Source: Chloroflexaceae bacterium (GTDB lineage Bacteria > Chloroflexota > Chloroflexia > Chloroflexales > Chloroflexaceae). From it: DNA of 64,000 nt. Shown here piece by piece: positions 1-64,000 of this stretch (positions within the stretch are counted from its first letter, which is position 1; each line of letters starts with the position of its first letter). The position numbers and the translations under genes were made by a program. The stretch is from assembly GCA_012032475.1 (NCBI GenBank), contig JAAUSY010000001.1, forward strand, positions 1-64,000, read 5' to 3'. Below the pieces are notes generated by a model that was given only the letters and a program-made list of their open reading frames with translations, did no database searches and was not told the origin of the DNA.

Positions 1-744
1 GGCGCGCTGGCGTTCTCGTTCCGTCCGTAGTTGCTCCTGCTCGGCGCGCTGGCGTTCCTGCTCGGCGCGCTGGCGCTGCTCCTGGCCGGTGGCGAGCAGG
101 GTGCCCGTCCGGTCGCGCCAGCGCAACCAGGTCGCGGGCAGGTCGGCAAAGGAGCCATTCCAGAGCACCAACTCCAGTTCAACCCCTGCCAGCTTCCCCG
201 CCGGGAGGGGCGCGTACCGCGCTCCTTTCAACTGGTAGACCCGCAAAACCCCCTGCTTGAGCCGCCGTGACGGGTCGAAGATGACGTAGTAGGGCACCCT
301 GAGGCTGGCATAGTCCGCGAACTTGCTGCCGGCCTCGTCACCCTTGCGGTTGGACACAATCTCCACGACGACGTCGGGTGGCTTGCCATAGCTCGCGATG
401 AAGTAGGAGCGGTTGGTCTTCTTCCAGACATCGGGGGGAGCCTGCACCCCCACACTGAGCAGCACATCGGGCACCAGCGGGGGAGCCTCCGCGGCGTAGA
501 ACACCCCCACGTTGGCGAGGGCGAGGAAGGGCATGCCGCTGCCCGGCCCGGCCCAGGAGGTGTAGAGCGTTTCGGTGAGCAGGCGTTGCTGCTTCTCAGA
601 GAAAATGTTATCCACCGGGGTATCATCCTCCGTGACCAACTGGTCGAGATGGGGCCACGCGTCGGGGGGGAGCAGCAGCGCGGGGGAGCGGTCGGGTTCC
701 CCGCGTTCCGCGAGGTGTGCCACTTCGCAAGGTTCGGTTGTCAT
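1..744 (-). CDS. Uma2-family endonuclease-like protein, C-terminus beyond window edge
   Basis: This frame starts at 744 and stays open to base 1, so the C-terminus lies outside the window. The ATG follows a good AAGGAGG ribosome site. About 248 codons are visible. The middle holds the Uma2/DUF820 (PD-(D/E)XK-like) signature: PDVVVEIVSNRKGDEAGSK followed by YYVIFDP, with Glu and Lys in the expected spacing. From about residue 225 it turns into a Gln/Arg/Glu/Ala-rich repeat of QRAEQER type, a predicted coiled coil encoded by tandem DNA repeats at bases 1-75. Uma2 genes are common and multicopy in Chloroflexota and cyanobacteria, and their biological role is not settled. The family call is by motif recognition, and the nuclease activity is inferred. 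Confidence 0.8.
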   Translation of the reverse strand, partial: MTTEPCEVAHLAERGEPDRSPALLLPPDAWPHLDQLVTEDDTPVDNIFSEKQQRLLTETLYTSWAGPGSGMPFLALANVGVFYAAEAPPLVPDVLLSVGVQAPPDVWKKTNRSYFIASYGKPPDVVVEIVSNRKGDEAGSKFADYASLRVPYYVIFDPSRRLKQGVLRVYQLKGARYAPLPAGKLAGVELELVLWNGSFADLPATWLRWRDRTGTLLATGQEQRQRAEQERQRAEQEQLRTERERQRA

Positions 745-863
745 CAGGTTGACCCTCCTTCATTCGGTTCTTTTCGTTCGGTTTCCTTTTGCCCAGGGTC
801 GCCGCGTGCTTGAGGGATTTGAGAGATAGGAGCGTATGGAACTATTGTACCATGAGTGCTCCC

Positions 864-2732
864 TTACCGATAGCCCTCTGCCTGCAAGGTAAACAACCGG
901 GCATAGTCTCCACCGAGCGCGAGCAACTCCCGGTGCGAACCAAGCTCGACCACCTGTCCGTGTTTCAACACGGCAATGCAATCGGCCATGCGCACGGTGC
1001 TGAAGCGGTGGCTAATCAGGATGGCCGTCTTGCCATCGGTTAATTCACGGAAGCGCTGGAAAATCTCATACTCGCGCTCGGCGTCCAGCGATGCGGTTGG
1101 CTCATCGAGCACCAGAATTTCACTGTCGCGCATAAACGCCCGCGACAGCGCTATCTTCTGCCACTGCCCCCCCGACAACTCGTGTCCCTCAGAGAACCAG
1201 TGGCCGAGCATGGTATCGTAGTGCTGCGGCAGGGAGGCAATCACTTCGTCGGCTCCGCCACGCTCCGAAGCCGCCACGATGCGCGGCTCATTGCCCAGCG
1301 CGTCTATCTGCCCGAACCCGATATTCTCACGCGCAGTGGCCTGGTAGTGGACAAAATCCTGGAAGATGACCCCGATGCACGCCCGCACGTCCTCCAGGTC
1401 ATAATCGCGCAGGTCAACGCCATCGAGCAGAATAGTCCCCTCGGTCGGGTCGTAGAGGCGGGTGAGGAGCTTGATCAGAGTGGTCTTCCCGGCCCCGTTC
1501 GTTCCCACCAGGGCTAGCTTCTCACCCGGTCGGAGGTGCAGGTTGACCCCCTGAAGCACCCACGAATCCTCGCCGGGGTAGCGAAACGACACATTCCGAA
1601 ACTCGATTCCCTGTGTGAGCGGGCGAGGAACCCGGCGATGGTGGAGCGAAGTTTCGACCTGCGGCTTCAAATCCAGAAACTCGAACAGGTTGGTCATAAA
1701 CAACCCGCTCTCGTAGAGCTGCCCCAGGTTGTAGAACAATCCCTGGAAGATGCTCTGGCTCTGACGAAAGAGCGTGATATAGAGAATCATATCCCCCAGG
1801 GTAATATGCCCCGCCACCGTCACCCACACAATCCAGGCATAGGCTCCGTAGTAGCTGAAGGTTCCGAGCAACCCCCACCCGGTGCTGATGACGCTCCGTC
1901 GCTTTGCCAGCTTTTCATCCTCAAGGTGGAATTCCCAGAACAAATCCTGGTAGCGTTTGAGCATTGGTTCGCTCAGGCCAAACAGCTTGATTTCCTTTGC
2001 CGTGGTGTCCACCGTCAGCAGGTGTTCCAGGTAGACCATCCGGCGGAACTCCGGGGCACGCCAGGTCAGCAGTCGGAAATAGAGGCCGCTATACCTGGTC
2101 TGGGCGATGAACAGGGGCATGGTCGCGCCAAACAGGATGAGGGCAATCGCGGGGTTGAACGCCAGCAAGATGAGCGCAAACGACGCCAGCGTCACGACAT
2201 TCTGAATGGTCAGAAAGCCCATGTTGACAATGCTCAGGGCGCGTCGGTCGGATTCGCGGCGGGCGTTCTGGAGCCGGTCATAAAACTCGGCGTTCTCGAA
2301 GTAGCTCAGGTCAAGCGCCTGCGCCTTGTGCATAATCGTTGCATTGATGCTATGGGCGACACGCGAATGGAGGACATGCTCAAGCAGCGTGCGCCCCTGG
2401 TTGAGTGCCGAACTGAGGGTCAGCAGCGCGAATTCCAGGAGCAGAAAAGGCAACACCGCCAGTAACCCGTGGGATGGGGTCATCCCATCGGCAGTGGTGC
2501 GGACCACCGTGTCCACAATCAATTTGCCTGTCCAGGCCTGCGTTGCGGGCAGAAAGGCCGAAAGCAGCGTGACCACTCCCATGGCGAGCGTCCCAGCGGG
2601 GTAGGCATTCCAGACCAGGAGAAAAGAGCGGGGGATATTGCCATAGGCAGAACGAAGGTTGTTCCAGCGTGCTGCCCATGTTTCTGAAGATGGGGCCGTT
2701 CCGGGTGGAAGGGGCCGTGAAGCTGACTTCAT
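864..2732 (-). CDS. ABC transporter, fused permease and ATPase (exporter type)
   Basis: A 622-residue half-transporter of the bacterial exporter type. The N-terminal ~320 residues carry about six hydrophobic segments (for example TLAMGVVTLLSAFLPATQAW). The C-terminal ATPase has Walker A GTNGAGKTT, signature LSGGQ, Walker B ILVLDEPTASLD and the H-loop ISHR. It would act as a dimer in the cytoplasmic membrane; the substrate cannot be read from sequence. The ATG lies only 3 nt after the rsbT stop and has no convincing ribosome site of its own, so translation is probably coupled to rsbT. Its place in an operon behind stressosome-type regulators suggests stress-linked export, which is an inference from position. 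Confidence 0.93.
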   Translation of the reverse strand: MKSASRPLPPGTAPSSETWAARWNNLRSAYGNIPRSFLLVWNAYPAGTLAMGVVTLLSAFLPATQAWTGKLIVDTVVRTTADGMTPSHGLLAVLPFLLLEFALLTLSSALNQGRTLLEHVLHSRVAHSINATIMHKAQALDLSYFENAEFYDRLQNARRESDRRALSIVNMGFLTIQNVVTLASFALILLAFNPAIALILFGATMPLFIAQTRYSGLYFRLLTWRAPEFRRMVYLEHLLTVDTTAKEIKLFGLSEPMLKRYQDLFWEFHLEDEKLAKRRSVISTGWGLLGTFSYYGAYAWIVWVTVAGHITLGDMILYITLFRQSQSIFQGLFYNLGQLYESGLFMTNLFEFLDLKPQVETSLHHRRVPRPLTQGIEFRNVSFRYPGEDSWVLQGVNLHLRPGEKLALVGTNGAGKTTLIKLLTRLYDPTEGTILLDGVDLRDYDLEDVRACIGVIFQDFVHYQATARENIGFGQIDALGNEPRIVAASERGGADEVIASLPQHYDTMLGHWFSEGHELSGGQWQKIALSRAFMRDSEILVLDEPTASLDAEREYEIFQRFRELTDGKTAILISHRFSTVRMADCIAVLKHGQVVELGSHRELLALGGDYARLFTLQAEGYR

Positions 2733-2735
2733 CGT

Positions 2736-3137
2736 CTACGAGCGCCATTTGCGGCAGGTGATGGTGGTTCCAACTCCTGCCTGGGTCTGGATGTCGAACT
2801 CGTCCATCAGTCGCCTGGCCCCTGGTAAGCCCATTCCCATCCCCCGTGAGGTGCTGTATCCATCCTGGAGCGATAGTTCAATATCTGGGATACCGGGACC
2901 TTGATCTTCGCACACAATTTCAATGCCTCTGCGAAGCCCTCGCTCAATTTCTCGGACGGTCACACTCCCGGACCCGGCATAGAGGAAGATGTTTCGAGCG
3001 AGTTCACTGACCGCGGTGGCGATACGGGCCTGGTCAATCGGGCCAAAACCGAGGGACCTGGCTGTGTCGCGAGCAAGGGTGCGGGCAATGACAATATCCA
3101 GGTCGCTGCGGATCACTGCTGCCTTAGCCTGTGCCAT
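2736..3137 (-). CDS. rsbT: RsbT-type serine kinase / anti-sigma regulator (HATPase_c)
   Basis: A 133-residue GHKL ATPase of the RsbT/RsbW class. The N-box-like segment AVSELARNIFLY, the G1 box EDQGPGIPD and the G2 region GMGMGLPGARRLMDEF are all present. Length and the adjacent rsbS favour RsbT, which phosphorylates RsbS and RsbR-type STAS proteins and is then released to activate a downstream target. I chose the ATG at 3137 because a GGAGGAGGAA ribosome site sits just upstream; an ATG at 3158 would extend it by 7 residues but lacks such a site. It overlaps the end of rsbS by 14 nt. No RsbU phosphatase or sigma-B gene is in the window, so its output is unknown. Confidence 0.88.
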   Translation of the reverse strand: MAQAKAAVIRSDLDIVIARTLARDTARSLGFGPIDQARIATAVSELARNIFLYAGSGSVTVREIERGLRRGIEIVCEDQGPGIPDIELSLQDGYSTSRGMGMGLPGARRLMDEFDIQTQAGVGTTITCRKWRS

Positions 3138-3531
3138 CGCCCTGTTCCTCCTCCTCATCGGGACTGATGACCTGGTTCTTCATCACCGCCAACCCCTTTT
3201 CGAGGTTGAGCGCGGTCATCACGTTGGGTAATTCCAGTCCCAGTTCAACCAGGGTGATGGCAACGGCTGGTTGCAATCCGGTCAGGACCACGCGGGACCC
3301 CATCAATCCAGCCATAGCGGCAATGTCGGCTATCATGCGCCCGATAAAGCTGTCAACGACATCAATGGCGGTCAAATCAATGATGACCCCACGCGCCTTG
3401 GTATCATGGATCTTCTGGAGCAAATCATCTTTGAACTGGACGGCGGACGCGTCATGGAGTGCGACTTGAATGGATGCGATCAGGACCTCTTCAACTTTGA
3501 GAATAGGGATACGAAGACCACTACTATTCAC
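3124..3531 (-). CDS. rsbS: RsbS-type STAS-domain antagonist
   Basis: A 135-residue single STAS-domain protein. The segment DLTAIDVVDSFIGRMI is typical of RsbS, and Ser61 matches the serine phosphorylated by RsbT in Bacillus. RsbS forms the stressosome core with RsbR proteins and sequesters RsbT. Translation probably starts at GTG 3531, which is preceded by GAGAGGAGG at close spacing. The C-terminal tail is unusually acidic (SPDEEEEQGDG) and is read through the rsbT ribosome site. It is first gene of an rsbS-rsbT-ABC transporter operon. A candidate RsbR partner, membrane-anchored, is encoded at 56.8-58.5 kb. Confidence 0.9.
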   Translation of the reverse strand: MNSSGLRIPILKVEEVLIASIQVALHDASAVQFKDDLLQKIHDTKARGVIIDLTAIDVVDSFIGRMIADIAAMAGLMGSRVVLTGLQPAVAITLVELGLELPNVMTALNLEKGLAVMKNQVISPDEEEEQGDGTG

Positions 3532-3932
3532 CTATTCCTCCTCTCCCCAGGTGGCGGGGTGATCGGCGGGATACCCTGGCGCTCGCGGCTCCTGCTTCCA
3601 GGAACGGGCAAGCGGGCAGGTGCTGTGACCGCGGATGCTCGTTTGTCTTCTACTAGGTATCGTATGGCTCCCACGTTATACCACTGCTTCATAATAGCAG
3701 AAACCCCCACGGGTTGCAAGATGGTCAACAGAGAGCAGATGGGGAAATAGGGGAGAATCCTGGGGGAGCACCACAGGAGCCAGGGGGCGATGAGCGGGCG
3801 CTTGTGGCGTCGGGTCGCGCCCGGTCTGGAAAGAGCGACCAGAAAAACCTCCCTACCGCCGGTTCCTTCAGCCTTCCAGTTGGCCTGGTGCTCTGACGAA
3901 GGGGGAGGTAGGGAGGAAAACGAACCTGACCG
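3532..3932. other. Intergenic region between rsbS and the 83-residue membrane protein gene
   Basis: About 400 bases without a convincing gene. Both flanking genes are on the minus strand, so it should hold the rsbS promoter and the end of the upstream transcript. A weak minus-strand candidate reads TTTCTG-N17-TATAAC, with its -10 at about 3675-3680. A purine-rich ribosome site for rsbS lies at its right edge. A 66-codon open frame here (3528-3728) has no ribosome site and unremarkable composition, so I do not call it. Confidence 0.5.
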
Positions 3933-4184
3933 CTAGTAGTGCCACCACCCGTACAGATTGCTCAGGTCGGTGACATTCCAGATTTGCTTGTGCAATTCTT
4001 CTTTGCCGGTGTAGAACTCGTCGCTGATTTCAACCTGGGGGCGGAACTTGCTGGTGAACGTCGTGTAGGCCCACCAGAACAAAAAGAGCGTCAGGACCAC
4101 GGCCACAATCCAGATACCAATGATGAACCCGTTGAAAACGATGTCCGTTGGTACCATGTAGGTGAGCTTCCCATGGGCACCCAT
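3933..4184 (-). CDS. Small single-pass membrane protein, function unknown, strongly expressed signals
   Basis: An 83-residue protein. The start at 4184 is chosen because GAGGAGG lies 5 nt upstream; an upstream ATG at 4226 has no site. It has a short soluble N-terminus, one strong hydrophobic helix at about residues 18-42 (FIIGIWIVAVVLTLFLFWW), a charged stretch and an aromatic C-terminus ending YGWWHY. I do not recognise the family. One-helix proteins of this size with aromatic tails occur as accessory subunits of respiratory or photosynthetic complexes, but nothing here proves that. A near-consensus promoter and a leader hairpin precede it, which suggests an abundant product. It is transcribed away from the receiver/roadblock gene. 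Confidence 0.72.
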   Translation of the reverse strand: MGAHGKLTYMVPTDIVFNGFIIGIWIVAVVLTLFLFWWAYTTFTSKFRPQVEISDEFYTGKEELHKQIWNVTDLSNLYGWWHY

Positions 4185-4224
4185 CGCAACCTCCTCGTTT
4201 GTACAATGCTTCCAAACACCTCCC

Positions 4225-4254
4225 ATGCTCCCCAGATACCAGGACTGGGAGCAT
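4225..4254 (-). other. Leader hairpin upstream of the 83-residue membrane protein
   Basis: An inverted repeat ATGCTCCC/GGGAGCAT (8 bp stem, 14-nt loop) lies in the predicted 5' leader, between the transcription start near 4261 and the ATG at 4184. It has no U-tract and could stabilise the transcript or tune translation; its role is inferred. Confidence 0.45.
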
Positions 4255-4267
4255 AGAATACTCCTCT

Positions 4268-4296
4268 ATTATACCGCATGGGGTGTTTCTTTGCAA
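4268..4296 (-). promoter_or_regulatory. Sigma-70-type promoter for the 83-residue membrane protein
   Basis: On the minus strand TTGCAA (4296-4291) is separated by exactly 17 bp from a perfect TATAAT (4273-4268). Transcription would start near 4261, leaving a leader of about 77 nt. The pair is close to consensus and correctly placed. Confidence 0.65.
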
Positions 4297-4374
4297 TAGG
4301 GGTCTGTTGCCTATAAGTAAATAGGTAAATCCGGGCCGGTAGTTTCGTTCTATGTACGAGGGAATAGCGTACGG

Positions 4375-4403
4375 TTGACAAGGCTATTCGGCAATGCTAC
4401 CAT
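4375..4403 (+). promoter_or_regulatory. Promoter for the receiver/roadblock gene
   Basis: A perfect TTGACA at 4375-4380 is followed after 17 bp by TACCAT at 4398-4403 (4 of 6 to the -10 consensus). Transcription would begin near 4410. That places an ATG at 4394 outside the transcript and argues for the downstream start at 4508. Confidence 0.55.
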
Positions 4404-4421
4404 TGAAGTCGGAGGGAGGCT

Positions 4422-4526
4422 ATGTCACCGGTAGGTTGGGGCGTTTCCGCCGTGGTATTTGGGGAAGCCACAGAGAACGACCAGCAGTCAGCCAGAGATT
4501 GCATTCAATGGAATACCGCATCTTGA
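4422..4526 (+). CDS. Possible 34-codon upstream ORF (leader peptide)
   Basis: An ATG at 4422 directly follows a strong GGAGGGAGG ribosome site and opens a 34-codon frame that ends at TGA 4524-4526, inside the first codons of the receiver/roadblock gene in another frame. The peptide begins MSPVGWGVSAVV and has no recognised motif. The next gene has no ribosome site of its own, so translation of this short frame could deliver ribosomes to it by coupling. Arrangement is seen in the sequence; the coupling is inferred. Confidence 0.35.
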   Translation: MSPVGWGVSAVVFGEATENDQQSARDCIQWNTAS

Positions 4527-5353
4527 TAGTGAGTGAGGATGCAGCCGAGCGCAGCCGGTATGCAAAGGTATTGGTTTCGGAACCACCCGCAGCTGGCATT
4601 TCCTACGAAATTACCACCGTTGGTTCGGTGGCCGCGGCCCAACTTCAGGTGACTCGCCAGCGATTCCACCTGGTCATTGTGGCGCTCAGCCAGCAGGATG
4701 ATGGCCTGGAATTGTCCAGCCGGCTGAAGGACCTGTTCCCCGACATGCGCCTGTTGCTGCTGTGCGAGCAGGGAGTCACGAAATCGCAACTGAAGACGGC
4801 CCGGCTCATCCGGGCGAGCGTGGCCGAAAGCACGATTGACGTTCGCAGTCTGCGGGCTATCGTCGCGGATATGCTGGGGGCCAGTGCGATGGCGCAGAAA
4901 TACCCCCCACCGCAGGGGAAACCTGCCGACCACGCGGAGGCGGCTATTCCCTCGATCAACCGCCGCTCCCTGCCAGAGGTCATCAAGCCTTTTCTTCTCC
5001 CCTTTCTAGAGGAACTCCGCCGGCAGACCCGGTCGCACATTGCGGTCTATACCGATAAGGACGGGGTGGTATTGGGGCAGGATGGCGAGGACCCGGCGAT
5101 AGATGTGGTGGCGATTACGCGGGTGCTGACCAGGAGTTGTGTGCAGTCGCTCGAAGTGGGCACCTTGCTCCGCGACCCCGGAACCATTCACCTGAGCGTT
5201 CACGAGGGTCGCTACTACGATATCTACACCGCGAATGTCAGGAACGACCGCTTCTTGCTGCTCTTCTTCAACAAGGATTTTGCCAACCCGAAACTGGGTC
5301 TCATTTTTCTTTTGATGAAGCGCAGCGCGGAGCAGTTAGGCCGCATCAATTAA
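4508..5353 (+). CDS. Receiver-like plus roadblock/LC7-domain protein
   Basis: A 281-residue protein from ATG 4508 (MEYRILIVSED). Residues ~1-125 look like a CheY-type receiver fold (ILIVSED near the start, a beta-strand HLVIVALSQQDDGLEL where the phospho-Asp normally lies). The phosphoacceptor position reads ALSQ, so it is probably not phosphorylated. After a Pro-rich linker, residues ~165-281 resemble a roadblock/LC7 domain, including HIAVYTDKDGVVLGQDG and the terminal ANPKLGLIFLLMKRSAEQL helix seen in MglB-like proteins. Such proteins regulate small Ras-like GTPases in motility and polarity. No MglA-like GTPase is in the window. It converges on cheR, 58 bp away. Confidence 0.72.
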   Translation: MEYRILIVSEDAAERSRYAKVLVSEPPAAGISYEITTVGSVAAAQLQVTRQRFHLVIVALSQQDDGLELSSRLKDLFPDMRLLLLCEQGVTKSQLKTARLIRASVAESTIDVRSLRAIVADMLGASAMAQKYPPPQGKPADHAEAAIPSINRRSLPEVIKPFLLPFLEELRRQTRSHIAVYTDKDGVVLGQDGEDPAIDVVAITRVLTRSCVQSLEVGTLLRDPGTIHLSVHEGRYYDIYTANVRNDRFLLLFFNKDFANPKLGLIFLLMKRSAEQLGRIN

Positions 5354-5411
5354 ATGATGAAAGTAAACCCGGTCATGGGATGGGTCCGTGACAAGTGAGG
5401 CCGGACCCGGT

Positions 5412-7079
5412 CTATGGCTCATCGAGCCGCTGGAGTTGGCGCGTCACAAAGGCGGCCAGTTCGCTGGCCGTTGCGCCTTCGGTCCCCTGGACCGGTGCGG
5501 AGGGGGACAGCGCTGCCAGTTGCTTGAGCACGTTGCGGTAGCTGCGGCGAGCCTCCTCGTTGCGCCCCATCTGCCGCCACACATTCCCCATCCCAAATTT
5601 TCCCATCGTAAAGCGTGGGTCGAGAAAGACCGTCCGCCGGTATTCCTCCAGCGCGGAGTCAAGGTGCCCCTGGTGCTCATAGATTTGAGCCAGCAGGTAG
5701 TGCGCCTCAATCTGCATCGGGTCATAGCCAATGGCCGTTCGGCAGTGAGATTTCGCCTTTTCCCACTCGCCGCGGTCGGCGCACAACTGGCCGAGCGCGG
5801 TGAGCGCCGGGACATGGCCGGGTTCCAGGTGAAGCAGTTGGCCGAGCAGGTGTTCTGCCTCCATTTTGTTTCCCCGCACCAGGCAGGTGGATACCTGGTT
5901 CCACAGCAGCGAGGCACTGGTCGGGTCTGGTGAGTGTGGCGCAGCAGGCTGACCAGACGGCTTCCCTGGTGGGGTCGCCGGTCGCTCCGGTATGGGCAGC
6001 GAAGCGGCAGGAGCGGCAGGAGCAACCGGGGTTGCAGGGAGCAGCAGTGCTGGCCCGGTGAGCAGGGCCGGCGTGGGATGGGAAGGCAGCGAAGCGGGAA
6101 AAGGAACGGGCCAGTATGTCGCCCTGGAGTCCTTCTGGCCTGGCCCGGCCTCAGCCACCGGCGGTGACGGAGGGTGGAGCACCGCAGCGGTGGCCGGGTG
6201 GTTGGCCTCTGGCCCTGGCTCGGCGGTGAAGAGCGGCGCATCGAGCGGCTTTCGGTAGATGATGGTGTTGGGGAAGTTATACACCTCGAATTGCTGGTAG
6301 ATGCCGGCCTGTGGTTCGGAGTGCCCGACAATCAGCCACCCGCCCGGCGAGAGGGCGCGGTAGAACCGATTGATGACCTGGCGCGTGGTCGTTTCGCGGA
6401 AGTAGATGGTGACATTGCGGCAGAGGATGATGTCCATGGCGCTGGTCCCGTTGGTGATCGAGGGGTAGGCGGCTTCGACTAGGTTGAGGCGGGCAAAGGT
6501 GACCATGCCCCGGATGTCTGCATTCAAGCGCCAGCGGTTCTGCTCCGGGTGAAAGAAGCGCGACTTCAGCGTCTCCGGGGTGTCTCGGAACGACCAGTTG
6601 CCATAGAGACCCTCGCGGGCGCGGGCCAGGAAGTGGGGGTTAATATCCGTTGCGAGGATGGTGGTGTGCCACTCCTGGAGCGAGGGGAGCATTTCTTTGA
6701 GGAGCATCGCTACGGAATAGGACTCTTCGCCGGTCGAACACCCGGCGCTCCAGATGCGCAGGCTCCGGAGCATGCCCCGGCGTTCGACCAGTTCGGGGAT
6801 GATGGTGGTGCGAAGCGCATCGAACTGGGGCTTGTTGCGGAAGAAGCTGGTTTCGCCAATGGTCAGGTGCGCCAGGATGACTTCCCAGACGGCAGCGCTG
6901 TTGCAGGCATCGGTATAGAGGTCGGTGAGCGACCGGTGCCCGCTGGCTTTCATTGCCAGGGCCAGGCCATGCACCAGGTCATCACGCTTGTGGTCGGGGT
7001 AGTACAGGCCACTGCGCTGGCTGAGCAGGTCCCGAAAGAGGACATAGAGCGTGTCGCTGAGTTGAGGCTCTGCCGCCAT
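5412..7079 (-). CDS. cheR: CheR chemoreceptor methyltransferase with TPR extension
   Basis: A 555-residue protein from ATG 7079, 19 nt after the cheB stop. Residues ~5-65 form the helical CheR N-terminal domain. Residues ~70-275 form the SAM-dependent methyltransferase domain with IWSAGCSTGEESYSVAM (SAM-binding loop) and MDIILCRNVTIYF. A Pro/Ala-rich linker of ~100 residues follows, then three to four TPR-like repeats (for example AHYLLAQIYEHQGHLDSALEEYRR) to the C-terminus. CheR methylates glutamates on chemoreceptors using SAM. TPR-tailed CheR proteins are known, and the repeats probably mediate protein contacts. It is last in the cheY-W-A-W-B-R operon. Confidence 0.94.
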   Translation of the reverse strand: MAAEPQLSDTLYVLFRDLLSQRSGLYYPDHKRDDLVHGLALAMKASGHRSLTDLYTDACNSAAVWEVILAHLTIGETSFFRNKPQFDALRTTIIPELVERRGMLRSLRIWSAGCSTGEESYSVAMLLKEMLPSLQEWHTTILATDINPHFLARAREGLYGNWSFRDTPETLKSRFFHPEQNRWRLNADIRGMVTFARLNLVEAAYPSITNGTSAMDIILCRNVTIYFRETTTRQVINRFYRALSPGGWLIVGHSEPQAGIYQQFEVYNFPNTIIYRKPLDAPLFTAEPGPEANHPATAAVLHPPSPPVAEAGPGQKDSRATYWPVPFPASLPSHPTPALLTGPALLLPATPVAPAAPAASLPIPERPATPPGKPSGQPAAPHSPDPTSASLLWNQVSTCLVRGNKMEAEHLLGQLLHLEPGHVPALTALGQLCADRGEWEKAKSHCRTAIGYDPMQIEAHYLLAQIYEHQGHLDSALEEYRRTVFLDPRFTMGKFGMGNVWRQMGRNEEARRSYRNVLKQLAALSPSAPVQGTEGATASELAAFVTRQLQRLDEP

Positions 7080-7098
7080 GGTTGGTTCTTCTTCCGCA

Positions 7099-8175
7099 CT
7101 ATTCGTCGGGAACATAGAGGGTTCCGCTCTGGACTCGCCGCAAGATAGATGGGGCCAGGTTTGCCAGCGGCTCGACCTGCCCCACTGCCCCCGCTGCCAC
7201 GGCGGCCTGGGGCATGCCATAGACGACGCAGCTGGCTTCGTCCTGGGCCAGCGTCTGGCCCCCCTGGGAACGGAGCAGCTGCAACCCCCGCGCTCCGTCA
7301 TCTCCCATCCCGGTCATGATGACGCCGATGGCGCGACGTTCGTAGACCCGTGCGACCGATTCAAACAGGGTATCGGCGGAGGGGCAGTAGCGGTCGGAGG
7401 GGGACACGAGTTGCAACCCGATGGTGCCGACCCGCGCCGCTAGCAGGTGGTGGTCGTCCGGAGCGAGGTAGATGCACCCCGGCTGCATGGTCTCTTCGTG
7501 GTGGGCAATGCGGACCTGCATGGGCAGCGACGTGTTGAGCCAGTCTACCAGTGCCCCGACAAAGCCGCGGGCGATGTGCTGCACCACCAGAATGGGGAGC
7601 GGGAAGGTTTTGTCCAGGCCAGAGAGCAGCGTATGGAGGGCGGCCGGGCCGCCGGTCGAGGCGGCAACGGCCAGCACGGCCTGGCGGCTTCTTTCCTTCC
7701 TGAACAACACGGTCCCTTCGTGGTGCGGGGGGCGAACCGGGTGGCGGGTGACGACCGGCACGTCGGCCATGAGGCGCAGGGTCTTGAGCATATTCAGGCG
7801 GTCATCCTCAAAGTCGTTGCGGGTCATACTGCCGGGCTTGCGCAGCACGGCCAGTGCCCCGGCGGCCAGCGCCTCGACCGAGCGCCGCCCTTCGTTGCCC
7901 AGGCTGCTGCTGATCATCACGATGGGGGTGGGGCATTGCTGCATGATCTGGCGCGTGGCTTCGTAGCCATCCAGGATGGGCATGTGAATGTCCATGGCGA
8001 TGACGTCGGGGCGCAGGCGCAAGGTCTGTTCGACGGCTTCCTTGCCATTGACGGCGGTCCCTATCACCTCGAAGTGGTCGGCGGCCTGGAGCAGCCGGAC
8101 GAGTAATTCTCGCTGCGACCGCGAATCTTCTGCTATCAGGACGCGAATGGGTTGGCCGGGGCGTCGTTTGCTCAT
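7099..8175 (-). CDS. cheB: CheB receiver-methylesterase / glutamine deamidase
   Basis: A 358-residue protein with an N-terminal receiver (acidic pair near residue 16, phospho-Asp62 in AMDIHMPILDG, Lys113 in LRKPGSM) and a C-terminal CheB methylesterase domain. The catalytic triad can be placed at Ser173 (AVAASTGGP), His200 (VVQHIARGF) and Asp292/293 (TGMGDDGARGL). It demethylates receptors in opposition to CheR, when phosphorylated by CheA. The ATG overlaps the cheW stop as ATGA, so translation is coupled. All catalytic residues are intact. Confidence 0.96.
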   Translation of the reverse strand: MSKRRPGQPIRVLIAEDSRSQRELLVRLLQAADHFEVIGTAVNGKEAVEQTLRLRPDVIAMDIHMPILDGYEATRQIMQQCPTPIVMISSSLGNEGRRSVEALAAGALAVLRKPGSMTRNDFEDDRLNMLKTLRLMADVPVVTRHPVRPPHHEGTVLFRKERSRQAVLAVAASTGGPAALHTLLSGLDKTFPLPILVVQHIARGFVGALVDWLNTSLPMQVRIAHHEETMQPGCIYLAPDDHHLLAARVGTIGLQLVSPSDRYCPSADTLFESVARVYERRAIGVIMTGMGDDGARGLQLLRSQGGQTLAQDEASCVVYGMPQAAVAAGAVGQVEPLANLAPSILRRVQSGTLYVPDE

Positions 8176-8741
8176 AGGGTTGCCAGTTCCTGGGGAGATT
8201 CAAGCTGGTCGGTGGGCGTTTCGGGAACGGCTTCTCGGACCATCGTTTGCAGGGATGCCAGATTGAAGAGGAACACGGAACGGTCGCTGGCGTTGATGAC
8301 TCCGCGCAGGAGCGGAGCCGCTATCGAAGGGTCGAGCGCGGTGATCTGGTTCGTCTGAAACGTATGGACGTCAACGACCTGGTCCACCCGCACCCCCAGG
8401 AGCGGCACCATTTCGCCTTTCTGCATCCCCTGCCCGGTTTGCCCGGCAATGACAATCTGGTTGCTCACATCGTAGGATGGCGGTTCGTCTACCAGGGTGG
8501 CCCCGTCGAGCACGGGGACGTAGTAACCGCGCAGGTTCAGCAGGCCAATGATCGCTGGCGGGGATCCGGCCAGCGTCAGGAGCGCGGGCAACCGCACAAT
8601 CTCGACGACCTCAGAGACGGGGAGACCATAGAGTTGAGGCCCGATGCGAAAGGTGACCGTCAGCAGGGTGCCGTTCGGCGGCTTCTCCTGCGGGAGAGGC
8701 TGGAGATGCGCCGTGGGTAAGCGGGGCCGGGTTTTTGACAT
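8172..8741 (-). CDS. cheW: CheW coupling protein (first of two)
   Basis: A 189-residue CheW-like protein. After a ~25-residue Pro-rich lead it has the SH3-like CheW fold, with FRIGPQLYGLPVSEVVEIVRLP and the typical IIGLLNLRGYYVPVLD. CheW links chemoreceptors to CheA. The start has an AAGGA site 9 nt upstream. It lies 20 nt downstream of cheA and overlaps cheB by 4 nt. The cluster has a second, differently placed CheW-domain gene at 11440-11979, so the two may serve different receptors or positions in the array. Confidence 0.93.
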   Translation of the reverse strand: MSKTRPRLPTAHLQPLPQEKPPNGTLLTVTFRIGPQLYGLPVSEVVEIVRLPALLTLAGSPPAIIGLLNLRGYYVPVLDGATLVDEPPSYDVSNQIVIAGQTGQGMQKGEMVPLLGVRVDQVVDVHTFQTNQITALDPSIAAPLLRGVINASDRSVFLFNLASLQTMVREAVPETPTDQLESPQELATL

Positions 8742-8761
8742 CTCGGTGTCCTTCGCGGTAT

Positions 8762-11429
8762 TCAGATAAGTTGTTCGATGGTTTCCAGCAGATTTTGCTG
8801 GTCAAAGGCGCGTTTGACGATGTAGGCATCGGCTCCCGCGGCAATCCCCCGCTCGCGGTCGGCTGGCGAATCCAGCGACGTCACCAGCACTATCGGAAGG
8901 TGTTTGAAGTTGGCGTCGCTGCGGACCTGAGCCGTCAGGTCGAACCCGTTGAGCCGGGGCATGTCAATATCACTCAGGAGCAGGTCACAGCCGCTGTTTT
9001 CAGCCAGGTGGCGGAGCATTTCGAGGGCCTCAACGCCGTCGGTCGCCAGTTTCACTTCATATCCGGCGGCCTCAAGAATATTCTTTTCGAGCGTGCGGGT
9101 GGTAATCGAGTCGTCAACGACCAGGATGGTGGTGCGGTGCTCTGGCTGCGCGGCTTCGGCGGCGAAGCTGAGCGCCTGGCGGATGCCAATGGCCGCTCGT
9201 ACGACGTCTACCACGTCCAGGATAGGAACGACGCTCCCATCGGCCAGAATCGTTGCACCGGCAATGAACCGGATGCGTTGCAGCGGGGCGGGCAGGCGGT
9301 AGATAACCAGTTCCTGTTCGCCCAGCACGGCATCCACCATACAAGCCACCTGACGTTCGCCGCTCCCCAGAATGAGTGCCAGCGACCAGTTCGAGGTGGA
9401 CGAGCGCCCGTTGACGAGGGGGCCGCGTCCGCGTTCGCTGGATGACCGCCGTTCTTCTCTGGTAGCGGGGCGTTCCGTTTTGCCAACGAGGTCGGCCAGA
9501 TGGACCAGGGCGACGGGGCGGTGGTCGAGCGTCAGGCAGGTACGGCCCTCCAACACCTGCACATTGCCCGGCGCGACGGCAATGATACGCTGGATGGAAT
9601 CGAGCGGGACCATGTAGGTGTCGTGGGCAACCCGAAGCAGCAATCCGTGCGAACTGGTCAGCGACAGCGGAACGCTGATGGTAAAGGCGCAACCAACCCC
9701 GGCGACACTCTGTACCGTCACGCGCCCGTGCATGCGTTCGACCTGCGAACGGACGATGTCCAACCCCACCCCGCGCCCGGACATCTTGCTCACGACCTCA
9801 CGGGTGGAGAACCCCGGCAGGAAGATCAGGTCTATTAATTCGGCTTCGGTGACGCGGGTGATATCGGCATCGCTCAGCAACCCCCCACTGATGGCCCGCT
9901 GGCGGATGGTGTCCAGTTCTAGCCCGGCCCCGTCATCTTCGATCCTGATGGTCAGGTAGTCGCCGCTCACCACGGCCCGCAGGGCGATGTGGCCGGCGGG
10001 GGGTTTGCCGTGCGCGGTGCGTATCTCAGGCGGCTCGATGCCGTGGTCAACCGCGTTGCGCAGCAGGTGGAGCAGCACTTCGCGCAGTCGCTCAAGGACC
10101 TGGCGGTCGGCCTCGGCTCCACCGTCGTCCAGTTCCAGGTCTACCTGCTTGCCCGCAGCGCGGACAAACTCGCGCAGTTGGAGGCGCAGCGGGTTGAAGA
10201 GCGTTGCCAGGGGGAGCATGCGCGTCCGGCGTATCTGGTCGTGCAGCCGGTCGGTGACGACCGAGAGGCGCGTGTGGTCTTCGGTGGATTGCCGGGCGTG
10301 ATGTGTCAGGCTTTGTTCCAGTTCGGTCATCAGGTTGTTGGCCTGGGTCAGGGCGTCGAGCAGCAGCGGAATCTGGGCGGATATGGCGCTGAGGTCCGAG
10401 CCTTCTCTGGCTCCCTTTTCTCCGTCCTCGCTGTGGGACAGGATGCGGGCGGCAGCCTGCTCCACGGCCCGCCGGTCCATCTGGCGGTCGTCCAGGTGGT
10501 GAATGGTGGGCTGATAGGAGGGGATTGACATCTGAATACGGGTGATGAGGGGGCGTATCTGTCGCCAGACCCTCCGCCAACGGATGGGAAGTTCGGCCAG
10601 CAGGTGCGCTTCGCGGCTGCGCTGCTGAGAGCGCACCGAGCAGGTAATCAGTTCGCCGGTTTCATTCAACAGGTGGTCGAGCGTTGCGGTAGACAGGCGA
10701 ACCGTTGTGACGGCGTCCCAGGGCATGTCTGCGCTGGTTCCAGCCGGTGGTGGTTCTGCTGGTTCTGGCGGGTGCTCGTGGTTCCGGGGCAGGGCCGGGG
10801 ACGAGGTGGGGGGGAGCGGGGGATTGCCAGGGTTCTTCCTGGGCGGCGACGGTCAGGCTCGTTGCGGCCACCAGGTCGTCCGAAGCCGACGGAGCAGGGG
10901 GGGGCGGCGATTTCCGGGCCGGGGGTGGGGCCGAATGGGGCGGTTTTTCCGCTCCGGGCGGGGGCGGAGGAGTTGCCACACTCGCCTTTCTGGCGGTGGC
11001 GTGGGGTGCGGTTTTCTCCACTGTTTCGCCCAGGATGTGCGACAGAGTGTCCAGGATAGCCTGGTGGGGTTCCAGGTTGGGCGGATGGCCGGCGGCAACC
11101 TGGGTCATCATGGCTCCGATAGCATCCATTCCGGCGTAGATGCTGTCGCACACTTCCGGGGTGAGCTGGAGCTTTCCCTGGCGGACGGCGCTAAAGACGT
11201 CTTCCATCCGGTGGGCAATCTGCTCGACGGCGTCCAGACCTGCGGCGCGTGCGCCTCCCTTCAGGCTGTGCGCCTCGCGGAAGAGCTGGTCCAGGAGTTC
11301 CTGGTGGCGGGGGTGGTCCGGTTCTCGCTCCAGCTCAAGGAGGATATCCGTGGCGGTCTGGCGGTGTTCGTCCTGCTCTTCTTGGAAGGCGGCCAGCACC
11401 TGGGCCATAATTTCTTCATCGGTCAACAT
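8762..11429 (-). CDS. cheA: CheA histidine kinase with C-terminal receiver, frame broken in a homopolymer
   Basis: One gene read in two frames. The N-terminal part (start 11429, GGGAGG site upstream) has an Hpt domain with phospho-acceptor His54 in REAHSLKGGARAAG and runs into a Pro/Ala-rich linker. The C-terminal part is in another frame, open from 10852 to 8762. It begins around TVRLSTATLDHLLNETGELI and holds the dimerisation/HATPase region (NAVDHGIEPP, IEDDGAGL, GRGVGLDIV), a CheW-like domain and a receiver (ILVVDDSITTRTLEKNIL, SDIDMPRLNG). Removing one C from the C7 tract (G7 on the plus strand, about 10808-10814) joins the frames into ~888 residues through a natural-looking Pro/Glu linker. 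Probably an assembly error; a phase-variable tract is possible. Confidence 0.88.
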
Positions 11430-11439
11430 CGCTGCCTCC

Positions 11440-11979
11440 CTATTCAGCTTCCCAGTTGACGATAATTCGCGGATCGGAGAGCAGCAGCAAGGGGTCAATC
11501 AGAACGTTCAAGTCCTGGTCAACGCCCCGTATCCAGGTTGCCCCTCCTCCGGTCGTGCTCGACAGGGCTGGTGCCAGGTTGATATCGCTGTGGCGAACCT
11601 CAACGACTCCATCGGTCAACAGGCACACTTCCATCCCCTGGGCGCTCACGATGAACAGGAAGGACTGGGGGCCGGGGGGGGTCTGGGCAAGGTCGAGGAG
11701 CGGGCGAAGGTCGAGGATGGTCAGGAGCTTGCCGCGCACATTGACCAACCCTAGCACGAACGGAGGGGTGGCCGGCAGCGGGGTATACCGGGTGAGTGGC
11801 TGCACCTCGCGCACGAAGTGGGCCGGGACGCTGTAGCGACCACCGCCAAGACGAAACACCAGGATTTCTTCTCCCCATCCGCCTTCGGTGTCTATCTTCT
11901 GTGCCGCAAGATCGCGGGCGCGTTCTTCCAGTATCTCCCAGAGTTCCGGGTGCTTTCGCAGGTCTCGGTAGTTTCCCAT
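11440..11979 (-). CDS. CheW-like coupling protein (second)
   Basis: A 179-residue CheW-domain protein with an N-terminal helical lead of ~35 residues (MGNYRDLRKHPELWEILEERARDL). The CheW core is visible as ILVFRLGGGRYSVPAHFVREVQPL and FVLGLVNVRGKLLTILDLRPLL. It lies 10 nt upstream of cheA and about 195 nt downstream of cheY. The core is only moderately like the other CheW of this operon, so it is not a recent duplicate. Confidence 0.9.
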   Translation of the reverse strand: MGNYRDLRKHPELWEILEERARDLAAQKIDTEGGWGEEILVFRLGGGRYSVPAHFVREVQPLTRYTPLPATPPFVLGLVNVRGKLLTILDLRPLLDLAQTPPGPQSFLFIVSAQGMEVCLLTDGVVEVRHSDINLAPALSSTTGGGATWIRGVDQDLNVLIDPLLLLSDPRIIVNWEAE

Positions 11980-12174
11980 AGGTCCCAGGTCCTGAAGATT
12001 TTTAAGATACGTCAGATACGGTTGCGAACGTTCTTTTCTGGCCGAAAAGGGTATGGCTGCTTGCCCTTAGATTATAGCATGGTTGCTCACTGCCGGCTCA
12101 TCCCGGATTGGGGCCTTGCGGGAAGACGATGGGGAAGCCTGCTGGTCGCGGAGGTGGCCGGTGTGGCGCTGCTC

Positions 12175-12591
12175 CTACGCCGTCTCCTCCTTCCCATGGT
12201 TGAGGTATTGCCCGACCGAGGCGTAGAGTTGGTTGCGAGCCTGCACGGACTTGAACAGGCAGTCGTCCTTGAACAGGTAGTCGTTCGCCCCCAGTTCAAT
12301 CGCCCGTTCGACATCGCTGACGCTGTCGCTGGTGGTGAGCATAATCACCGGGATGTGGGCGGTGGCGCGGTTGCGCTTCAGGCGGCTCAATATCTGGAAC
12401 CCGTCGAGTGAAGGCAGGTTGATATCCAGGAGAATCAGCGTCGGATGACGGGTACATGCCTGTCTCCAGCCTTCGGCCCCGTCGCTGATGACGGAGATGT
12501 CATAGTCGGTGAAGGTTTGCAGCATCAGTCGAAGCTGGAGCGCCTGGCTCGGACTGTCTTCAACGAGTAAAATGTAGGGTCGTTCGCTCAT
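12175..12591 (-). CDS. Stand-alone CheY-like response regulator
   Basis: A 138-residue receiver with no output domain. It has the acidic pair in LLVEDSPSQ, phospho-Asp56 in LILLDINLPSLDG, the Thr of MLTTSDS and the Lys of DYLFKDD. It is first of the chemosensory genes and starts 19 nt after the SCO1664-family gene, so it may share a transcript with the upstream cassette. It would carry phosphate from CheA to an unseen motility or twitching target. Receivers of this subtype, with a Lys-Asp-Asp after the switch, are often in type IV pilus chemosensory systems (PilG/PilH-like); that assignment is inference. Confidence 0.9.
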   Translation of the reverse strand: MSERPYILLVEDSPSQALQLRLMLQTFTDYDISVISDGAEGWRQACTRHPTLILLDINLPSLDGFQILSRLKRNRATAHIPVIMLTTSDSVSDVERAIELGANDYLFKDDCLFKSVQARNQLYASVGQYLNHGKEETA

Positions 12592-12610
12592 CGCTCGTCA
12601 CTCAGGTCAA

Positions 12611-13351
12611 TCAGACTGGCGGCCAGGGGATGGCGGGGCCATTCCCCGGTCGGGGATAGATTCCGGTGGCAATCATATATTCGAGCCGTTGGACCAGGGC
12701 CCGGACCTCTGAAGCCATCAGGAGATGCTTCAGGGTCCGCTTCAGGTCGGGGGTTCGGGGGTTCTGGATACGCTGCCGGAGCGCTCGCAGCGCGTGCAGC
12801 ACATCGGGGGGAAAGGGTTGCCCGATGAAATCCCACAACACGGTCCGCAGCTTGTATTCCTCATGAAAACAGATGCCGTGGTCAATGGCCCACAGACGCC
12901 CGTCCTCTCCTTTGAGGCAATGCCCGCTCTTGCGGTCCGCATTGTTGACCAGGTAGTCGAAGGCAGCGAGGCGCAGGATATCGCTTTCGTATCCCCCGGC
13001 CCCATGCATGGTGAGCAGGTGCTCTTCCGGGTCGTGGTCAATGAACAGCTGGATAGCCCCCACCCCGTGGGGGCCATCGCGTATCACCGTGGGCGGAACC
13101 AGGCCGAACCCCACGGCCTCACTCACCAGGTAGGCTGCCACTTCGCGGAAACAGAGCGTTCCTTGCGGAAAATCCCACAACGGGCGTTCGCCCCGGCGCG
13201 GCTTGTAGACCGCATGCGTGCCAATGCCCTCGTGCTCGACCCAGGCCAGCAGCGTGAAGTTGCTGCTATAAGGGAGCATCCCCTCAACCAGGATATCCCC
13301 ATACCGGAGCGCCTCCAGCACCCTGATGTCGTGGGTTTCTGCCAGGCTCAT
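12611..13351 (-). CDS. SCO1664-family protein (PI3/4-kinase-like fold), unknown function
   Basis: A 246-residue protein of the SCO1664 family, which I recognise by its pattern: YGDILVEGMLPYSSNFTLLA, the lysine in VYKPRRGERPLWDFP, LAAFDYLVNNADRKSGHCL and LWAIDHGICFHEEYKLRTVLW. The NNADRKxxH and IDHG segments resemble the catalytic and metal-binding loops of phosphatidylinositol-kinase-like (HipA-like) kinases, so ATP-dependent phosphorylation is plausible but unproven. In Actinobacteria this family travels with DUF3090 and an MSMEG_4193-type phosphatase, and both genes are immediately upstream here. The cassette reads into the chemosensory operon with only a 19-nt gap. Confidence 0.85.
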   Translation of the reverse strand: MSLAETHDIRVLEALRYGDILVEGMLPYSSNFTLLAWVEHEGIGTHAVYKPRRGERPLWDFPQGTLCFREVAAYLVSEAVGFGLVPPTVIRDGPHGVGAIQLFIDHDPEEHLLTMHGAGGYESDILRLAAFDYLVNNADRKSGHCLKGEDGRLWAIDHGICFHEEYKLRTVLWDFIGQPFPPDVLHALRALRQRIQNPRTPDLKRTLKHLLMASEVRALVQRLEYMIATGIYPRPGNGPAIPWPPV

Positions 13352-13425
13352 AGGTTCACATCTCGTCCATCAATCAATATCTATCTCTCTATACCATCCA
13401 TATCCGTCATCAATACTATTCCGTC

Positions 13426-13446
13426 AATCTCGAATCTCGAATCTCG
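13426..13446. repeat. Tandem repeat, 7 bp x 3, intergenic
   Basis: Three exact copies of AATCTCG between the DUF3090 gene and the SCO1664-family gene, within an AT-rich 120-bp spacer that also contains loosely repeated ATC-rich sequence. No gene or terminator is evident in the spacer. Confidence 0.75.
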
Positions 13447-13472
13447 AAATCCTGATACGATTGCCATCTCCG

Positions 13473-14000
13473 CTACGGATGCACCGGGCCATGACCGTTG
13501 CGTTCGGGGCAAAAGTGCCCCTCCGCGTCTATCGGACGACCGCAGTTGCCGCAAATCGGACGGCCTGCCTCGACCACGCTGGTCGCGTGCGTGCTCAAGG
13601 CGCGCATCTGGTGGCGCGTGGCCGAAAGGCGGGCCAGGATACTTTCTTGCTCTTCATCTTCCGCGACCCCTTGAACCACCAGGACGACCATATCCCGCTC
13701 ACCATCGTAGCCCAACCCCATCTGCTCGACCCGAAAATTCGCCTCCAACGGCTCCTCCAGGCGCATGTCCATCACCAGCAAATCATCGGTGGTCGAGAGC
13801 TGCGGGTTCTTTTCGGCCAGTTCATCTAGCAGCCGGTCAATGGCATTCGCCAGAGCGCGGACCTGCTCCTTTTCGGCCAGCAAGGAAAGCCGCTGTTTGC
13901 CCTGGCGAGCCTGGACATAGAACACACGCTCGCCCGGTGGCCCAATAGCTCCGGCCGTGATATGGTGGACCGCATCAAATTCGTAGGTAAATTCTGCCAT
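13473..14000 (-). CDS. DUF3090-family protein with C-terminal zinc-ribbon-like motif
   Basis: A 175-residue protein of the DUF3090 (TIGR03847-type) family. The start at 14000 has GAGGACTCGT before the ATG. The body is predicted alpha/beta with no recognised catalytic motif. The C-terminus carries CGNCGRPIDAEGHFCPERNGH, a Cys-X2-Cys plus Cys/His set that could bind one zinc. Members of this family are conserved partners of the SCO1664 family and of MSMEG_4193-type histidine phosphatases; the function of the trio is not established. It is the middle gene of that trio. Confidence 0.85.
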   Translation of the reverse strand: MAEFTYEFDAVHHITAGAIGPPGERVFYVQARQGKQRLSLLAEKEQVRALANAIDRLLDELAEKNPQLSTTDDLLVMDMRLEEPLEANFRVEQMGLGYDGERDMVVLVVQGVAEDEEQESILARLSATRHQMRALSTHATSVVEAGRPICGNCGRPIDAEGHFCPERNGHGPVHP

Positions 14001-14123
14001 ACGAGTCCTCAGAATATTCCAGTTCTTGATTCATCCCTATCTTTCAGCTTTTTTACCTCTTTGCAAGCAAAACGAAGCGGGCCAGAGCCAGCCGGTTTTC
14101 CCTCCCCTCCTATCAATTTCAAT

Positions 14124-14822
14124 TCAATCGTCAGGCTCCTCCGTCCTCATGGCTTCTTGCTCGGTCCGGGGCGCTGTTTCCTGTTCCGGGTGGTCGGAGG
14201 CCGCCGTGAATGCCTGGAGCAGCGCCAGGGAGCCAGTGTCATTGAAAGCCACCAGGCGCGGCCCCATCCGCTCAAAAACCAGGGCCGTCAGCGACGCCGG
14301 GGAGATAACCAGGCGCTGGAACAGATCCAGGTGTATCCCAACATAGTAGGCCACCACCAGTTTGATGAGGTCCGCATGCGACACTGCCACCATCACCTCG
14401 CGTTCTCCGTGCTGCGCCCGCAGCCCATCCAGCGTTTCGACCGCACGGTGCTGCACCTCGCCGAGCGTCTCCCCCCCCGGAAAGCGCGTCCCGCTTGGGT
14501 AGAACTGGACCCCCGGCCAGAGTTCGTGGCAGGTCAGTTCCTTCAATTCCGCCCCGGTCCAATCCCCATAGCGCACCTCGCCAAGCCCCTCGACCACGCG
14601 CACCTCTTGCTGGTGCGGGGCCGCAATAGCCTGCGCCGTCTCGACGGCCCGTTCCAGCGGGCTGCTGTAGATAGCCGCCAGCGGAAGGTGGGCCATCCGC
14701 TCACCGAGCCGCCGGGCCTGCTCCTTTCCCTCGTCATTCAGAGACACGCCGGGCGTCCAACCCGCCAGCCTTCCTTTGACCCAATCGTTGGTCGCATGGC
14801 GTATCAGGATGAGAAGTGTCAT
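14124..14822 (-). CDS. Histidine phosphatase of MSMEG_4193 type (phosphoglycerate-mutase superfamily)
   Basis: A 232-residue protein starting at ATG 14822, chosen because the catalytic LILIRHATNDW follows at once; upstream ATGs only add unrelated residues. The RHA motif, SSPLERAVETAQ, GEVRYGDWTGAELKEL and VAVSHADLIK are the standard histidine-phosphatase elements (phospho-His in RHA, second His in VSHAD). It is first gene of the phosphatase-DUF3090-SCO1664 trio. The C-terminal 40 residues are Glu/Ala-rich and probably disordered. The substrate is unknown. A phosphatase beside a kinase-like protein suggests an opposing pair, which is inference. Confidence 0.88.
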   Translation of the reverse strand: MTLLILIRHATNDWVKGRLAGWTPGVSLNDEGKEQARRLGERMAHLPLAAIYSSPLERAVETAQAIAAPHQQEVRVVEGLGEVRYGDWTGAELKELTCHELWPGVQFYPSGTRFPGGETLGEVQHRAVETLDGLRAQHGEREVMVAVSHADLIKLVVAYYVGIHLDLFQRLVISPASLTALVFERMGPRLVAFNDTGSLALLQAFTAASDHPEQETAPRTEQEAMRTEEPDD

Positions 14823-15282
14823 GCCTGCTCCCTTACCTTCCAGGATAGCTCTGCCCTTCATGATACCACACATGCTGCGGCTGCTTTTCGGCCACCGGGG
14901 CCACGACGGGGACGATATCGGGGTCGGATCGGACGCCAGAAGCCTGACTTTCGCTCCCCATTCCCGGTCGGTTCAGGCATGAGCAACCGGCCTGAACATT
15001 TCTGGGGGAAATTTTGGCGGCGCGGGACAGATTCTCAAATGCTCAAAAAGAAAATTTGCCTGGGAAGAAATGTCCCGATGGGCCGGACATGCCTTTGCAT
15101 TGCAAAAAAGACAACAAAACAGCGTCCGGTGCAAAAATTCTCCCCCGGATTGTGACTGCATCTCCCCGCCCATTTTCGGCGATTCGCCCGGCCTATCGGA
15201 GATGCTTTATCCCTTTAGAAAAAGGAAAAACCCCACAGAAGGGCCACCCCGGCCCCCCATTTTTTTGACTCAGGAGCAACTA
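14823..15282. other. Intergenic region upstream of the puf promoter
   Basis: About 460 bases between the divergent phosphatase gene and the puf promoter. No convincing gene is present. It contains an inverted repeat TGTCC-N9-GGACA at 15071-15089, about 200 bp upstream of the -35 element, and several A-rich and G/C-rich blocks. Such a region would be expected to hold light- or oxygen-responsive regulatory sites for puf, but none is identified with confidence. Confidence 0.5.
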
Positions 15283-15311
15283 TTGACAAATTCTGTTGCT
15301 TCCTATATAAT
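15283..15311 (+). promoter_or_regulatory. Consensus sigma-70 promoter of the puf operon
   Basis: A perfect TTGACA at 15283-15288, 17-bp spacer and perfect TATAAT at 15306-15311. Transcription would start at about 15318, giving a 165-nt leader before pufB. It is the best promoter in the window and fits the high expression of light-harvesting genes. Confidence 0.85.
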
Positions 15312-15317
15312 CATGGC

Positions 15318-15482
15318 GAACGTCGGGGTGGTCAAAAGAAAGTCCAAACCGCTAGAGCCTACGAAGCGGGAAAAGACCGGGAAAGCCACCTGAGTACACC
15401 CTGGGGCAATCGTTGGATTGCATAACGGTTTCTTTTAGGTAATCTCGTTGGTAAGCTTGAAAAGCGAGGAGGTTAGTTTCTT
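15318..15482 (+). ncRNA. Structured 5' leader of the puf mRNA, candidate cis-regulatory RNA
   Basis: The predicted leader can fold as nested helices: GGTGG (15327-15331) with CCACC (15386-15390), GTC (15342-15344) with GAC (15375-15377), and CCGCT (15349-15353) with AGCGG (15365-15369) closing an 11-nt loop. Purine-rich internal loops lie between them. Farther on, CTCG and CGAG around 15444-15466 can pair just before the GAGGAGG ribosome site of pufB and could occlude it. No known riboswitch class was matched with confidence. Pairings are by eye, not by computation. Confidence 0.45.
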
Positions 15483-15695
15483 ATGGATAAGCCAAAAGAC
15501 GAGTGGGATGATCTGGTACCACCACGGTGGCGAAGCATCTTCAACAACCAGGACTGGCTGATGCACGACATCTATGCCAAGTCGATCTATGGTTTCCTGT
15601 GCATTTCGCTGGTTGTTCACACCCTGTGCTTCCTCTGGAGGCCTCACTGGGGTATTGCGGCTATTCAGGCGGTTCCGGTACCGACTTCATTGTAA
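15483..15695 (+). CDS. pufB: Light-harvesting complex beta subunit
   Basis: A 70-residue antenna peptide. The N-terminal DDLVPPRWRSIFNNQDWLMHDIYAKSIYGF is close to the Chloroflexus B808-866 beta chain as I remember it. A single membrane helix follows with the bacteriochlorophyll-ligating His in CISLVVHTLCFLW (about residue 45). It forms the LH ring around the type-II reaction centre with PufA. A GAGGAGG site lies 11 nt upstream of ATG 15483. The C-terminal tail (GIAAIQAVPVPTSL) extends beyond the usual end of Chloroflexus beta chains. It is first of the puf-bch operon. Confidence 0.95.
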   Translation: MDKPKDEWDDLVPPRWRSIFNNQDWLMHDIYAKSIYGFLCISLVVHTLCFLWRPHWGIAAIQAVPVPTSL

Positions 15696-15713
15696 AAATA
15701 AGGAGAGGGTGTT

Positions 15714-15896
15714 ATGGCTCCACGTTGTCCATTCAGGACCAATGGCGTTGCGTGCGCCGTCGTCGGTCTGATGATCACTCTGCTGCTTCACTTTGTGTTG
15801 CTCAGCTCGCCGCGCTTCAACTGGATCAACCCGCTGACGGTCACGATCCCGGTTGAGTCGTTCAACCACGTTCTGATGTCGCTTGGCCTGATGTAA
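15714..15896 (+). CDS. pufA: Light-harvesting complex alpha subunit
   Basis: A 60-residue antenna alpha chain. It begins MAPRCPFRTNGV, has one transmembrane helix and the bacteriochlorophyll ligand His in GLMITLLLHFVLLSSPRFNW, a pattern shared with the Chloroflexus alpha chain. An AAGGAGAGG site precedes the ATG. It starts 18 nt after pufB. Together with PufB it should form the B800-type/B880 antenna. A strong hairpin follows in the 240-nt gap before pufC, probably adjusting the ratio of antenna to cytochrome message. Confidence 0.95.
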   Translation: MAPRCPFRTNGVACAVVGLMITLLLHFVLLSSPRFNWINPLTVTIPVESFNHVLMSLGLM

Positions 15897-15960
15897 GCCA
15901 GCAATTTGTTGGATGTTTCCTACATCCGAAACCAACAATTTGTTGGGTGCAGGAACTCCG

Positions 15961-15993
15961 CACGACCGCCAGCAGTTCCTGTTGGCGGTCGTG
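15961..15993 (+). terminator. Strong stem-loop between pufA and pufC (attenuator or mRNA stabiliser)
   Basis: A 14-bp stem (15961-15974 with 15980-15993, one G-T wobble) with a 5-nt loop GTTCC, followed by U-rich but not poly-U sequence. A smaller hairpin GGATGT/ACATCC sits upstream at 15911-15927, flanked by two copies of CAATTTGTTGG. Placement between antenna genes and pufC matches the intercistronic hairpins that set LH to RC stoichiometry in purple-bacterial puf operons; function here is inferred. Confidence 0.7.
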
Positions 15994-16137
15994 TGTTGTG
16001 TCTTGTATGGTGAGACGAAAACGCCTGGTGCCTCTTGATTAGTGATGGTGCAAGCAAAAAGCGTGACCTGGGAAGATATTCATCATGAACCGAGTGAAGG
16101 CAGGCGTTCAGTTAGCAGCTAAAAGGAGGCCCATGCC

Positions 16138-17623
16138 ATGTGGAAGTTGAGTCAACGACAGTTACGGAAGATCGTGGTGGCCGTCTCTGTCGTTGTCATG
16201 ATGGGGATTGTCTGGTTGGCAATTCTTGGTATCTGGTTGATCCACGATATTGCGTATGTTTATAACTATGATAAGTTTAACGAGATAACTGCTGGTCTCA
16301 CCTCGGTAGAGGATTACGAGACCCTCTGGGCCGATACCAATGGTCTCGACCCGTATCTTCTGGAGAAGGTTTGGGCCGCTCCTTATGACTCTGCAAAGAA
16401 TTTGCAGCGCATTACCCAGACCCAACCGAATGTGCCAGAAGGGGAAACTCTGCCGGATGGTCGCCAGGCTTGGTACGGATTCGATAACTGGACGGCGGGG
16501 GTACAGGCAGGGTCGGAATACATCGCCCAGTTCGCGGACCCTCAAAACATGCAGGTGTTGACGGGCTTGGACACCGCCCAGACCTGGGCTTACATGCAGC
16601 AACAAGTCTCTGGGGCGTTGGCCGTCGGTTGCCAGTACTGCCATGATGTCAATGCCGGGAGCGATGGGAACTACCTCTTCAATGAGGATACGTTTGCCCA
16701 GAAGACGTCGGCCCGCAGTATGATGAACCTGGTCAATGACCTGAACGCCACGTATATGGTGAACCTGCCCTACTGGCGGGGCAACTACGTAACCTGTGCC
16801 ACGTGCCACAGCGGTCTTGGCAACGGGCGCGGTACCCCGACCCACATGGAAGGGGTGTCGGATGAGTTTGTGAAGAGTGTTCCGCCGCAGCGCGTCAACC
16901 TCGATCCGCTGGATGAGAATGGCGTGCCGCTCATTCTGCCCGAAGAGAAACCCGAAGAACTGCGCGGGCGGCTCTTGCTCCAGGATGCGACCCTCTGGCT
17001 CTACTACAACTATTCGGTCTTCGAACCCTACAATCCGGCCAACCCGAAGAGTGGTCGTGGGTCCCTGGCGATGGTCTGGCCGTTCGAGAAACCGCGAACG
17101 ATTGATCAGGCAACGATCCAGACCAACGTGATGAACTCGAATGCCTGGTCCCTGGGCGTTGGCTGTACCTACTGCCACGCCCGCGGAACTGGTATAACTA
17201 TGAGATTACGTCCGAAGCACCGATGCTGGATGGTCAGGCTATCTCCCCCAGAATCAAGGCCCAGCGCATGCTGCTGATGATGACCTTCATTGCGAAGAAC
17301 TGGACGGAGTATGGGGCTATCGCCAAGGAACAGACCATCGGGGCAACCGCTCCCAGCTCGAGCGTGCTGGGTGACCCGATTGGGGTCGGCCACCGTGACC
17401 CGCCAGCAGAATCCATGGGTGAACTGGCGTGGCCGTCCCGGCCCAATGACCTGCCACGGGTGGGCTACCTGGCCGGCGCCGACACTATCGCCAGATTGAT
17501 GGCGAGTGGTATAATATGCCTGGTTGCACCACCTGCCACGGACGCCAGAGCATCCCGCGGGCGGTGATCAACGAGAGCGAAGTTCAGGAGACGACCTTGC
17601 CGTCTGAACTGCGCGGCATGTGA
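16138..17623 (+). CDS. pufC: Four-haem reaction-centre cytochrome c (c-554 type), two frame breaks
   Basis: ATG 16138 follows AAAGGAGG. An N-terminal membrane helix (IVVAVSVVVMMGIVWLAILGIWL) anchors a periplasmic cytochrome with four haem-binding motifs: CQYCH (~16630), CATCH (~16795), CTYCH (~17164) and CTTCH (~17522). This is the tetrahaem donor that re-reduces the type-II reaction centre. The frame breaks twice: near 17180-17187, where one added base restores NWYNYEITSEAPMLDG, and near 17483-17486, where GACAC read as GACCAC restores HYRQIDGEWYNMPGCTTCH. With both repairs the protein is ~495 residues and ends ELRGM. Both lesions lie outside haem motifs. Assembly error is likelier than decay, since all four motifs survive. 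Confidence 0.88.
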
Positions 17624-17657
17624 TCCAGTTAGCAGGATAATAGGGAAAGGGTTGAGT

Positions 17658-18641
17658 GTGAGTAAGCCCCAGGAAGGGCAACCCGTTGCGCGGTCTGAGG
17701 TAACCACTCCTCAGACCGCGCAATCAAGATCTTCAGGATTGAAGGAGAAAGCGGGCATCAGCGCGGTGATTGACCATTCGCTGGCGCTGATGAATCCCGT
17801 GACCTGGCTTGCACCCGCATGGGCCTTCTTTTGTGGCGCAGTCGCAAGTGGGGCATGGGGGTGGTCGCTGGAATCTCTCGGACGGGTTGCGCTTGGAATG
17901 ATGATGGCGGGACCAATCCTTTGTGGTCTGTCCCAGGTAATCAATAACTACTGTGACCGGGAAGTTGATGCGATTAACGAACCCCACCGCCCGGTTCCGT
18001 CCGGGTTGGTGTCGTTGCGCCACGTCCAGGTGATGTCGCTGCTTCTGACGGTTGCCGGGTCGTCCATTGCGCTCTTGCTAGGGCGCGAGGTGGCCCTCTT
18101 TGTTGGTATCGGCCTGATTTTTGCCATTTCCTATAGCCTGAAGCCGTTCCGGGCCAAGCGCAACGGGTGGGTTGGCAATGCCCTGGTTGCCTTTTCCTAT
18201 GAAGGTCTGGCGTGGTTGGCCGGACACGCCGCCATGGCGGCCCCGCTGTTTTGGGATAGCCCCAATCTCTGGAAAAGTGCGACGCTGGCGTTCCTCTATT
18301 CCGTGAGTGCCCACGGCATTATGACCGTGAATGATTTCAAGAGCATCGTTGGTGATACCCAGATGGGGATTAAGAGTATTCCCGTGATGTACGGGGAGAA
18401 GGTGGCAGCCTGGTTGGTGGTGCTCAAGATGTCGCTTGCCCAGGCTCTCGTAGTGGTACTGCTCTTCTGGTGGGGCAATCCGGTGGCTGCGGTGGTGGTT
18501 TTGCTCCTCCTGCTGGCGCAGATCGTCCCCTTCCGGCGCTTCCTTCGCCATCCATCGCCCAATGCGGTCTTTTTCAACCTGACCGCCATTCAACTGTCTA
18601 TCTGGGGAATGCTCGTTTCGGCGCTTGGTCTGGCCCTTTAG
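17658..18641 (+). CDS. bchG: Bacteriochlorophyll a synthase (prenyltransferase)
   Basis: A UbiA-superfamily polytopic protein of ~327 residues. It attaches the isoprenoid tail to bacteriochlorophyllide a in the membrane. Visible motifs are the first Asp-rich NNYCDREVDAINEPHRPVPSG (prenyl diphosphate and Mg binding) and the second NDFKSIVGDTQMGIKSIPV. About eight hydrophobic segments are present. The start is GTG 17658, or TTG 17652 two codons earlier; AAGGG precedes both. It begins 34 nt after pufC and leads directly into bchP, the order seen in relatives of Chloroflexus. Intact frame. Confidence 0.95.
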   Translation: MSKPQEGQPVARSEVTTPQTAQSRSSGLKEKAGISAVIDHSLALMNPVTWLAPAWAFFCGAVASGAWGWSLESLGRVALGMMMAGPILCGLSQVINNYCDREVDAINEPHRPVPSGLVSLRHVQVMSLLLTVAGSSIALLLGREVALFVGIGLIFAISYSLKPFRAKRNGWVGNALVAFSYEGLAWLAGHAAMAAPLFWDSPNLWKSATLAFLYSVSAHGIMTVNDFKSIVGDTQMGIKSIPVMYGEKVAAWLVVLKMSLAQALVVVLLFWWGNPVAAVVVLLLLLAQIVPFRRFLRHPSPNAVFFNLTAIQLSIWGMLVSALGLAL

Positions 18642-18660
18642 TCCCTCTAGGAGCATCGTC

Positions 18661-19922
18661 ATGACTCAACGTGTGCTGGTGGTCGGGGCGTCGGTTGGTG
18701 GTGCAACCGCAGCCATTACCCTCCGGGCTGCGGGTATCGAGACGGTGATGGTGGAACGTGAGTTGCACCGCGCCAAACCCTGCGGGGGGCTGTTCCGCCC
18801 GCAGCGTTTCAGGAATTCGACTTGCCGTCCCACCTCATAGATCGCAAGGTCCTGAATTGCCTGGTGGTGTCGCCTGGCGACCGTCAGGTCCGCTTTCCGG
18901 TGGTTGGCACCATACCCACGGACCACGATTATGTGGCAATGGTGCGGCGAGAGGTCTTCGACGGCTTTCTCCGCGAACGTGCCCAGGAACGCGGGGCGAC
19001 CCTGGTTCAAGGCACGTTGCTGCGCCTCTATGTGACAGACGCAGGCGTGGAGGCGACCTATCGGGACTGCCAGGGAGATGAGCGGATGGTGCATGCGGAT
19101 GCGGTCATCGGAGCCGATGGGGCCTATTCAACGACGGCCAGGTTTCTTGGCCTGCGGCCCCAACTGGACTCGGTGGCACTTCAGGAACGCATTGCGCTGC
19201 CACCAGCGCAGATGGCGCGTTGGGAGGATACCGCTGACCTCTATCTGGGGCGCGATGTCAGCCCGGATTTCTACGGGTGGGTGTTTCCGAAGGGTGACCA
19301 TGTGACCGTTGGGGTTGGCATTGGCCGCCAGTATGCCCGTTCGGCCCGGCAATATCTGGAGCAACTGAAGACGCGCCTAGGGGCAGCGCTGGATGGGGGA
19401 AAGGTGGTGTGCCGCGAGGCGCATGTGCTCCCGATGACGCCCTATGCGCATATGGCGTTTGATCGGGCGCTGCTGGTTGGAGATGCCGCGGGGTTAGTGG
19501 TCCGCACGTCGGGCGAGGGTATCTACTGGGCGATGAAGAGCGGGGAGTTGGCGGCCCAGGTGCTGGCCGAATATCTGGATACGCCCACGGCTCAGCATCT
19601 CCGCGCCTATGAACAGCGCTGGTGGAAGAAGTATAAGAGCATGTATACCCTGCTGCGTTATCTCGAAATCTGGGGGTATCGTAACGAGCGCCAGATGGAG
19701 GTCTTCACCGATATGTGTGGAAGCCCGGAGGTTCAGCGGCTCACGTTCGACAGCTATATGCACAAGAAGATGGCGCCGGCTCCCTGGAAGACGCAACTGA
19801 AGATGACCCGCGATATCCTGGTGAGCCAGGTGCGCCACTACCTCCGGAAGCCTGACAACCCCCGCGCTGCCGCGACGGCTGAGACGGAGGCACAAGAAGA
19901 AGCGGTTACTTCTTCTTCATAG
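18661..19922 (+). CDS. bchP: Geranylgeranyl reductase of bacteriochlorophyll synthesis, frame broken at a G-run
   Basis: A FAD-dependent reductase that saturates the geranylgeranyl tail to phytyl. ATG 18661 follows TAGGAGC. The N-terminus has the FAD-binding VLVVGASVGGATAAITL and VERE. At 18783-18788 a G6 run interrupts the frame: with seven Gs it reads KPCGGAVPPAAFQEFDLPSHLIDRKV and continues to 19922, giving ~420 residues. Downstream landmarks are GADGAYSTTARFLG and LLVGDAAGLVVRTSGEGIYWAMKSGE (second FAD motif). A missing G in a homopolymer is the likely cause. If the lesion is real, the cell would probably make geranylgeranylated pigment. Confidence 0.9.
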
Positions 19923-20034
19923 CAACACTATACGCTGACGCGGCTTTTCTTCTCAGCGCGAACACAAGCCTCTCGCGGGGCGTTTCCGGTCCCTGCAAGA
20001 GGCTTGCGGGTCTCTGAGGGTGCTGGTGACGGTA

Positions 20035-20316
20035 TTATTTGCGGTGCTGTTTCCGCCTTGCTGCTCCCGGCTCGCCCTCGCCGCCAGTGCGTCGCCCAGG
20101 CAGGGGAAAGAGTATCCATGCCAGGATGGTTGCCAGGCGGTGGGTGCTGGTGTGTGGGCGAATGACGGCGTCCGGGCTGAGCCGCCGGATTTTGGCAATG
20201 ATTTCATCGCGGGCGTAGACCTTCGGGGCGGTGGCGGCATAGCGCCGTCGCAACTCCTGTTCGCTCATGCCGCACGGCCGGCATGGTTCCAGCCCATCCT
20301 TGCTCATGTTGCTCAT
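20035..20316 (-). CDS. Small hypothetical protein with N-terminal CxxC
   Basis: A 93-residue frame (start 20316, weak GGGAA site) that reads away from the XRE genes. It contains EPCRPCGMSEQELRRRY, a charged helix-rich middle (YARDEIIAKIRRL), one moderately hydrophobic stretch (TILAWILFPLP) and a basic tail. No family recognised. Composition is plausible for coding but there is no independent support; alternative starts at 20307 and 20268 exist. A CxxC followed by a charged helical region could bind metal, which is speculation. Confidence 0.42.
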   Translation of the reverse strand: MSNMSKDGLEPCRPCGMSEQELRRRYAATAPKVYARDEIIAKIRRLSPDAVIRPHTSTHRLATILAWILFPLPGRRTGGEGEPGAARRKQHRK

Positions 20317-20358
20317 GTTCACTGGTCGTTCCCTTTCTGAACAGCTAAACACGGCTTG

Positions 20359-20416
20359 CTGGCGGGTGCATCATTCTGGTGGTATCATGCCCCCGGTGCA
20401 GGCGGACACCCGCCAG
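20359..20416. repeat. Spaced perfect inverted repeat
   Basis: CTGGCGGGTG at 20359-20368 and its exact complement CACCCGCCAG at 20407-20416, separated by 38 bp, in the divergent region between the small hypothetical gene and the XRE cluster. It could form a cruciform or hairpin, or bind a dimeric regulator. Confidence 0.5.
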
Positions 20417-20488
20417 TATGCTGATGCCCCCCATGCTGCATTCACCAGCACGGGGGGAAGTGAAAGTAACCAAATTTCTAGCCATACG

Positions 20489-20514
20489 CCAGAATAACAT
20501 GTTTCTGGTATATT
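20489..20514 (+). promoter_or_regulatory. Candidate operator and -10 element upstream of the XRE cluster
   Basis: A perfect inverted repeat CCAGAA-N8-TTCTGG (20489-20508), whose centre contains the palindrome ACATGT, abuts TATATT at 20509-20514. The transcript would start only about 5 nt before the first XRE ATG at 20527. Placement over the promoter is typical of an autorepressor site. Confidence 0.5.
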
Positions 20515-20526
20515 GTCAATTTAGTT

Positions 20527-20745
20527 ATGCGACAGTTCGGATCAAAGCTACGCGCTCTGCGGGAAAGCCGTGGGATGACCCTCATGGAACTGGCTCAAGC
20601 GCTAGGATATCCGGTGAGCAATAATAGCTATATTAGCCAGGTTGAGACCGGCAAGCGCGTTCCAAAGGCAGATTTCATCCTGAAGGTTGCCACCTTTTTT
20701 GGGGTTTCTGCCGATCAGCTTATGCGGGATGACCTGGAGGTGTGA
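20527..20745 (+). CDS. XRE-family transcriptional regulator (tandem copy 1)
   Basis: A 72-residue protein that is almost entirely an HTH_3/XRE domain: MRQFGSKLRALRESRGMTLMELAQALG, then SYISQVETGKRVPK as the recognition region, ending FGVSADQLMRDDLEV. There is no effector domain. No ribosome site is seen and the likely transcription start is a few nucleotides upstream, so translation may be leaderless. It is first of three paralogues in line. A perfect palindrome just upstream could be its own operator. Confidence 0.9.
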   Translation: MRQFGSKLRALRESRGMTLMELAQALGYPVSNNSYISQVETGKRVPKADFILKVATFFGVSADQLMRDDLEV

Positions 20746-20833
20746 AGTACAGGCAGGTAGTCCCTGATCGTTCACCCAGGTTCCAATCCAAACGGATGGG
20801 GCGGTTTTTCCTCAATACGATTGAAAGTTGCTC

Positions 20834-21053
20834 ATGCAGCGCTTCGGGAAAAAATTGCGGGTGCTCAGAAAGCGACATGGCTTGACGTTGACAGAACTGG
20901 CCGAAACGCTTGGATATACTGCCTATAGCAACAGCTACCTGAGTTTGATTGAGAATGGCAAGAAAAAGCCAACCGCAGAACTTGCCCTGAAGGTTGCTAC
21001 CTTTTTTGGGGGTTTCTGCCGATCAGCTTATGCGGGATGACCTGGAGGTGTGA
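20834..21053 (+). CDS. XRE-family regulator (tandem copy 2), frame broken by one extra G
   Basis: Starts at ATG 20834 (MQRFGKKLRVLRKRHGLTLTELAETLG). It matches copy 1 through KVATFFG and then leaves frame at a G5 run (21008-21012), ending early at 21040. Copy 1 has G4 at the same place. With four Gs the tail becomes FGVSADQLMRDDLEV, identical to copy 1, and stops at 21053 (72 residues). The nucleotide identity of the 3' end and following spacer with copy 1 shows recent duplication or gene conversion. The extra G is either an assembly error or a fresh mutation in a redundant copy. Confidence 0.82.
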
Positions 21054-21106
21054 AGCATAGCCAGGTAGTCTCCCTGATACCTGTTCTCATCTGTGCCTGG
21101 AATATC

Positions 21107-21319
21107 ATGCGACGATTTGGGGAGAAGCTACGCACCCTGCGAACGGCGCGAGGCATGACGGTCCGTGAGCTGGCGCATGCACTGGGGTATACTTCCCACA
21201 GCCACATCGGTGACGTTGAGATTGGAAAACGAAAGCCTTCGCTGGAGCTTGTCATGAAAGTGGCACAGTTTTTCAAGGTAACGATGGATCAGCTTACCTG
21301 GGATGACCTGGAGGTCTGA
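21107..21319 (+). CDS. XRE-family transcriptional regulator (tandem copy 3)
   Basis: A 70-residue HTH protein (MRRFGEKLRTLRTARGMTVRELAHALG, SHIGDVEIGKRKPSLELV), ending MDQLTWDDLEV. It is the most diverged of the three, with a two-residue shorter recognition segment. It starts 53 nt after copy 2 and ends 40 nt before a peroxiredoxin gene, so it may be co-transcribed with it. Direct partner genes and ligands are unknown. Confidence 0.88.
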   Translation: MRRFGEKLRTLRTARGMTVRELAHALGYTSHSHIGDVEIGKRKPSLELVMKVAQFFKVTMDQLTWDDLEV

Positions 21320-21359
21320 ATCCTGGTCACCGGAATGGAACGAAGGAGGAACGATTACC

Positions 21360-21815
21360 ATGCTTCGAGTTGGAACCCAGGCACCGGATTTTACGCTGGA
21401 AGATGAGCAGGGAACCCAGGTGACGCTGTCGTCGTTTCGGGGGCAGGCGGTGGTGTTGATTTTCTACCCCGGCGACCAGACCCCGGTATGTACCCGGCAG
21501 CTGTGCGGCATCCGCGATTCGTACGATGAGTTCACTGCTGCCGGGGCGGTAGTCTTCGGTATCAATCCGGGGAGTCCGCTGAGCCACCAGAAATTTTCGC
21601 AGAAGTACGATTTCCAGTTCAAGCTGCTGGTGGATCGGGAGCGGGCGGCTGCCCGGAGCTATGACGTGCTGGTGGTGAGCCTGGGGCCGCTCGCGGTCAT
21701 CAACCGCGCCGTCTACGTGGTCGGGTCGGATGGCACGATCATCTTTGCTGAACGCGGAACGCCCGCCAATGAAACCATCCTGGCGGCCATCAGGGGCGAG
21801 CCGTCCGGGGCATGA
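21360..21815 (+). CDS. Peroxiredoxin (AhpC/TSA, Bcp/PrxQ-like)
   Basis: A 151-residue thioredoxin-fold peroxidase from ATG 21360, preceded by AAGGAGG. The peroxidatic site is [15 protein letters not shown]: the usual P-x3-T-x2-C appears as DQTPVC, with a second Cys five residues later as in atypical two-Cys PrxQ/Bcp enzymes. It reduces hydroperoxides using thioredoxin in the cytoplasm. The last 26 nt overlap the end of the convergent hybrid kinase gene. Linkage to three XRE regulators suggests redox-responsive control, but that is inference. Confidence 0.92.
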
Positions 21816-24800
21816 CTTTCTTCAGCGATTCGACCAGGTGTTCAATCTGGATGGGCTTGCTGAGGTAGTCATCCATCCCCGCGGCCAGGCACCGTTCGCG
21901 GTCGCCCGACAGAGCGTGGGCGGTCATCGCGATGACCCATGGGGAGCAGGGGGCTTCCCACCGTTCGCGGATGTGGCGGGTCGCTTCGATTCCATCCATC
22001 TCTGGCATCTGAACATCCATCAGGACGACGTCATAGACCTGGCGTTCGAGCGCGTCCAGCACTTCCAGGCCGTTGGCGGCAACGTCGGCGTGGTAGCCCA
22101 TGCGCTGAAGGAAGCGCAGGATGACCTTCTGATTCACCACGTTGTCTTCGGCAACCAGGAGGCGCAGGGGGTGGCGGAAGGCCATCTGGGTATCAATCTG
22201 GAAGATGGGCTGAACGGGCGTTTCTACCGGTGCCGCTTCCCCTCCCCAGATTCTGACCAGGGCGCGGTAGAGCAGCGCCGGCTTGACCGGCTTGGTCAGG
22301 ATGGTCGCGAAGGCGATGCCCGAATCGCGGATAGCCTGGTGGCCTGGCTCCATCGAGGGGAGCAGCACGAGCGGGATGGTCTGAAAGGATGGGCGTTGCT
22401 TGCCCATACGGCGAAGTTCCTGAGCCAGGGTCAGCCCGTCCATGTCGGGCATGTGCCAGTCGAGAATGGCCGCATCGAATGTTTGTCCTTGACGGACGAG
22501 TTCCAGCGCTTGCGGCCCAGAGGCAACCCCGCAGGGGATGATGTTCCAGGCCTGGAGTTGACGGAGCAGCACAAAGCGGTTAGTCTGGTTGTCGTCTACC
22601 ACGAGGACCCGCTTGCCAGATAGCATAGCCGCGGCGCGACTCTGCTTCTGTTCGGATTCGTGCGGTTCTGGAGAGTGGCCGGGCACGGACGCTCCGTTTC
22701 TGGGGCGGTGCTCCCGAACGAGAATCGTGACATGGAAGGTTGAGCCTTTGCCAACCTCGCTTTCGACCCGGATCGTCCCGCCCATCATTTCCGCCAGCCG
22801 CCTGCTGATGACCAGGCCAAGCCCGGTGCCGCCATATTTGCGCGTGGTGGAGGTATCGGCCTGGCTGAACGACTGGAAGAGTCGGTCGAGGCGCTCTCTG
22901 GGAATGCCAATCCCCGTATCGCGCACGCTCAGATGGACTTCGTACCGGGGTCGGGGGTCGGGGGAGATTGGGGGTCGGGTTCCCGCTTCATCTTCATCCC
23001 CGAAGCTCGCCCCCTCCCACGCGCCTGCTGCTCGGCCCGTGTCATCTGGGAAATCGGCCTTGCCCCCTGCCCCCCGGCCCCCAACGCCGCCCCTTACTAC
23101 CCGACTCTTCACCGTGACGACCACTTCGCCCTGCTCGGTAAACTTGACAGCATTGTTGAGTAAGTTGACCAGGATTTGCCGCAGCCGGGTCATATCGCCA
23201 ATCAGCCACTTCGGGGAGTGCTCATCAATCAGGTAGGCGAGGTCCAGGCGTTTTTCTGCCGCGGCGGTGCTCACCAGGTCCAGCGCATCTTCGATGCAGG
23301 TTTGCAGGTGGAAGGGGTATTCCTCCAGTTCCATTTTCCCGGCTTCAATCTTCGAGAAGTCCAGGATATCGTTAATGATGGTGAGCAGCGTATCCCCGCT
23401 GAGGCGAATCGTTTCAACGAAGTCTTGCTGCTCTGGCGTGAGCGCCGTGTTGAGCAGGAGCGTGGTCATCCCCAGTACGGCGTTCATCGGGGTGCGGATT
23501 TCGTGGCTCATATTTGCCACGAATTCGGATTTGGCGCGGTTGGCCGCTTCGGCCATATCTCTGGCCTGTCGCAACTGTTCTTCATAGCGTTTGCGCTCGG
23601 TCATATCCCGAAAGGTCACCACCGCGCCAACCAGTTTGTCGTGTTCCCAGATGGGGGTACTGATGTATTCGACCGGAAAGGCGGTGCCATCCTTGCGCCA
23701 GAAGACTTCGTGGTCTACGCGGCGCGTTTCTCCGTGCTGGAGGGTCGCCCGGACCGGGCACTCGTCGGGGGGTAGGGGGTTCCGTCGGGCCGCGAATGAT
23801 GCACCAGCGCGTGGTGGTGAGCACCTATCAGTTCATCCACCGGGTAGCCGGTCATACTGAGTGCCGACGGGTTGACAAAGGTGGTCATACCCTGACGGTC
23901 CAGGCCAAAAATGCCCTCACCAACTGCGTGCAGAATCAGGTCGTGGTAGTGGCGGAGTCGCTCCAGGTCGTCGGCCACGCGCCGGCTTTCGGCCCGGATG
24001 CGCAGCATCACGATGCCATAGGCCAGGTTGCCGGTCAGTTCGGTGAGCAGCTTGACTTCTTCCATGCCAAAGGCATCTGGCTCCGCGGCATAGATTGCCA
24101 GGATACCAAACGGTTGACCGTTTTCGGGCAGGAGTGGCAGCGAGAGGCACGACTCGTAGCCGCGCTCAAGGGCATCGGCGCGGCAGAATGCAAAGTGGGG
24201 GTCGGTCTGGATGTTCTGGGTGACACTGGGGGCACACGTTCGGACCGATGTGCCCACCGGGCCGCGGCCACGGTCCGCATCGGCCCAGGTGATATGGGCA
24301 CGCTCCAGATATCCTTCTTCGTAGCCGGCCTGCGCCACGGGGCGCACGGTTCGGGCTTCGTCGTGTTCGACCAACCCGACCCAGGCCAGGCGGTAGCCCC
24401 CTATCTCCACGACCAGGCGGCATGTTTCCTGGAGCAGCGCAATTTCGTCTTCTGCCCGCATGACCAGGTGGCTGCACGCTCCGAGCGTCTCAAGGGCGCG
24501 GTTGACCCGGCGCACAATTATCTCGGAGCGCTTCCGTTCGAGCAGTTCCGTCCGCAACGATGCGGTCTTTTGCTGGATTTCTCGTTCCAACTCGCCCGTA
24601 TGCAGGAGCACCCGCCCGGTCAGCGGACGAAGCAGGCGCGACATGCCGAACGTTCCGAGCGCCACCAACCCGACAATCACCCCCAGAATGATGCTGACCT
24701 GTCGGTTTGCCGGGGCATAGACTTCCTTCGAGTCCATCTTGACCGCAATCGCCCATGGACTGCCGGTCACCGGGCCGTAGGCGATAATTTCGGGGTGGCC

Positions 24801-25577
24801 GGCTCCACATTCGAGGTTCAGGATACCGGTTTCTTGCTCCAAGGCCCGCTGGAAGGCCGGCGCGATGGTGTCGTGCAGGGGGGGGGAGTTGGTGGAATCT
24901 TCGCAGCATGGTTCTGCAAAGAAAATCCGAACCTGACCCTCGCGGATGGTTCCCAGGAAGATTTCCCCGGTTTTTCCCAGGTGCTCCGGGGTGTCGTTCA
25001 TGATGGCCTGGAGCCGGCTCGTCTCGAAGACGACCACATCGGTCCCGACCTGCTCCGAACCGTCGCGGATGGGCGCACTGATGATGAGATACCAGGTTCC
25101 TTCGAACAGCACCGGGTCGCATATCGCGATATCCGAGGCGGCTTCGGGGAGACTCGGCCACTGGTCCGGCGGGATGGGCATATGCAGGGAGGTGACCACT
25201 TCCCCGCTGCGGTCAAAGCGGACCATCCCCACCGCTTCGGGGGATTGCTCCAGAGCGTCGGCCAGTTTGGGCGTGGTGAAGGCAGCCAGTTCGTCCAGGG
25301 ACATCTTCCCCTGGTTATAGTCTTCCAGCGCCTGACGAATGGCGCTGCGGCTGGTAATCTGCGAGGCGATATCGCTGGTGCGCGAGAGGTATTCCCCGGC
25401 GGCCAGCGAGCGCGAATGAACCTCGCTCCTCAAGCTGCGTTCGGCATCTTCCCGAAGGTGCTGGTAGAGGGGGAGGAGGATCACCAGCGTGATGATGGTG
25501 CTGATAACCACGATGCCCAGCGCGGAATAGGTCAGAATGGATGTTTGCACTCGTTCGGTCATGTTGTTCCGGGGCAT
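21790..25577 (-). CDS. Hybrid sensor kinase: dCache, GAF, PAS, HisKA-HATPase, two receivers; frame broken once
   Basis: A ~1262-residue membrane kinase after one repair. From the N-terminus: TM helix ~15-37, extracytoplasmic Cache-type sensor ~40-285, second TM ~290-312, a linker helix, a GAF domain (~350-530), a PAS domain (~545-665, [19 protein letters not shown]), HisKA with His in [11 protein letters not shown], HATPase ([18 protein letters not shown]), and two receivers ([10 protein letters not shown]...[10 protein letters not shown] and [10 protein letters not shown]...[10 protein letters not shown]). The frame breaks at a G6 run (plus strand 23767-23772). One more base turns PYPPTSA into [14 protein letters not shown] and continues the PAS/PAC into [10 protein letters not shown]. 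Target and ligand unknown; no Hpt domain is attached. Confidence 0.88.
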
Positions 25578-25591
25578 GGGATGATGTTGTC

Positions 25592-26179
25592 TCAGTTCTG
25601 TTCCATCTGGTTGGCTCTCACGGCCTGTTCTGCCATCTCTGCAAAGGATCGGTCGGTGGTCGTGATTCCCCAGGCCTGCATGTGCTGGATTACCATGGTC
25701 ACCAGGGTCGGCTTGACCAGGATAGTATCGGTGGCTTCGTCGCGCCGGAACTGATAGGATTGTGCTTCACATTCAAGAACGAGGTGGGTATCCGTGCTTC
25801 GGGTGGTGTAGGACCGGCTGGTTGCCTGGTCCTGGCACAGGCCGCAGTGGCAGGGAATGCGCGAGTCGCGGGCCTGGGGTTGGCGACCGGTCTGCCATGC
25901 CTGCGCATATTGCTGTGGTGTGCAGCGGTAGATAGCGCGGAACCCATCGCTGGTCGGCTCGCAGGAAAGGGTGACCATCCCATCGGCTTCGGTGGCGCTG
26001 GCGCGGACCCATTCGCCTTCGCCCATGGAGATGGAGGAGGTGGGGACGTTTTCGTCCGGTGGAAGGTAGACCTCGATCTGACCCGGATGTTCGGGAGACT
26101 GCCGCAGGTGTGGCAATACCTGGCAGCGCTCGATGCATTCGGGGGTAAAAATGGCGGTCAGGTTCCTGGCTTGGTCCAT
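25592..26179 (-). CDS. Conserved-looking protein of unknown function with CxCxxC
   Basis: A 195-residue soluble protein with GAGGATGTGAGCA before ATG 26179. It has two distinct parts. The first ~85 residues include FTPECIERCQVLPHL and a beta-rich stretch (IEVYLPPDENVP, EWVRASATEADGMVTLSC). The second holds RIPCHCGLCQDQ and ends in a helical region. Seven to eight cysteines include a CxCxxC that may bind a metal or cluster. It lies 14 nt upstream of the hybrid kinase start, so the two are likely co-transcribed and it may serve that kinase. I do not recognise the family. Confidence 0.7.
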   Translation of the reverse strand: MDQARNLTAIFTPECIERCQVLPHLRQSPEHPGQIEVYLPPDENVPTSSISMGEGEWVRASATEADGMVTLSCEPTSDGFRAIYRCTPQQYAQAWQTGRQPQARDSRIPCHCGLCQDQATSRSYTTRSTDTHLVLECEAQSYQFRRDEATDTILVKPTLVTMVIQHMQAWGITTTDRSFAEMAEQAVRANQMEQN

Positions 26180-26308
26180 TGCTCACATCCTCGTTTCTGG
26201 GTTTTGTGTTTCTGCGTTTCGTTTCCCGGCTCTTTTTCGTTTCGCCGCTTGTTGCTCGCCTTCTGCCTTCTGTCCCTCGTGGGCCGGCCCCAGAAGGTCA
26301 GTCGAAGG

Positions 26309-27688
26309 TCAGTCCCGTTCCAGCAGAGCCACGCTCTCGATGTGCGGGGTCTGCGGAAAGAGGTCTACGGGTTGGACGCTCACCAGGTGATACCCGGCAT
26401 CGAGCAGCACCCGCACATCCCGCGCCAGAATGCCAGGGTGACACGAGACGTAGGCGAGGCGCGGCGATGGTGAGCGGGAGGCCGCGAGCGCCTGCAACAC
26501 CAGGGGGTGGCAGCCCCGGCGGGGGGGGTCGAGCACCGCCGCCGCAAAAGGCGCGGTCGGGTCCAGTTCGGGCAAGGCGCGTTCGACCAGTCCTGCCACA
26601 AAGGTCACATTGCCGATGGCGTTGTGGCGGGCGCTCCGCCGGCCATCGGCCACGGCCGCCGGGTGCTCCTCAATGGCAACCACCTCGCGCACCTCGCGTG
26701 AGAGCGGCAGCGCAAAGGTGCCTGCCCCGCTGTAGGCGTCCAGTAATCGTTCATCCGCCTGGAGGTTCAACCCGGAGCGCACCACCTGGAGCAGCACCTC
26801 GGCCTGGGCCGTGTGAGACTGAAAGAAGGTATCGGGTGAGAGCCAGAAGGTCACCCCTCCCAGGTCTTCCGGAAGCACCAGCGGTGATGCTTCCGGCTCC
26901 GGTTCTGGCGCTGATACTGGTTCCGGCTTGCCGAACGTTCTCCGGTGCCGGCTCGACGGGTGGTCCGACAGGACGCACCCGGTCAGGGCATCCGCTCGTT
27001 CCAACCAGGATTCGGCCAGTCGTTCGAGCCGGCCCGACCCGGAGAGCACGGCAATGGCGGTTCCGTGGGTGGCGCTCCCGCGCAGCGTCAGGGCGTCTAT
27101 GCGCACGCTGCGCAGGTTCTGGGGGTACTTGTGCAGGGCCTCCCGCAGGCCGGCCAGGGTGTCGTTGAGCACTGGCAGCAGCAGCGGGTCTTCGGGCATA
27201 TCCAGCACCCGGTGGGAGTTGGCGGCATAGTACCCGATGGCAAAGGTGGTTTCGTCGTTCTGGGCGTGCAGGTGAGCAATGTTGCGGTAGCCCCACGGGT
27301 GGGCCGCGGGTAGCACGGGCGCAACCGGGGCCGGCGAGATGCCGGCCAGCCGGGTCAGCTGTTCCTGCACAATGTCGTGCTTGAAGCGAAGCTGCGCGTC
27401 GTAGGCGATGTGCTGCCAGGGGATGTGGTCGGCACCGGGCAGGCGCGGCGCGACCCGTTCTTTCGCCGGGGTCAGAACCTCGATGACGCGGCCCCGCGCA
27501 TAGCCTGGTTTGCAGCTTTCAAGCGCGACCCGTACCCGTTCGCCGGGCAACCCCCCGCTGGCGAAGATGACGTATCCCTGGAAGCGTCCCACGCCGTCGC
27601 CCCCCTGGGCCATCCGTTCGACAGACAGGTCAAGGATATCTGCGGGTGAAAGGGAAGCTATGTTCGCCGTGTTCACAGTTTGCCCCAT
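26309..27688 (-). CDS. rlmD: 23S rRNA (uracil-C5)-methyltransferase, RlmD/RumA family
   Basis: A 459-residue protein. Residues ~17-75 form a TRAM RNA-binding domain (LSVERMAQGGDGVGRFQGYVIFASGGLPGERV). The C-terminal half is the SAM methyltransferase, with LLDAYSGAGTFALPLS (SAM loop), AAVLDPPRRGCHP and AYVSCHPGILARDV. Enzymes of this family make m5U in rRNA or tRNA. The usual N-terminal [4Fe-4S] cysteines are not seen: the region before WQHIAYDAQLRFK reads PGADHIP. The paralogues of this family differ in rRNA site and I cannot tell which is modified. The start overlaps the uppP stop by 16 nt. Confidence 0.85.
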   Translation of the reverse strand: MGQTVNTANIASLSPADILDLSVERMAQGGDGVGRFQGYVIFASGGLPGERVRVALESCKPGYARGRVIEVLTPAKERVAPRLPGADHIPWQHIAYDAQLRFKHDIVQEQLTRLAGISPAPVAPVLPAAHPWGYRNIAHLHAQNDETTFAIGYYAANSHRVLDMPEDPLLLPVLNDTLAGLREALHKYPQNLRSVRIDALTLRGSATHGTAIAVLSGSGRLERLAESWLERADALTGCVLSDHPSSRHRRTFGKPEPVSAPEPEPEASPLVLPEDLGGVTFWLSPDTFFQSHTAQAEVLLQVVRSGLNLQADERLLDAYSGAGTFALPLSREVREVVAIEEHPAAVADGRRSARHNAIGNVTFVAGLVERALPELDPTAPFAAAVLDPPRRGCHPLVLQALAASRSPSPRLAYVSCHPGILARDVRVLLDAGYHLVSVQPVDLFPQTPHIESVALLERD

Positions 27689-28584
27689 GCTATCAATGCG
27701 AGAATCACGATCCCCGCACCGATGCGGTAGATGCCGAAGGCCACAAAGCTGTTGGTCGCGACGTAGCGCAGCAACCAGTCAATGCTCAGCCACGCCACCA
27801 CCAGCGACACAACCATTCCGAGCAAGAGGAGACCCATATCGCCAGGGGTCAGCGACGAAAGGCTGGTCAGGAGTTCGTAGATGGTCGCGGCTCCGAGGGT
27901 GGGGATAGCGAGGTAGAACGAAAAGGCGGTGGCGGTCTGGCGGTCGAGTCCCGCCAGCATCCCCCCGATAATGGACGCTCCCGAACGGGAAACCCCCGGA
28001 ATTATTGCCAGCGTCTGCGCCAACCCGATGCCCAATGCCTGGCGCAGCGAGATGCCTTGCACCGTATGGACGGTGCTGGGGCGTTCGGGCAGGTGTTCAA
28101 CGACCAGAAAGACGATGCCGCCAAGGATCAGCGCTACGGCGATGACCGGCGGCGAAAACAGTACCGCTTTGATCCAGGAATGCAGGAGCACGCCCGTGAC
28201 AGCCGCCGGCAGGAAGGCCATGAGAATGCCAAGCCAGAAGTGGCGCGTTTCGCTCCGCACCGGGAGGGCGCGGGCCTGGGCCAGCAGGGCGCGGGCATAG
28301 AAGCCAGCAACGGCAATGACCGCGCCAAGTTGGATGAAAATCTCGAAGGTTCCTTTTTCAGTCACCTCAAAGTTCAGCAGGTTGGTCGCAATGAGCAGGT
28401 GGGCCGTCGAGGAAATGGGCAGAAATTCGGTGACCCCTTCCAGAATACCCAGTTCGAGCGCTTTCCACCAGTCCAGCCGGGCCAACCCGAACAGGGCCAG
28501 ACCGATGAGGAACAGTTCGGCCCCAACTATCGTTAGGGGGAAGGCATGCCCCTGCGTCGTTCGCTTCACGTATCGTGCTCCCAT
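27673..28584 (-). CDS. uppP: Undecaprenyl-diphosphatase UppP (BacA)
   Basis: A 303-residue polytopic membrane enzyme that recycles undecaprenyl diphosphate for cell-wall polymer synthesis and often gives bacitracin tolerance. Both signature loops are present: LEGVTEFLPISSTAHL and IIPGVSRSGASI. About eight membrane helices follow the usual order. An extended -10 (TGG TATAAT) lies only 8 nt before the ATG, so the mRNA would be nearly leaderless. It is first of a two-gene unit with rlmD. Confidence 0.95.
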   Translation of the reverse strand: MGARYVKRTTQGHAFPLTIVGAELFLIGLALFGLARLDWWKALELGILEGVTEFLPISSTAHLLIATNLLNFEVTEKGTFEIFIQLGAVIAVAGFYARALLAQARALPVRSETRHFWLGILMAFLPAAVTGVLLHSWIKAVLFSPPVIAVALILGGIVFLVVEHLPERPSTVHTVQGISLRQALGIGLAQTLAIIPGVSRSGASIIGGMLAGLDRQTATAFSFYLAIPTLGAATIYELLTSLSSLTPGDMGLLLLGMVVSLVVAWLSIDWLLRYVATNSFVAFGIYRIGAGIVILALIAWGKL

Positions 28585-28881
28585 CAGCGGAGATTATACC
28601 AGATTCGGGTGAGGACCGCATTGCGGGTTGCTCGTCTCCCGGTTGGTTCAGGAGACGGAGCGAGGGTCCATGGTCCATGGTCCTGGTCCTATCCACCTTA
28701 CTTACTTATGTCCATCTTATACTCATGCGCATACCCCGTATTCTGTACCTGTATCATGTATTGCTGGTATCAGTCATCGAATTTTCATCTTGCTCCCATA
28801 CCGCCTGGGGCCGGAGATACGGTACAATAGAAGCGAACCCATCTTGTTCCCAGGTTCCAGGAATGCTTGCATGCGGTGACG
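28585..28881. other. Intergenic region between metallophosphatase and uppP genes
   Basis: About 300 bases with no convincing gene. Contains a short direct repeat GGTCCAT at 28667-28682, AT-rich sequence, and the uppP -10 element at its left edge. Both flanking genes are on the minus strand. Confidence 0.5.
28593..28601 (-). promoter_or_regulatory. Extended -10 promoter of uppP, near-leaderless transcript
   Basis: On the minus strand TGG TATAAT occupies 28601-28593. Transcription would start at about 28586 and the ATG is at 28584. No good -35 is visible, which extended -10 promoters do not require. Confidence 0.55.
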
Positions 28882-29613
28882 CTACATCCCAAACTCAAGC
28901 CGCCGAATCAGGGCTATCGGGAGGTTGGCCGCATACATCTTTTGCTGCGTCTTCCCGATATCATATTCGACGCGGTGGAAACGTACAGTTCCGGCATCGG
29001 TGTCGAGGAAGGCATAGGCTGCGCGACTGTCGTAGTCGCGGGGTTGTCCAACACTGCCAGGGTTCAGGAAGAATCGGTCATCCGTATTCAGGTCAACCAG
29101 GGACAGGTCGCTGGAAAGAAACCGTTCGCACCGGCCGTTGGAAGTCAGGCGAAAGCCAAGCTGCACATGCGAGTGTCCAATCAGGCACACCTGGGTATCG
29201 AAGAAGGGAGCATTGGAAAGAGCCTGTTCGGGCGACATCAGGTATTCCCACACTGGCTCACGCGGACTGGCATGGGCGATGGTGAAGCGGTCGTCAATCC
29301 GCTGCATGGGCGATAGCCCTTTGAGCCAGTCCACGTATTCGGGTTTGAGTTGCTCGCGGTTCCAGATGTTGGCGGCACGAGCGTCGGGATTGAAATCGTC
29401 CAGATCCAGTTCGCCAATACAGGCCAGGTCATGGTTCCCGCTGATGGCAATGTCGGCGCGACCGAACATAGCCGTTGCGCATTCGTTTGGTTCGGGGCCA
29501 TAGCCGATGGTATCGCCCAGACACCAGAGTGCGTCGTAGCTCCCGGCTGCCGCCAGGACCGCTTCAAGGGCCGTGAAGTTTGCGTGAATGTCTGAAATCA
29601 GTAAGATTCGCAT
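28882..29613 (-). CDS. Calcineurin-like metallophosphatase (YfcE/MJ0936 type)
   Basis: A 243-residue cytoplasmic phosphoesterase. The start at 29613 places the metal-binding motif at once: MRILLISDIHANFTAL, then CLGDTIGYGP, ISGNHDLACIGE and LIGHSHVQLGF, with the final LNPGSVGQPRDYDSRAAYAFLD typical of the subfamily. An AGGAA site precedes the ATG. These enzymes act on phosphodiesters or phosphomonoesters and the natural substrate is unknown. An upstream ATG at 29751 would add 46 unrelated residues. Confidence 0.92.
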   Translation of the reverse strand: MRILLISDIHANFTALEAVLAAAGSYDALWCLGDTIGYGPEPNECATAMFGRADIAISGNHDLACIGELDLDDFNPDARAANIWNREQLKPEYVDWLKGLSPMQRIDDRFTIAHASPREPVWEYLMSPEQALSNAPFFDTQVCLIGHSHVQLGFRLTSNGRCERFLSSDLSLVDLNTDDRFFLNPGSVGQPRDYDSRAAYAFLDTDAGTVRFHRVEYDIGKTQQKMYAANLPIALIRRLEFGM

Positions 29614-29840
29614 GGAAGTTCCTATTGTAACTAACCTGGGGTGAAATACCAGTATCGAGGGACCCTTATGGTCATACCACAAAGTCATTGTCCGCACCTG
29701 GGACTCAAGCAAAACCGGGCCATCCGTTTTGCTTCGCCGACCCCCGAACACCGCTGCTTTGTCACCGGCGACGCTCAGACGATCCCGGTAGACCAGAACG
29801 ATTTTTGCTATCCCCCGACCATATTAATTGTCCATTATAC

Positions 29841-31444
29841 ATGGGTTTAGGCGTCACTTCAATGGCAGCTGAGCCGCTGGGTCCGGACTCCCTGGGGATG
29901 AGCGAACCTTCGCGGGGGCGTGGTCTGCGTGGCTGGCTCGGGTCCCTCCCGCTTCGGGACCGGCTCATCTATGGGGGGCTGATAGCCATTCTGCTCGTGA
30001 TTGTGAGTATCTATGTGGTCATGGGAATCCAGCTCTTGAACAAGGATTCGGTCGTGCAAGATGGCCCATCTCCAGTGGCCGAAGTACCAACGGCTTCCCA
30101 GGTCATGGGGACTGTTCCCATTGGGGAGACGATGCAGACCACGCAAACGGTGCAAACGGCACAGACTACGCAGACGGCACAGACGGTGCAAACGGCGCAG
30201 ACCACGCAGACGGCGCAAACGGCGCAGACCACCCAAACCGTGCAAGCGGTACAGACCACTCCCACCTTCAGTCCGTCGTCTGGTTCGTCTCCATCTCCAA
30301 CCGATACGCCCCTGGTGCCAACCTCAATCCTTACCCCCACCTCCTCATCCGGGAGCACCTCAGCGGTGCCCATCGTTCCCACTCCTTTCAACCCGTCTCT
30401 GGCAGCCATTTCCCCAACCCCGCTGCCACCAACGGATACGCCGGTCTCTCTGCCGCCACCGACCAGTATGCCGGTGGCACCGACCAGCACGCCGGTGCCG
30501 CCTCCGCCAGAGCCAACCCCAACGCCCCTCCCGCCAGCACCGACGGTCACCAGGGGGACGGCCCCTCCATTCGCGCCAACGCTCCCTCCAAAGCCACCAG
30601 CGCCTTCGCCAACGCCGCAACCCGTCACCACGCGGGAATATCTCACGCTCTATTTTGCCGATGCCACCGGTTCGATGCTGGTCCCAGTCACGCGCCTTGC
30701 CACCGTCGAATCGAAGCAGGTTGCCACGGCGGCACTGCGCGAACTGGCCGTGGGGCCGCAAGGAGACCTCCAGCAGTTGGTGCCCCCCGATATCCGTATC
30801 CTGGACATTAGCCGCCACGAGCAGACCATCAGGGTCAACTTTGACCGGCACCCAGGGAGTGACCTGAGTCTGCGCTCGATTGCCCTGACGCTGACCGAAT
30901 TCCCTGGGGTGACGGAGGTGCTGCTCCAGGCCAACGGGACAGACCTGGAGCTTGATGGGCAGCGCGGGGTGTTCCGCCGCCCGGTCATCAATGTGGATAA
31001 CCCGCAGGGGTTGCCCACCGACTATGCCAGCGGGACACGCTTTCTCCCGCTCTACTTCCTTCAGGGCAGCCACTATGTCCGTATCACCCGCCTGGTGCCA
31101 CGAACGACCGAGGTGGCTCAGGCAACCGTCCAGGAATTGCTGCCGGGCCGGGGAGCTACCGCGGTCATTTGTTCAGCCCCATTCCCGGTGGAACGAACCT
31201 TATTGAGGTGAAGAAGGGGGACAGCCAGAGCGCCGTGGTGAACCTGACCCAGGCGTTCGCCGGGGCAGAAAACCGCGAGGCGGCGCTCAATGTGCTGGTT
31301 CTTTCGCTGACCGAGCTGCGCGATACGAATGGGAGCCGCATTTTCTCTCGCGTTCGGGTGCTGGTGGAGGGGCAGAGCCTGGCGGAGTTCTGGGGGCCGG
31401 TGTATGACCGCCCGATTGAACGCCCATCTTTGAACCCGCAATAG
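29841..31444 (+). CDS. Membrane-anchored GerMN-domain protein with repeat linker; frame broken once
   Basis: About 534 residues after one repair. ATG 29841 (alternative 29862) is followed by a positively charged segment and one TM helix (LIYGGLIAILLVIVSIYVV), then a Thr/Gln/Val/Ala tandem-repeat linker (30130-30258), a long Pro/Thr/Ser-rich linker, and two GerMN domains. The first includes YLTLYFADATGSMLVPVTR and IRVNFDRHPGSDLS. The second starts TRFLPLYFLQGSHYVRITRLV. At 31154-31157 the frame breaks at a G4 run; five Gs restore GSYRGHLFSPIPGGTNLIEVKKGDSQ and the stop at 31444. GerMN proteins occur in spore germination and other envelope roles. Probably a cell-surface protein. Confidence 0.83.
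30130..30258 (+). repeat. In-frame minisatellite encoding a Thr-Gln linker
   Basis: About 14 imperfect copies of a 9-bp unit of the type ACGCAGACG/CAAACGGCG, encoding TQTVQTAQT-like repeats. It forms a flexible linker between the membrane helix and the GerMN domains and is a likely site of length variation. Confidence 0.8.
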
Positions 31445-31447
31445 CGC

Positions 31448-31480
31448 AGGGAGCAAGGAGGGAGCAAGGAGGGAGCAAGG
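31448..31480. repeat. Tandem repeat, 11 bp x 3, intergenic
   Basis: Three exact copies of AGGGAGCAAGG, beginning 4 nt after the GerMN stop codon and about 130 bp before the GH5 gene. No clear terminator hairpin is present in this gap. Confidence 0.85.
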
Positions 31481-31612
31481 AGAAAGTCCCCTCCGAGGCA
31501 GGCCCGTTTTCGCTATGATACAATACCTATGGCATAGTTATAGTTATGGATGGGGTGGTCAACCTGGACGACGAAGCATTGGATGCAGAATTTTGCCATG
31601 GAAGAGGGAAAA

Positions 31613-33898
31613 ATGATGCCTTACCGAACGATACGTCTGGCTGCGGTCCTGGTGCTGAGCCTGGGGTTGGCGCTGCTTTCGCTGCTCCCGGCGCTGCCAG
31701 CCCGCGCCGAACCGCGCTGTTTTCCCGAAGCGGCCCCCGCCATCACCCACTGCATAGATGGCCGGTTCCGAACCTACTGGGAGCAGCAGGGCGGGTTGCC
31801 GGTGTTTGGCTATCCCCTGAGCGCTCCCTACGAACGTTCCACCGAGGCCGGGCCAATCACGGTGCAGCTTTTTGAGCGGGCCCGCCTGGAACTTCACCCG
31901 AACAACCCGCCACCGTATGATGTGCAGTTGAGCCACCTGGGGCGGGAAGCACTGGCGATGCAGGGAGGGGAAGTGGCCGCGCCGCAGCCGCCGCAGCCGG
32001 GTTGTCTCTTCTTTGCCCAGACCGGCCAGAATATCTGCTCGCCCTTCCTGGAAGCCTGGCGCAGCTTCGGGATTGAACTGGGCGACGCTGGCGTGAGTGA
32101 ACAGGAAAGCCTGACGCTGTTCGGGTTGCCGCTCACCCCGGCCCGGCCCGAAACCCTTTCCAACGGGCAGACGGCTACCGTGCAGTGGTTCGAACGGGCA
32201 CGGTTTGAAGACCACGGAGACCACGGGGTGCTTTTTGGATTGTTGGGGCGCGAAGTGGCCGGAGATGTTGACGCGCCGGCTCCCGCCTGGAACAACCCCC
32301 AGGGCGACCCCCAGGAGCCGGGCGGCTTCATCGAGGTGTCTGGCTCCAACCTCACCCGCCTGGGGCAGGTGGTGCGGCTGAAGGGCGTGAACTACTACCC
32401 GCAGTGGCGGCCCTGGGGCGAGATGTGGGACAAGTGGGACGGCACCCAGATGGAGCGAGAATTGCGGCTGGCCCACGACCACCTTGGCGTCAATGCGGTA
32501 CGCATCTTGCTGCCCTATGGCGTCTCTGGCGATGGCAAGGTTGACAATAAGATTATCCGGCGGCTGCGGGAAATCTGTGATATTGCAGGACGCCTGGATA
32601 TGCGCCTGATCGTATCTCTGTTCGATTTTTACAATACCTTCGCGCCGCCCGGCAGCGCTACCGAACAGGACAACTTCGAATACCTCCGCACCCTGCTCGG
32701 CAATTTCGCTGGCGACGACCGTATCATGGCCTGGGATGTCCACAACGAACCCGACCACTACGAGAAATGGCAGCAGGGAGATGCGGACGATGTGCTGATG
32801 TGGCTTGGCCGGATGGCCGATGAGATTCACCGCCTTGCGCCCAACCACCTGGTGACGGTGGGGATGGGGCAGTACCAGAACCTCTGGCAGATGGGGCCGG
32901 ATGGGCGGCGGGTGATTGACTACAGCGATATCGTGAGCGTGCATATCTACAACCCACCCGACACGGCCCGCCAGCTTGGAGAACTGGCGGCGCGAACCTC
33001 GAAGCCTATCATCCTGGAGGAATTTGGCTGGCCGAGTGGCCCGCCCTGTTCCTACCCGACCTATAACGAAGCCTCCCAGGAGCAGGTCTACCAGCAGATG
33101 TTGTCGGCTGCGGAGGGGCGGGTGCAGGGGATTTTCGCCTGGACCCTGCGCGATTTTGATGCCGGGCCGACGACGCGGTGGGACACTCGCGAGGAGTATT
33201 ACGGCCTGGTGCGACCGGATGATAGCCTGAAGCCGGCGGCCTTTGTCTTTCGGACCTACCTGGCTGCGCCGCTCCCAAGCCAGACACGGGTTGCGTATGA
33301 GCCATATCCAAGCAACATCCGGGACCTGAAAGGCTCCGCCGCGCCAGAACTGGTTGATGCCAGCGGACACTATGTCAAAAGCTGGTTCCGCCGCGCCTGG
33401 GAAAACTTCGGCGGACGGGGCAGCCTGGGGTTGCCGCTGAGCGAAGCGTTTGTGCGCCCGGAAGATGGGCGGGTGGTGCAGTATTTCGAGGCAGCAGTGC
33501 TTGAACTGAACGATGAGGCGACTGAGGAGCCGGGTTTCTACGAGCTTCCCATTCACGAGCAGATTGTGCGGGCCGTTCAGACGATGTCCCTGGGGCGAGC
33601 CTACACGGAAGGGCGCACCTTTGCTCCGCCAGAGTCTGCCCCTCCGGACGCACGTTACTTCCCTGAGACGGGCTACAGCGTGAAGGGGACGTTCTGGTCG
33701 GCCTATGAAAACCTGCTTGGCCCCTGGCGCTTCGAGGCCGCGCTCTCCAACGAATTCGTTGAGGAAGTCAATGGTACGCCTATCACGGTGCAGTATTTTG
33801 AAAAGGGCCGCCTGGAGATGAACCCCTCGTACAACCTGGTTATTCCGGGGCAGATGGGGCGGAAGGCCTGGGAAGATCGCTGCCTTTCGGTGCAGTGA
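31613..33898 (+). CDS. Secreted GH5-like glycoside hydrolase with flanking wall-associated repeats
   Basis: A 761-residue exported enzyme. ATG 31613 (or 31616) follows GAGGGA; an N-terminal signal peptide LAAVLVLSLGLALLSLLPALPARA ends near residue 30. Residues ~35-230 hold two FGYPLS/FGLPLT-type repeats. Residues ~245-560 form a (beta/alpha)8 GH5-like domain with acid/base Glu in WDVHNEPDH (~residue 379) and nucleophile Glu in ILEEFGW (~468). Two further repeats of the same type follow (GSLGLPLSEAF and FEAALSNEF). GH5 enzymes cut beta-mannans, cellulose and related polymers; the substrate is not evident. The last 59 bp overlap the convergent antiporter gene. Confidence 0.87.
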   Translation: MMPYRTIRLAAVLVLSLGLALLSLLPALPARAEPRCFPEAAPAITHCIDGRFRTYWEQQGGLPVFGYPLSAPYERSTEAGPITVQLFERARLELHPNNPPPYDVQLSHLGREALAMQGGEVAAPQPPQPGCLFFAQTGQNICSPFLEAWRSFGIELGDAGVSEQESLTLFGLPLTPARPETLSNGQTATVQWFERARFEDHGDHGVLFGLLGREVAGDVDAPAPAWNNPQGDPQEPGGFIEVSGSNLTRLGQVVRLKGVNYYPQWRPWGEMWDKWDGTQMERELRLAHDHLGVNAVRILLPYGVSGDGKVDNKIIRRLREICDIAGRLDMRLIVSLFDFYNTFAPPGSATEQDNFEYLRTLLGNFAGDDRIMAWDVHNEPDHYEKWQQGDADDVLMWLGRMADEIHRLAPNHLVTVGMGQYQNLWQMGPDGRRVIDYSDIVSVHIYNPPDTARQLGELAARTSKPIILEEFGWPSGPPCSYPTYNEASQEQVYQQMLSAAEGRVQGIFAWTLRDFDAGPTTRWDTREEYYGLVRPDDSLKPAAFVFRTYLAAPLPSQTRVAYEPYPSNIRDLKGSAAPELVDASGHYVKSWFRRAWENFGGRGSLGLPLSEAFVRPEDGRVVQYFEAAVLELNDEATEEPGFYELPIHEQIVRAVQTMSLGRAYTEGRTFAPPESAPPDARYFPETGYSVKGTFWSAYENLLGPWRFEAALSNEFVEEVNGTPITVQYFEKGRLEMNPSYNLVIPGQMGRKAWEDRCLSVQ

Positions 33899-35917
33899 GG
33901 GGCGGATCGGCACCAGCGCGGCGGTCAGCGCCATCACCATCATCCAGAAGCGACCGGAGGGCCGCCCGCTGTGCTCCGGTGCCAAGCACGGCCAGCATCT
34001 CCCCGGCCTCCAGGACATGGTCCGGGCCGGGGTTGGGCACCATCGTGCTGTTCCGCAAGGTCGCCACAATGAAGGCACCGGTGCGTTTTCGCACGGCCAT
34101 TACCCCGATGGTCTGCCCATCCACAACGCTCCGAGAAGGGACCGTCATCCACTCGATTTCAAGCGAGCGGTTGGCGTGTTTCAGGTTCCGCAAGAGTTCC
34201 ATACTGCGTCCCGACGTGGTATGAGCACAGATGGGGGCATAGAGTTCGCTGTGGACGGCATCGCTGAAGCGCTGGATATCGGTGGGTGAAACCTGGAAGT
34301 GGATGAGCACCTGGCGCATCATCTCCAGCCCGGCTTCGAATTCTGGCTGCACGATCCCATGGACCCCCAGGTCCCGCAGTTCGTTGAGCTGTTCCAGGCA
34401 CCCGGCCCGCGTCACAATGAAAAGGCGGGGGTTCAGTTGGAGTGACCGGGTGGCAACCAGTTGAATCCCGACCGGGTCAGCCACGGTGATGAGCAGCAGG
34501 CGAGCTTGCCGCACCCCGGCGGCCTCCAGCATCATTTCGCTCGTGGCATCGCCAAAGATGATGGGGTGTCCGGCAGCTTTGCCCTGCTCCATTATGCGGT
34601 GGTTCAGTTCGATAATCACAAAGCGCAGCCCCACCCGCTGCAACACCTCCGTGGCGGCGCTGCCAATTCGCCCGTAGCCCACCACGACCACATGGTCGTG
34701 CAGGTCTCCCTGGGGCAGGTTGAAGGTGCTGAGCGGCTCCCGCGGGGCGTAGCGCTGCAAGAAGCGATGCAGCGGGACGCGGCCCGCGAGAGAAATGGCG
34801 TCAGTATCATCGTGACGATGGTCGTGGTCAGCACCAGGGCGTAGAGGTCGTCCGAGATGGTCGGCGGCTCCAGCGAGACGCCGACTCGCGCCAGTACAAA
34901 CGAAAACTCACCGACCTGGCACAATCCCAGGCCAATAATAAACGGGGCACTATTGCCATAGCCGAAGAGCCGGGCAATCGTGCCGAAGATCAGGCTCTTG
35001 CTGATGATGACCAGCGCCACCGTCGCGGCTACCAACCCCAGGTGGTTGAGGAGAAACTCCGGGTCGAACAGCATGCCCACGGAGGCAAAGAAGAGTAACC
35101 CGAAGACATCGCGGAGGGGGATGACGTCGCTCAAGGCCTGGTGGCTGTAGTCGGACTCGCTCAGGACCATTCCTGCCACAAATGCCCCGAACGCAAACGA
35201 GAGACCCGCAAGGTAGGTGGCGTAGCCGATGCCCACCCCGATGGCGACGACCGAGAGCAGAAACAGTTCCCGCGAATTCCAACTGACGACCAGCCGAAGC
35301 AACCGCGGCATCACCCGCGTGCCAACGATAATCATTGCAGCGAGAAACAGCGCGGCTTTGGCCGCGGCGAAGACCAGTTCGAGCAGCAGGTTGCTGCCCT
35401 GGGGGTTGCTGAGCATCGGCAGCATAATCATCATCGGCACCACTGCCAGGTCTTGCATAATCAGCATGCCTATCATCACACGGCTTGCCAGAGTGCCGAG
35501 CACTCCCCGCGCCATCAGCGTCTTGAGGATGACCATGGTGCTGGAAAGGGAGATGAGCGACCCGAACCAGAGCGACTCGCGGAGGTTCCAGCCAAACAGG
35601 TAATATCCGACCATTGAGCCAAAGGCGATGGTCACCAGAATCTGGATGGGTGCGCCAATCAGGGCAACCTGGCGCACCGGCTGAAGCTCCTTGAGCGAAA
35701 ATTCCAACCCGAGCGCAAACAGCAGCAGCGCCACGCCAATCTCCGACAGCAGTTCGATTTCATGCACATTGCCAATGAGCGGGCCGGGGGTGTGGGGGCC
35801 AACCAGGATGCCCGCCAGAATATAGCCGAGCAGGAGCGGCTGCCCCAGGCGGTGCGCAATCAAGCCGCCAATCATGGCCGCAACCAGAATGATCGCAATA
35901 TCCGCAGCAATACCCAA
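33840..35917 (-). CDS. Kef-type K+/H+ antiporter with TrkA-N and TrkA-C domains; frame broken once
   Basis: A ~692-residue CPA2 antiporter after one repair. Residues ~1-385 form the Na+/H+ exchanger domain with 12-13 helices ([40 protein letters not shown]). The frame then breaks at a 3-base run (34783-34785); one more base gives [23 protein letters not shown] TrkA-N domain follows ([19 protein letters not shown], the NAD-binding Rossmann motif) and then TrkA-C ([20 protein letters not shown]). I set the start at TTG 35917 because AGGAGG sits 6 nt upstream; a GTG at 35932 would place that site inside the gene. Two small genes lie upstream in the same orientation. Confidence 0.85.
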
Positions 35918-35928
35918 AAGACCCCTCC

Positions 35929-36138
35929 TCACCCAAAATCCGAATCGCTGCCTCCGTCGCCCCCGTCGCCTCCATCGCTCCAGTCTGAGTCGCCATCGCT
36001 GCTACTGCCACTGTCGCTGTCGGTCTGGGGCCGTTGCTGCCGCAGGGCCTCTTCCTGCTCCAGGGTCATCACCTCCGGCGGCCAGATGATGCTGCCCATC
36101 AGCATTCCGGCCCCCAGACCGGCCAGAATCAGACCCAC
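35929..36138 (-). CDS. Small membrane protein with Ser/Asp/Gly tail
   Basis: A 69-residue protein from GTG 36138, 4 nt after GGAGG; an ATG at 36189 has no such site. Residues ~1-20 form a hydrophobic segment ([18 protein letters not shown]). A charged helix with [12 protein letters not shown] follows, and the last 32 residues are Ser/Asp/Gly repeats ([19 protein letters not shown]). It overlaps the 98-residue gene by 10 nt and ends 11 nt before the antiporter start. No family recognised. The acidic tail might bind cations at the membrane surface. Confidence 0.6.
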
Positions 36139-36425
36139 CCTTCCTCCAAGGATGACTGATTGACCGTGACCAGGCTGCCCCCGCTCCATGCTGTGCGCCC
36201 GTAGCCCTGTTCGCGCCCATAGCGCACCTGACCGCTAGAAAAGGTGCGCTTGATGAACGATTCACCCAACGATTCGTCTATCCCCGAATACCCGTTGCTG
36301 TCCTGCCACTCGACCCGGCCACCGGGCAATCTGCGCCGCCACTCGAACGTCCCATCGCTGTAGCTCCTTCGGACACTCCCATCCGGCTGAAGCTCATCCT
36401 GGTAGGTTATGGTGGTGATCTGCAT
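36129..36425 (-). CDS. Small hypothetical protein, beta-rich, first gene of antiporter unit
   Basis: A 98-residue protein with AAAGGATCAGGAG before ATG 36425. The sequence alternates charged and aromatic residues (MQITTITYQDELQPDGSVRR, then DGTFEWRRRLPGGRVEWQDS), suggesting beta-hairpins of repeated D/N-G-turn type. No cysteines or membrane segment and no recognised family. It leads, through a small overlapping gene, into the Kef-type antiporter, and the three could be one operon. Confidence 0.6.
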   Translation of the reverse strand: MQITTITYQDELQPDGSVRRSYSDGTFEWRRRLPGGRVEWQDSNGYSGIDESLGESFIKRTFSSGQVRYGREQGYGRTAWSGGSLVTVNQSSLEEGWV

Positions 36426-36669
36426 CTCCTGATCCTTTCATTCCCTTTCGTCCCATGCCATTGCCATTACTATGGTGCTCAACTCCTGCCGACTGCGGGT
36501 CCTTTTTCATTCTTCATTATAAGATTGCCGGGGGGGGTTGGCAACTGGTTGGAAGAAATCGAACCCGGTGGTACAATCAAAGAGGTGAAGCGGTTTCCCT
36601 GCTGGAGTTGGGCCACTGGCGGATTGAATTGCATTGAGTTGATATGGACAGAAAAACAGTTTTCTACCC

Positions 36670-37467
36670 ATGGGCACGGTAGTGCTCCGTTGCTACGCCG
36701 AGTTGAATGATTTTCTGCCTCGGACGCAGCGGAACACCACCATTGCGGTGTCGTGCGCCGGGCACGAGACGGTCAAGAACCTGGTCGAGTCGCTCGGCGT
36801 CCCGCACCCGGAAATTGCGGCCCTCCTGGCAAATGGCGAGCCGGTCGGTTTTGGCTATCTCGTGCGTCCAGGAGATCGGGTTGAGGTCTACCCTGTCTCG
36901 ACGGTTCCCGACACCCCGCTCTTTCCGCTCCGTCCTCCGCTGACGACCTTTCGGTTCATTCTCGATGCTCACCTGGGGCGACTGGCAGCCTATCTGCGGA
37001 TGCTCGGCTTCGACACGCTCTATCGCAATGACTATGATGACCCGGAACTGGCCCGCCTGGCCCACGATGAGCAGCGCATTTTGCTGACCCGCGATGTTGG
37101 CTTGCTCAAGCGCAGCCTGGTCACCCACGGCTACTTTGTGCGCACGACGGTGCCCGTTCAGCAAATTGGCGAGATTGTTCAGCGGTTCAATCTGCGCAGT
37201 CTGGTGACGTCGTTCCAGCGGTGCATTCGCTGCAATGGCCTGACGCGCCCGGTCGAAAAGGCTGCCATTGCCCACCTGCTGGCGGCAAAGACACGCCAGT
37301 ATTTTGACCGCTTCTGGCAGTGTCAGGAATGCGGTCAGATCTACTGGCGCGGCTCCCACTACGCCCGGATGCAACAACTGACGGAGCAGGTTTTGTGTCA
37401 GACAGACGAGATAAGCCCGTCCTTACCCGTGACGAGTGATGAGCGGCGAGAGATGTGTGATGCGTGA
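36670..37467 (+). CDS. Mut7-C RNase-domain protein with N-terminal ubiquitin-like domain
   Basis: A 265-residue protein. Residues ~1-90 look like the beta-grasp domain that often precedes Mut7-C (VVLRCYAELNDFLPRTQR, and GYLVRPGDRVEVYPV at its end). Residues ~95-235 hold the Mut7-C domain, a PIN-like nuclease: FILDAHLGRLAAYLRMLGFDT, ILLTRDVGLLKR and the Cys pairs CIRCNG and CQECGQIYW of a zinc ribbon. Such proteins are presumed RNases with unknown targets. The stop codon overlaps the start of the following membrane protein, so the two are likely translated together. Confidence 0.88.
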   Translation: MGTVVLRCYAELNDFLPRTQRNTTIAVSCAGHETVKNLVESLGVPHPEIAALLANGEPVGFGYLVRPGDRVEVYPVSTVPDTPLFPLRPPLTTFRFILDAHLGRLAAYLRMLGFDTLYRNDYDDPELARLAHDEQRILLTRDVGLLKRSLVTHGYFVRTTVPVQQIGEIVQRFNLRSLVTSFQRCIRCNGLTRPVEKAAIAHLLAAKTRQYFDRFWQCQECGQIYWRGSHYARMQQLTEQVLCQTDEISPSLPVTSDERREMCDA

Positions 37468-39676
37468 CGACCGGCCGCGGGGGTCAGGCCTCCCCGGAAC
37501 CTGCCTCCCCATACCCCTGCCTACCATATCCGTACCCATGGGGTTGTGGCTGCTCCTGGTGGCTCTGGCGCTGCTGTTCGCGGGTACGTTCCCTCTGCGC
37601 TACGCGCTTGATATCGGTGTGGCCGAGGGTTATGGGAGCGATGTGCCCTTTGTACAGGGCTTCCACGCTGCTGAGCAGAATGAACACGGCTCCTACCGCT
37701 GGACGAACGATGGGGCGACCGTTTTTTTGCCGGGCATCGGGCAGCGACCGCTGCTGCTCCGGATGCGCTTCCTGCCGCTCGATGCCCGCGTTGCTTCCAG
37801 CGGCCCGCGGAGCTTTGCCGTTCGGGTGGGGGGTGAGCCGCTGGCGGTGCTGCCAGTCCGCCGCGAGGGTGCCCGATACCACCTGCTCGTGCCGGCCCGT
37901 CTGCTCAGGGGGGGCACGCTGACCCTGGCCTTTCATACGGAGACGTTCACCATGCCTGACGACCCGCGACGGCTCGGCTCTCCCCTGGCTCACTTCGCGA
38001 TTGAGTCGCTATCACTCGACTGGCGATGGTCCTCGCTTTTCGTCCCGCCCGAATGGGGCGCGGTGGGGGGGTGGGTGCTGGCGGTGCTGCTCTTCCGGCT
38101 GGTGCTGGTCGTTGCTCTGGTTGGAGGCATTGGAGGCATTGGAAGAAGAGGCCCCGGCCAGTCACCCCGGGTCCGGGTGGGGGAAGCGCTCTGGCGGGTG
38201 GTTCTGTGCCACCGCGCCGACTGGCTCACGGTGGGGGGGGGCATCGCTGGTGGTGCTGGCGGCGCTGCTCGACCCGCCCCGACTCGCCCTGGGAGCAGTG
38301 CCCGCGCTCATCACGCTGGCATGGTGCGGGTTGCTGGTTGCGCTGCTTCGCCCGGTGCTGGCTGCCCTGGCAAGATGCCTGTCCCTCCCCATCGCTCCCC
38401 GGACAATGAACTGGTTGCTCCTGCTCATCGTCGCTGCCTTTGGCCTGCGCTATGGCGGTCGCATCTATCCCCAGTCTATGCCCGGCGATATCCTCTTCCA
38501 TACGCACCGGTTCGTTGAGGCCATTGGGCAGGGACATATCCTGCTCAAGGCTCCACACCGCGGGGCGACCTTCCCCTACCCACCCGGTGCCTACCTGGTG
38601 GCGGCTCCGCTCGCCCTGCTCATCCCCGAACCGCCCCGCTTCTTTGAGTTCGGGGCAGCCCTGGTGGATGGCCTGAGCGCGGCCCTGGTTGCCGCCATCG
38701 TTGTCGCGGTCGGGGCATCGGGGTGTTCTCAGGACCGTTCCCAGTACCGTTCCCGGAACCGTCCCCAGACGACGGCGCTGCTTGCGGCAGCCATCTACGT
38801 CTTTGCGCCGGCGGGGTTGATGGCAACCTGGTGGTCCTTCGATACGCATATCTGGACCCAGTTTGTGGCGCTGCTGCTCGTCGCGGCGCTCGTGGTGCTG
38901 CTGGCTCCCGCGGGGCAGTGGCGGTGGTGGCCCGGTAGCGGGGTGGTCGCGCTCTTCACCTCCCTGGTGCTCCTGGGGCATTCCGGGTTCTTCGTCAATA
39001 CGGTGCTCCTGGGGGGATGGCTCCTGCCCGCGCTCTGGTTGGCAGCGTGGCGCGGGGTGGCCTGGGCCCGCTCGGCCTGCTGGCCGCTGACGCTGACCTT
39101 TGGGGCAACCCTGCTCGGAACGTTCCTCTGTTTCTCCAGCGCCTACCTGCCAATGATGATGGAACAGGCCCACACGGTGGTTACAGAGGGTCTCCCGGAA
39201 ATGACCCGACAGGCTCCCGTCCCGCACGAAGTGCTCTGGCACACCCTGTGGCACGATGGGGTGGTCCGCCACTTCGGGGGCTTTCCCCTGCTTCTGGTAC
39301 CGTCAGGTTGGTGGGCGCTTCTGGAAGGCCGAGGGCACCAGTCGCCAGGAACCCGATCCCGACCGGTCCGCCGTTCGCCAGCGAGGGCGGGGGTGGGGGC
39401 GCTGGTGCTGGCGGCCCTGATGGTGGGAACGCTCCTGGTCAGTGGTTTTTTGCGGTGCTCCCCTTTGTGACGCGCTCAAGCCAGAGCACCCGATGGCTGA
39501 TGTTTTCGGCCTGGGCGGTGGCGGTGGGCGCGGCGTTCGCTGCCCGGCTGCTCTGGCGCTCCGGGCGGGCCGGACAGGTGGCGCTAGCGGCGATGGGTGG
39601 GTCGGTCCTGTGGACGACCGCCACCTGCTGGCTTGGTCCGCTGGCGTGGCGCATTCGCCCCCCGGAACCTTTCTAA
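37460..39676 (+). CDS. Large polytopic membrane protein, GT-C-like, frame broken twice
   Basis: About 738 residues after two repairs. TM helix near residue 22, then a beta-rich extracytoplasmic domain (FFLPGIGQRPLLLRMRF, AFHTETFTMPDD) to ~190, then ten or more membrane helices. A loop motif SMPGDILFHTHRFVEAIGQGH followed by YPPGAYLVAAPLAL recalls the catalytic Asp/His loop of GT-C glycosyltransferases. First break: G9 run at ~38233-38241, where eight Gs join TVGGASLVVLAALLD. Second: T6 run at ~39445-39450, where seven Ts join SGFFAVLPFVTRSSQ. Start ATG 37460 overlaps the Mut7-C stop. Substrate and donor are unknown. The stop precedes plsX by ~180 bp. Confidence 0.7.
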
Positions 39677-39707
39677 ATCCTGCGACGGAAAAAGGGGGAA
39701 GATCGTG

Positions 39708-39713
39708 TATAAT
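39708..39713 (+). promoter_or_regulatory. Probable -10 element upstream of plsX
   Basis: A perfect TATAAT at 39708-39713 in the gap before plsX; no good -35 at 17 bp. Transcription would start near 39720, leaving a leader of about 140 nt that includes a G-rich stretch at 39752-39757. Confidence 0.4.
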
Positions 39714-39858
39714 GCCCGCATACCTGGAAAGAACGCCGCAGGGTTTTTCCGGGGGGTCCTGATTTCTCAGTGTCGAATAGAAGTCTGGGGGGAGGAGATA
39801 GCACGGTTCGGTGCATCCCCCTGAACGGGCAATACGGTACTCTAGGTAAGGAACATTT

Positions 39859-41058
39859 ATGCGAATCGTTCTGGACGCGATGGGCGGCGACCACGCCCCC
39901 CACGAAACGGTCAAAGGGGCCGTGATGGCTGCTCAGACGTGTGGCTGTACCGTCGTCCTGGTCGGGCCAGGCGAAAAAATACGGGCCGAGCTGGCGCACC
40001 ACAAGACCGATGGCCTGGACCTACCGGTGGTGGATACTCCGGAGGTGATTGGAATGGACGAACAGGCGGCTCAGGCCGTTCGGCGCAAGCCCAATTCGTC
40101 CCATGTGGTCGGGATGCGGATGGTCCGCGATGGACACGCCGAGGCTTTTGTTTCGGCGGGACACAGCGGCGCTTCGATGGCGGCGGCGTTGTTTGTGCTC
40201 GGACGGCTGCCGGGCATTGACCGGCCAGCGCTGGCGGGCTTTCTTCCCACGGTGAACCGGCCCGTGCTGGTGCTCGACATTGGCGCAACGACCGACTGCA
40301 AGCCCGAATACCTGGTCCAGTTTGCCAGAATGGGCAGCGTCTATGCCGAACGCGTGCTGGGGATACGCAACCCGCGGGTGGCGCTCCTGGCGAATGGCGA
40401 GGAGAAGAGCAAGGGGGACCGGCTGGTGCAGGAGGCGCACCAACTCTTGCTCAGGAGCAACCTGAACTTCGTGGGCAACGCCGAACCCAAACACCTGCTG
40501 CTGCATAGCACCTGCGATGTGCTGGTCGCCGATGGCTTTGTGGGCAATGTCGTGCTCAAGATGGGCGAAGCGGTGGTGGCCTTTGCCAAGACGAAAATCA
40601 AGGATGGGATGAAGCGCAACCTGCTGCCGCGCCTGGCTCTGGGGGTGCTCCCGGCCCTGGCGCTGATGCTGGCCCCCGGAACCGGGCGCTGGCGCATTCC
40701 GGCCAGCGCGGTTCTGGGGAGTGCTGGCCTCATCGGGGCAGGGTTGTATCCGCTGGTGCAACTCAAGCGCGAAACCGACTACCGCGTCTATGGCGGGGCC
40801 CCGCTCCTGGGGGTCCGGGGAGTCACCATCATTGCCCATGGCTCATCCGACGCGGTCGCAGTGATGAACGCCATCCGTGCGGCCAGTGAGGCCGTCGAAA
40901 AACGGACCATCCGGGGGATGATGGAGGCCGTCGAAGCCAGCAATGGCGGCGAAGCGTCGCTGGGACGCATCAGCAGGGACCGGGGAGAAAGAGAGCGCAG
41001 CGAAAGGGAACCGGTTGAGTCCAGCAATGGGGGGGTATCGCTGGAGCAGACGGTCTGA
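39859..41058 (+). CDS. plsX: Phosphate acyltransferase PlsX, with hydrophobic insertion
   Basis: A 399-residue enzyme that converts acyl-ACP to acyl-phosphate for membrane lipid synthesis. Family landmarks: MRIVLDAMGGDHAPHETVKG, SAGHSGASMAAALFVLGRLPGIDRPAL, LANGEEKSKGD and YGGAPLLGVRG. The segment from ~residue 252 to 305, between the conserved KDGMKRNLLPRL and YGGAPLLG, is an apparent insertion with two hydrophobic stretches (ALGVLPALALMLAPG and VLGSAGLIGAGLYPLVQL). In known PlsX this site forms the membrane-contacting helical tip. The C-terminal ~45 residues are a Glu/Arg-rich tail containing two VE(A/S)SNGG units. ATG 39859 follows AAGGAAC. Confidence 0.92.
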   Translation: MRIVLDAMGGDHAPHETVKGAVMAAQTCGCTVVLVGPGEKIRAELAHHKTDGLDLPVVDTPEVIGMDEQAAQAVRRKPNSSHVVGMRMVRDGHAEAFVSAGHSGASMAAALFVLGRLPGIDRPALAGFLPTVNRPVLVLDIGATTDCKPEYLVQFARMGSVYAERVLGIRNPRVALLANGEEKSKGDRLVQEAHQLLLRSNLNFVGNAEPKHLLLHSTCDVLVADGFVGNVVLKMGEAVVAFAKTKIKDGMKRNLLPRLALGVLPALALMLAPGTGRWRIPASAVLGSAGLIGAGLYPLVQLKRETDYRVYGGAPLLGVRGVTIIAHGSSDAVAVMNAIRAASEAVEKRTIRGMMEAVEASNGGEASLGRISRDRGERERSEREPVESSNGGVSLEQTV

Positions 41059-41150
41059 CCTCATGGCGCGCAGGGTGCGTAGGACGCGTAGGGCGCGTGG
41101 GTCTGGTCTGCTGCCAGCCCGGAAGGTTGGGAAGGGGGGGAACGTTCCCC

Positions 41151-41179
41151 TTGACAACCAGGAACGCCTGTACTAAAAT
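41151..41179 (+). promoter_or_regulatory. Sigma-70-type promoter of ssb
   Basis: TTGACA at 41151-41156, 17-bp spacer, TAAAAT at 41174-41179 (5 of 6). Transcription would start at ~41186, 15 nt before the ssb ATG. An AGAGAGGATG site lies between. Confidence 0.7.
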
Positions 41180-41200
41180 TCCCAGAGAGGATGAAAAACT

Positions 41201-41701
41201 ATGGCAGGATTAAACAAAATACAGATCATTGGCAACCTGGGGCGCGACCCGGAAATGCGGTTTACGCCCCAGGGCACCGCAGTCACCACCTTCAGCGTGG
41301 CCGTGAGCCGCAGGTGGGCCGACCGCAGCGGGGGAGAACGCGAAGAGACGGAGTGGTTTCGGGTTGAGGCCTGGGACAAACTGGCTGATATCTGCAACCG
41401 CTACCTCACCAAAGGAAAGCAGGTCTATATCGAGGGCCGCCTCCGAGTGCGCAAATATACCGACCGCGATGGTATCGAGCGCACCGCCGTTGAGGTGATC
41501 GCCAACCATATGCTGATGCTCGGCAGCAAAGGCGACACCCCCTCCTACCATGACCACGACGCACCCGATGGTGACTACGAAGAGGCGGATGCTTCTTCGC
41601 CGCCGCGCAGTTCGGCTTCGTCGCGCCCGTCTTCGCCGCCGGCCCGCAACCAACCGCAGCCGGTGGGAGATGACATCAGCGACGACGACATCCCGTTCTG
41701 A
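41201..41701 (+). CDS. ssb: Single-stranded DNA-binding protein
   Basis: A 166-residue SSB. The OB fold spans ~residues 3-105 (MAGLNKIQIIGNLGRDPEMRFTPQGTAVTTFSVAVSR, EWFRVEAWDKLADICNRYLTKGKQVYIEGRL). A Ser/Pro/Arg-rich disordered tail leads to the conserved acidic tip DDDIPF that recruits replication and repair partners. It functions as a tetramer on single-stranded DNA at the fork. A good promoter precedes it. The stop is followed at once by a decayed GGDEF fragment in the same frame. Confidence 0.96.
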   Translation: MAGLNKIQIIGNLGRDPEMRFTPQGTAVTTFSVAVSRRWADRSGGEREETEWFRVEAWDKLADICNRYLTKGKQVYIEGRLRVRKYTDRDGIERTAVEVIANHMLMLGSKGDTPSYHDHDAPDGDYEEADASSPPRSSASSRPSSPPARNQPQPVGDDISDDDIPF

Positions 41702-41901
41702 TTTTCCTCGGCCACGCGCCATTGGGAAACCGTCCTGGCACGGGTGCTGGATGGCAAGAGCTATAGTCTGGCGTGGCGGCCTTCCCACACCACGGCGACA
41801 CCGCCGATGGGGTGATCAAGGTGGCCGACCAGTCGCTCTACCAGACTAGGAAAGACGGGCGGGACCGCGTATACCAACGAAGTCCTTCAGCAGCGTGGTA
41901 G
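41702..41901 (+). pseudogene. Remnant of a GGDEF-domain protein (C-terminal ~65 codons)
   Basis: Downstream of ssb the sequence still encodes the end of a diguanylate cyclase domain: ETVLARVLDGKSYSL, a one-base shift near 41769, then GVAAFPHHGDTADGVIKVADQSLYQTRKDGRDRVYQ, stopping at 41899-41901. ADQxLYxxRxxGRxRV is the diagnostic last helix of GGDEF. The catalytic GG(D/E)EF loop and all upstream parts are missing, so it cannot be active. It is a fossil of a lost gene, or a fragment left by recombination, between ssb and the GH57 gene. Confidence 0.72.
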
Positions 41902-44367
41902 CTAGCTCTCGGCCACCCGAAAGCCCAGTTTCTGGCCCAGCAGGAGGAAGTGGTGGACCCACCCCTGCGCGGTTTCGTCGCCCTGATGCGCCCGCTCGTC
42001 AAACGATGGATAGACCGACTGCTGCATCTCATAGTAGACGTTCTGGATATCCCAGAAGTCCACTTCGAATGGGAGCGACTGCGCCAGTTCGACCACGATA
42101 ACCAACCGCTTGAGCAAGGGTAGATCGGTGGGGTTGTGGAGCATGCGTTGTTCCATCCACTCCAGCGTCTCCTTCAAGGTGTGCGCCAGTTCGGTGGTAT
42201 CCAGTTCGATGTGCCCGCGCCGGACCTCCTCCAGGATGGTGTGGATGCGCTCGACCTCAATATCCTCGTGCTCGAACGCCCGCCGCAGGTCCATATTCAG
42301 CACAAAGTCGGCCGCCGTCCGAAAGCTCTGGGGGAGCGGGATGCGCAGGTCAGCCAGAAACCGCATCAGCGGGGCGTTGTTCTCGTAGACCTGGCGGTAG
42401 GCAGCCTCGGCGCTCTCCAACGATGCCCCCAGGATACGGCGCAGAATCTTGCGCTGCTCGTCGCGGAAGAGCGTTCGCAACGAGTAGGTGAGTTCCAGGA
42501 AATGTTTGTCCAGCAGGCGGATGACTTCGGGGAGGTCGGCCCGCCAGAATGCTTCCGTCACCTCGCGGACCATCTCCTGGTATTCGGCCTCGCGATATTG
42601 GCGCACCCCGCCAGTCAGGTTATGGTCGCCAAAGTGCAGCACCCCGTAGCTCAATTCGATGGCATCCCACGTAATATTCGAAGACACCCTGGCCCACCCC
42701 GCGGTGAGCTTCACTTTGCCGGCCTCAATCATCCGGCTGTCCCGACATTCGACCGTATAGCAATAGATTGCCATGCCCGGCTGGTCATCGTCTTGTGCTT
42801 GTGGGTAGGATTCGAAGAACGAACTGACGGCATAGTGCGCGAGCACCTTCTTGAGGTCAACCATGGCCGGCTTGACAAATAGCTCGTAGATGTGTGCCCC
42901 GTCGCGGTATTCGGGGAGGTTGCTCTTGGCGAAGGCGAGCCGCTTGACAAACCCCTCCTCAAGGCTATCACGCGGGGACGGCGTCGAAAGCGCTTCCTGC
43001 GCGAGCTGGATGACCCGCCCGGCATATTGAATCACCTGCACGGTCTCAATGCCCGAAAGCTCATCGAAGAACCAGCCACAACTGGTATACATCAGCATCG
43101 CGTGGCGCTGGAGTTCCAGGAGTTTGAGTGCGGTGCTCATTTCGGCTTCGGTGAGACTGCGGGCAGCATGCTGGTGGAAGAAGTGCTCTGCCTGTTCGCG
43201 GGAGCGGTTGAGTATCACGTGAAGGTAGGCATCCCGCGCAGCCCAGGGGTCTTTCAGCAGACGCCGCGCTTCCTTCTCGTAGGGTGCGGTCAGCGTATTG
43301 CGGAGCCAGTCCAGCGCGGCCCGCAGCGGGGCGCGCCACTGCTGGTCCCATTCCGGGTGCCCCCCCGAATGACACCCGCAGTTGCTCCGCCAGCGCTCAA
43401 CCCCGTGGGGGCAGCTCCAGGAGGTGTGTTCGATAATCTCAACCTCATGCTGGGGCGGGTGCTGCTCCAGATATTCCCCGTAGACTGTCAGCCGGGCCAG
43501 GTTGTTCGAGGTGATATAGTGCAGGGCATAGGCCAGCGCCATATCGCCGTAGCGGTGGTGGTGGCCGTAGGTCTCGCCGTCAGTGGCGATATGCACCAGT
43601 TGCGGCCACGACCGCTCTTCGGAAAAGGCCCCCACCAGCCGGTTCGCCAGGTTTTCGCCCCGGCGAAGCAACCCCTCGAACGCGACCCCCTGTGAAATGG
43701 GGCCGTCGTAGAAAAAGAGGGCAATGGTTCGGCCAGAGGGCAACCGCTGGACATAGGCCATGGTCGGGTCAATCTTGCCTCCCGTCGCGTCCACCCAATC
43801 TTTCTCCCCCACGGGGCGCACGCGCTTGGCCTGGTAGGGCGAAAGGATGGTGAACGTGATGCCAAGCTCCGCCAGGATATCGAGCGTTTCCAGGTCGGCG
43901 GCGGTTTCTGCCAACCACATCCCCTCCGGGAGACGACCAAAGCGGTGGTGAAAATCGGCGATGCCCCACCGCACCTGGGTATACTTGTCGCGGCGGTTTG
44001 CCAGCGGCATAATCATGTGGTTATAGACCTGCGCCAGCGCCGAGCCATGGCCGGAGAAGAGGTGCTGGCTCTCGCGGTCGGCAGCCAGAACAGACTGATA
44101 GGCCGACGGCGCGTGGGTTTCCATCCAGGAAAGCAGCGTCGGGCCAAAGTTAAAGCTCATCCTGGCATAGTTATTCACAATCTGGGTGATGCGCCCGTCG
44201 CTTTCTAACATGCGCGACGCGCCGTTTGCCGCGTAGCATTCGTGGGTAATCCGCTCGTTCCAGTCGTGGTAGGGAAAGGCCGAATCCTGGAGTTCGATGC
44301 GTTCGAGCCAGGGGTTTTCACGCGGTGGCTGATAAAAGTGTCCGTGGATGCAGATATAGCGTTCCAT
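41902..44367 (-). CDS. GH57 glycoside hydrolase with DUF3536-type C-terminal region
   Basis: An 821-residue cytoplasmic enzyme. It opens with the GH57 motif YICIHGHFYQPPRENPWLE. Further GH57 landmarks are FSGHGSALAQVYNHMIMPL, GMWLAETAADLETL (region of the catalytic Glu), LVHIATDGETYGHHHRYGDMAL and SWSCPHGVERWRSNCGCHSGG. The last ~350 residues are the DUF3536-like helical region. GH57 enzymes cleave or rearrange alpha-1,4/1,6-glucans (amylase, amylopullulanase, branching enzyme). This subtype has no assigned activity that I know of. It is last of the glgE-glgB-methylase-GH57 unit, pointing to glycogen-type polymer metabolism. Confidence 0.9.
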   Translation of the reverse strand: MERYICIHGHFYQPPRENPWLERIELQDSAFPYHDWNERITHECYAANGASRMLESDGRITQIVNNYARMSFNFGPTLLSWMETHAPSAYQSVLAADRESQHLFSGHGSALAQVYNHMIMPLANRRDKYTQVRWGIADFHHRFGRLPEGMWLAETAADLETLDILAELGITFTILSPYQAKRVRPVGEKDWVDATGGKIDPTMAYVQRLPSGRTIALFFYDGPISQGVAFEGLLRRGENLANRLVGAFSEERSWPQLVHIATDGETYGHHHRYGDMALAYALHYITSNNLARLTVYGEYLEQHPPQHEVEIIEHTSWSCPHGVERWRSNCGCHSGGHPEWDQQWRAPLRAALDWLRNTLTAPYEKEARRLLKDPWAARDAYLHVILNRSREQAEHFFHQHAARSLTEAEMSTALKLLELQRHAMLMYTSCGWFFDELSGIETVQVIQYAGRVIQLAQEALSTPSPRDSLEEGFVKRLAFAKSNLPEYRDGAHIYELFVKPAMVDLKKVLAHYAVSSFFESYPQAQDDDQPGMAIYCYTVECRDSRMIEAGKVKLTAGWARVSSNITWDAIELSYGVLHFGDHNLTGGVRQYREAEYQEMVREVTEAFWRADLPEVIRLLDKHFLELTYSLRTLFRDEQRKILRRILGASLESAEAAYRQVYENNAPLMRFLADLRIPLPQSFRTAADFVLNMDLRRAFEHEDIEVERIHTILEEVRRGHIELDTTELAHTLKETLEWMEQRMLHNPTDLPLLKRLVIVVELAQSLPFEVDFWDIQNVYYEMQQSVYPSFDERAHQGDETAQGWVHHFLLLGQKLGFRVAES

Positions 44368-44471
44368 AGCTTCCCTATCGAGTTTTCCAAATACGGATCA
44401 ACACCTGACCCGGTTCCGAAGCGTTCGTTCTGCGGCCCCGGAACGGCTTGCCATCCCGGTGACGAGGGATA

Positions 44472-46169
44472 TCACCGTCCATCAGGATGGTACCAGTGTC
44501 CCTGGTGAAACGTGCCCAGACGTTCGAGCATTGCGACGATGTGCGAAATCTTGAACATCATCCCCGTCGAGATGCCTTGAATCAGCACCGCATTGACCAC
44601 ATCGGAGGTGGCGGCGGTGCCATTGAGTCGGGACAGGCACTCCCGCACCAGCGCCTCAAGGTCTTCCTGCGAACAGTGAAACACCACGGGCCAGTGGTTT
44701 TCGGTCGGCGTGGTGGGTTTCTGGCAGGTAATCACCATATCGGTCTTCAAGGCATGCCGGCGCGTGTCCTGGGCCACCGAGCCGTTCGAATAGTCCAGCG
44801 GCCTGAGCGCAACGAGCGCAAACCCCACGGTTCGCAGGGTATTGAGCATCAGCAACCAGGTCGCGTCATCGAGGCTGTGAAACACCACCGAGAGATATTT
44901 TTCGGGTTTCAGCACGCGCCAGTATTCTTGAAACGCTGCCACCAGCCGGCGTTGATAGTCTACCATATGTTTGCCCCGGCTCCGGGCATCCGAGATGACC
45001 ACTTCCTGCTCCCAATCGCTCTCGAACCCAAGCCATGCATTCCACATCAGGCTGAGTTCCAGATAGGGCACGCGGTTGCCGTGGGGCGGGTCCGTAAAGA
45101 CATAGTCCACCGCCTCGTCGGGGAGGGGGAGGTTGGTTGCCGTGCCCACGCCCACCAGGTAGCCCGCTTCGCCCCGGCTCAGGGCTTCAAATGATTCGCA
45201 CGGATGGGCGCTGGTCGGGATGATGCGGTTGATTTCTTCCTTGCCGCGGAGCATCCGGCGGAAACGATGCTCGAAGCAGCGCCAGACATGGACCTCAAAA
45301 TGTTCCGCCGGCACCCAGTAGCCCATCACCCAGCTTCCCACCTCCGCCTGGCCGGGGGCGGGTGCGGGTTGGGAGTCGCCGGCGTGGCGCATCTTGCCTC
45401 GCTGCCGGATGACGAATACCATCTTGCTGGCCTGGGGAAGCGTGGCGCTGAAGCAAAATTCCATGGCGCTCCGGATGGTCGGGTCTTCTATCCGGCGGAT
45501 AGCCTGGAGCAGGAGCGACAGACCGGCCAGAGCGCGGGGCGTGAAGAGGTCGCACACCCGGTCGCCCGGTTTCACCCCGACCCGGCTGTTGGGGATAAGC
45601 TCGCAGGTGGGGTACCAGGCAATGGCTCCGGAACCCGGAGCGAGCGCGGCAGCGCGGTCTTGCTCCGAGGGCGTCTTGACCCACTTGCGGGTCCGGCAGG
45701 CGTCACACGCGACCCAGAGTTCAATGGGTTGATGCGCGTTCCATATCGTGTGGGTCACGGTGGCCTGCGGGTGGCCGCAGCGAGGACACACCGTCCGGTA
45801 GTGTTGCGCTATCGGGCCGGCGACCGCGCTGCGGAGCGTCTCCAGCGCGGTATCCAGCGCTCGCAGGTCGGTGTGCTGCAACCCCATCCTGGTCATCAGC
45901 ACAGCCACCGGGTTGATATCAATCCCGATGGCCCGCCGGCGGAGCCGCACGCTCTCGATGATGGTCACGCCCGACCCGCAGAAGGCATCCAGCACAATAT
46001 CGCCAACCCCGGAAAAGCGCTGAATGTCGTGGGCAACCAGGTTGTGCGGCTTCTTCGACCAGTATTTGTGCATGGCATACCGGCCAGTGTGGGGGGCCGG
46101 GCGTTCGTGGTTCATGCGTGGTTCATTCGCATTCGAGGCGCTCACAGCGCCCCCCAACCCCCGACCCAT
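44472..46169 (-). CDS. DNA methylase of COG1743/DUF1156 type, orphan
   Basis: A 565-residue protein starting at ATG 46169, which shares bases with the glgB stop (TGATG). Near the N-terminus AMHKYWSKKPHNLVAHDIQRF is followed by the SAM motif VLDAFCGSGVTI and RRRAIGIDINPVAVL. A CPRCG...CDACR pair forms a zinc-ribbon. The catalytic motif is FTDPPHGNRVPYLELSLMWNAWLG, where DPPH replaces the common DPPY. The order fits amino-methyltransferases (adenine-N6 or cytosine-N4). No restriction gene is nearby. Being translationally coupled to glgB is unusual. Target site unknown. Confidence 0.85.
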   Translation of the reverse strand: MGRGLGGAVSASNANEPRMNHERPAPHTGRYAMHKYWSKKPHNLVAHDIQRFSGVGDIVLDAFCGSGVTIIESVRLRRRAIGIDINPVAVLMTRMGLQHTDLRALDTALETLRSAVAGPIAQHYRTVCPRCGHPQATVTHTIWNAHQPIELWVACDACRTRKWVKTPSEQDRAAALAPGSGAIAWYPTCELIPNSRVGVKPGDRVCDLFTPRALAGLSLLLQAIRRIEDPTIRSAMEFCFSATLPQASKMVFVIRQRGKMRHAGDSQPAPAPGQAEVGSWVMGYWVPAEHFEVHVWRCFEHRFRRMLRGKEEINRIIPTSAHPCESFEALSRGEAGYLVGVGTATNLPLPDEAVDYVFTDPPHGNRVPYLELSLMWNAWLGFESDWEQEVVISDARSRGKHMVDYQRRLVAAFQEYWRVLKPEKYLSVVFHSLDDATWLLMLNTLRTVGFALVALRPLDYSNGSVAQDTRRHALKTDMVITCQKPTTPTENHWPVVFHCSQEDLEALVRECLSRLNGTAATSDVVNAVLIQGISTGMMFKISHIVAMLERLGTFHQGHWYHPDGR

Positions 46170-48403
46170 CAGGCATCCGCCGGTGGGCCATCCGATGGGG
46201 CATCCGGTGCCATGTCTGGTGCTGCATCCGTATCCCTCGCACCGTTCAACGGTGTTGCCCGGTTCACCTCGCTGGCGCTCCACTCACTATCGGCGTCTGG
46301 GAGGGAAGACCGCTCCTTCTGGCCGGTAAAGAACACGATACCAAGCGGGGGAACGTTGGCGCTGATGGAGTAGGGGTAGCCGTGGTGGGAAGCCTTTTCG
46401 GCTTCGACGCCGCCCAGGTTGCCCTGCCCGCTCCCCTCATATTCCCGCGCATCGCTGTTGAGCGCTTCCTTCCAGAACCCGCCAGCCGGAACCCCGACTT
46501 TGTAGCCGTGGCGCGGCACCGGCGTGAAGTTGCATACCGCCAGCACGATGGTATCGGTGGTTTTTCCGAAGCGGAGCATACTGAGCACGCTGCCCTCCCA
46601 ATCGTTGCAGTCGGCCCACTGGAACCCCGTCGGGTCGGTGTCCAGTTCGTGAAGCGCCGGCTCCTGCTGGTAGAAGCGGTTCAGGTCGGCCACCCACCGC
46701 TGAAGCCCGGCATGGGGCGCAAACTGCAAGAGATGCCAGTCCAGGCTTTCGTCGTGGTGCCATTCCTTCCACTGCCCAAGCTCCCCGCCCATAAAGAGCA
46801 GCTTCTTGCCCGGTTGCGCGTACATATAGCCAAACAGGAGCCGGAGATTGGCGAATTTTTGCCACAGGTCGCCGGGCATCTTGCTCAGGAGCGACCCCTT
46901 GCCATGCACCACCTCATCGTGCGATAGCGGCAGCGCAAAGTTTTCGGTGAAGGCATAGAGCATGCGGAAGGTCATCTCGTTGTGGTGATATTTGCGATAG
47001 ATCGGGTCGCGCACCATATACATCAAGGTATCGTGCATCCACCCCATGTCCCACTTCATCCCGAATCCCAGGCCGCCAACGTAGGTGGGGCGAGAAACCA
47101 TAGACCAGTCGGTGGATTCTTCGGCAATCGTTTGAACATCTGGGTAGTTCCGGTAAATCTCTTCGTTGAAGCGGCGTAAGAACCCGATGGCCTCGATGTT
47201 TTCCTTCCCGCCATACTGGTTGGGCATCCATTCGCCCTCCTTGCGCGAATAGTCCAGGTAGAGCATCGAAGCGACAGCGTCCACCCGCAACCCATCAATG
47301 TGGTAAATATCCAACCAGTGGAACGCGCTGCTCATCAGGAAACTGCGCACCTCGTGGCGGCCATAGTTGAAGATATAGCTCTGCCAGTCCGGGTGCCACC
47401 CCTTCTGGGGGTAGGCATGCTCGTAGAGGTGCGACCCATCGAACACGCCCAGGCCGTGGCTGTCGGTGGGGAAGTGCGAGGGCACCCAGTCGAGAATGAC
47501 GCCGATGTTCTGTTGATGCAGCACATCTACCAGGTACATAAAATCCTGGGGGGTGCCGTAGCGACTGGTCGGGGCAAAGTAGCCCGTCGTCTGGTAGCCC
47601 CACGAGCCATAGAAAGGGTGCTCCATCACGGGCAGGAGTTCGACATGGGTGAATCCCATCTTCGTGACGTATTCCGCGAGCAGCGGGGCAATCTCCCGAT
47701 AGGTCAGGAAGCGGTTTTCCTCTTCAGGCACCCGCCGCCAGGAACCAAGGTGGACCTCGTAGATAGCCATGGGGGCATCGAGGTGGTTGCGTTTTTTGCG
47801 CTCCTCCATCCACTGCTGGTCTCCCCAGGCATAGTCCAGGTCCCAGACCACCGAAGCCGTCTTGGGCGGGATTTCGTGGTAGGACCCGAAGGGGTCGCTC
47901 TTCTCAACGCGGTAGTCATTGAAGCGGGAGGCAATGTGGTACTTGTAGAGGTGGCCCTTGCGCACCCCAGGGATAAACCCTTCCCACACCCCCGAATCGC
48001 CCCGCGGATAGAGCCGGTGGTGCGCCCGGTCCCACCCATTGAAATCGCCCATGACATGCACCTGGGAGGCATCGGGGGCCCAGACGGCAAAGTAGGTTCC
48101 TTCGACCCCGTTGATGGTCATCATCCTGGAGCCAAACCGCTGATAGAGACGGTAGTTCGTCCCTTCGTTGAAGAAATACAGGTCATCATTGCTGATGGGA
48201 GAATATTCCTCTGGCAGTGGCTCCAGCGAGACGGCCTTACCTGATTGGTGTGGGGCAAGGGCGGGGGGAGCCTCCGTCTTCTGCGCGGGCGATTGCTGAG
48301 CCACCGAAGAAGGAGCTTCCTCCTGCGATACGGCGGGAGTCTCTTCGGGCGCTGTCGTTTCTTCTGATGATGGTGTGGTTGCTGGCGTCTTTCGTGATGG
48401 CAT
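46169..48403 (-). CDS. glgB: 1,4-alpha-glucan branching enzyme
   Basis: A 744-residue GH13 branching enzyme. The start is ATG 48403 ([17 protein letters not shown]); an upstream ATG at 48466 lacks support. The first ~75 residues are a Thr/Pro/Glu-rich extension. A CBM48 follows ([24 protein letters not shown]). The catalytic barrel shows [31 protein letters not shown] (nucleophile Asp), [10 protein letters not shown] (acid/base Glu) and [15 protein letters not shown]. The C-terminus has a ~45-residue Asp/Ala/Pro-rich tail. It transfers alpha-1,4 chains to 1,6 branch points in glycogen. Preceded by glgE. Confidence 0.96.
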
Positions 48404-48601
48404 TACACATTCCCTTTCTTCCGTTCTCCGACCCGTACCCAGGTGTGGGCAAAGCCTCATACCCAACCGTTCTGGAACGGCTCATGCTTCGTCGCTTGTC
48501 ACTCTTCCTTCATTCGACTTCTTACGACTTCTTCTTCGTCGCTTGCGGTTCGTCGCTCGTTGCCGGCCACGGGGAGCTTCTCCCCGTTTTCCCTCCATCC
48601 C

Positions 48602-50596
48602 CTACATATAGTAATCAAAGTCGTGCTCCGTCCGAATATGCCGCCGCATGCGGAAGATGTGGGCCGGGGCGTGGTACGGATGCAGTTCGACGTAGTTGTG
48701 GGGGCCATGCCAGAGATAGCGGGCATCGCTCAGCAGGTCGTGCATCTGATACGTTTGACCAGGGTCGAAACCCAGTTCTTCAAGCGGGAGGTCCAGCCAC
48801 CCGGCCTGGGTGTAGTAGGGGTCCAGGCTTATCACCACGACGATGGTGTTGGTGCCATCCTCGCTCTGCTTGCTGTAGCAGATAATCCGTTCGTTATCGG
48901 CCTGGTGGAAGCGCAGGCTCCCATTATGCTGGAGGGCCGGGTTCTCCCGCCGAATGCGGTTGACCTGGGTGATGACGTGCTGGAGGCTGAGGTGGCTTTC
49001 CAGGTCCCAACTTTTCAGTTCGTATTTCTCGGAGTCCAGGTATTCTTCGCTCCCTGGTTCCCTGGGGGTGTTGATGCACAGCTCAAAGGCGGGGCCGTAG
49101 ATGCCATAGTTGGCGGCCAGCGTTGCCGCCAGCACCAGGCGAATCATAAAGGCCGGACGCCCCCCGACCTGGAGGTACTCATTCAGGATGTCCGGCGTGT
49201 TCGGCCAGAAGTTCGGGCGGAAGAATTCACGCACCTCCGTCCGGGTCAGTTCGGTGAGATACTGGGTCAGGTCCCACTTCGTATTCCGCCAGGCAAAATA
49301 GGTATACGACTGCGTGAAGCCAAGTTTCGCCAGGTTGTACATCACCTTCGGGCGGGTAAAGGCCTCGGCCAGAAAGATAGTCTCCGGGTGGGCCTGCTTG
49401 ACTTCGCGAATGACCCATTCCCAGAAGGCGAATGGCTTGGTGTGGGGGTTATCTACCCGGAAGATGCTCACGCCCTGTTTGACCCAGAAGAGGAAGACGT
49501 TCTTCAGCTCTTCCCACAAGGGCTGCCATGCGCGGGTCTCAAAGTCAAACGGGTAGATATCCTGGTATTTCTTGGGGGGGTTTTCTGCATACTGAATGGT
49601 TCCGTCGGGGCGCATCCGGAACCATTCCGGGTGTGCCTTCACATAGGGGTGGTCGGGAGAACACTGAAAGGCGATATCCAGCGCGATGTCCAGGTCATAT
49701 TCCCTGGCCTTTGCCACCAGCCGGCGGAAGTCTTCCAGCGTGCCGAGCTGTGGGTGGATGGCGGTGTGTCCGCCTTCGGCGCTGCCAATGGCCCAGGGAC
49801 TCCCAACGTCGTCCGGCTCCGCTGTCAGGGTGTTGTTCTTCCCCTTGCGGAACGACACCCCGATGGGGTGAATGGGCGGGAAATACAATACATCAAAGCC
49901 CATCCCGGCGATGTAGGGCAAACGCGCTTCGCAATCCTGGAAGGTCCCGTGTTCGCCCGGCACCAGCGCCCCCGAACGGGGGAACATTTCGTACCACGCG
50001 CTGAAGCGGGCTTTCTTCGGGTCTACCACCACGTCAAGTTCGCGTTCGTAGGTGGTGGCAAGGCAGCGGTCGGGGTAGCGCTCCATCACCCGGGCCATCT
50101 GGTCATCCAGCGCAACCTTGATTTTGTGGGGAGCGGCTTCCCCCTTGTTGCGCAGGGTGCTGGCCTGCAAACGCAACCAGGCCGCGTCATTATCGCTGGC
50201 TCGCTTGCTGGCATCCTCAATCAGGTTGGCCCCAATCTGGAGGTCCACCGTCACATCCTGCCCGGCCTCAACCCGCTTCCGCAAATCTCCTCGCCAGGTC
50301 TTGAAATGGTCCACCCATCCTATCAGCGTATAGGTGTAGCGGCCTATCTCCGTCACCGAAAAGGCGGCCCTCCAGCGGTCGTTGCTCAGGAAGGTCATCG
50401 GGACTTCTGACCATTGAGATGCGCCCGTCTTGCGATAGCGCAGCGCACCGGCGATGGCATCGTGCCCATCGGTAAAGATATCGGCCTCAACCACGACCGA
50501 TTCGCCAACGGTCCGCTTGATCGCAAAACGCCCCCCGTCAATTTGCGGCTTCACCCCTTCAATCACCACTCTCCTTCGACCTTCGTCTTGCATCAT
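48602..50596 (-). CDS. glgE: Alpha-1,4-glucan:maltose-1-phosphate maltosyltransferase
   Basis: A 664-residue GH13_3 enzyme that extends alpha-1,4-glucan by transferring maltose from maltose-1-phosphate. The start is ATG 50596 (or 50593) after GAGGGCC. The N-terminal ~190 residues are the beta domain, including VVVEADIFTDGHDAIAG. Catalytic landmarks are DVLYFPPIHPIG, KNNTLTAEPDDVGSPWAIG (the Lys/Asn phosphate-site region typical of GlgE), FRVDNPHTKPFAFWEW (nucleophile Asp) and IFLAEAFTRPK (acid/base Glu). Paired with glgB, it forms the core of the GlgE pathway. TreS and Pep2 maltokinase genes are not in the window. Confidence 0.96.
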   Translation of the reverse strand: MMQDEGRRRVVIEGVKPQIDGGRFAIKRTVGESVVVEADIFTDGHDAIAGALRYRKTGASQWSEVPMTFLSNDRWRAAFSVTEIGRYTYTLIGWVDHFKTWRGDLRKRVEAGQDVTVDLQIGANLIEDASKRASDNDAAWLRLQASTLRNKGEAAPHKIKVALDDQMARVMERYPDRCLATTYERELDVVVDPKKARFSAWYEMFPRSGALVPGEHGTFQDCEARLPYIAGMGFDVLYFPPIHPIGVSFRKGKNNTLTAEPDDVGSPWAIGSAEGGHTAIHPQLGTLEDFRRLVAKAREYDLDIALDIAFQCSPDHPYVKAHPEWFRMRPDGTIQYAENPPKKYQDIYPFDFETRAWQPLWEELKNVFLFWVKQGVSIFRVDNPHTKPFAFWEWVIREVKQAHPETIFLAEAFTRPKVMYNLAKLGFTQSYTYFAWRNTKWDLTQYLTELTRTEVREFFRPNFWPNTPDILNEYLQVGGRPAFMIRLVLAATLAANYGIYGPAFELCINTPREPGSEEYLDSEKYELKSWDLESHLSLQHVITQVNRIRRENPALQHNGSLRFHQADNERIICYSKQSEDGTNTIVVVISLDPYYTQAGWLDLPLEELGFDPGQTYQMHDLLSDARYLWHGPHNYVELHPYHAPAHIFRMRRHIRTEHDFDYYM

Positions 50597-50940
50597 TGGC
50601 CCTCTGCTCTCTCTGCTACCCCTATTCCTACGACCCAGGACAACAGGTTGATTGTACTTCAATGCCACCTCAGCGTCAAGCCAGAATAGGGACCAGCGGT
50701 GGTAACCAGGCTTCCAGGCTGAGTAGATTCGATGGAGACGGCCAGTTGGGGTGGGGATGGGGTATCCCTGGCGCAGCGAGTGGCCGGCGAACTTCCTCTT
50801 TCCGGTTTCCTGGGGCCGGGACATTCTTCACGAAAATTTTACTTTTCTCTCTCGCACGGACCCTCCCTGTGTGGTATGATGATAGGTACCGTTTCAAGAG
50901 CTAGCCTTAACTCAGAGTACCAGGGGAGGGGAATGAACCC
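50597..50940. other. Divergent intergenic region between glgE and hybrid kinase 2
   Basis: About 345 bases without a convincing gene. It must hold divergent promoters. A plus-strand candidate with an extended -10 (TGG TATGAT, ~50872-50881) would start transcription ~50 bp before the kinase gene. I see no clear glgE promoter. Confidence 0.45.
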
Positions 50941-53900
50941 ATGGGTATGACAGAAGGCGCTGCAACGAGGTTTTTGCCCTTGCAGTGCTTCGACTCTCAG
51001 TCTCGCCAGTTTGCCGAAACACTCCATGCCTCGTTTCAGGAAGGTGATGCCCTCTACTCGCATCTCTCGCCAGAACGGCAGCAGGCGTTTCTGCACCGTC
51101 TGCTGTCGGCGCTGCACGACGCTGTGACCTACCAGGATAGCACCCCGCTGCGGGGGGTGCTCCACAACCTGTCCGATCCACCGTCATCTCTACTGGACAA
51201 CGCGGCCATCTCGCCTTGCCTGGTGGTCACGCGCTGCAACCTGGTACGCCGTGGTATCTTCGCGGCGCTCAGGGCCGGGGCCGCCGAAGGTCTCTCTTCC
51301 ACCGATTTGCTCGAAGCCCTTAACACCGCAACCGAGGCGTTGGCGCGGGCTGCCTGCCTGGAGATGGAACAGTTTGAGGAGAAACTCCATCGCCGCGATG
51401 CCATCTTTGAGGCGGTGGGGGCGGCGGCAGAGCAGTTCTTGAGCATGACAAACCTCCACTTCAACATTCAGAACTTGCTGGAACGCCTGGGCACGGCGGC
51501 TCGCGTCAGCCGGGTCTACGTTTTTGAGAACCAGGCAGGAGCCGATGGAGATGGAGATGGAGCGCTCGGTATGCGCCGGCGGTATCTGTGGACCGCGTCA
51601 GGGTTGGATTCTCACCTCGATAGCCCCGCGCTCCAGAACCAATCCTACCAGGCCAACGAGGTGAGCCGGTGGGAGGCGATCCTCCAGTGTGGTGGGGCGA
51701 TTTATGGCCCGATGGAAACCTTCCCAGCATGCGAACAAGAACTTCTGCGCCGCGGTCAGGTGAGTGCGCTCCTGGTCGTTCCGGTGTTCGTGGACGGTCA
51801 GTGGTGGGGATTCATCGGCTTCGATGAGATAGACACCCGGCGCTCCTGGTCATATGCCGAGATAGATGCCGTCAAGACGGCTGCGGGGATTATCGGGGCG
51901 GCGATGCAGCGCTACCGCGTGCAAGAAGTGCTGGAGAAGAGCGAGGCGGAGCTTCGCAAGCTCTACCGGGCCATTGAACAAAGCCCGGTCTCGATTGTCA
52001 TTACCGATACCAGGGGCGTTATCGAATATGTCAACCCCCGGTTTACTCAGACCACAGGCTATACCTATATGGAGGCGGTGGGACAAACCCCGCATATCCT
52101 GAAGTCGGGCCGGACCCCGCGGCAGGTCTATCAGCAATTGTGGAAGACGATTATGGCCGGGCGGGAGTGGCAGGGCGAATTTCAGAACCGCAAGAAGGAT
52201 GGCGAACTCTATTGGGAAGCTGCGTCTATTTCGCCCATCACGAATGCCCACGGGGCTATCACCCATTTTGTTGCCGTGAAGGAAGACATTACCGAGCGCA
52301 AGAAGATTGAACAGACCTTGCAGGAGGCGATGATTGAGGCCGAAGCCGGCACCCGCGCCAAGTCCACGTTTCTCGCCAATATGAGCCACGAAATTCGCAC
52401 CCCGCTGAACGTCATCGTTGGCACCACCACGCTGCTTCTGCAAACGCTCCTGACCCCGGAGCAGCAAGAGTTTGTCGAGATGAGCTATACGAGCAGCAAT
52501 GCCCTGCTCACGCTCATCAACGATGTGCTGGATATCTCCAAAATCGAGGCCGGCAAGATAGAGCTGTTCAACCAACCCTTCAGTTTGCGCGATTGTATTG
52601 AAGAATCGCTGGACACGCTCGCGGCGGAGGCTTCCAGAAAGCACCTCGTTCTGGTCTATCTGCTCGATGAACAGCTTCCCCCCTGGCTGATTGGCGATGT
52701 CATGCGGTTGCGCCAGGTCCTCACCAACCTGCTCACCAATGCCGTCAGGTTCACCGATGTGGGCGAGGTGGTGCTTTCGGTCACCGGCCACTCCCTTCCC
52801 CCTTCGCCATACCTGCCAGCTCCCGCAAAGGCCAGCGGAGACTGGCCCGGCTCCGAAGCCAACGCCGCTCGATACGAAATCCACTTTGCGGTGCGAGATA
52901 CGGGGATTGGTATTCCCCACGAGGCTCTGGGGTTGCTCTTCCGCCCGTTCAGTCAGGTGAATAGCTCGACCACCCGCACCTATGGCGGAACCGGGTTGGG
53001 GTTGGCGATTAGCAAACGACTGACCGAAATGATGGGGGGGAGAATCTGGGTTGAGAGCAAGGTGGGGGTCGGCTCGACCTTCCATTTCACCATGGTGGCG
53101 GCTGCGGCCCCACCTGAAGAAGCGGTGCTCCCCCCCGACCCGCGCTTCCAAATCCTGGCAGGCAAGCGGTTGCTCATTGCCGACGACAACCCGAGCAGTT
53201 CCCGTATCCTGACCCGGCAGGCTCAGGAATGGGAGATGCTTCCTCAGACCACGTCGCTCACCCGCGAAGCGCTGGACTGGCTTCAACACTGCGGGCCATT
53301 TGACGCGGCGGTGCTCAATATGCACGCGCCAGAGATGGATAGTATGACGCTGGCGACCGCCGTTCAGATTGCTCCAAATGGACGCACCCTGCCGCTGGTA
53401 GTGTTTATCTCAATGGACCAGCAGATTGAGGCGAGCCGGGAGTTTGAAGACCACCACGTTATCTTTCTGTCCAGACCTCCCAAGCCATTTCACCTGCGCG
53501 AGGCCCTCGTCAGCTTGCTGAGCGGCGAACGGGGCGAACGAACGGGGTCGAGCAGCCGGAGCCGCCTCCAACGGCTGAAATATGGCCCTCCACTGCATTC
53601 TACCCTGTCCGCAGCCTGGCATCCGCTCCGCATTCTGCTGGCAGAAGACGATGCCGGGAACCAGCGGGTGACCCTTTCATTGCTTGCACACATGGAGTAT
53701 CATGGAGTGGATGTGGCATCGGACGGGCAGGAGGTTCTGGCCCGGCTGGAGCGCCAGCCCTACGACGTTGTGTTTATGGATGTGCAGATGCCGCATATGG
53801 ATGGGTTTGAGGCGACCCGCCGTATTCGGGAAACGTTTCCCGCAGACCGCCAGCCATGGATTATCGCCATGACCGCCCACGCCATGCAAGGAGACCGGGA

Positions 53901-54638
53901 ACGGTGCCTGGAAGCCGGAATGGATGACTATATCAGCAAACCTGTACGGCTTGCCGAACTGGAAACGGTGCTCCGAAAGGCTCCGCGGTCCCTTGACCTG
54001 TCACCAATGACCAGCAATGACCATGACGAAGAACGAACCATCTCCCAGACCCAGACCCAGACCCAGACCAAGGAGAAGCGCGTGCAACACGATGGCGATT
54101 TGTTCATCTTGCCCCGATCCTGGAGCCAGCTTCCGAGCCAGCTTCCGAGCCAGCCCAACGGCAACTCGCCGGGGTTGCCTTCCATTCCGGCCATTGTTCC
54201 TCCTCCCTGCTCTTCGGCTTTGACCCAGTCCCCATTCCTGTTGGCATTCCCCGCTTCGAACGGGTGCTCGACCCATCAAAATTCCGCCAATTCCTGTCGG
54301 CCATTGGGAAGGGCGGGCCGCGGGTTGTCTCCGAAATTATTGATATCTTCATCAACGATATGCAGAACCGCGTTGCCTCAATTGAGCAGGCGGTGGCCGA
54401 AGAGAATCCCCGCAATCTCCAGACTGCCGCCCATTCGCTGAAATCACTCAGCGCCCAGGTGGGGGGGATGAAGTTGTCAAAGGTGAGTGAGACGCTTGAG
54501 GTGCTGGCGCTGGCCGAGGATATGCGCCAGGTGGCGGAACTGGCTGAGCAGGCCAGGGGCGAATTCAGGCCGGTCCAGCAGGCCTTGCTGGCCGCCAGGC
54601 CCGACGCATCCCCCCCGAAGAACCCGGAGGGAACGTGA
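50941..54638 (+). CDS. Cytoplasmic hybrid kinase: GAF, PAS, HisKA-HATPase, two receivers, Hpt; frame broken once
   Basis: A ~1232-residue protein after one repair, with no membrane helix. Order: helical N-terminus (~1-130), GAF (~170-330), PAS with EYVNPRFTQTTGYTYMEAVG (~350-470), HisKA with [17 protein letters not shown], HATPase ([14 protein letters not shown]), a receiver-like domain in which the phospho-Asp site reads AVLNMHAPEMD (Asn in place of Asp), and a full receiver (FMDVQMPHMDG). The frame slips near a C4 run at ~54114-54117; one added C gives LPPILEPASEPAQRQLAG and leads to the Hpt domain QTAAHSLKSLSAQVGG (54270-54600). A TQ hexamer repeat (54045-54068) precedes the Hpt. Start follows GGGGAGGGG. 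Confidence 0.85.
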
Positions 54639-54651
54639 ATGTTCCCTCCGG
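54624..54651. terminator. Hairpin at the end of hybrid kinase 2
   Basis: A perfect 11-bp stem CCGGAGGGAAC/GTTCCCTCCGG with a 6-nt loop GTGAAT spans the kinase stop codon (54636-54638). No U-tract follows, so it is either a non-canonical terminator or an mRNA 3' stabiliser. It may also serve the convergent amt transcript. Confidence 0.6.
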
Positions 54652-54747
54652 CGGGTCCGTGGCCTCGTATTGGTTGATTGATGCGCCGACCCGCGGGAGG
54701 GAACTTCGGTCGGGGGTCCCTGGATAGCCAGCCCCCCGACTTTTCTC

Positions 54748-56067
54748 TCACCCGCTCCGCTCTGCCGCCGCTCGCAAGGCCCGCAGGTCGGGGTAGGCTT
54801 CCGAACCGTGCTCGTGGTAGTCCAGCCCCAGTTCTTCTTCTTCGGGGGTTACACGCAGCCCGATGGTGACTTTGATGAGCAAGAAGAGGATGCCCGTTGT
54901 CGCGGCAGTCCAGATACCACAGGTGACCACGCCAATCAGCTGCGAGAGCAGTTGCCCGAAGCCATACCCATAGAGCAGGCCGCTGTCCACTGCGAAGAGG
55001 CCGAGCGCCAGGGTGCCCCAGATGCCAGAGAACAGGTGGACCGGCACCGCCCCGACCGGGTCGTCAATCTTGATTAGTTCCAGCAGGTTTGTTCCAAAGA
55101 AGACGATGAAGCCGGCAACCAGCCCGATGATGACCGCTGACCACGGAACCGTCACGGCACAGGGAGCGGTGATGGCAACCAGCCCTCCCAGGATGCCATT
55201 CAGGGTGTAGGACAGGTCGGGCTTGCCCTTGAATATCCAGGCGACGGCCAGGGCCCCAAGGGCCCCGGATGCCGCGGCGATGTTGGTATTGGCAGCAACT
55301 TTTGCCACAGCGTTCATGTTCTCGATACCCGCTGCCGCTAGCTGGCTCCCAGGGTTGAACCCGAACCAACCAAGCCAGAGGATAAAGACGCCGAGGGTTC
55401 CCAGGGCAATTGAGTGGCCGGGGATTTGCACCGGCTTGCCGTTTTTGTCGTAGCGCCCTTGGCGGGGGCCGAGCATCATTGCCCCGACCAGCGCGGCCCA
55501 CCCCCCGACACTGTGGACGATGGTCGAACCCGCAAAGTCGCTGAAGCCCAGGTCGCTCAACCAGCCGCCTCCCCAGGTCCAGTGCCCAAAGATAGGGTAA
55601 ATGATGGCCGTAATGACGATGCTGTAGACGAAGTAGGCTGAAAACCGGGTTCGTTCTGACATCGCCCCGGACACGATGGTGGCCGCGGTGGCCGCAAACA
55701 CGAGCTGGAAGAACCAGTCGGTGTAGAGCGAGAGGGTGCCCCCTTCCAGTTCGGCCACCGTCGCGGGGTCAATATCTTCCAGGCCAATGAGGAAAAAGCC
55801 TTTCAATCCGATGATATTTTCCAGGATACCGAAGGACTCCCCGTACATAAAGGCGTAGCCCACGGCCCAGAACAACAGGGTTCCGATACAAAAATCCATC
55901 ACGTTTTTCATCAGAATGTTGGTGGCGTTTTTGGAACGGGTAAAACCCGCTTCGACCAGGGCAAAGCCTGCCTGCATAAAGAAAACCAGCATACCGGCGA
56001 TGAGAACCCACAGATTATCTATGCTATACATCAAATGGTTGATTTGTTCGACCCATGTCCCTTCCAT
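54748..56067 (-). CDS. amt: Ammonium transporter of the Amt/MEP/Rh family
   Basis: A 439-residue polytopic channel with 11 expected helices. Landmarks: WVLIAGMLVFFMQAGFALVEAGFTRSKNATNILMKN, DFAGSTIVHSVGGWAALVGAMMLGPR and the pore His pair region VPVHLFSGIWGTLALGLFA. It moves ammonium/ammonia across the inner membrane. An AAGGAC site precedes ATG 56067. The C-terminal cytosolic tail (EEEELGLDYHEHGSEAYPD) is the segment that contacts PII (GlnK) proteins in the family. No glnK is adjacent. Confidence 0.95.
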   Translation of the reverse strand: MEGTWVEQINHLMYSIDNLWVLIAGMLVFFMQAGFALVEAGFTRSKNATNILMKNVMDFCIGTLLFWAVGYAFMYGESFGILENIIGLKGFFLIGLEDIDPATVAELEGGTLSLYTDWFFQLVFAATAATIVSGAMSERTRFSAYFVYSIVITAIIYPIFGHWTWGGGWLSDLGFSDFAGSTIVHSVGGWAALVGAMMLGPRQGRYDKNGKPVQIPGHSIALGTLGVFILWLGWFGFNPGSQLAAAGIENMNAVAKVAANTNIAAASGALGALAVAWIFKGKPDLSYTLNGILGGLVAITAPCAVTVPWSAVIIGLVAGFIVFFGTNLLELIKIDDPVGAVPVHLFSGIWGTLALGLFAVDSGLLYGYGFGQLLSQLIGVVTCGIWTAATTGILFLLIKVTIGLRVTPEEEELGLDYHEHGSEAYPDLRALRAAAERSG

Positions 56068-56246
56068 AAGTGATAGTCCTTTCTTGCTTCATATGCTCAT
56101 GTTATCGAGATAGATGAGAATACCCTTCCGACCGTCTGTTTCCTGCTCCTGGATTCCCGTGATTCCCGTTTCCGTTTCCGTTCCTGTTCGCTTCGTTGCT
56201 CAGGCATCACCCCCGCGCTGTTGCGCAGCTTCCACCCAGGTCCCGC

Positions 56247-56282
56247 CTGATCCTTCTCCTGATCCTTCTCCTGATCCTTCTC
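56247..56282. repeat. Tandem repeat, 12 bp x 3
   Basis: Three exact copies of CTGATCCTTCTC in the amt upstream region. Confidence 0.9.
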
Positions 56283-56710
56283 ACTATCAGAAACCTGCGG
56301 CTCGTCATACCACTGGCGAGTGAATCCTATCGTTTCGTGGTAAAATCATCGAGAATCAGAAAAGACAGTGACAATCTTATATTTCGACTGCCCTGTCGTT
56401 GGTATTTCAGGTGGAGAAAACGAAAAAACGGTTGTAAACCCTTGAGAGATACCCCGATGTATCATACCGTATGCTTACAGGGGTCATGGTATCACACACT
56501 CATAGAATAACATAGGGCTTTTCCTGACGAAAGATGGAGGATATTTTTAGATGTTTTATACAAAGGCTATAATCCGAGCCTTTAGAGACAAAACTCCAGG
56601 GGGAGGCGGAATGATGATAACACATCATTCCGGAGGAATGCTATGGTCCTTTGTTCCAATATTTCGGATGAGTTTTTTAGACAATGGATACCATATGACG
56701 ACGTCATGTC

Positions 56711-56750
56711 GTATCCATCGGTATCCATCGGTATCCATCGGTATCCATCC
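56711..56750. repeat. Tandem repeat, 10 bp x 4
   Basis: Three exact and one near-exact copy of GTATCCATCG, starting two bases after an imperfect palindrome ATGACGACGTCAT. Confidence 0.9.
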
Positions 56751-56827
56751 TCATCTCCCAGGTCATGTTCTGCCGCGTTGCTGCGGCTCGTCACGCGTCA
56801 CGCGTCGCGTATCACCCGCCACTGGTA

Positions 56828-58507
56828 TCACACCTGGCGCTGGTGCTCCATCAGCCGGTCCGCAGAAATGCGCAACAGGACCTCTTGTAGCGAGTGGGCC
56901 GTAGTGATGGCGCTCAGGTCAATGCCAAGCTGCGTAATCGTCGCCGCAACGTTGGCAGAGATGCCCGTCATCGTGAGCGAACACCCAAGCAGGCGCACGG
57001 ATTGTGCCGTCTGGAGCAGGCCCATCGCCACCTGGGTATCAATGGCAACCACGCCCGTGATATCAAGAATGACCTGGCTGGCATGGCGGGCATACACCTC
57101 CCGGAGCAACCGCTCGGTGAGCGCCTGGGTCCGGCGGCGGTCCAGTGTCCCTACAATCGGCGCAAGCAACACCCCTTCCACCAGCGGAATGACCGGGGTC
57201 TCCAGAGTGGCAACCAGATCTAGCAATCGCTTCTGCTCCTCGTTCTGACGCACCAGTTCTTCGTTCGCTTTGCGGTCGTTTTCTACCATCCGGCGCAACC
57301 CGGCAATCATCTGGTTGAAGGTCTGGGCTAGCACCCGCGTTTCATCGTTCGACTGCACCACCACGTCCACATCGAGCTTGCCCTCGCTTACTGTGCGGGC
57401 CGTCTCGGTCATAGCGCGAATAGGGAGCGCAATTTGCCGCGCAATCATCCCCAGAAACACCAGCGCCGCGAGCGTCAGGGCCGTACCCATCCCGATCATC
57501 TGCCACATCAGCGTTCGGGCCTCCGTCGCAATCTTCTCTCGCGGAACGGTGATGCTGACCGACCAGGGCGACCAGGTGCGCCAGAAGTGGATCGGGATAA
57601 ACACCTCCAGGTCATTATCCTGGTCGAACTCGACGACCCTTTCTCCGCGCCGAACATATCCCAACTCGTCGTCCGTATCGAAGTCTTCGTGAATGACCGT
57701 CGCGTATTGTCCAACCAGTCCTGGACGGTCGGTGATGGCTGCCACCGTCCCATCATTGGCAATCACCGCCAGCCAACCGCTCTGGTCGTAGATGTTGACT
57801 GAGTCTGCAAGCCGCTGGAAATAGTCCATCCGAATATCAACCCCGACCACCCCATAGAACTGCCCCCCGACGATAATCGGCACGACCAGCGAACTGATTA
57901 AGGTCGGCTCACCCTGCACCGGGTAGGAATAGGGATTAAGGATGCATTCCAGCCTGGTCTGTTTGGGGCATTCATAGACCCGACGGGCTTCCCCCTCATC
58001 GTCGTGGGCGGTTCGCGGATTCAGCATGGTGTTGCCCTGCCGGTCCCGGCTCCAGTAGGGGATAAAACGTCCTGTCTCGTCGTGGCCTTCCGCATTGGCG
58101 TAGCGGGTGTCGTTGCCATCGAAGCCATCTGGCTCCCACAGCGTGTAGACCCCGACCAGATCGGGGTTTTCTATCAGCACCTGCTGCAAAATCTGATTCA
58201 CCTGGTCGCGGGTCAGGCGGAGCGGCGCGTCCGGGTCTTTCACCGTCGAGAGGATTTGCTCCAGGGTGCGGGCCGTGTTCCAGGCAACTTCGATTTCTTC
58301 ATTGATCCGTACGGCATTATCCTCAGAGATGGCGATGGCTTCCTGCTGGGCCGCATGGATGGCAGTCCGCCCCAGGGAAATGGCGGCATAGGCAATGATG
58401 ACCGCAGCCAGGATAGACAGACACAGCCCCGACCAGAGCGCAATTTTCCACTGGATGGAACGAACAAACTGGAGGATAGGAGGAATTTTCATGGCAATCT
58501 TTACCAT
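56828..58507 (-). CDS. Membrane-bound dCache-HAMP-STAS protein (RsbR type)
   Basis: A 559-residue protein. TM helix ~20-45 (ALWSGLCLSILAAVIIAYA), extracytoplasmic dCache-like sensor ~50-330 (YSYPVQGEPTLISSLVVPIIVGGQFYGVVGVDI), second TM ~335-360, HAMP ~360-415, coiled coil, then a STAS domain ~440-559. The STAS region (VIPLVEGVLLAPIVGTLDRRRTQ, VILDITGVVAIDTQVAMGLLQTAQ, ITQLGIDLSAI) matches RsbR/RsbRD-type stressosome proteins, with the conserved Thr in DITGV. It could deliver an external signal to an RsbS-RsbT module such as that at 2.7-3.5 kb. Classical RsbR proteins are soluble, so a membrane form is noteworthy. Start 58507 or 58492. Confidence 0.88.
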   Translation of the reverse strand: MVKIAMKIPPILQFVRSIQWKIALWSGLCLSILAAVIIAYAAISLGRTAIHAAQQEAIAISEDNAVRINEEIEVAWNTARTLEQILSTVKDPDAPLRLTRDQVNQILQQVLIENPDLVGVYTLWEPDGFDGNDTRYANAEGHDETGRFIPYWSRDRQGNTMLNPRTAHDDEGEARRVYECPKQTRLECILNPYSYPVQGEPTLISSLVVPIIVGGQFYGVVGVDIRMDYFQRLADSVNIYDQSGWLAVIANDGTVAAITDRPGLVGQYATVIHEDFDTDDELGYVRRGERVVEFDQDNDLEVFIPIHFWRTWSPWSVSITVPREKIATEARTLMWQMIGMGTALTLAALVFLGMIARQIALPIRAMTETARTVSEGKLDVDVVVQSNDETRVLAQTFNQMIAGLRRMVENDRKANEELVRQNEEQKRLLDLVATLETPVIPLVEGVLLAPIVGTLDRRRTQALTERLLREVYARHASQVILDITGVVAIDTQVAMGLLQTAQSVRLLGCSLTMTGISANVAATITQLGIDLSAITTAHSLQEVLLRISADRLMEHQRQV

Positions 58508-58555
58508 AATAAGCGTATTCAGGAAGTTCCCGGTTGGAATACCATATCGCCTTCA

Positions 58556-58583
58556 GTATAACATGTCCTGGGAAACTGTCTGA
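58556..58583 (-). promoter_or_regulatory. Candidate promoter for the RsbR-type gene
   Basis: Minus-strand CAGACA (58583-58578), 16-bp spacer, TATACT (58561-58556). It would start transcription near 58549, 42 nt before the gene. It lies back-to-back with the csoR promoter. Confidence 0.4.
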
Positions 58584-58649
58584 AATGGATGGAGCTGGCT
58601 GGCAGAGACGTCGTTGCCCTGTCTCGCCTTGTCCCCTGCCCGGCTCCCC

Positions 58650-58679
58650 TTGACAAAAGAAACTTTCCTCTGGTATAAT
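58650..58679 (+). promoter_or_regulatory. Consensus promoter of the csoR-copZ-copA operon
   Basis: TTGACA at 58650-58655 and TATAAT at 58674-58679 with an 18-bp spacer; TGG directly before the -10 adds extended -10 character. Transcription would start near 58686, at the edge of the G/C-tract palindrome. Confidence 0.8.
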
Positions 58680-58688
58680 CTTTCGAAG

Positions 58689-58710
58689 CCCACCCCCCCT
58701 GGGGGGGGCA
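58689..58710. promoter_or_regulatory. Candidate CsoR operator (G/C-tract palindrome)
   Basis: CCCACCCCCCCT followed by GGGGGGGGC forms a C-tract/G-tract inverted repeat immediately after the predicted transcription start of csoR. CsoR/RcnR-type repressors bind such C-run/G-run pseudo-palindromes. Location, between promoter and first gene, fits autorepression relieved by Cu(I). Confidence 0.6.
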
Positions 58711-58729
58711 AGGAGTGAACAAGCGCACC

Positions 58730-59014
58730 ATGGACCACAAGGCGTCATACCGACAACACCTGCTCCAGCGGCTCAAAACTGTTGAGGGACACGTCCGTGG
58801 GGTACAGCGGATGGTCGAGGACGACACCTACTGCATTGACCTGATGAACCAGATTCGCGCCATCCGCCATGCCCTGCACAAAATCGAGGGCATCATCCTC
58901 GAAAACCACCTGAATACCTGTGTCACCACCGCCATCCGCAGTGACCAGCCGGACGAACGGGAACGCGTATTGCGCGAGTTGATGCAGGTCTTCGAGGCCA
59001 CCAGTCACAAATAG
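58730..59014 (+). CDS. csoR: CsoR-type copper-sensing repressor
   Basis: A 94-residue all-helical repressor from ATG 58730 (a GTG at 58715 is possible; the GGAG site lies between). The Cu(I)-binding set is Cys35 (DDTYCIDLMNQI), His60 and Cys64 (ENHLNTCVTTA), which match C36-H61-C65 of the Mycobacterium protein. It represses its own operon and releases DNA when copper binds. It is first gene of a csoR-copZ-copA operon. Followed by a 10-bp x 3 tandem repeat before copZ. Confidence 0.94.
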   Translation: MDHKASYRQHLLQRLKTVEGHVRGVQRMVEDDTYCIDLMNQIRAIRHALHKIEGIILENHLNTCVTTAIRSDQPDERERVLRELMQVFEATSHK

Positions 59015-59023
59015 GCGGAACAC

Positions 59024-59053
59024 CAACCGAAAGCAACCGAAGGCAACCGAAAG
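59024..59053. repeat. Tandem repeat, 10 bp x 3, between csoR and copZ
   Basis: Three near-exact copies of CAACCGAAAG, in the gap upstream of the copZ ribosome site. Confidence 0.85.
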
Positions 59054-59083
59054 CAATCAGAAAACAAATGAGGAGGTATCCGA

Positions 59084-59308
59084 ATGGTCACCGAACGATT
59101 CCAGGTCCCCGGTATCTCATGCCAGCACTGCGTCAATGCCGTCAAAAAGGAAGTCGCCGCGCTGTCGGGCGTTCAGAGTGTCCAGGTCGAATTGAGCGAC
59201 AAATCTGTCACCGTCGAGCACAATGGAGCCATCAGTGCCGATACCATCATTGCGGCCATCAACGAAGCCGGCTACGACGAAGTCATACCCGTAACCCGTA
59301 ACCCGTGA
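59084..59308 (+). CDS. copZ: Copper chaperone (HMA domain)
   Basis: A 74-residue single HMA-domain protein with the Cu(I) site GISCQHCVNAVKKEV. GAGGAGG lies upstream of ATG 59084. It carries Cu(I) to the CopA ATPase and to CsoR. The last residues (VIPVTRNP) are encoded within a 7-bp tandem repeat in which the stop codon arises, so the natural C-terminus may have been altered by repeat expansion. Confidence 0.93.
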   Translation: MVTERFQVPGISCQHCVNAVKKEVAALSGVQSVQVELSDKSVTVEHNGAISADTIIAAINEAGYDEVIPVTRNP

Positions 59309-59328
59309 CCCGTGACCCGTGACCCGTG
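59287..59328. repeat. Tandem repeat, 7 bp x 6, spanning the copZ stop
   Basis: Two ACCCGTA and four ACCCGTG units in perfect tandem. The copZ TGA lies in the third/fourth units. Units differ by a single base. Confidence 0.9.
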
Positions 59329-59477
59329 ACAGGCCGCGGCACCGTGGGAGAACCGCGCCCGCGGCCAGAGTTTTCACCCACGTCTGGCCTCGTCCATATA
59401 TCACATCCATATGTATGTCCGTATGTCCATAATATCTATGACCGCTGTGGCTTTCTTCACCTATCGGGAGGTTCTCT

Positions 59478-62033
59478 ATGTCGCGGCAGCAAGAATTGCA
59501 TATTTCTATCACCGGGATGACCTGCGCCTCGTGCTCGGCGCGGGTCGAAAAAGCGCTCAAGAAGGTGCCCGGTGTGTCCGAAGCCAGCGTCAACCTTGCC
59601 AACGAACAGGTATCCATTTGCTTTGACCCATCGGACGCCGCCCCGGCCCGCCTGCTCGATGCAGTAGAACAGGCAGGCTACGGTGTCATCACCAACCGGG
59701 CCGAGTTTCCCGTCACGGGGATGACCTGCGCCTCGTGCTCGGCGCGGGTCGAAAAAGCGCTCAGGAAGGTGCCCGGCGTGCTGGATGCCCAGGTCAACCT
59801 TGCTAGCGAACAGGCATTCGTCACCTGGTCGCCTGCCGAAGCCAGTTGGAGCGACCTGAAGGGAGCCGTCGAGCGGGCCGGGTACGGGGTGATCGAACCA
59901 GATACCTCAGACGATGCTGCCACGACCATTGAAGATGTTGAAGCTGCGGCCCGCGAGCGCGAAGTCTCCGGCAAACGGCGCAAGCTCATCGTCGGGGCTG
60001 TGCTCGGTCTCCCACTCTTTGTGCTCTCCATGGCCCGCGACTTTGGCTTGATAGCGCCGTTTCTCATCGGCAGCGGAGCCGAAGGTCCTGGCCCCATCCC
60101 CATCCCCATTCATGCCGGGATGACCCACCCCGCCAGTGCCGATCTGCTGAACTGGCTGTTTCTCCTGCTGGCAACGCCGGTGCAGTTCTACAGCGGGCTG
60201 GATTTCTACCTTCACGCCTGGAAAGCCCTTAAGGACAAGACGGCCAATATGGACACCCTGGTGGCCCTGGGGTCATCCACTGCCTACGCCTACAGTGTCG
60301 TGATCATGCTGGCCGGTATGGCCGGGCACGTCTACTTCGAAACCTCCGCCCTGATCATTACCCTCATCCTGGTGGGCAAATTCCTCGAAGCCCGCGCCCG
60401 ACGCCAGACCAGCACCGCCATCCGCTCGTTGATGGGGTTGCAGGCCAGAACCGCCCGTATCCTGCGCGACGGCGCGGAGCACGACATCCCCATCTCCGAG
60501 GTGCGCAAAGGAGATATCGTCATCGTGCGTCCGGGCGAAAAAATCCCCGTGGACGGAGTGGTCACCAGTGGGCGTTCCAGCGTGGACGAAAGTATGGTCA
60601 CCGGTGAGAGCCTGCCGGTCGGAAAAGGGGAAGGAGACCCCGTCATCGGAGCCACTATGAACAAGACCGGCAGCTTCCAGTTTCGGGCCACGCGGGTGGG
60701 CAAAGAAACCGCCCTGGCGCAGATTATCCGTCTGGTGCAGGAAGCCCAGGGCAGCCGCGCCCCCGTGCAGCGGTTGGTAGACAAAGTCGCCGCGGTGTTT
60801 GTCCCCACGGTCATCGTGGTGGCCCTGCTCACCTTTCTCGGCTGGCTGTTCGTTGGAAACGTCGGTTTCACCCAGGCGATGATATTTGCCGTGGCGGTGC
60901 TGGTGATAGCCTGCCCCTGTGCGCTTGGCCTGGCAACCCCGACCGCTATCATGGTGGGCACCGGCACGGGCGCGGAGCACGGTATCCTCATCAAGAATGC
61001 CGAAAGCCTGGAGCGAGCCAACGCCATCCAGGCTGTCATCCTGGACAAAACCGGTACCATCACTGCGGGACGTCCGGTCGTCACCGATGTGCTCCCCCTG
61101 AAGCCTGGAGCATCTGAGGAACAGGAACCCGGACCCTCGCCGCTCGCCACCGACTCCGCCTACCGGACGCTCTTGCGCCTGGCGGCCAGCGCCGAACGGG
61201 CGAGCGAACACCCCCTTGGGGAGGCTATCGTCCAGGCTGCCCACGAACACCGCCTGCCCCTGACCCAACCGCAGGACTTCGAAGCCATCGCCGGGCACGG
61301 CCTCAAGGCACGGGTCGAAGACCACACCGTGACGCTCGGAACCCTGCGGCTGATGCATGACGAGCATATCGTGCTCAATGGGGTTGAGCGCGATATGGCC
61401 CGGTTGCAGCACGAGGGCAAAACGGTCATGGTCGTTGCGGTGGACCGCGAAGCCACCGGGGTGATAGCCATTGCCGACACCGTCAAGCCAACCTCGCGTG
61501 AAGCCATTGCCGAACTCCACCGCCTGGGCATCGAAGTTGCCATGCTCACCGGCGACAACCAGCGCACCGCCAACGCCATTGCGCAGCAGGTGGGCATTGA
61601 CCGGGTGCTGGCCGAAGTGCTGCCCTCAGACAAAGCCGCCGAGGTGCGGCGACTCCAACAGGAGGGCAAGGTTGTGGCAATGGTCGGAGACGGTATCAAC
61701 GATGCCCCGGCCCTGGCGCAGGCCGATGTCGGAATTGCCATCGGGACTGGCACCGACGTGGCAATGGAGACGGCTGACATTACCCTGATGGGTGGCGATC
61801 TGCGTGGTATCCCCCAGGCTATCACCTTGAGCAAGCGCACCCTCGCTACGATCAAGTGGAACCTGTTCTGGGCCTTTCTCTACAACGTCATCGGGATACC
61901 CGTGGCGGCGGGGGTGCTCTACCCCTTCTTCGGGGTCCAGCTCAGCCCGATCCTGGCTGCCGGGGCGATGGCCTTCAGCTCGGTCTTCGTCGTCACAAAT
62001 TCTCTTCGTCTGCGAGGGGCAATGAAACGATAA
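59478..62033 (+). CDS. copA: Cu(I)-exporting P1B-type ATPase
   Basis: An 851-residue ATPase. Two N-terminal HMA domains, each with [15 protein letters not shown] (first Cys pair 16/19, second ~87/90). Eight membrane helices, the metal site [18 protein letters not shown] in helix 6, actuator TGES ([12 protein letters not shown]), phosphorylation motif [11 protein letters not shown], the SEHPLGEAI histidine site and [14 protein letters not shown]. It pumps Cu(I) from the cytoplasm. GGGAGG precedes ATG 59478. The final 41 bp overlap the convergent histidine-kinase gene. Third in the csoR-copZ-copA unit. Confidence 0.96.
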
Positions 62034-62961
62034 ACCGGCTCCCCTGGCCGAGCGTACTTTCCACGGTCAGTTGCCCGCCATGGAGTTCAACCAGGCGGGC
62101 AGCCAGCACCAACCCCAACCCGGCCCCTTCATACTGGCGAGTCAGTCCCGTGTGAATCTGGGCGAATGGATGGAACAGACGACCGATATCTTCAGCCGCA
62201 ATCCCTATCCCGGTGTCCCACACCGCAAACTGAACGGCTCGCTGCCCCGGACTCAGGTTGGCGGTCACGTCCAGACCGATATTTCCCCCATCGGGGGTAA
62301 ACTTGACCGCATTGCTCAGCAGATTGATGAGCACCTGCTTCAGGCGGCGTTCATCGGCCTGGATGATCACCAGGCACGTGTCCTTCTTAAACGACACGAC
62401 CAGGCGCTTGCGGCTGGCGTCTTGCTGAACCAACTCCAGGCAGGACTGGCACAGCGCTCCAATCACCACCGGAGCTATCTCCAGCCTGACCCCACCCGAC
62501 TCAATGTGCGACAGGTCCAGGATATCGTTCACTATCGTCAGCAGGCGGTAGCCGTTCTGTTCCAGGAGGTGCAGCACCCGGCGTTGCCGCTCGTTGAGCG
62601 GGCCATATACCTCCTCCTGGAGTGCTTCCGAAAGCCCAAGAATGCCGTTTAATGGCGTCCGCAGTTCGTGGCTCATTGCCGCCAGAAAATGGTCTTTGAC
62701 CTGAACGGCATGCGCCAGTTCTTTCTGAATACGGCGCAATTCATCCCCATGCTGCTGACGCTGGATGACTGACTGCTCGTGCGCCATCCGCAGAGTTGCT
62801 TCGCATTGCTGCCATCGCTCCTCAATCTGCTGATGCTGATGCTGGTGCGCGGCCCGTTCTTCCTGGAACGCAGCATGGGCCTCTTCCAGTTCGGAAACAC
62901 GCTGACGGAGCGCCATCACCTCGTCGTCGTGCTGGCTCTGGTCTTCATCGCTGGTCGTCAT
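61993..62961 (-). CDS. Soluble histidine kinase with coiled-coil N-terminus
   Basis: A 322-residue kinase with no membrane helix. Residues ~1-85 form a long Gln/Glu/His-rich coiled coil ([14 protein letters not shown]). HisKA follows with [16 protein letters not shown], then HATPase with [27 protein letters not shown] and [18 protein letters not shown]. It likely senses through partner proteins. The NarL-type regulator gene lies 206 bp upstream on the same strand; they may be a pair but the gap leaves room for another promoter. Overlaps the end of copA. Confidence 0.9.
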
Positions 62962-63167
62962 AGATAGCCAATCTCTTTATGGTTCGTTGCGGTTGCTGGT
63001 CCTATCCAGCCTACCTGAATTTGCGCCTCCTGTCTATACGGAGAACAACGGATTATCTCCGCAGATACCACGTATCAATCTCTACGGAAATCCGAACTTC
63101 ACGAAAAGGTGCAAACAAAGGATGTAAGGATATGAGGAGCGGGGGTTGCTCAGCACCGTCACCGGTC

Positions 63168-63821
63168 TCAGGAGGAGTGCAGCGGCAAGATGCCGTGCTG
63201 GAGCGCATAGGTAATCAATTCGGCGCGGGTGTGCAATCCAAGTTTGCGCATAATATTCGTGCGGTGGGTTTCAACAGTGCGGGGGCTGATAGACAGGCGA
63301 TAGCCAATCTCCGCATTGCTGGCTCCCTGGGCCGCAAGTTGAATCACCTGCCGCTCACGGGAGGTGAGCACCTCAGACCAGGCTACCCCGTCGCTGCTTG
63401 CCTGCTGAAGGTAGCAGGTCATCGCCCGCTCGGTCAAAGAACGGCTGAGATAGCGCCGTCCGGCCAGCACTTCGCGCACCGCGTGGACCAGCTCCGCCAC
63501 CTCAGAATCTTTCAGGACATATGCCTGAGCACCACTATTCATCGCCGCTCGGATGTAGGAATCATGGTCATACATCGAAAACATTACCACCCGGCTCCGG
63601 GTTGCAAACTGGCTCAGGCGCTGGACAACCTCTATCCCATTCACCTCCGGCATCAAAATATCCAGGATGAGGACGTCCGGTCGCAGCGCTTTCACCAGTT
63701 GGAGCACCTCGTTCCCCGTGGTCGCTTCTCCCACCACGCTCCATCCGCGTTCCGCCTCCAGAATGAATTTCAGCCCATGACGAACCATTGGATGGTCATC
63801 TGCAAGGACGATGGTGGTCAT
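63168..63821 (-). CDS. NarL/LuxR-type response regulator
   Basis: A 217-residue regulator. Start ATG 63821 places the receiver (MTTIVLADDHPMVRHG, phospho-Asp in LILDILMPEVNG, Lys in YVLKDSEV) at once; AAGGAG lies upstream. The C-terminal HTH_LuxR is complete: LTSRERQVIQLAAQGASNAEIGYRLSISPRTVETHRTNIMRKLGLHTRAELITYAL. It binds DNA as a dimer when phosphorylated. Downstream is the soluble histidine kinase. Target genes are unknown. Confidence 0.93.
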   Translation of the reverse strand: MTTIVLADDHPMVRHGLKFILEAERGWSVVGEATTGNEVLQLVKALRPDVLILDILMPEVNGIEVVQRLSQFATRSRVVMFSMYDHDSYIRAAMNSGAQAYVLKDSEVAELVHAVREVLAGRRYLSRSLTERAMTCYLQQASSDGVAWSEVLTSRERQVIQLAAQGASNAEIGYRLSISPRTVETHRTNIMRKLGLHTRAELITYALQHGILPLHSS

Positions 63822-64000
63822 AGGGTCATGGCTCCTTTCTTTCTGATGGACGACCAGGGATATCAATGCGGGTGCTAGAGTCCGCACGCTCTCTGAACAG
63901 CACTCGCTCCCTGACCTCGCAAAGCGCCAGAAGCGCCCGGCCAGAACCTTCAACCTTCAATGATTGGGCCGACCAGTAATGATTCAGCCTGCTAGCAGGT

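Follow-up and report, generated by a model that had tools for sequence, protein, structure and literature searches.

The light-harvesting genes of this Chloroflexaceae bacterium are preceded by an unusually long leader upstream of pufB, which raises the question of whether the amount of antenna is controlled by an RNA structure within that leader or by the promoter in front of it. We addressed this question using the window, by which we mean the whole stretch of 64,000 nucleotides that was analysed (genome G000, assembled in 310 contigs, of which this is contig 109; it is the only genome of its genus in the comparison set). An earlier note on this DNA had described a perfect promoter that yields a 165-nt leader, and both features were borne out: TTGACA and TATAAT are separated by 17 bp at 15283-15311, and the Shine-Dalgarno sequence and the pufB start codon (ATG at 15483) lie where that note had placed them. 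The features of the locus are collected in Table 1. Relatives of pufB were found in all 41 family genomes. The gene that follows pufB we take to be pufA from its position in the operon and from features of the family, and the genes for the UbiA prenyltransferase and the geranylgeranyl-reductase-like protein presumably serve bacteriochlorophyll synthesis, which would fit the gene order.

Table 1. Features of the pufB locus, in coordinates of the window.
Feature	Coordinates	Strand	Basis or remark
Candidate operator, dyad GCAAC-N14-GTTGC around the -35 box	15276-15299	+	read from sequence; imperfectly conserved
-35 box TTGACA	15283-15288	+	identical in 42/42 family loci
-10 box TATAAT, spacer 17	15306-15311	+	box and spacer 17 identical in 42/42 family loci
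Predicted 5' leader of the pufBA transcript	15318-15482	+	position between promoter and pufB; start predicted
Predicted nested stem (15326-15330/15397-15401; 15342-15344/15375-15377; 15349-15353/15365-15369)	15326-15401	+	minimum-energy fold, z -0.92; without comparative support
Predicted small hairpin GCAAUC-GUUG-GAUUGC	15406-15421	+	stretch 15402-15446, z -1.68; without comparative support
Shine-Dalgarno AGGAGG	15467-15472	+	sequence; region conserved in the family
pufB, antenna beta subunit	15483-15695	+	PF00556 (LHC), E 2.6e-4, 21.6 bits, just under the 23-bit cut-off
pufA, antenna alpha subunit (presumed)	15714-15896	+	position and sequence; no Pfam match
17-bp hairpin between pufA and the cytochrome gene	15959-15995	+	scan windows from 15901 and 15951, z -6.57 and -4.14
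Reaction-centre cytochrome	16138-17277		PF02276; downstream of pufA
UbiA prenyltransferase	17652-18641		domain scan
FAD/geranylgeranyl-reductase-like protein	18822-19922		domain scan

Twelve perfect promoters with 17-bp spacing occur in this 4.6 Mb genome, and the reversed-pattern control gave none. We compared the regions upstream of pufB in 41 family genomes from 18 genera, which together contribute 42 loci because one genome carries two copies. Using a loose expression that permitted variation, we found the same two hexamers and a spacer of exactly 17 bp at every one of the 42 loci. Genus-weighted conservation reached 2.0 bits in the hexamer columns and also at four positions of the spacer, as compared with means of 0.58 bits over leader positions 1-20 and 0.37 bits over positions 21-45. 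The conserved spacer bases (TTR..TYCYA) were built into an extended pattern, TTGACAN7TTRNNTYCYATATAAT, which gave 41 matches in the 41 family genomes, all at pufB, and no match with the reversed control. The pattern is present in 40 of these genomes, one of which supplies two matches from its two pufB copies; the exception (G010) has a different spacer. The genome under study contains a single exact match, at the promoter described above, which identifies this site as a Chloroflexaceae pufB promoter. When up to three mismatches were allowed in five genomes, the five pufB sites were accompanied by six weaker sites, none of which lies in this genome.

Conservation at the DNA level was likewise confined to the promoter: within 15270-15500, the only match to relatives was the block 15275-15311, which was found in 12 of the 41 genomes when this one is counted. 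The -35 box lies inside a dyad, and the arrangement GCAA-N15..18-TTG spans the box in 36/42 family loci; from the letters of the site, we regard the dyad as a candidate operator. A narrow search of the open-access literature returned no earlier report of a single-copy, invariant pufB promoter. With no variation among the 18 genera and a single occurrence at each pufB locus, the promoter block offers a ready bait for its predicted regulator.

The leader downstream of this promoter is long throughout the family, as the earlier note had correctly recognized for this locus in pointing to an unusually long leader and a strong promoter before antenna genes. The distance from the -10 box onward measured 131-288 nt in 42/42 family loci and 109-157 nt in eight loci of the sister family, which indicates that leader length is a lasting trait. 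A long leader before the antenna operon is not a new kind of thing, and its retention in every family locus suggests some function. No leader base is better conserved among the 18 genera than position 8 after the -10 box (A15319 here), an A in most loci, which makes a transcription start at about 15318 plausible; judged by sequence, the start would be expected at 15318 or 15319. In a leave-one-genus-out comparison that covered 22 of the 42 leaders and all 18 genera, leader positions 1-26 matched a common profile at p 0.001 or better in 14 genera. The leader studied here did not match (p 0.074), nor did those of g10 (p 0.08 and 0.18) and g4 (p 0.49), and g15 was counted as non-matching (p 0.82, 0.85 and 0.0035). 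Elsewhere in the family, contig 284 of genome G014 carries tandem pufB copies (L043, L014), each with its own promoter; their leaders differ greatly (288 and 182 nt), and the longer one folds with a z of -3.2.

We also evaluated the predicted fold of this leader. The earlier note had described nested helices, which are present in the minimum-energy fold of 15326-15401, but the folding energy is equal to that of shuffled sequences. Relative to dinucleotide shuffles, the leader was no more stable over 183 nt (z -0.46) or 165 nt (z +0.31 and +0.26), and neither were its halves (z -0.89 for 15318-15406 and -0.77 for 15396-15482). Across the family, 2 of 42 leaders had a fold z below -2. The possible hairpin over the ribosome site, also proposed in that note, is predicted, yet as a minor state: Shine-Dalgarno bases 15469-15470 pair locally at approximately 0.13 in the predicted ensemble, and other Shine-Dalgarno bases pair more often with C15344-45 and C15349-50 (0.55-0.83). 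Pairing between the 5' end of this leader and its ribosome site did not differ from shuffles (p 0.53).

The sequence of the leader found no counterpart among relatives. No DNA match at E ≤ 0.01 was obtained in the 81 other genomes of the order (82 searched with this one), and the sole second match within its own genome spans 19 bases (E 0.37). Covariance models R1 and R2, which were built from the leaders of relatives, did not match it either. No homologue in which compensatory changes would show was found among the 82 genomes, in which its own genus is represented by one. The earlier note had named a lack of covariation or conservation among relatives as what would refute a structured RNA leader, and this check came out mostly against the proposal: covariation turned up in one genus and weakly in another, and not here. 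None of 4227 Rfam families matched within 15270-15500 at E ≤ 10 or anywhere in the window at the gathering score; weak matches elsewhere were to microRNA or snoRNA models, far below cut-offs. These results bear on the suggestion that pufB is controlled by a metabolite riboswitch, whether a GEMM-like sensor of c-di-GMP or a sensor of tetrapyrrole precursors. What speaks for such a switch is the loose likeness of a few short strings (AAACC, AAAGCC) to the GEMM (c-di-GMP-I/II) riboswitch, as pointed out in the earlier note; without a covariance-model match, this resemblance found no support, and the leaders hold no block of bases conserved across genera as a binding core would need. We consider a riboswitch highly improbable, and the outcome makes ligand screens a less worthwhile investment for a leader that is common to no relative. 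Just as improbable is a short regulatory reading frame of 26 codons at 15313-15393. Such a frame is open from the ATG at 15313 to the stop at 15391-15393, as the end of an ORF that begins at 15070, but the ATG lies 2 nt past the -10 box and ahead of the expected transcription start, a later in-frame GTG at 15328 lacks a clear Shine-Dalgarno sequence, and inspection by eye revealed no common frame in the leaders of relatives. On these grounds, we rejected a short leader peptide.

A more serious competitor holds that the leader is a lineage-specific cis-regulatory RNA, in which each genus would keep a fold of its own for one shared task, either mRNA stability or translational control of antenna synthesis, with the nested stem here as one such fold. 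In addition to the long leader at all 42 loci, evidence for this possibility comes from g10, which is probably Chloroflexus. Its eight genomes share a stem-loop of 8+3+5 pairs in the pufB leader with 94.5% of cells paired, as compared with at most 51.2% for slid versions; both partners have changed in 4 of the 16 pairs, and the covariation score was reached by 1 of 500 shuffles. Five leader helices in the six genomes of g6 were 97.6% paired, with two pairs changed on both sides, but that count lies within shuffles (reached by 109/500). Furthermore, a hairpin, GCCAGG-(13 nt loop)-CCTGG, with a well-kept loop precedes the pufB ribosome site in 21 leaders from seven genera, once per genome (alignment A4, which comprises L007, L040 and 19 others); however, 0/7 of its pairs changed on both sides. 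Model R1, which represents this hairpin, detected 21 of 82 genomes at E ≤ 0.001, all of them founders, along with weaker matches close to the starts of other pufB genes, most of them partial, and it missed the leader studied here. Model R2, founded on the g10 loci (L017, L019, L027, L029, L030, L062, L063, L064), recovered at E ≤ 5 among 48 loci its eight founders and three weak matches elsewhere (E 2.9 or worse). The leader studied here was absent from those matches and gave at most 1.3 bits, on the wrong strand, which is noise. A CCGCU/AGCGG stem is found at leader position 38 here and at position 40 in g10, nearly equidistant from the -10 box, which would favor a shared element, but homology through this stem was rejected: the R2 score at 15345-15375 is -0.1 bits, below those of two other sites in the window (14.8 and 15.7 bits). 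A family-wide helix between the leader 5' end and the ribosome site, as suggested by g6, g16 and g2, was also rejected, since the mean duplex energy of -9.69 was no better than that of swapped partners (-9.77; p 0.54). The shuffle-like folding energy of this leader likewise weighs against a lineage-specific RNA at this locus.

Some relatives carry supported, clade-specific leader structure, and the family as a whole shares no one RNA structure. Because of these clade-specific folds, the idea of a regulatory RNA stays alive with about a quarter of the weight, and we regard it as a tentative alternative. It is rather unlikely that one composite switch operates family-wide, in which a regulator would bind the single-copy operator in the promoter while the leader RNA fold is reinvented genus by genus with its job unchanged, the stem here being one version. 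In the sister family, the outer helix CCCGCG/CGCGGG of alignment A2 (six genomes) is invariant, which argues neither for nor against a conserved structure. The corresponding leaders (L049, L050, L051, L052, L053, L056) have in common an invariant GTGAAACCCGCG...GCGCGGG pairing, and each holds a second TTGACA.

The explanation we prefer is that control is exerted at the promoter. The leader lacks conservation among relatives and any sign of a sensor RNA, and control therefore most likely resides in the promoter; because the promoter block is invariant and single-copy and the leader drifts, control at transcription initiation is also the simplest reading. We consider it probable that this is an ordinary pufBA(C) operon leader, a fast-evolving 5' UTR with no riboswitch, and that the amount of antenna is set by the conserved promoter and operator. 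According to this model, a strong and extremely conserved promoter, present once per pufB locus, would drive the pufBA(C) antenna operon. RNA polymerase and a predicted regulator would most likely act on the block 15275-15311, such that the antenna amount would be set at transcription. The leader would supply the ribosome site and, through generic structure, at most tune translation or the lifetime of the mRNA. In Chloroflexus aurantiacus kept under air, the pufBA mRNA in the light exceeds its dark level 9-fold (PMC7308566), which indicates that control is visible at the mRNA level, although RT-qPCR cannot separate transcription from mRNA decay. A second report describes the regulation of the scattered photosynthesis genes of C. 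aurantiacus and its kind as unknown (PMC9316378).

Known RNA elements offer partial parallels. Like the leader proposed here, the psaA, PhotoRC-I/II and psbNH motifs of cyanobacteria are candidate RNA elements tied to photosystem genes; those motifs were catalogued across species or samples (PMC2864571), whereas this leader has neither a relative nor an Rfam match. Among the titles returned by a search of the open-access literature, none dealt with a leader RNA of puf in Chloroflexus or the Chloroflexales. In Rhodobacter, the stoichiometry of the proteins made from the puf operon depends on stabilising elements in the puf mRNA and on ribonucleases, which set it jointly (PMC11354728). The hairpin after pufA occupies an equivalent kind of place here, and such a role would fit this intercistronic hairpin and not the leader, although the bacterial groups are unrelated. 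No other RNA structure predicted in the operon is as strong as this hairpin. A strong hairpin was also observed downstream of pufA in most of the 42 family loci, with arms that are usually CCGCCAGC/GCTGGCGG and flanks that vary.

Downstream of the operon, small helix-turn-helix proteins are encoded one after another (20527-21319). The products of 20527-20745 and 21050-21319 match helix-turn-helix families, and a similar ORF lies between them (20828-21040); these proteins are possible regulators.
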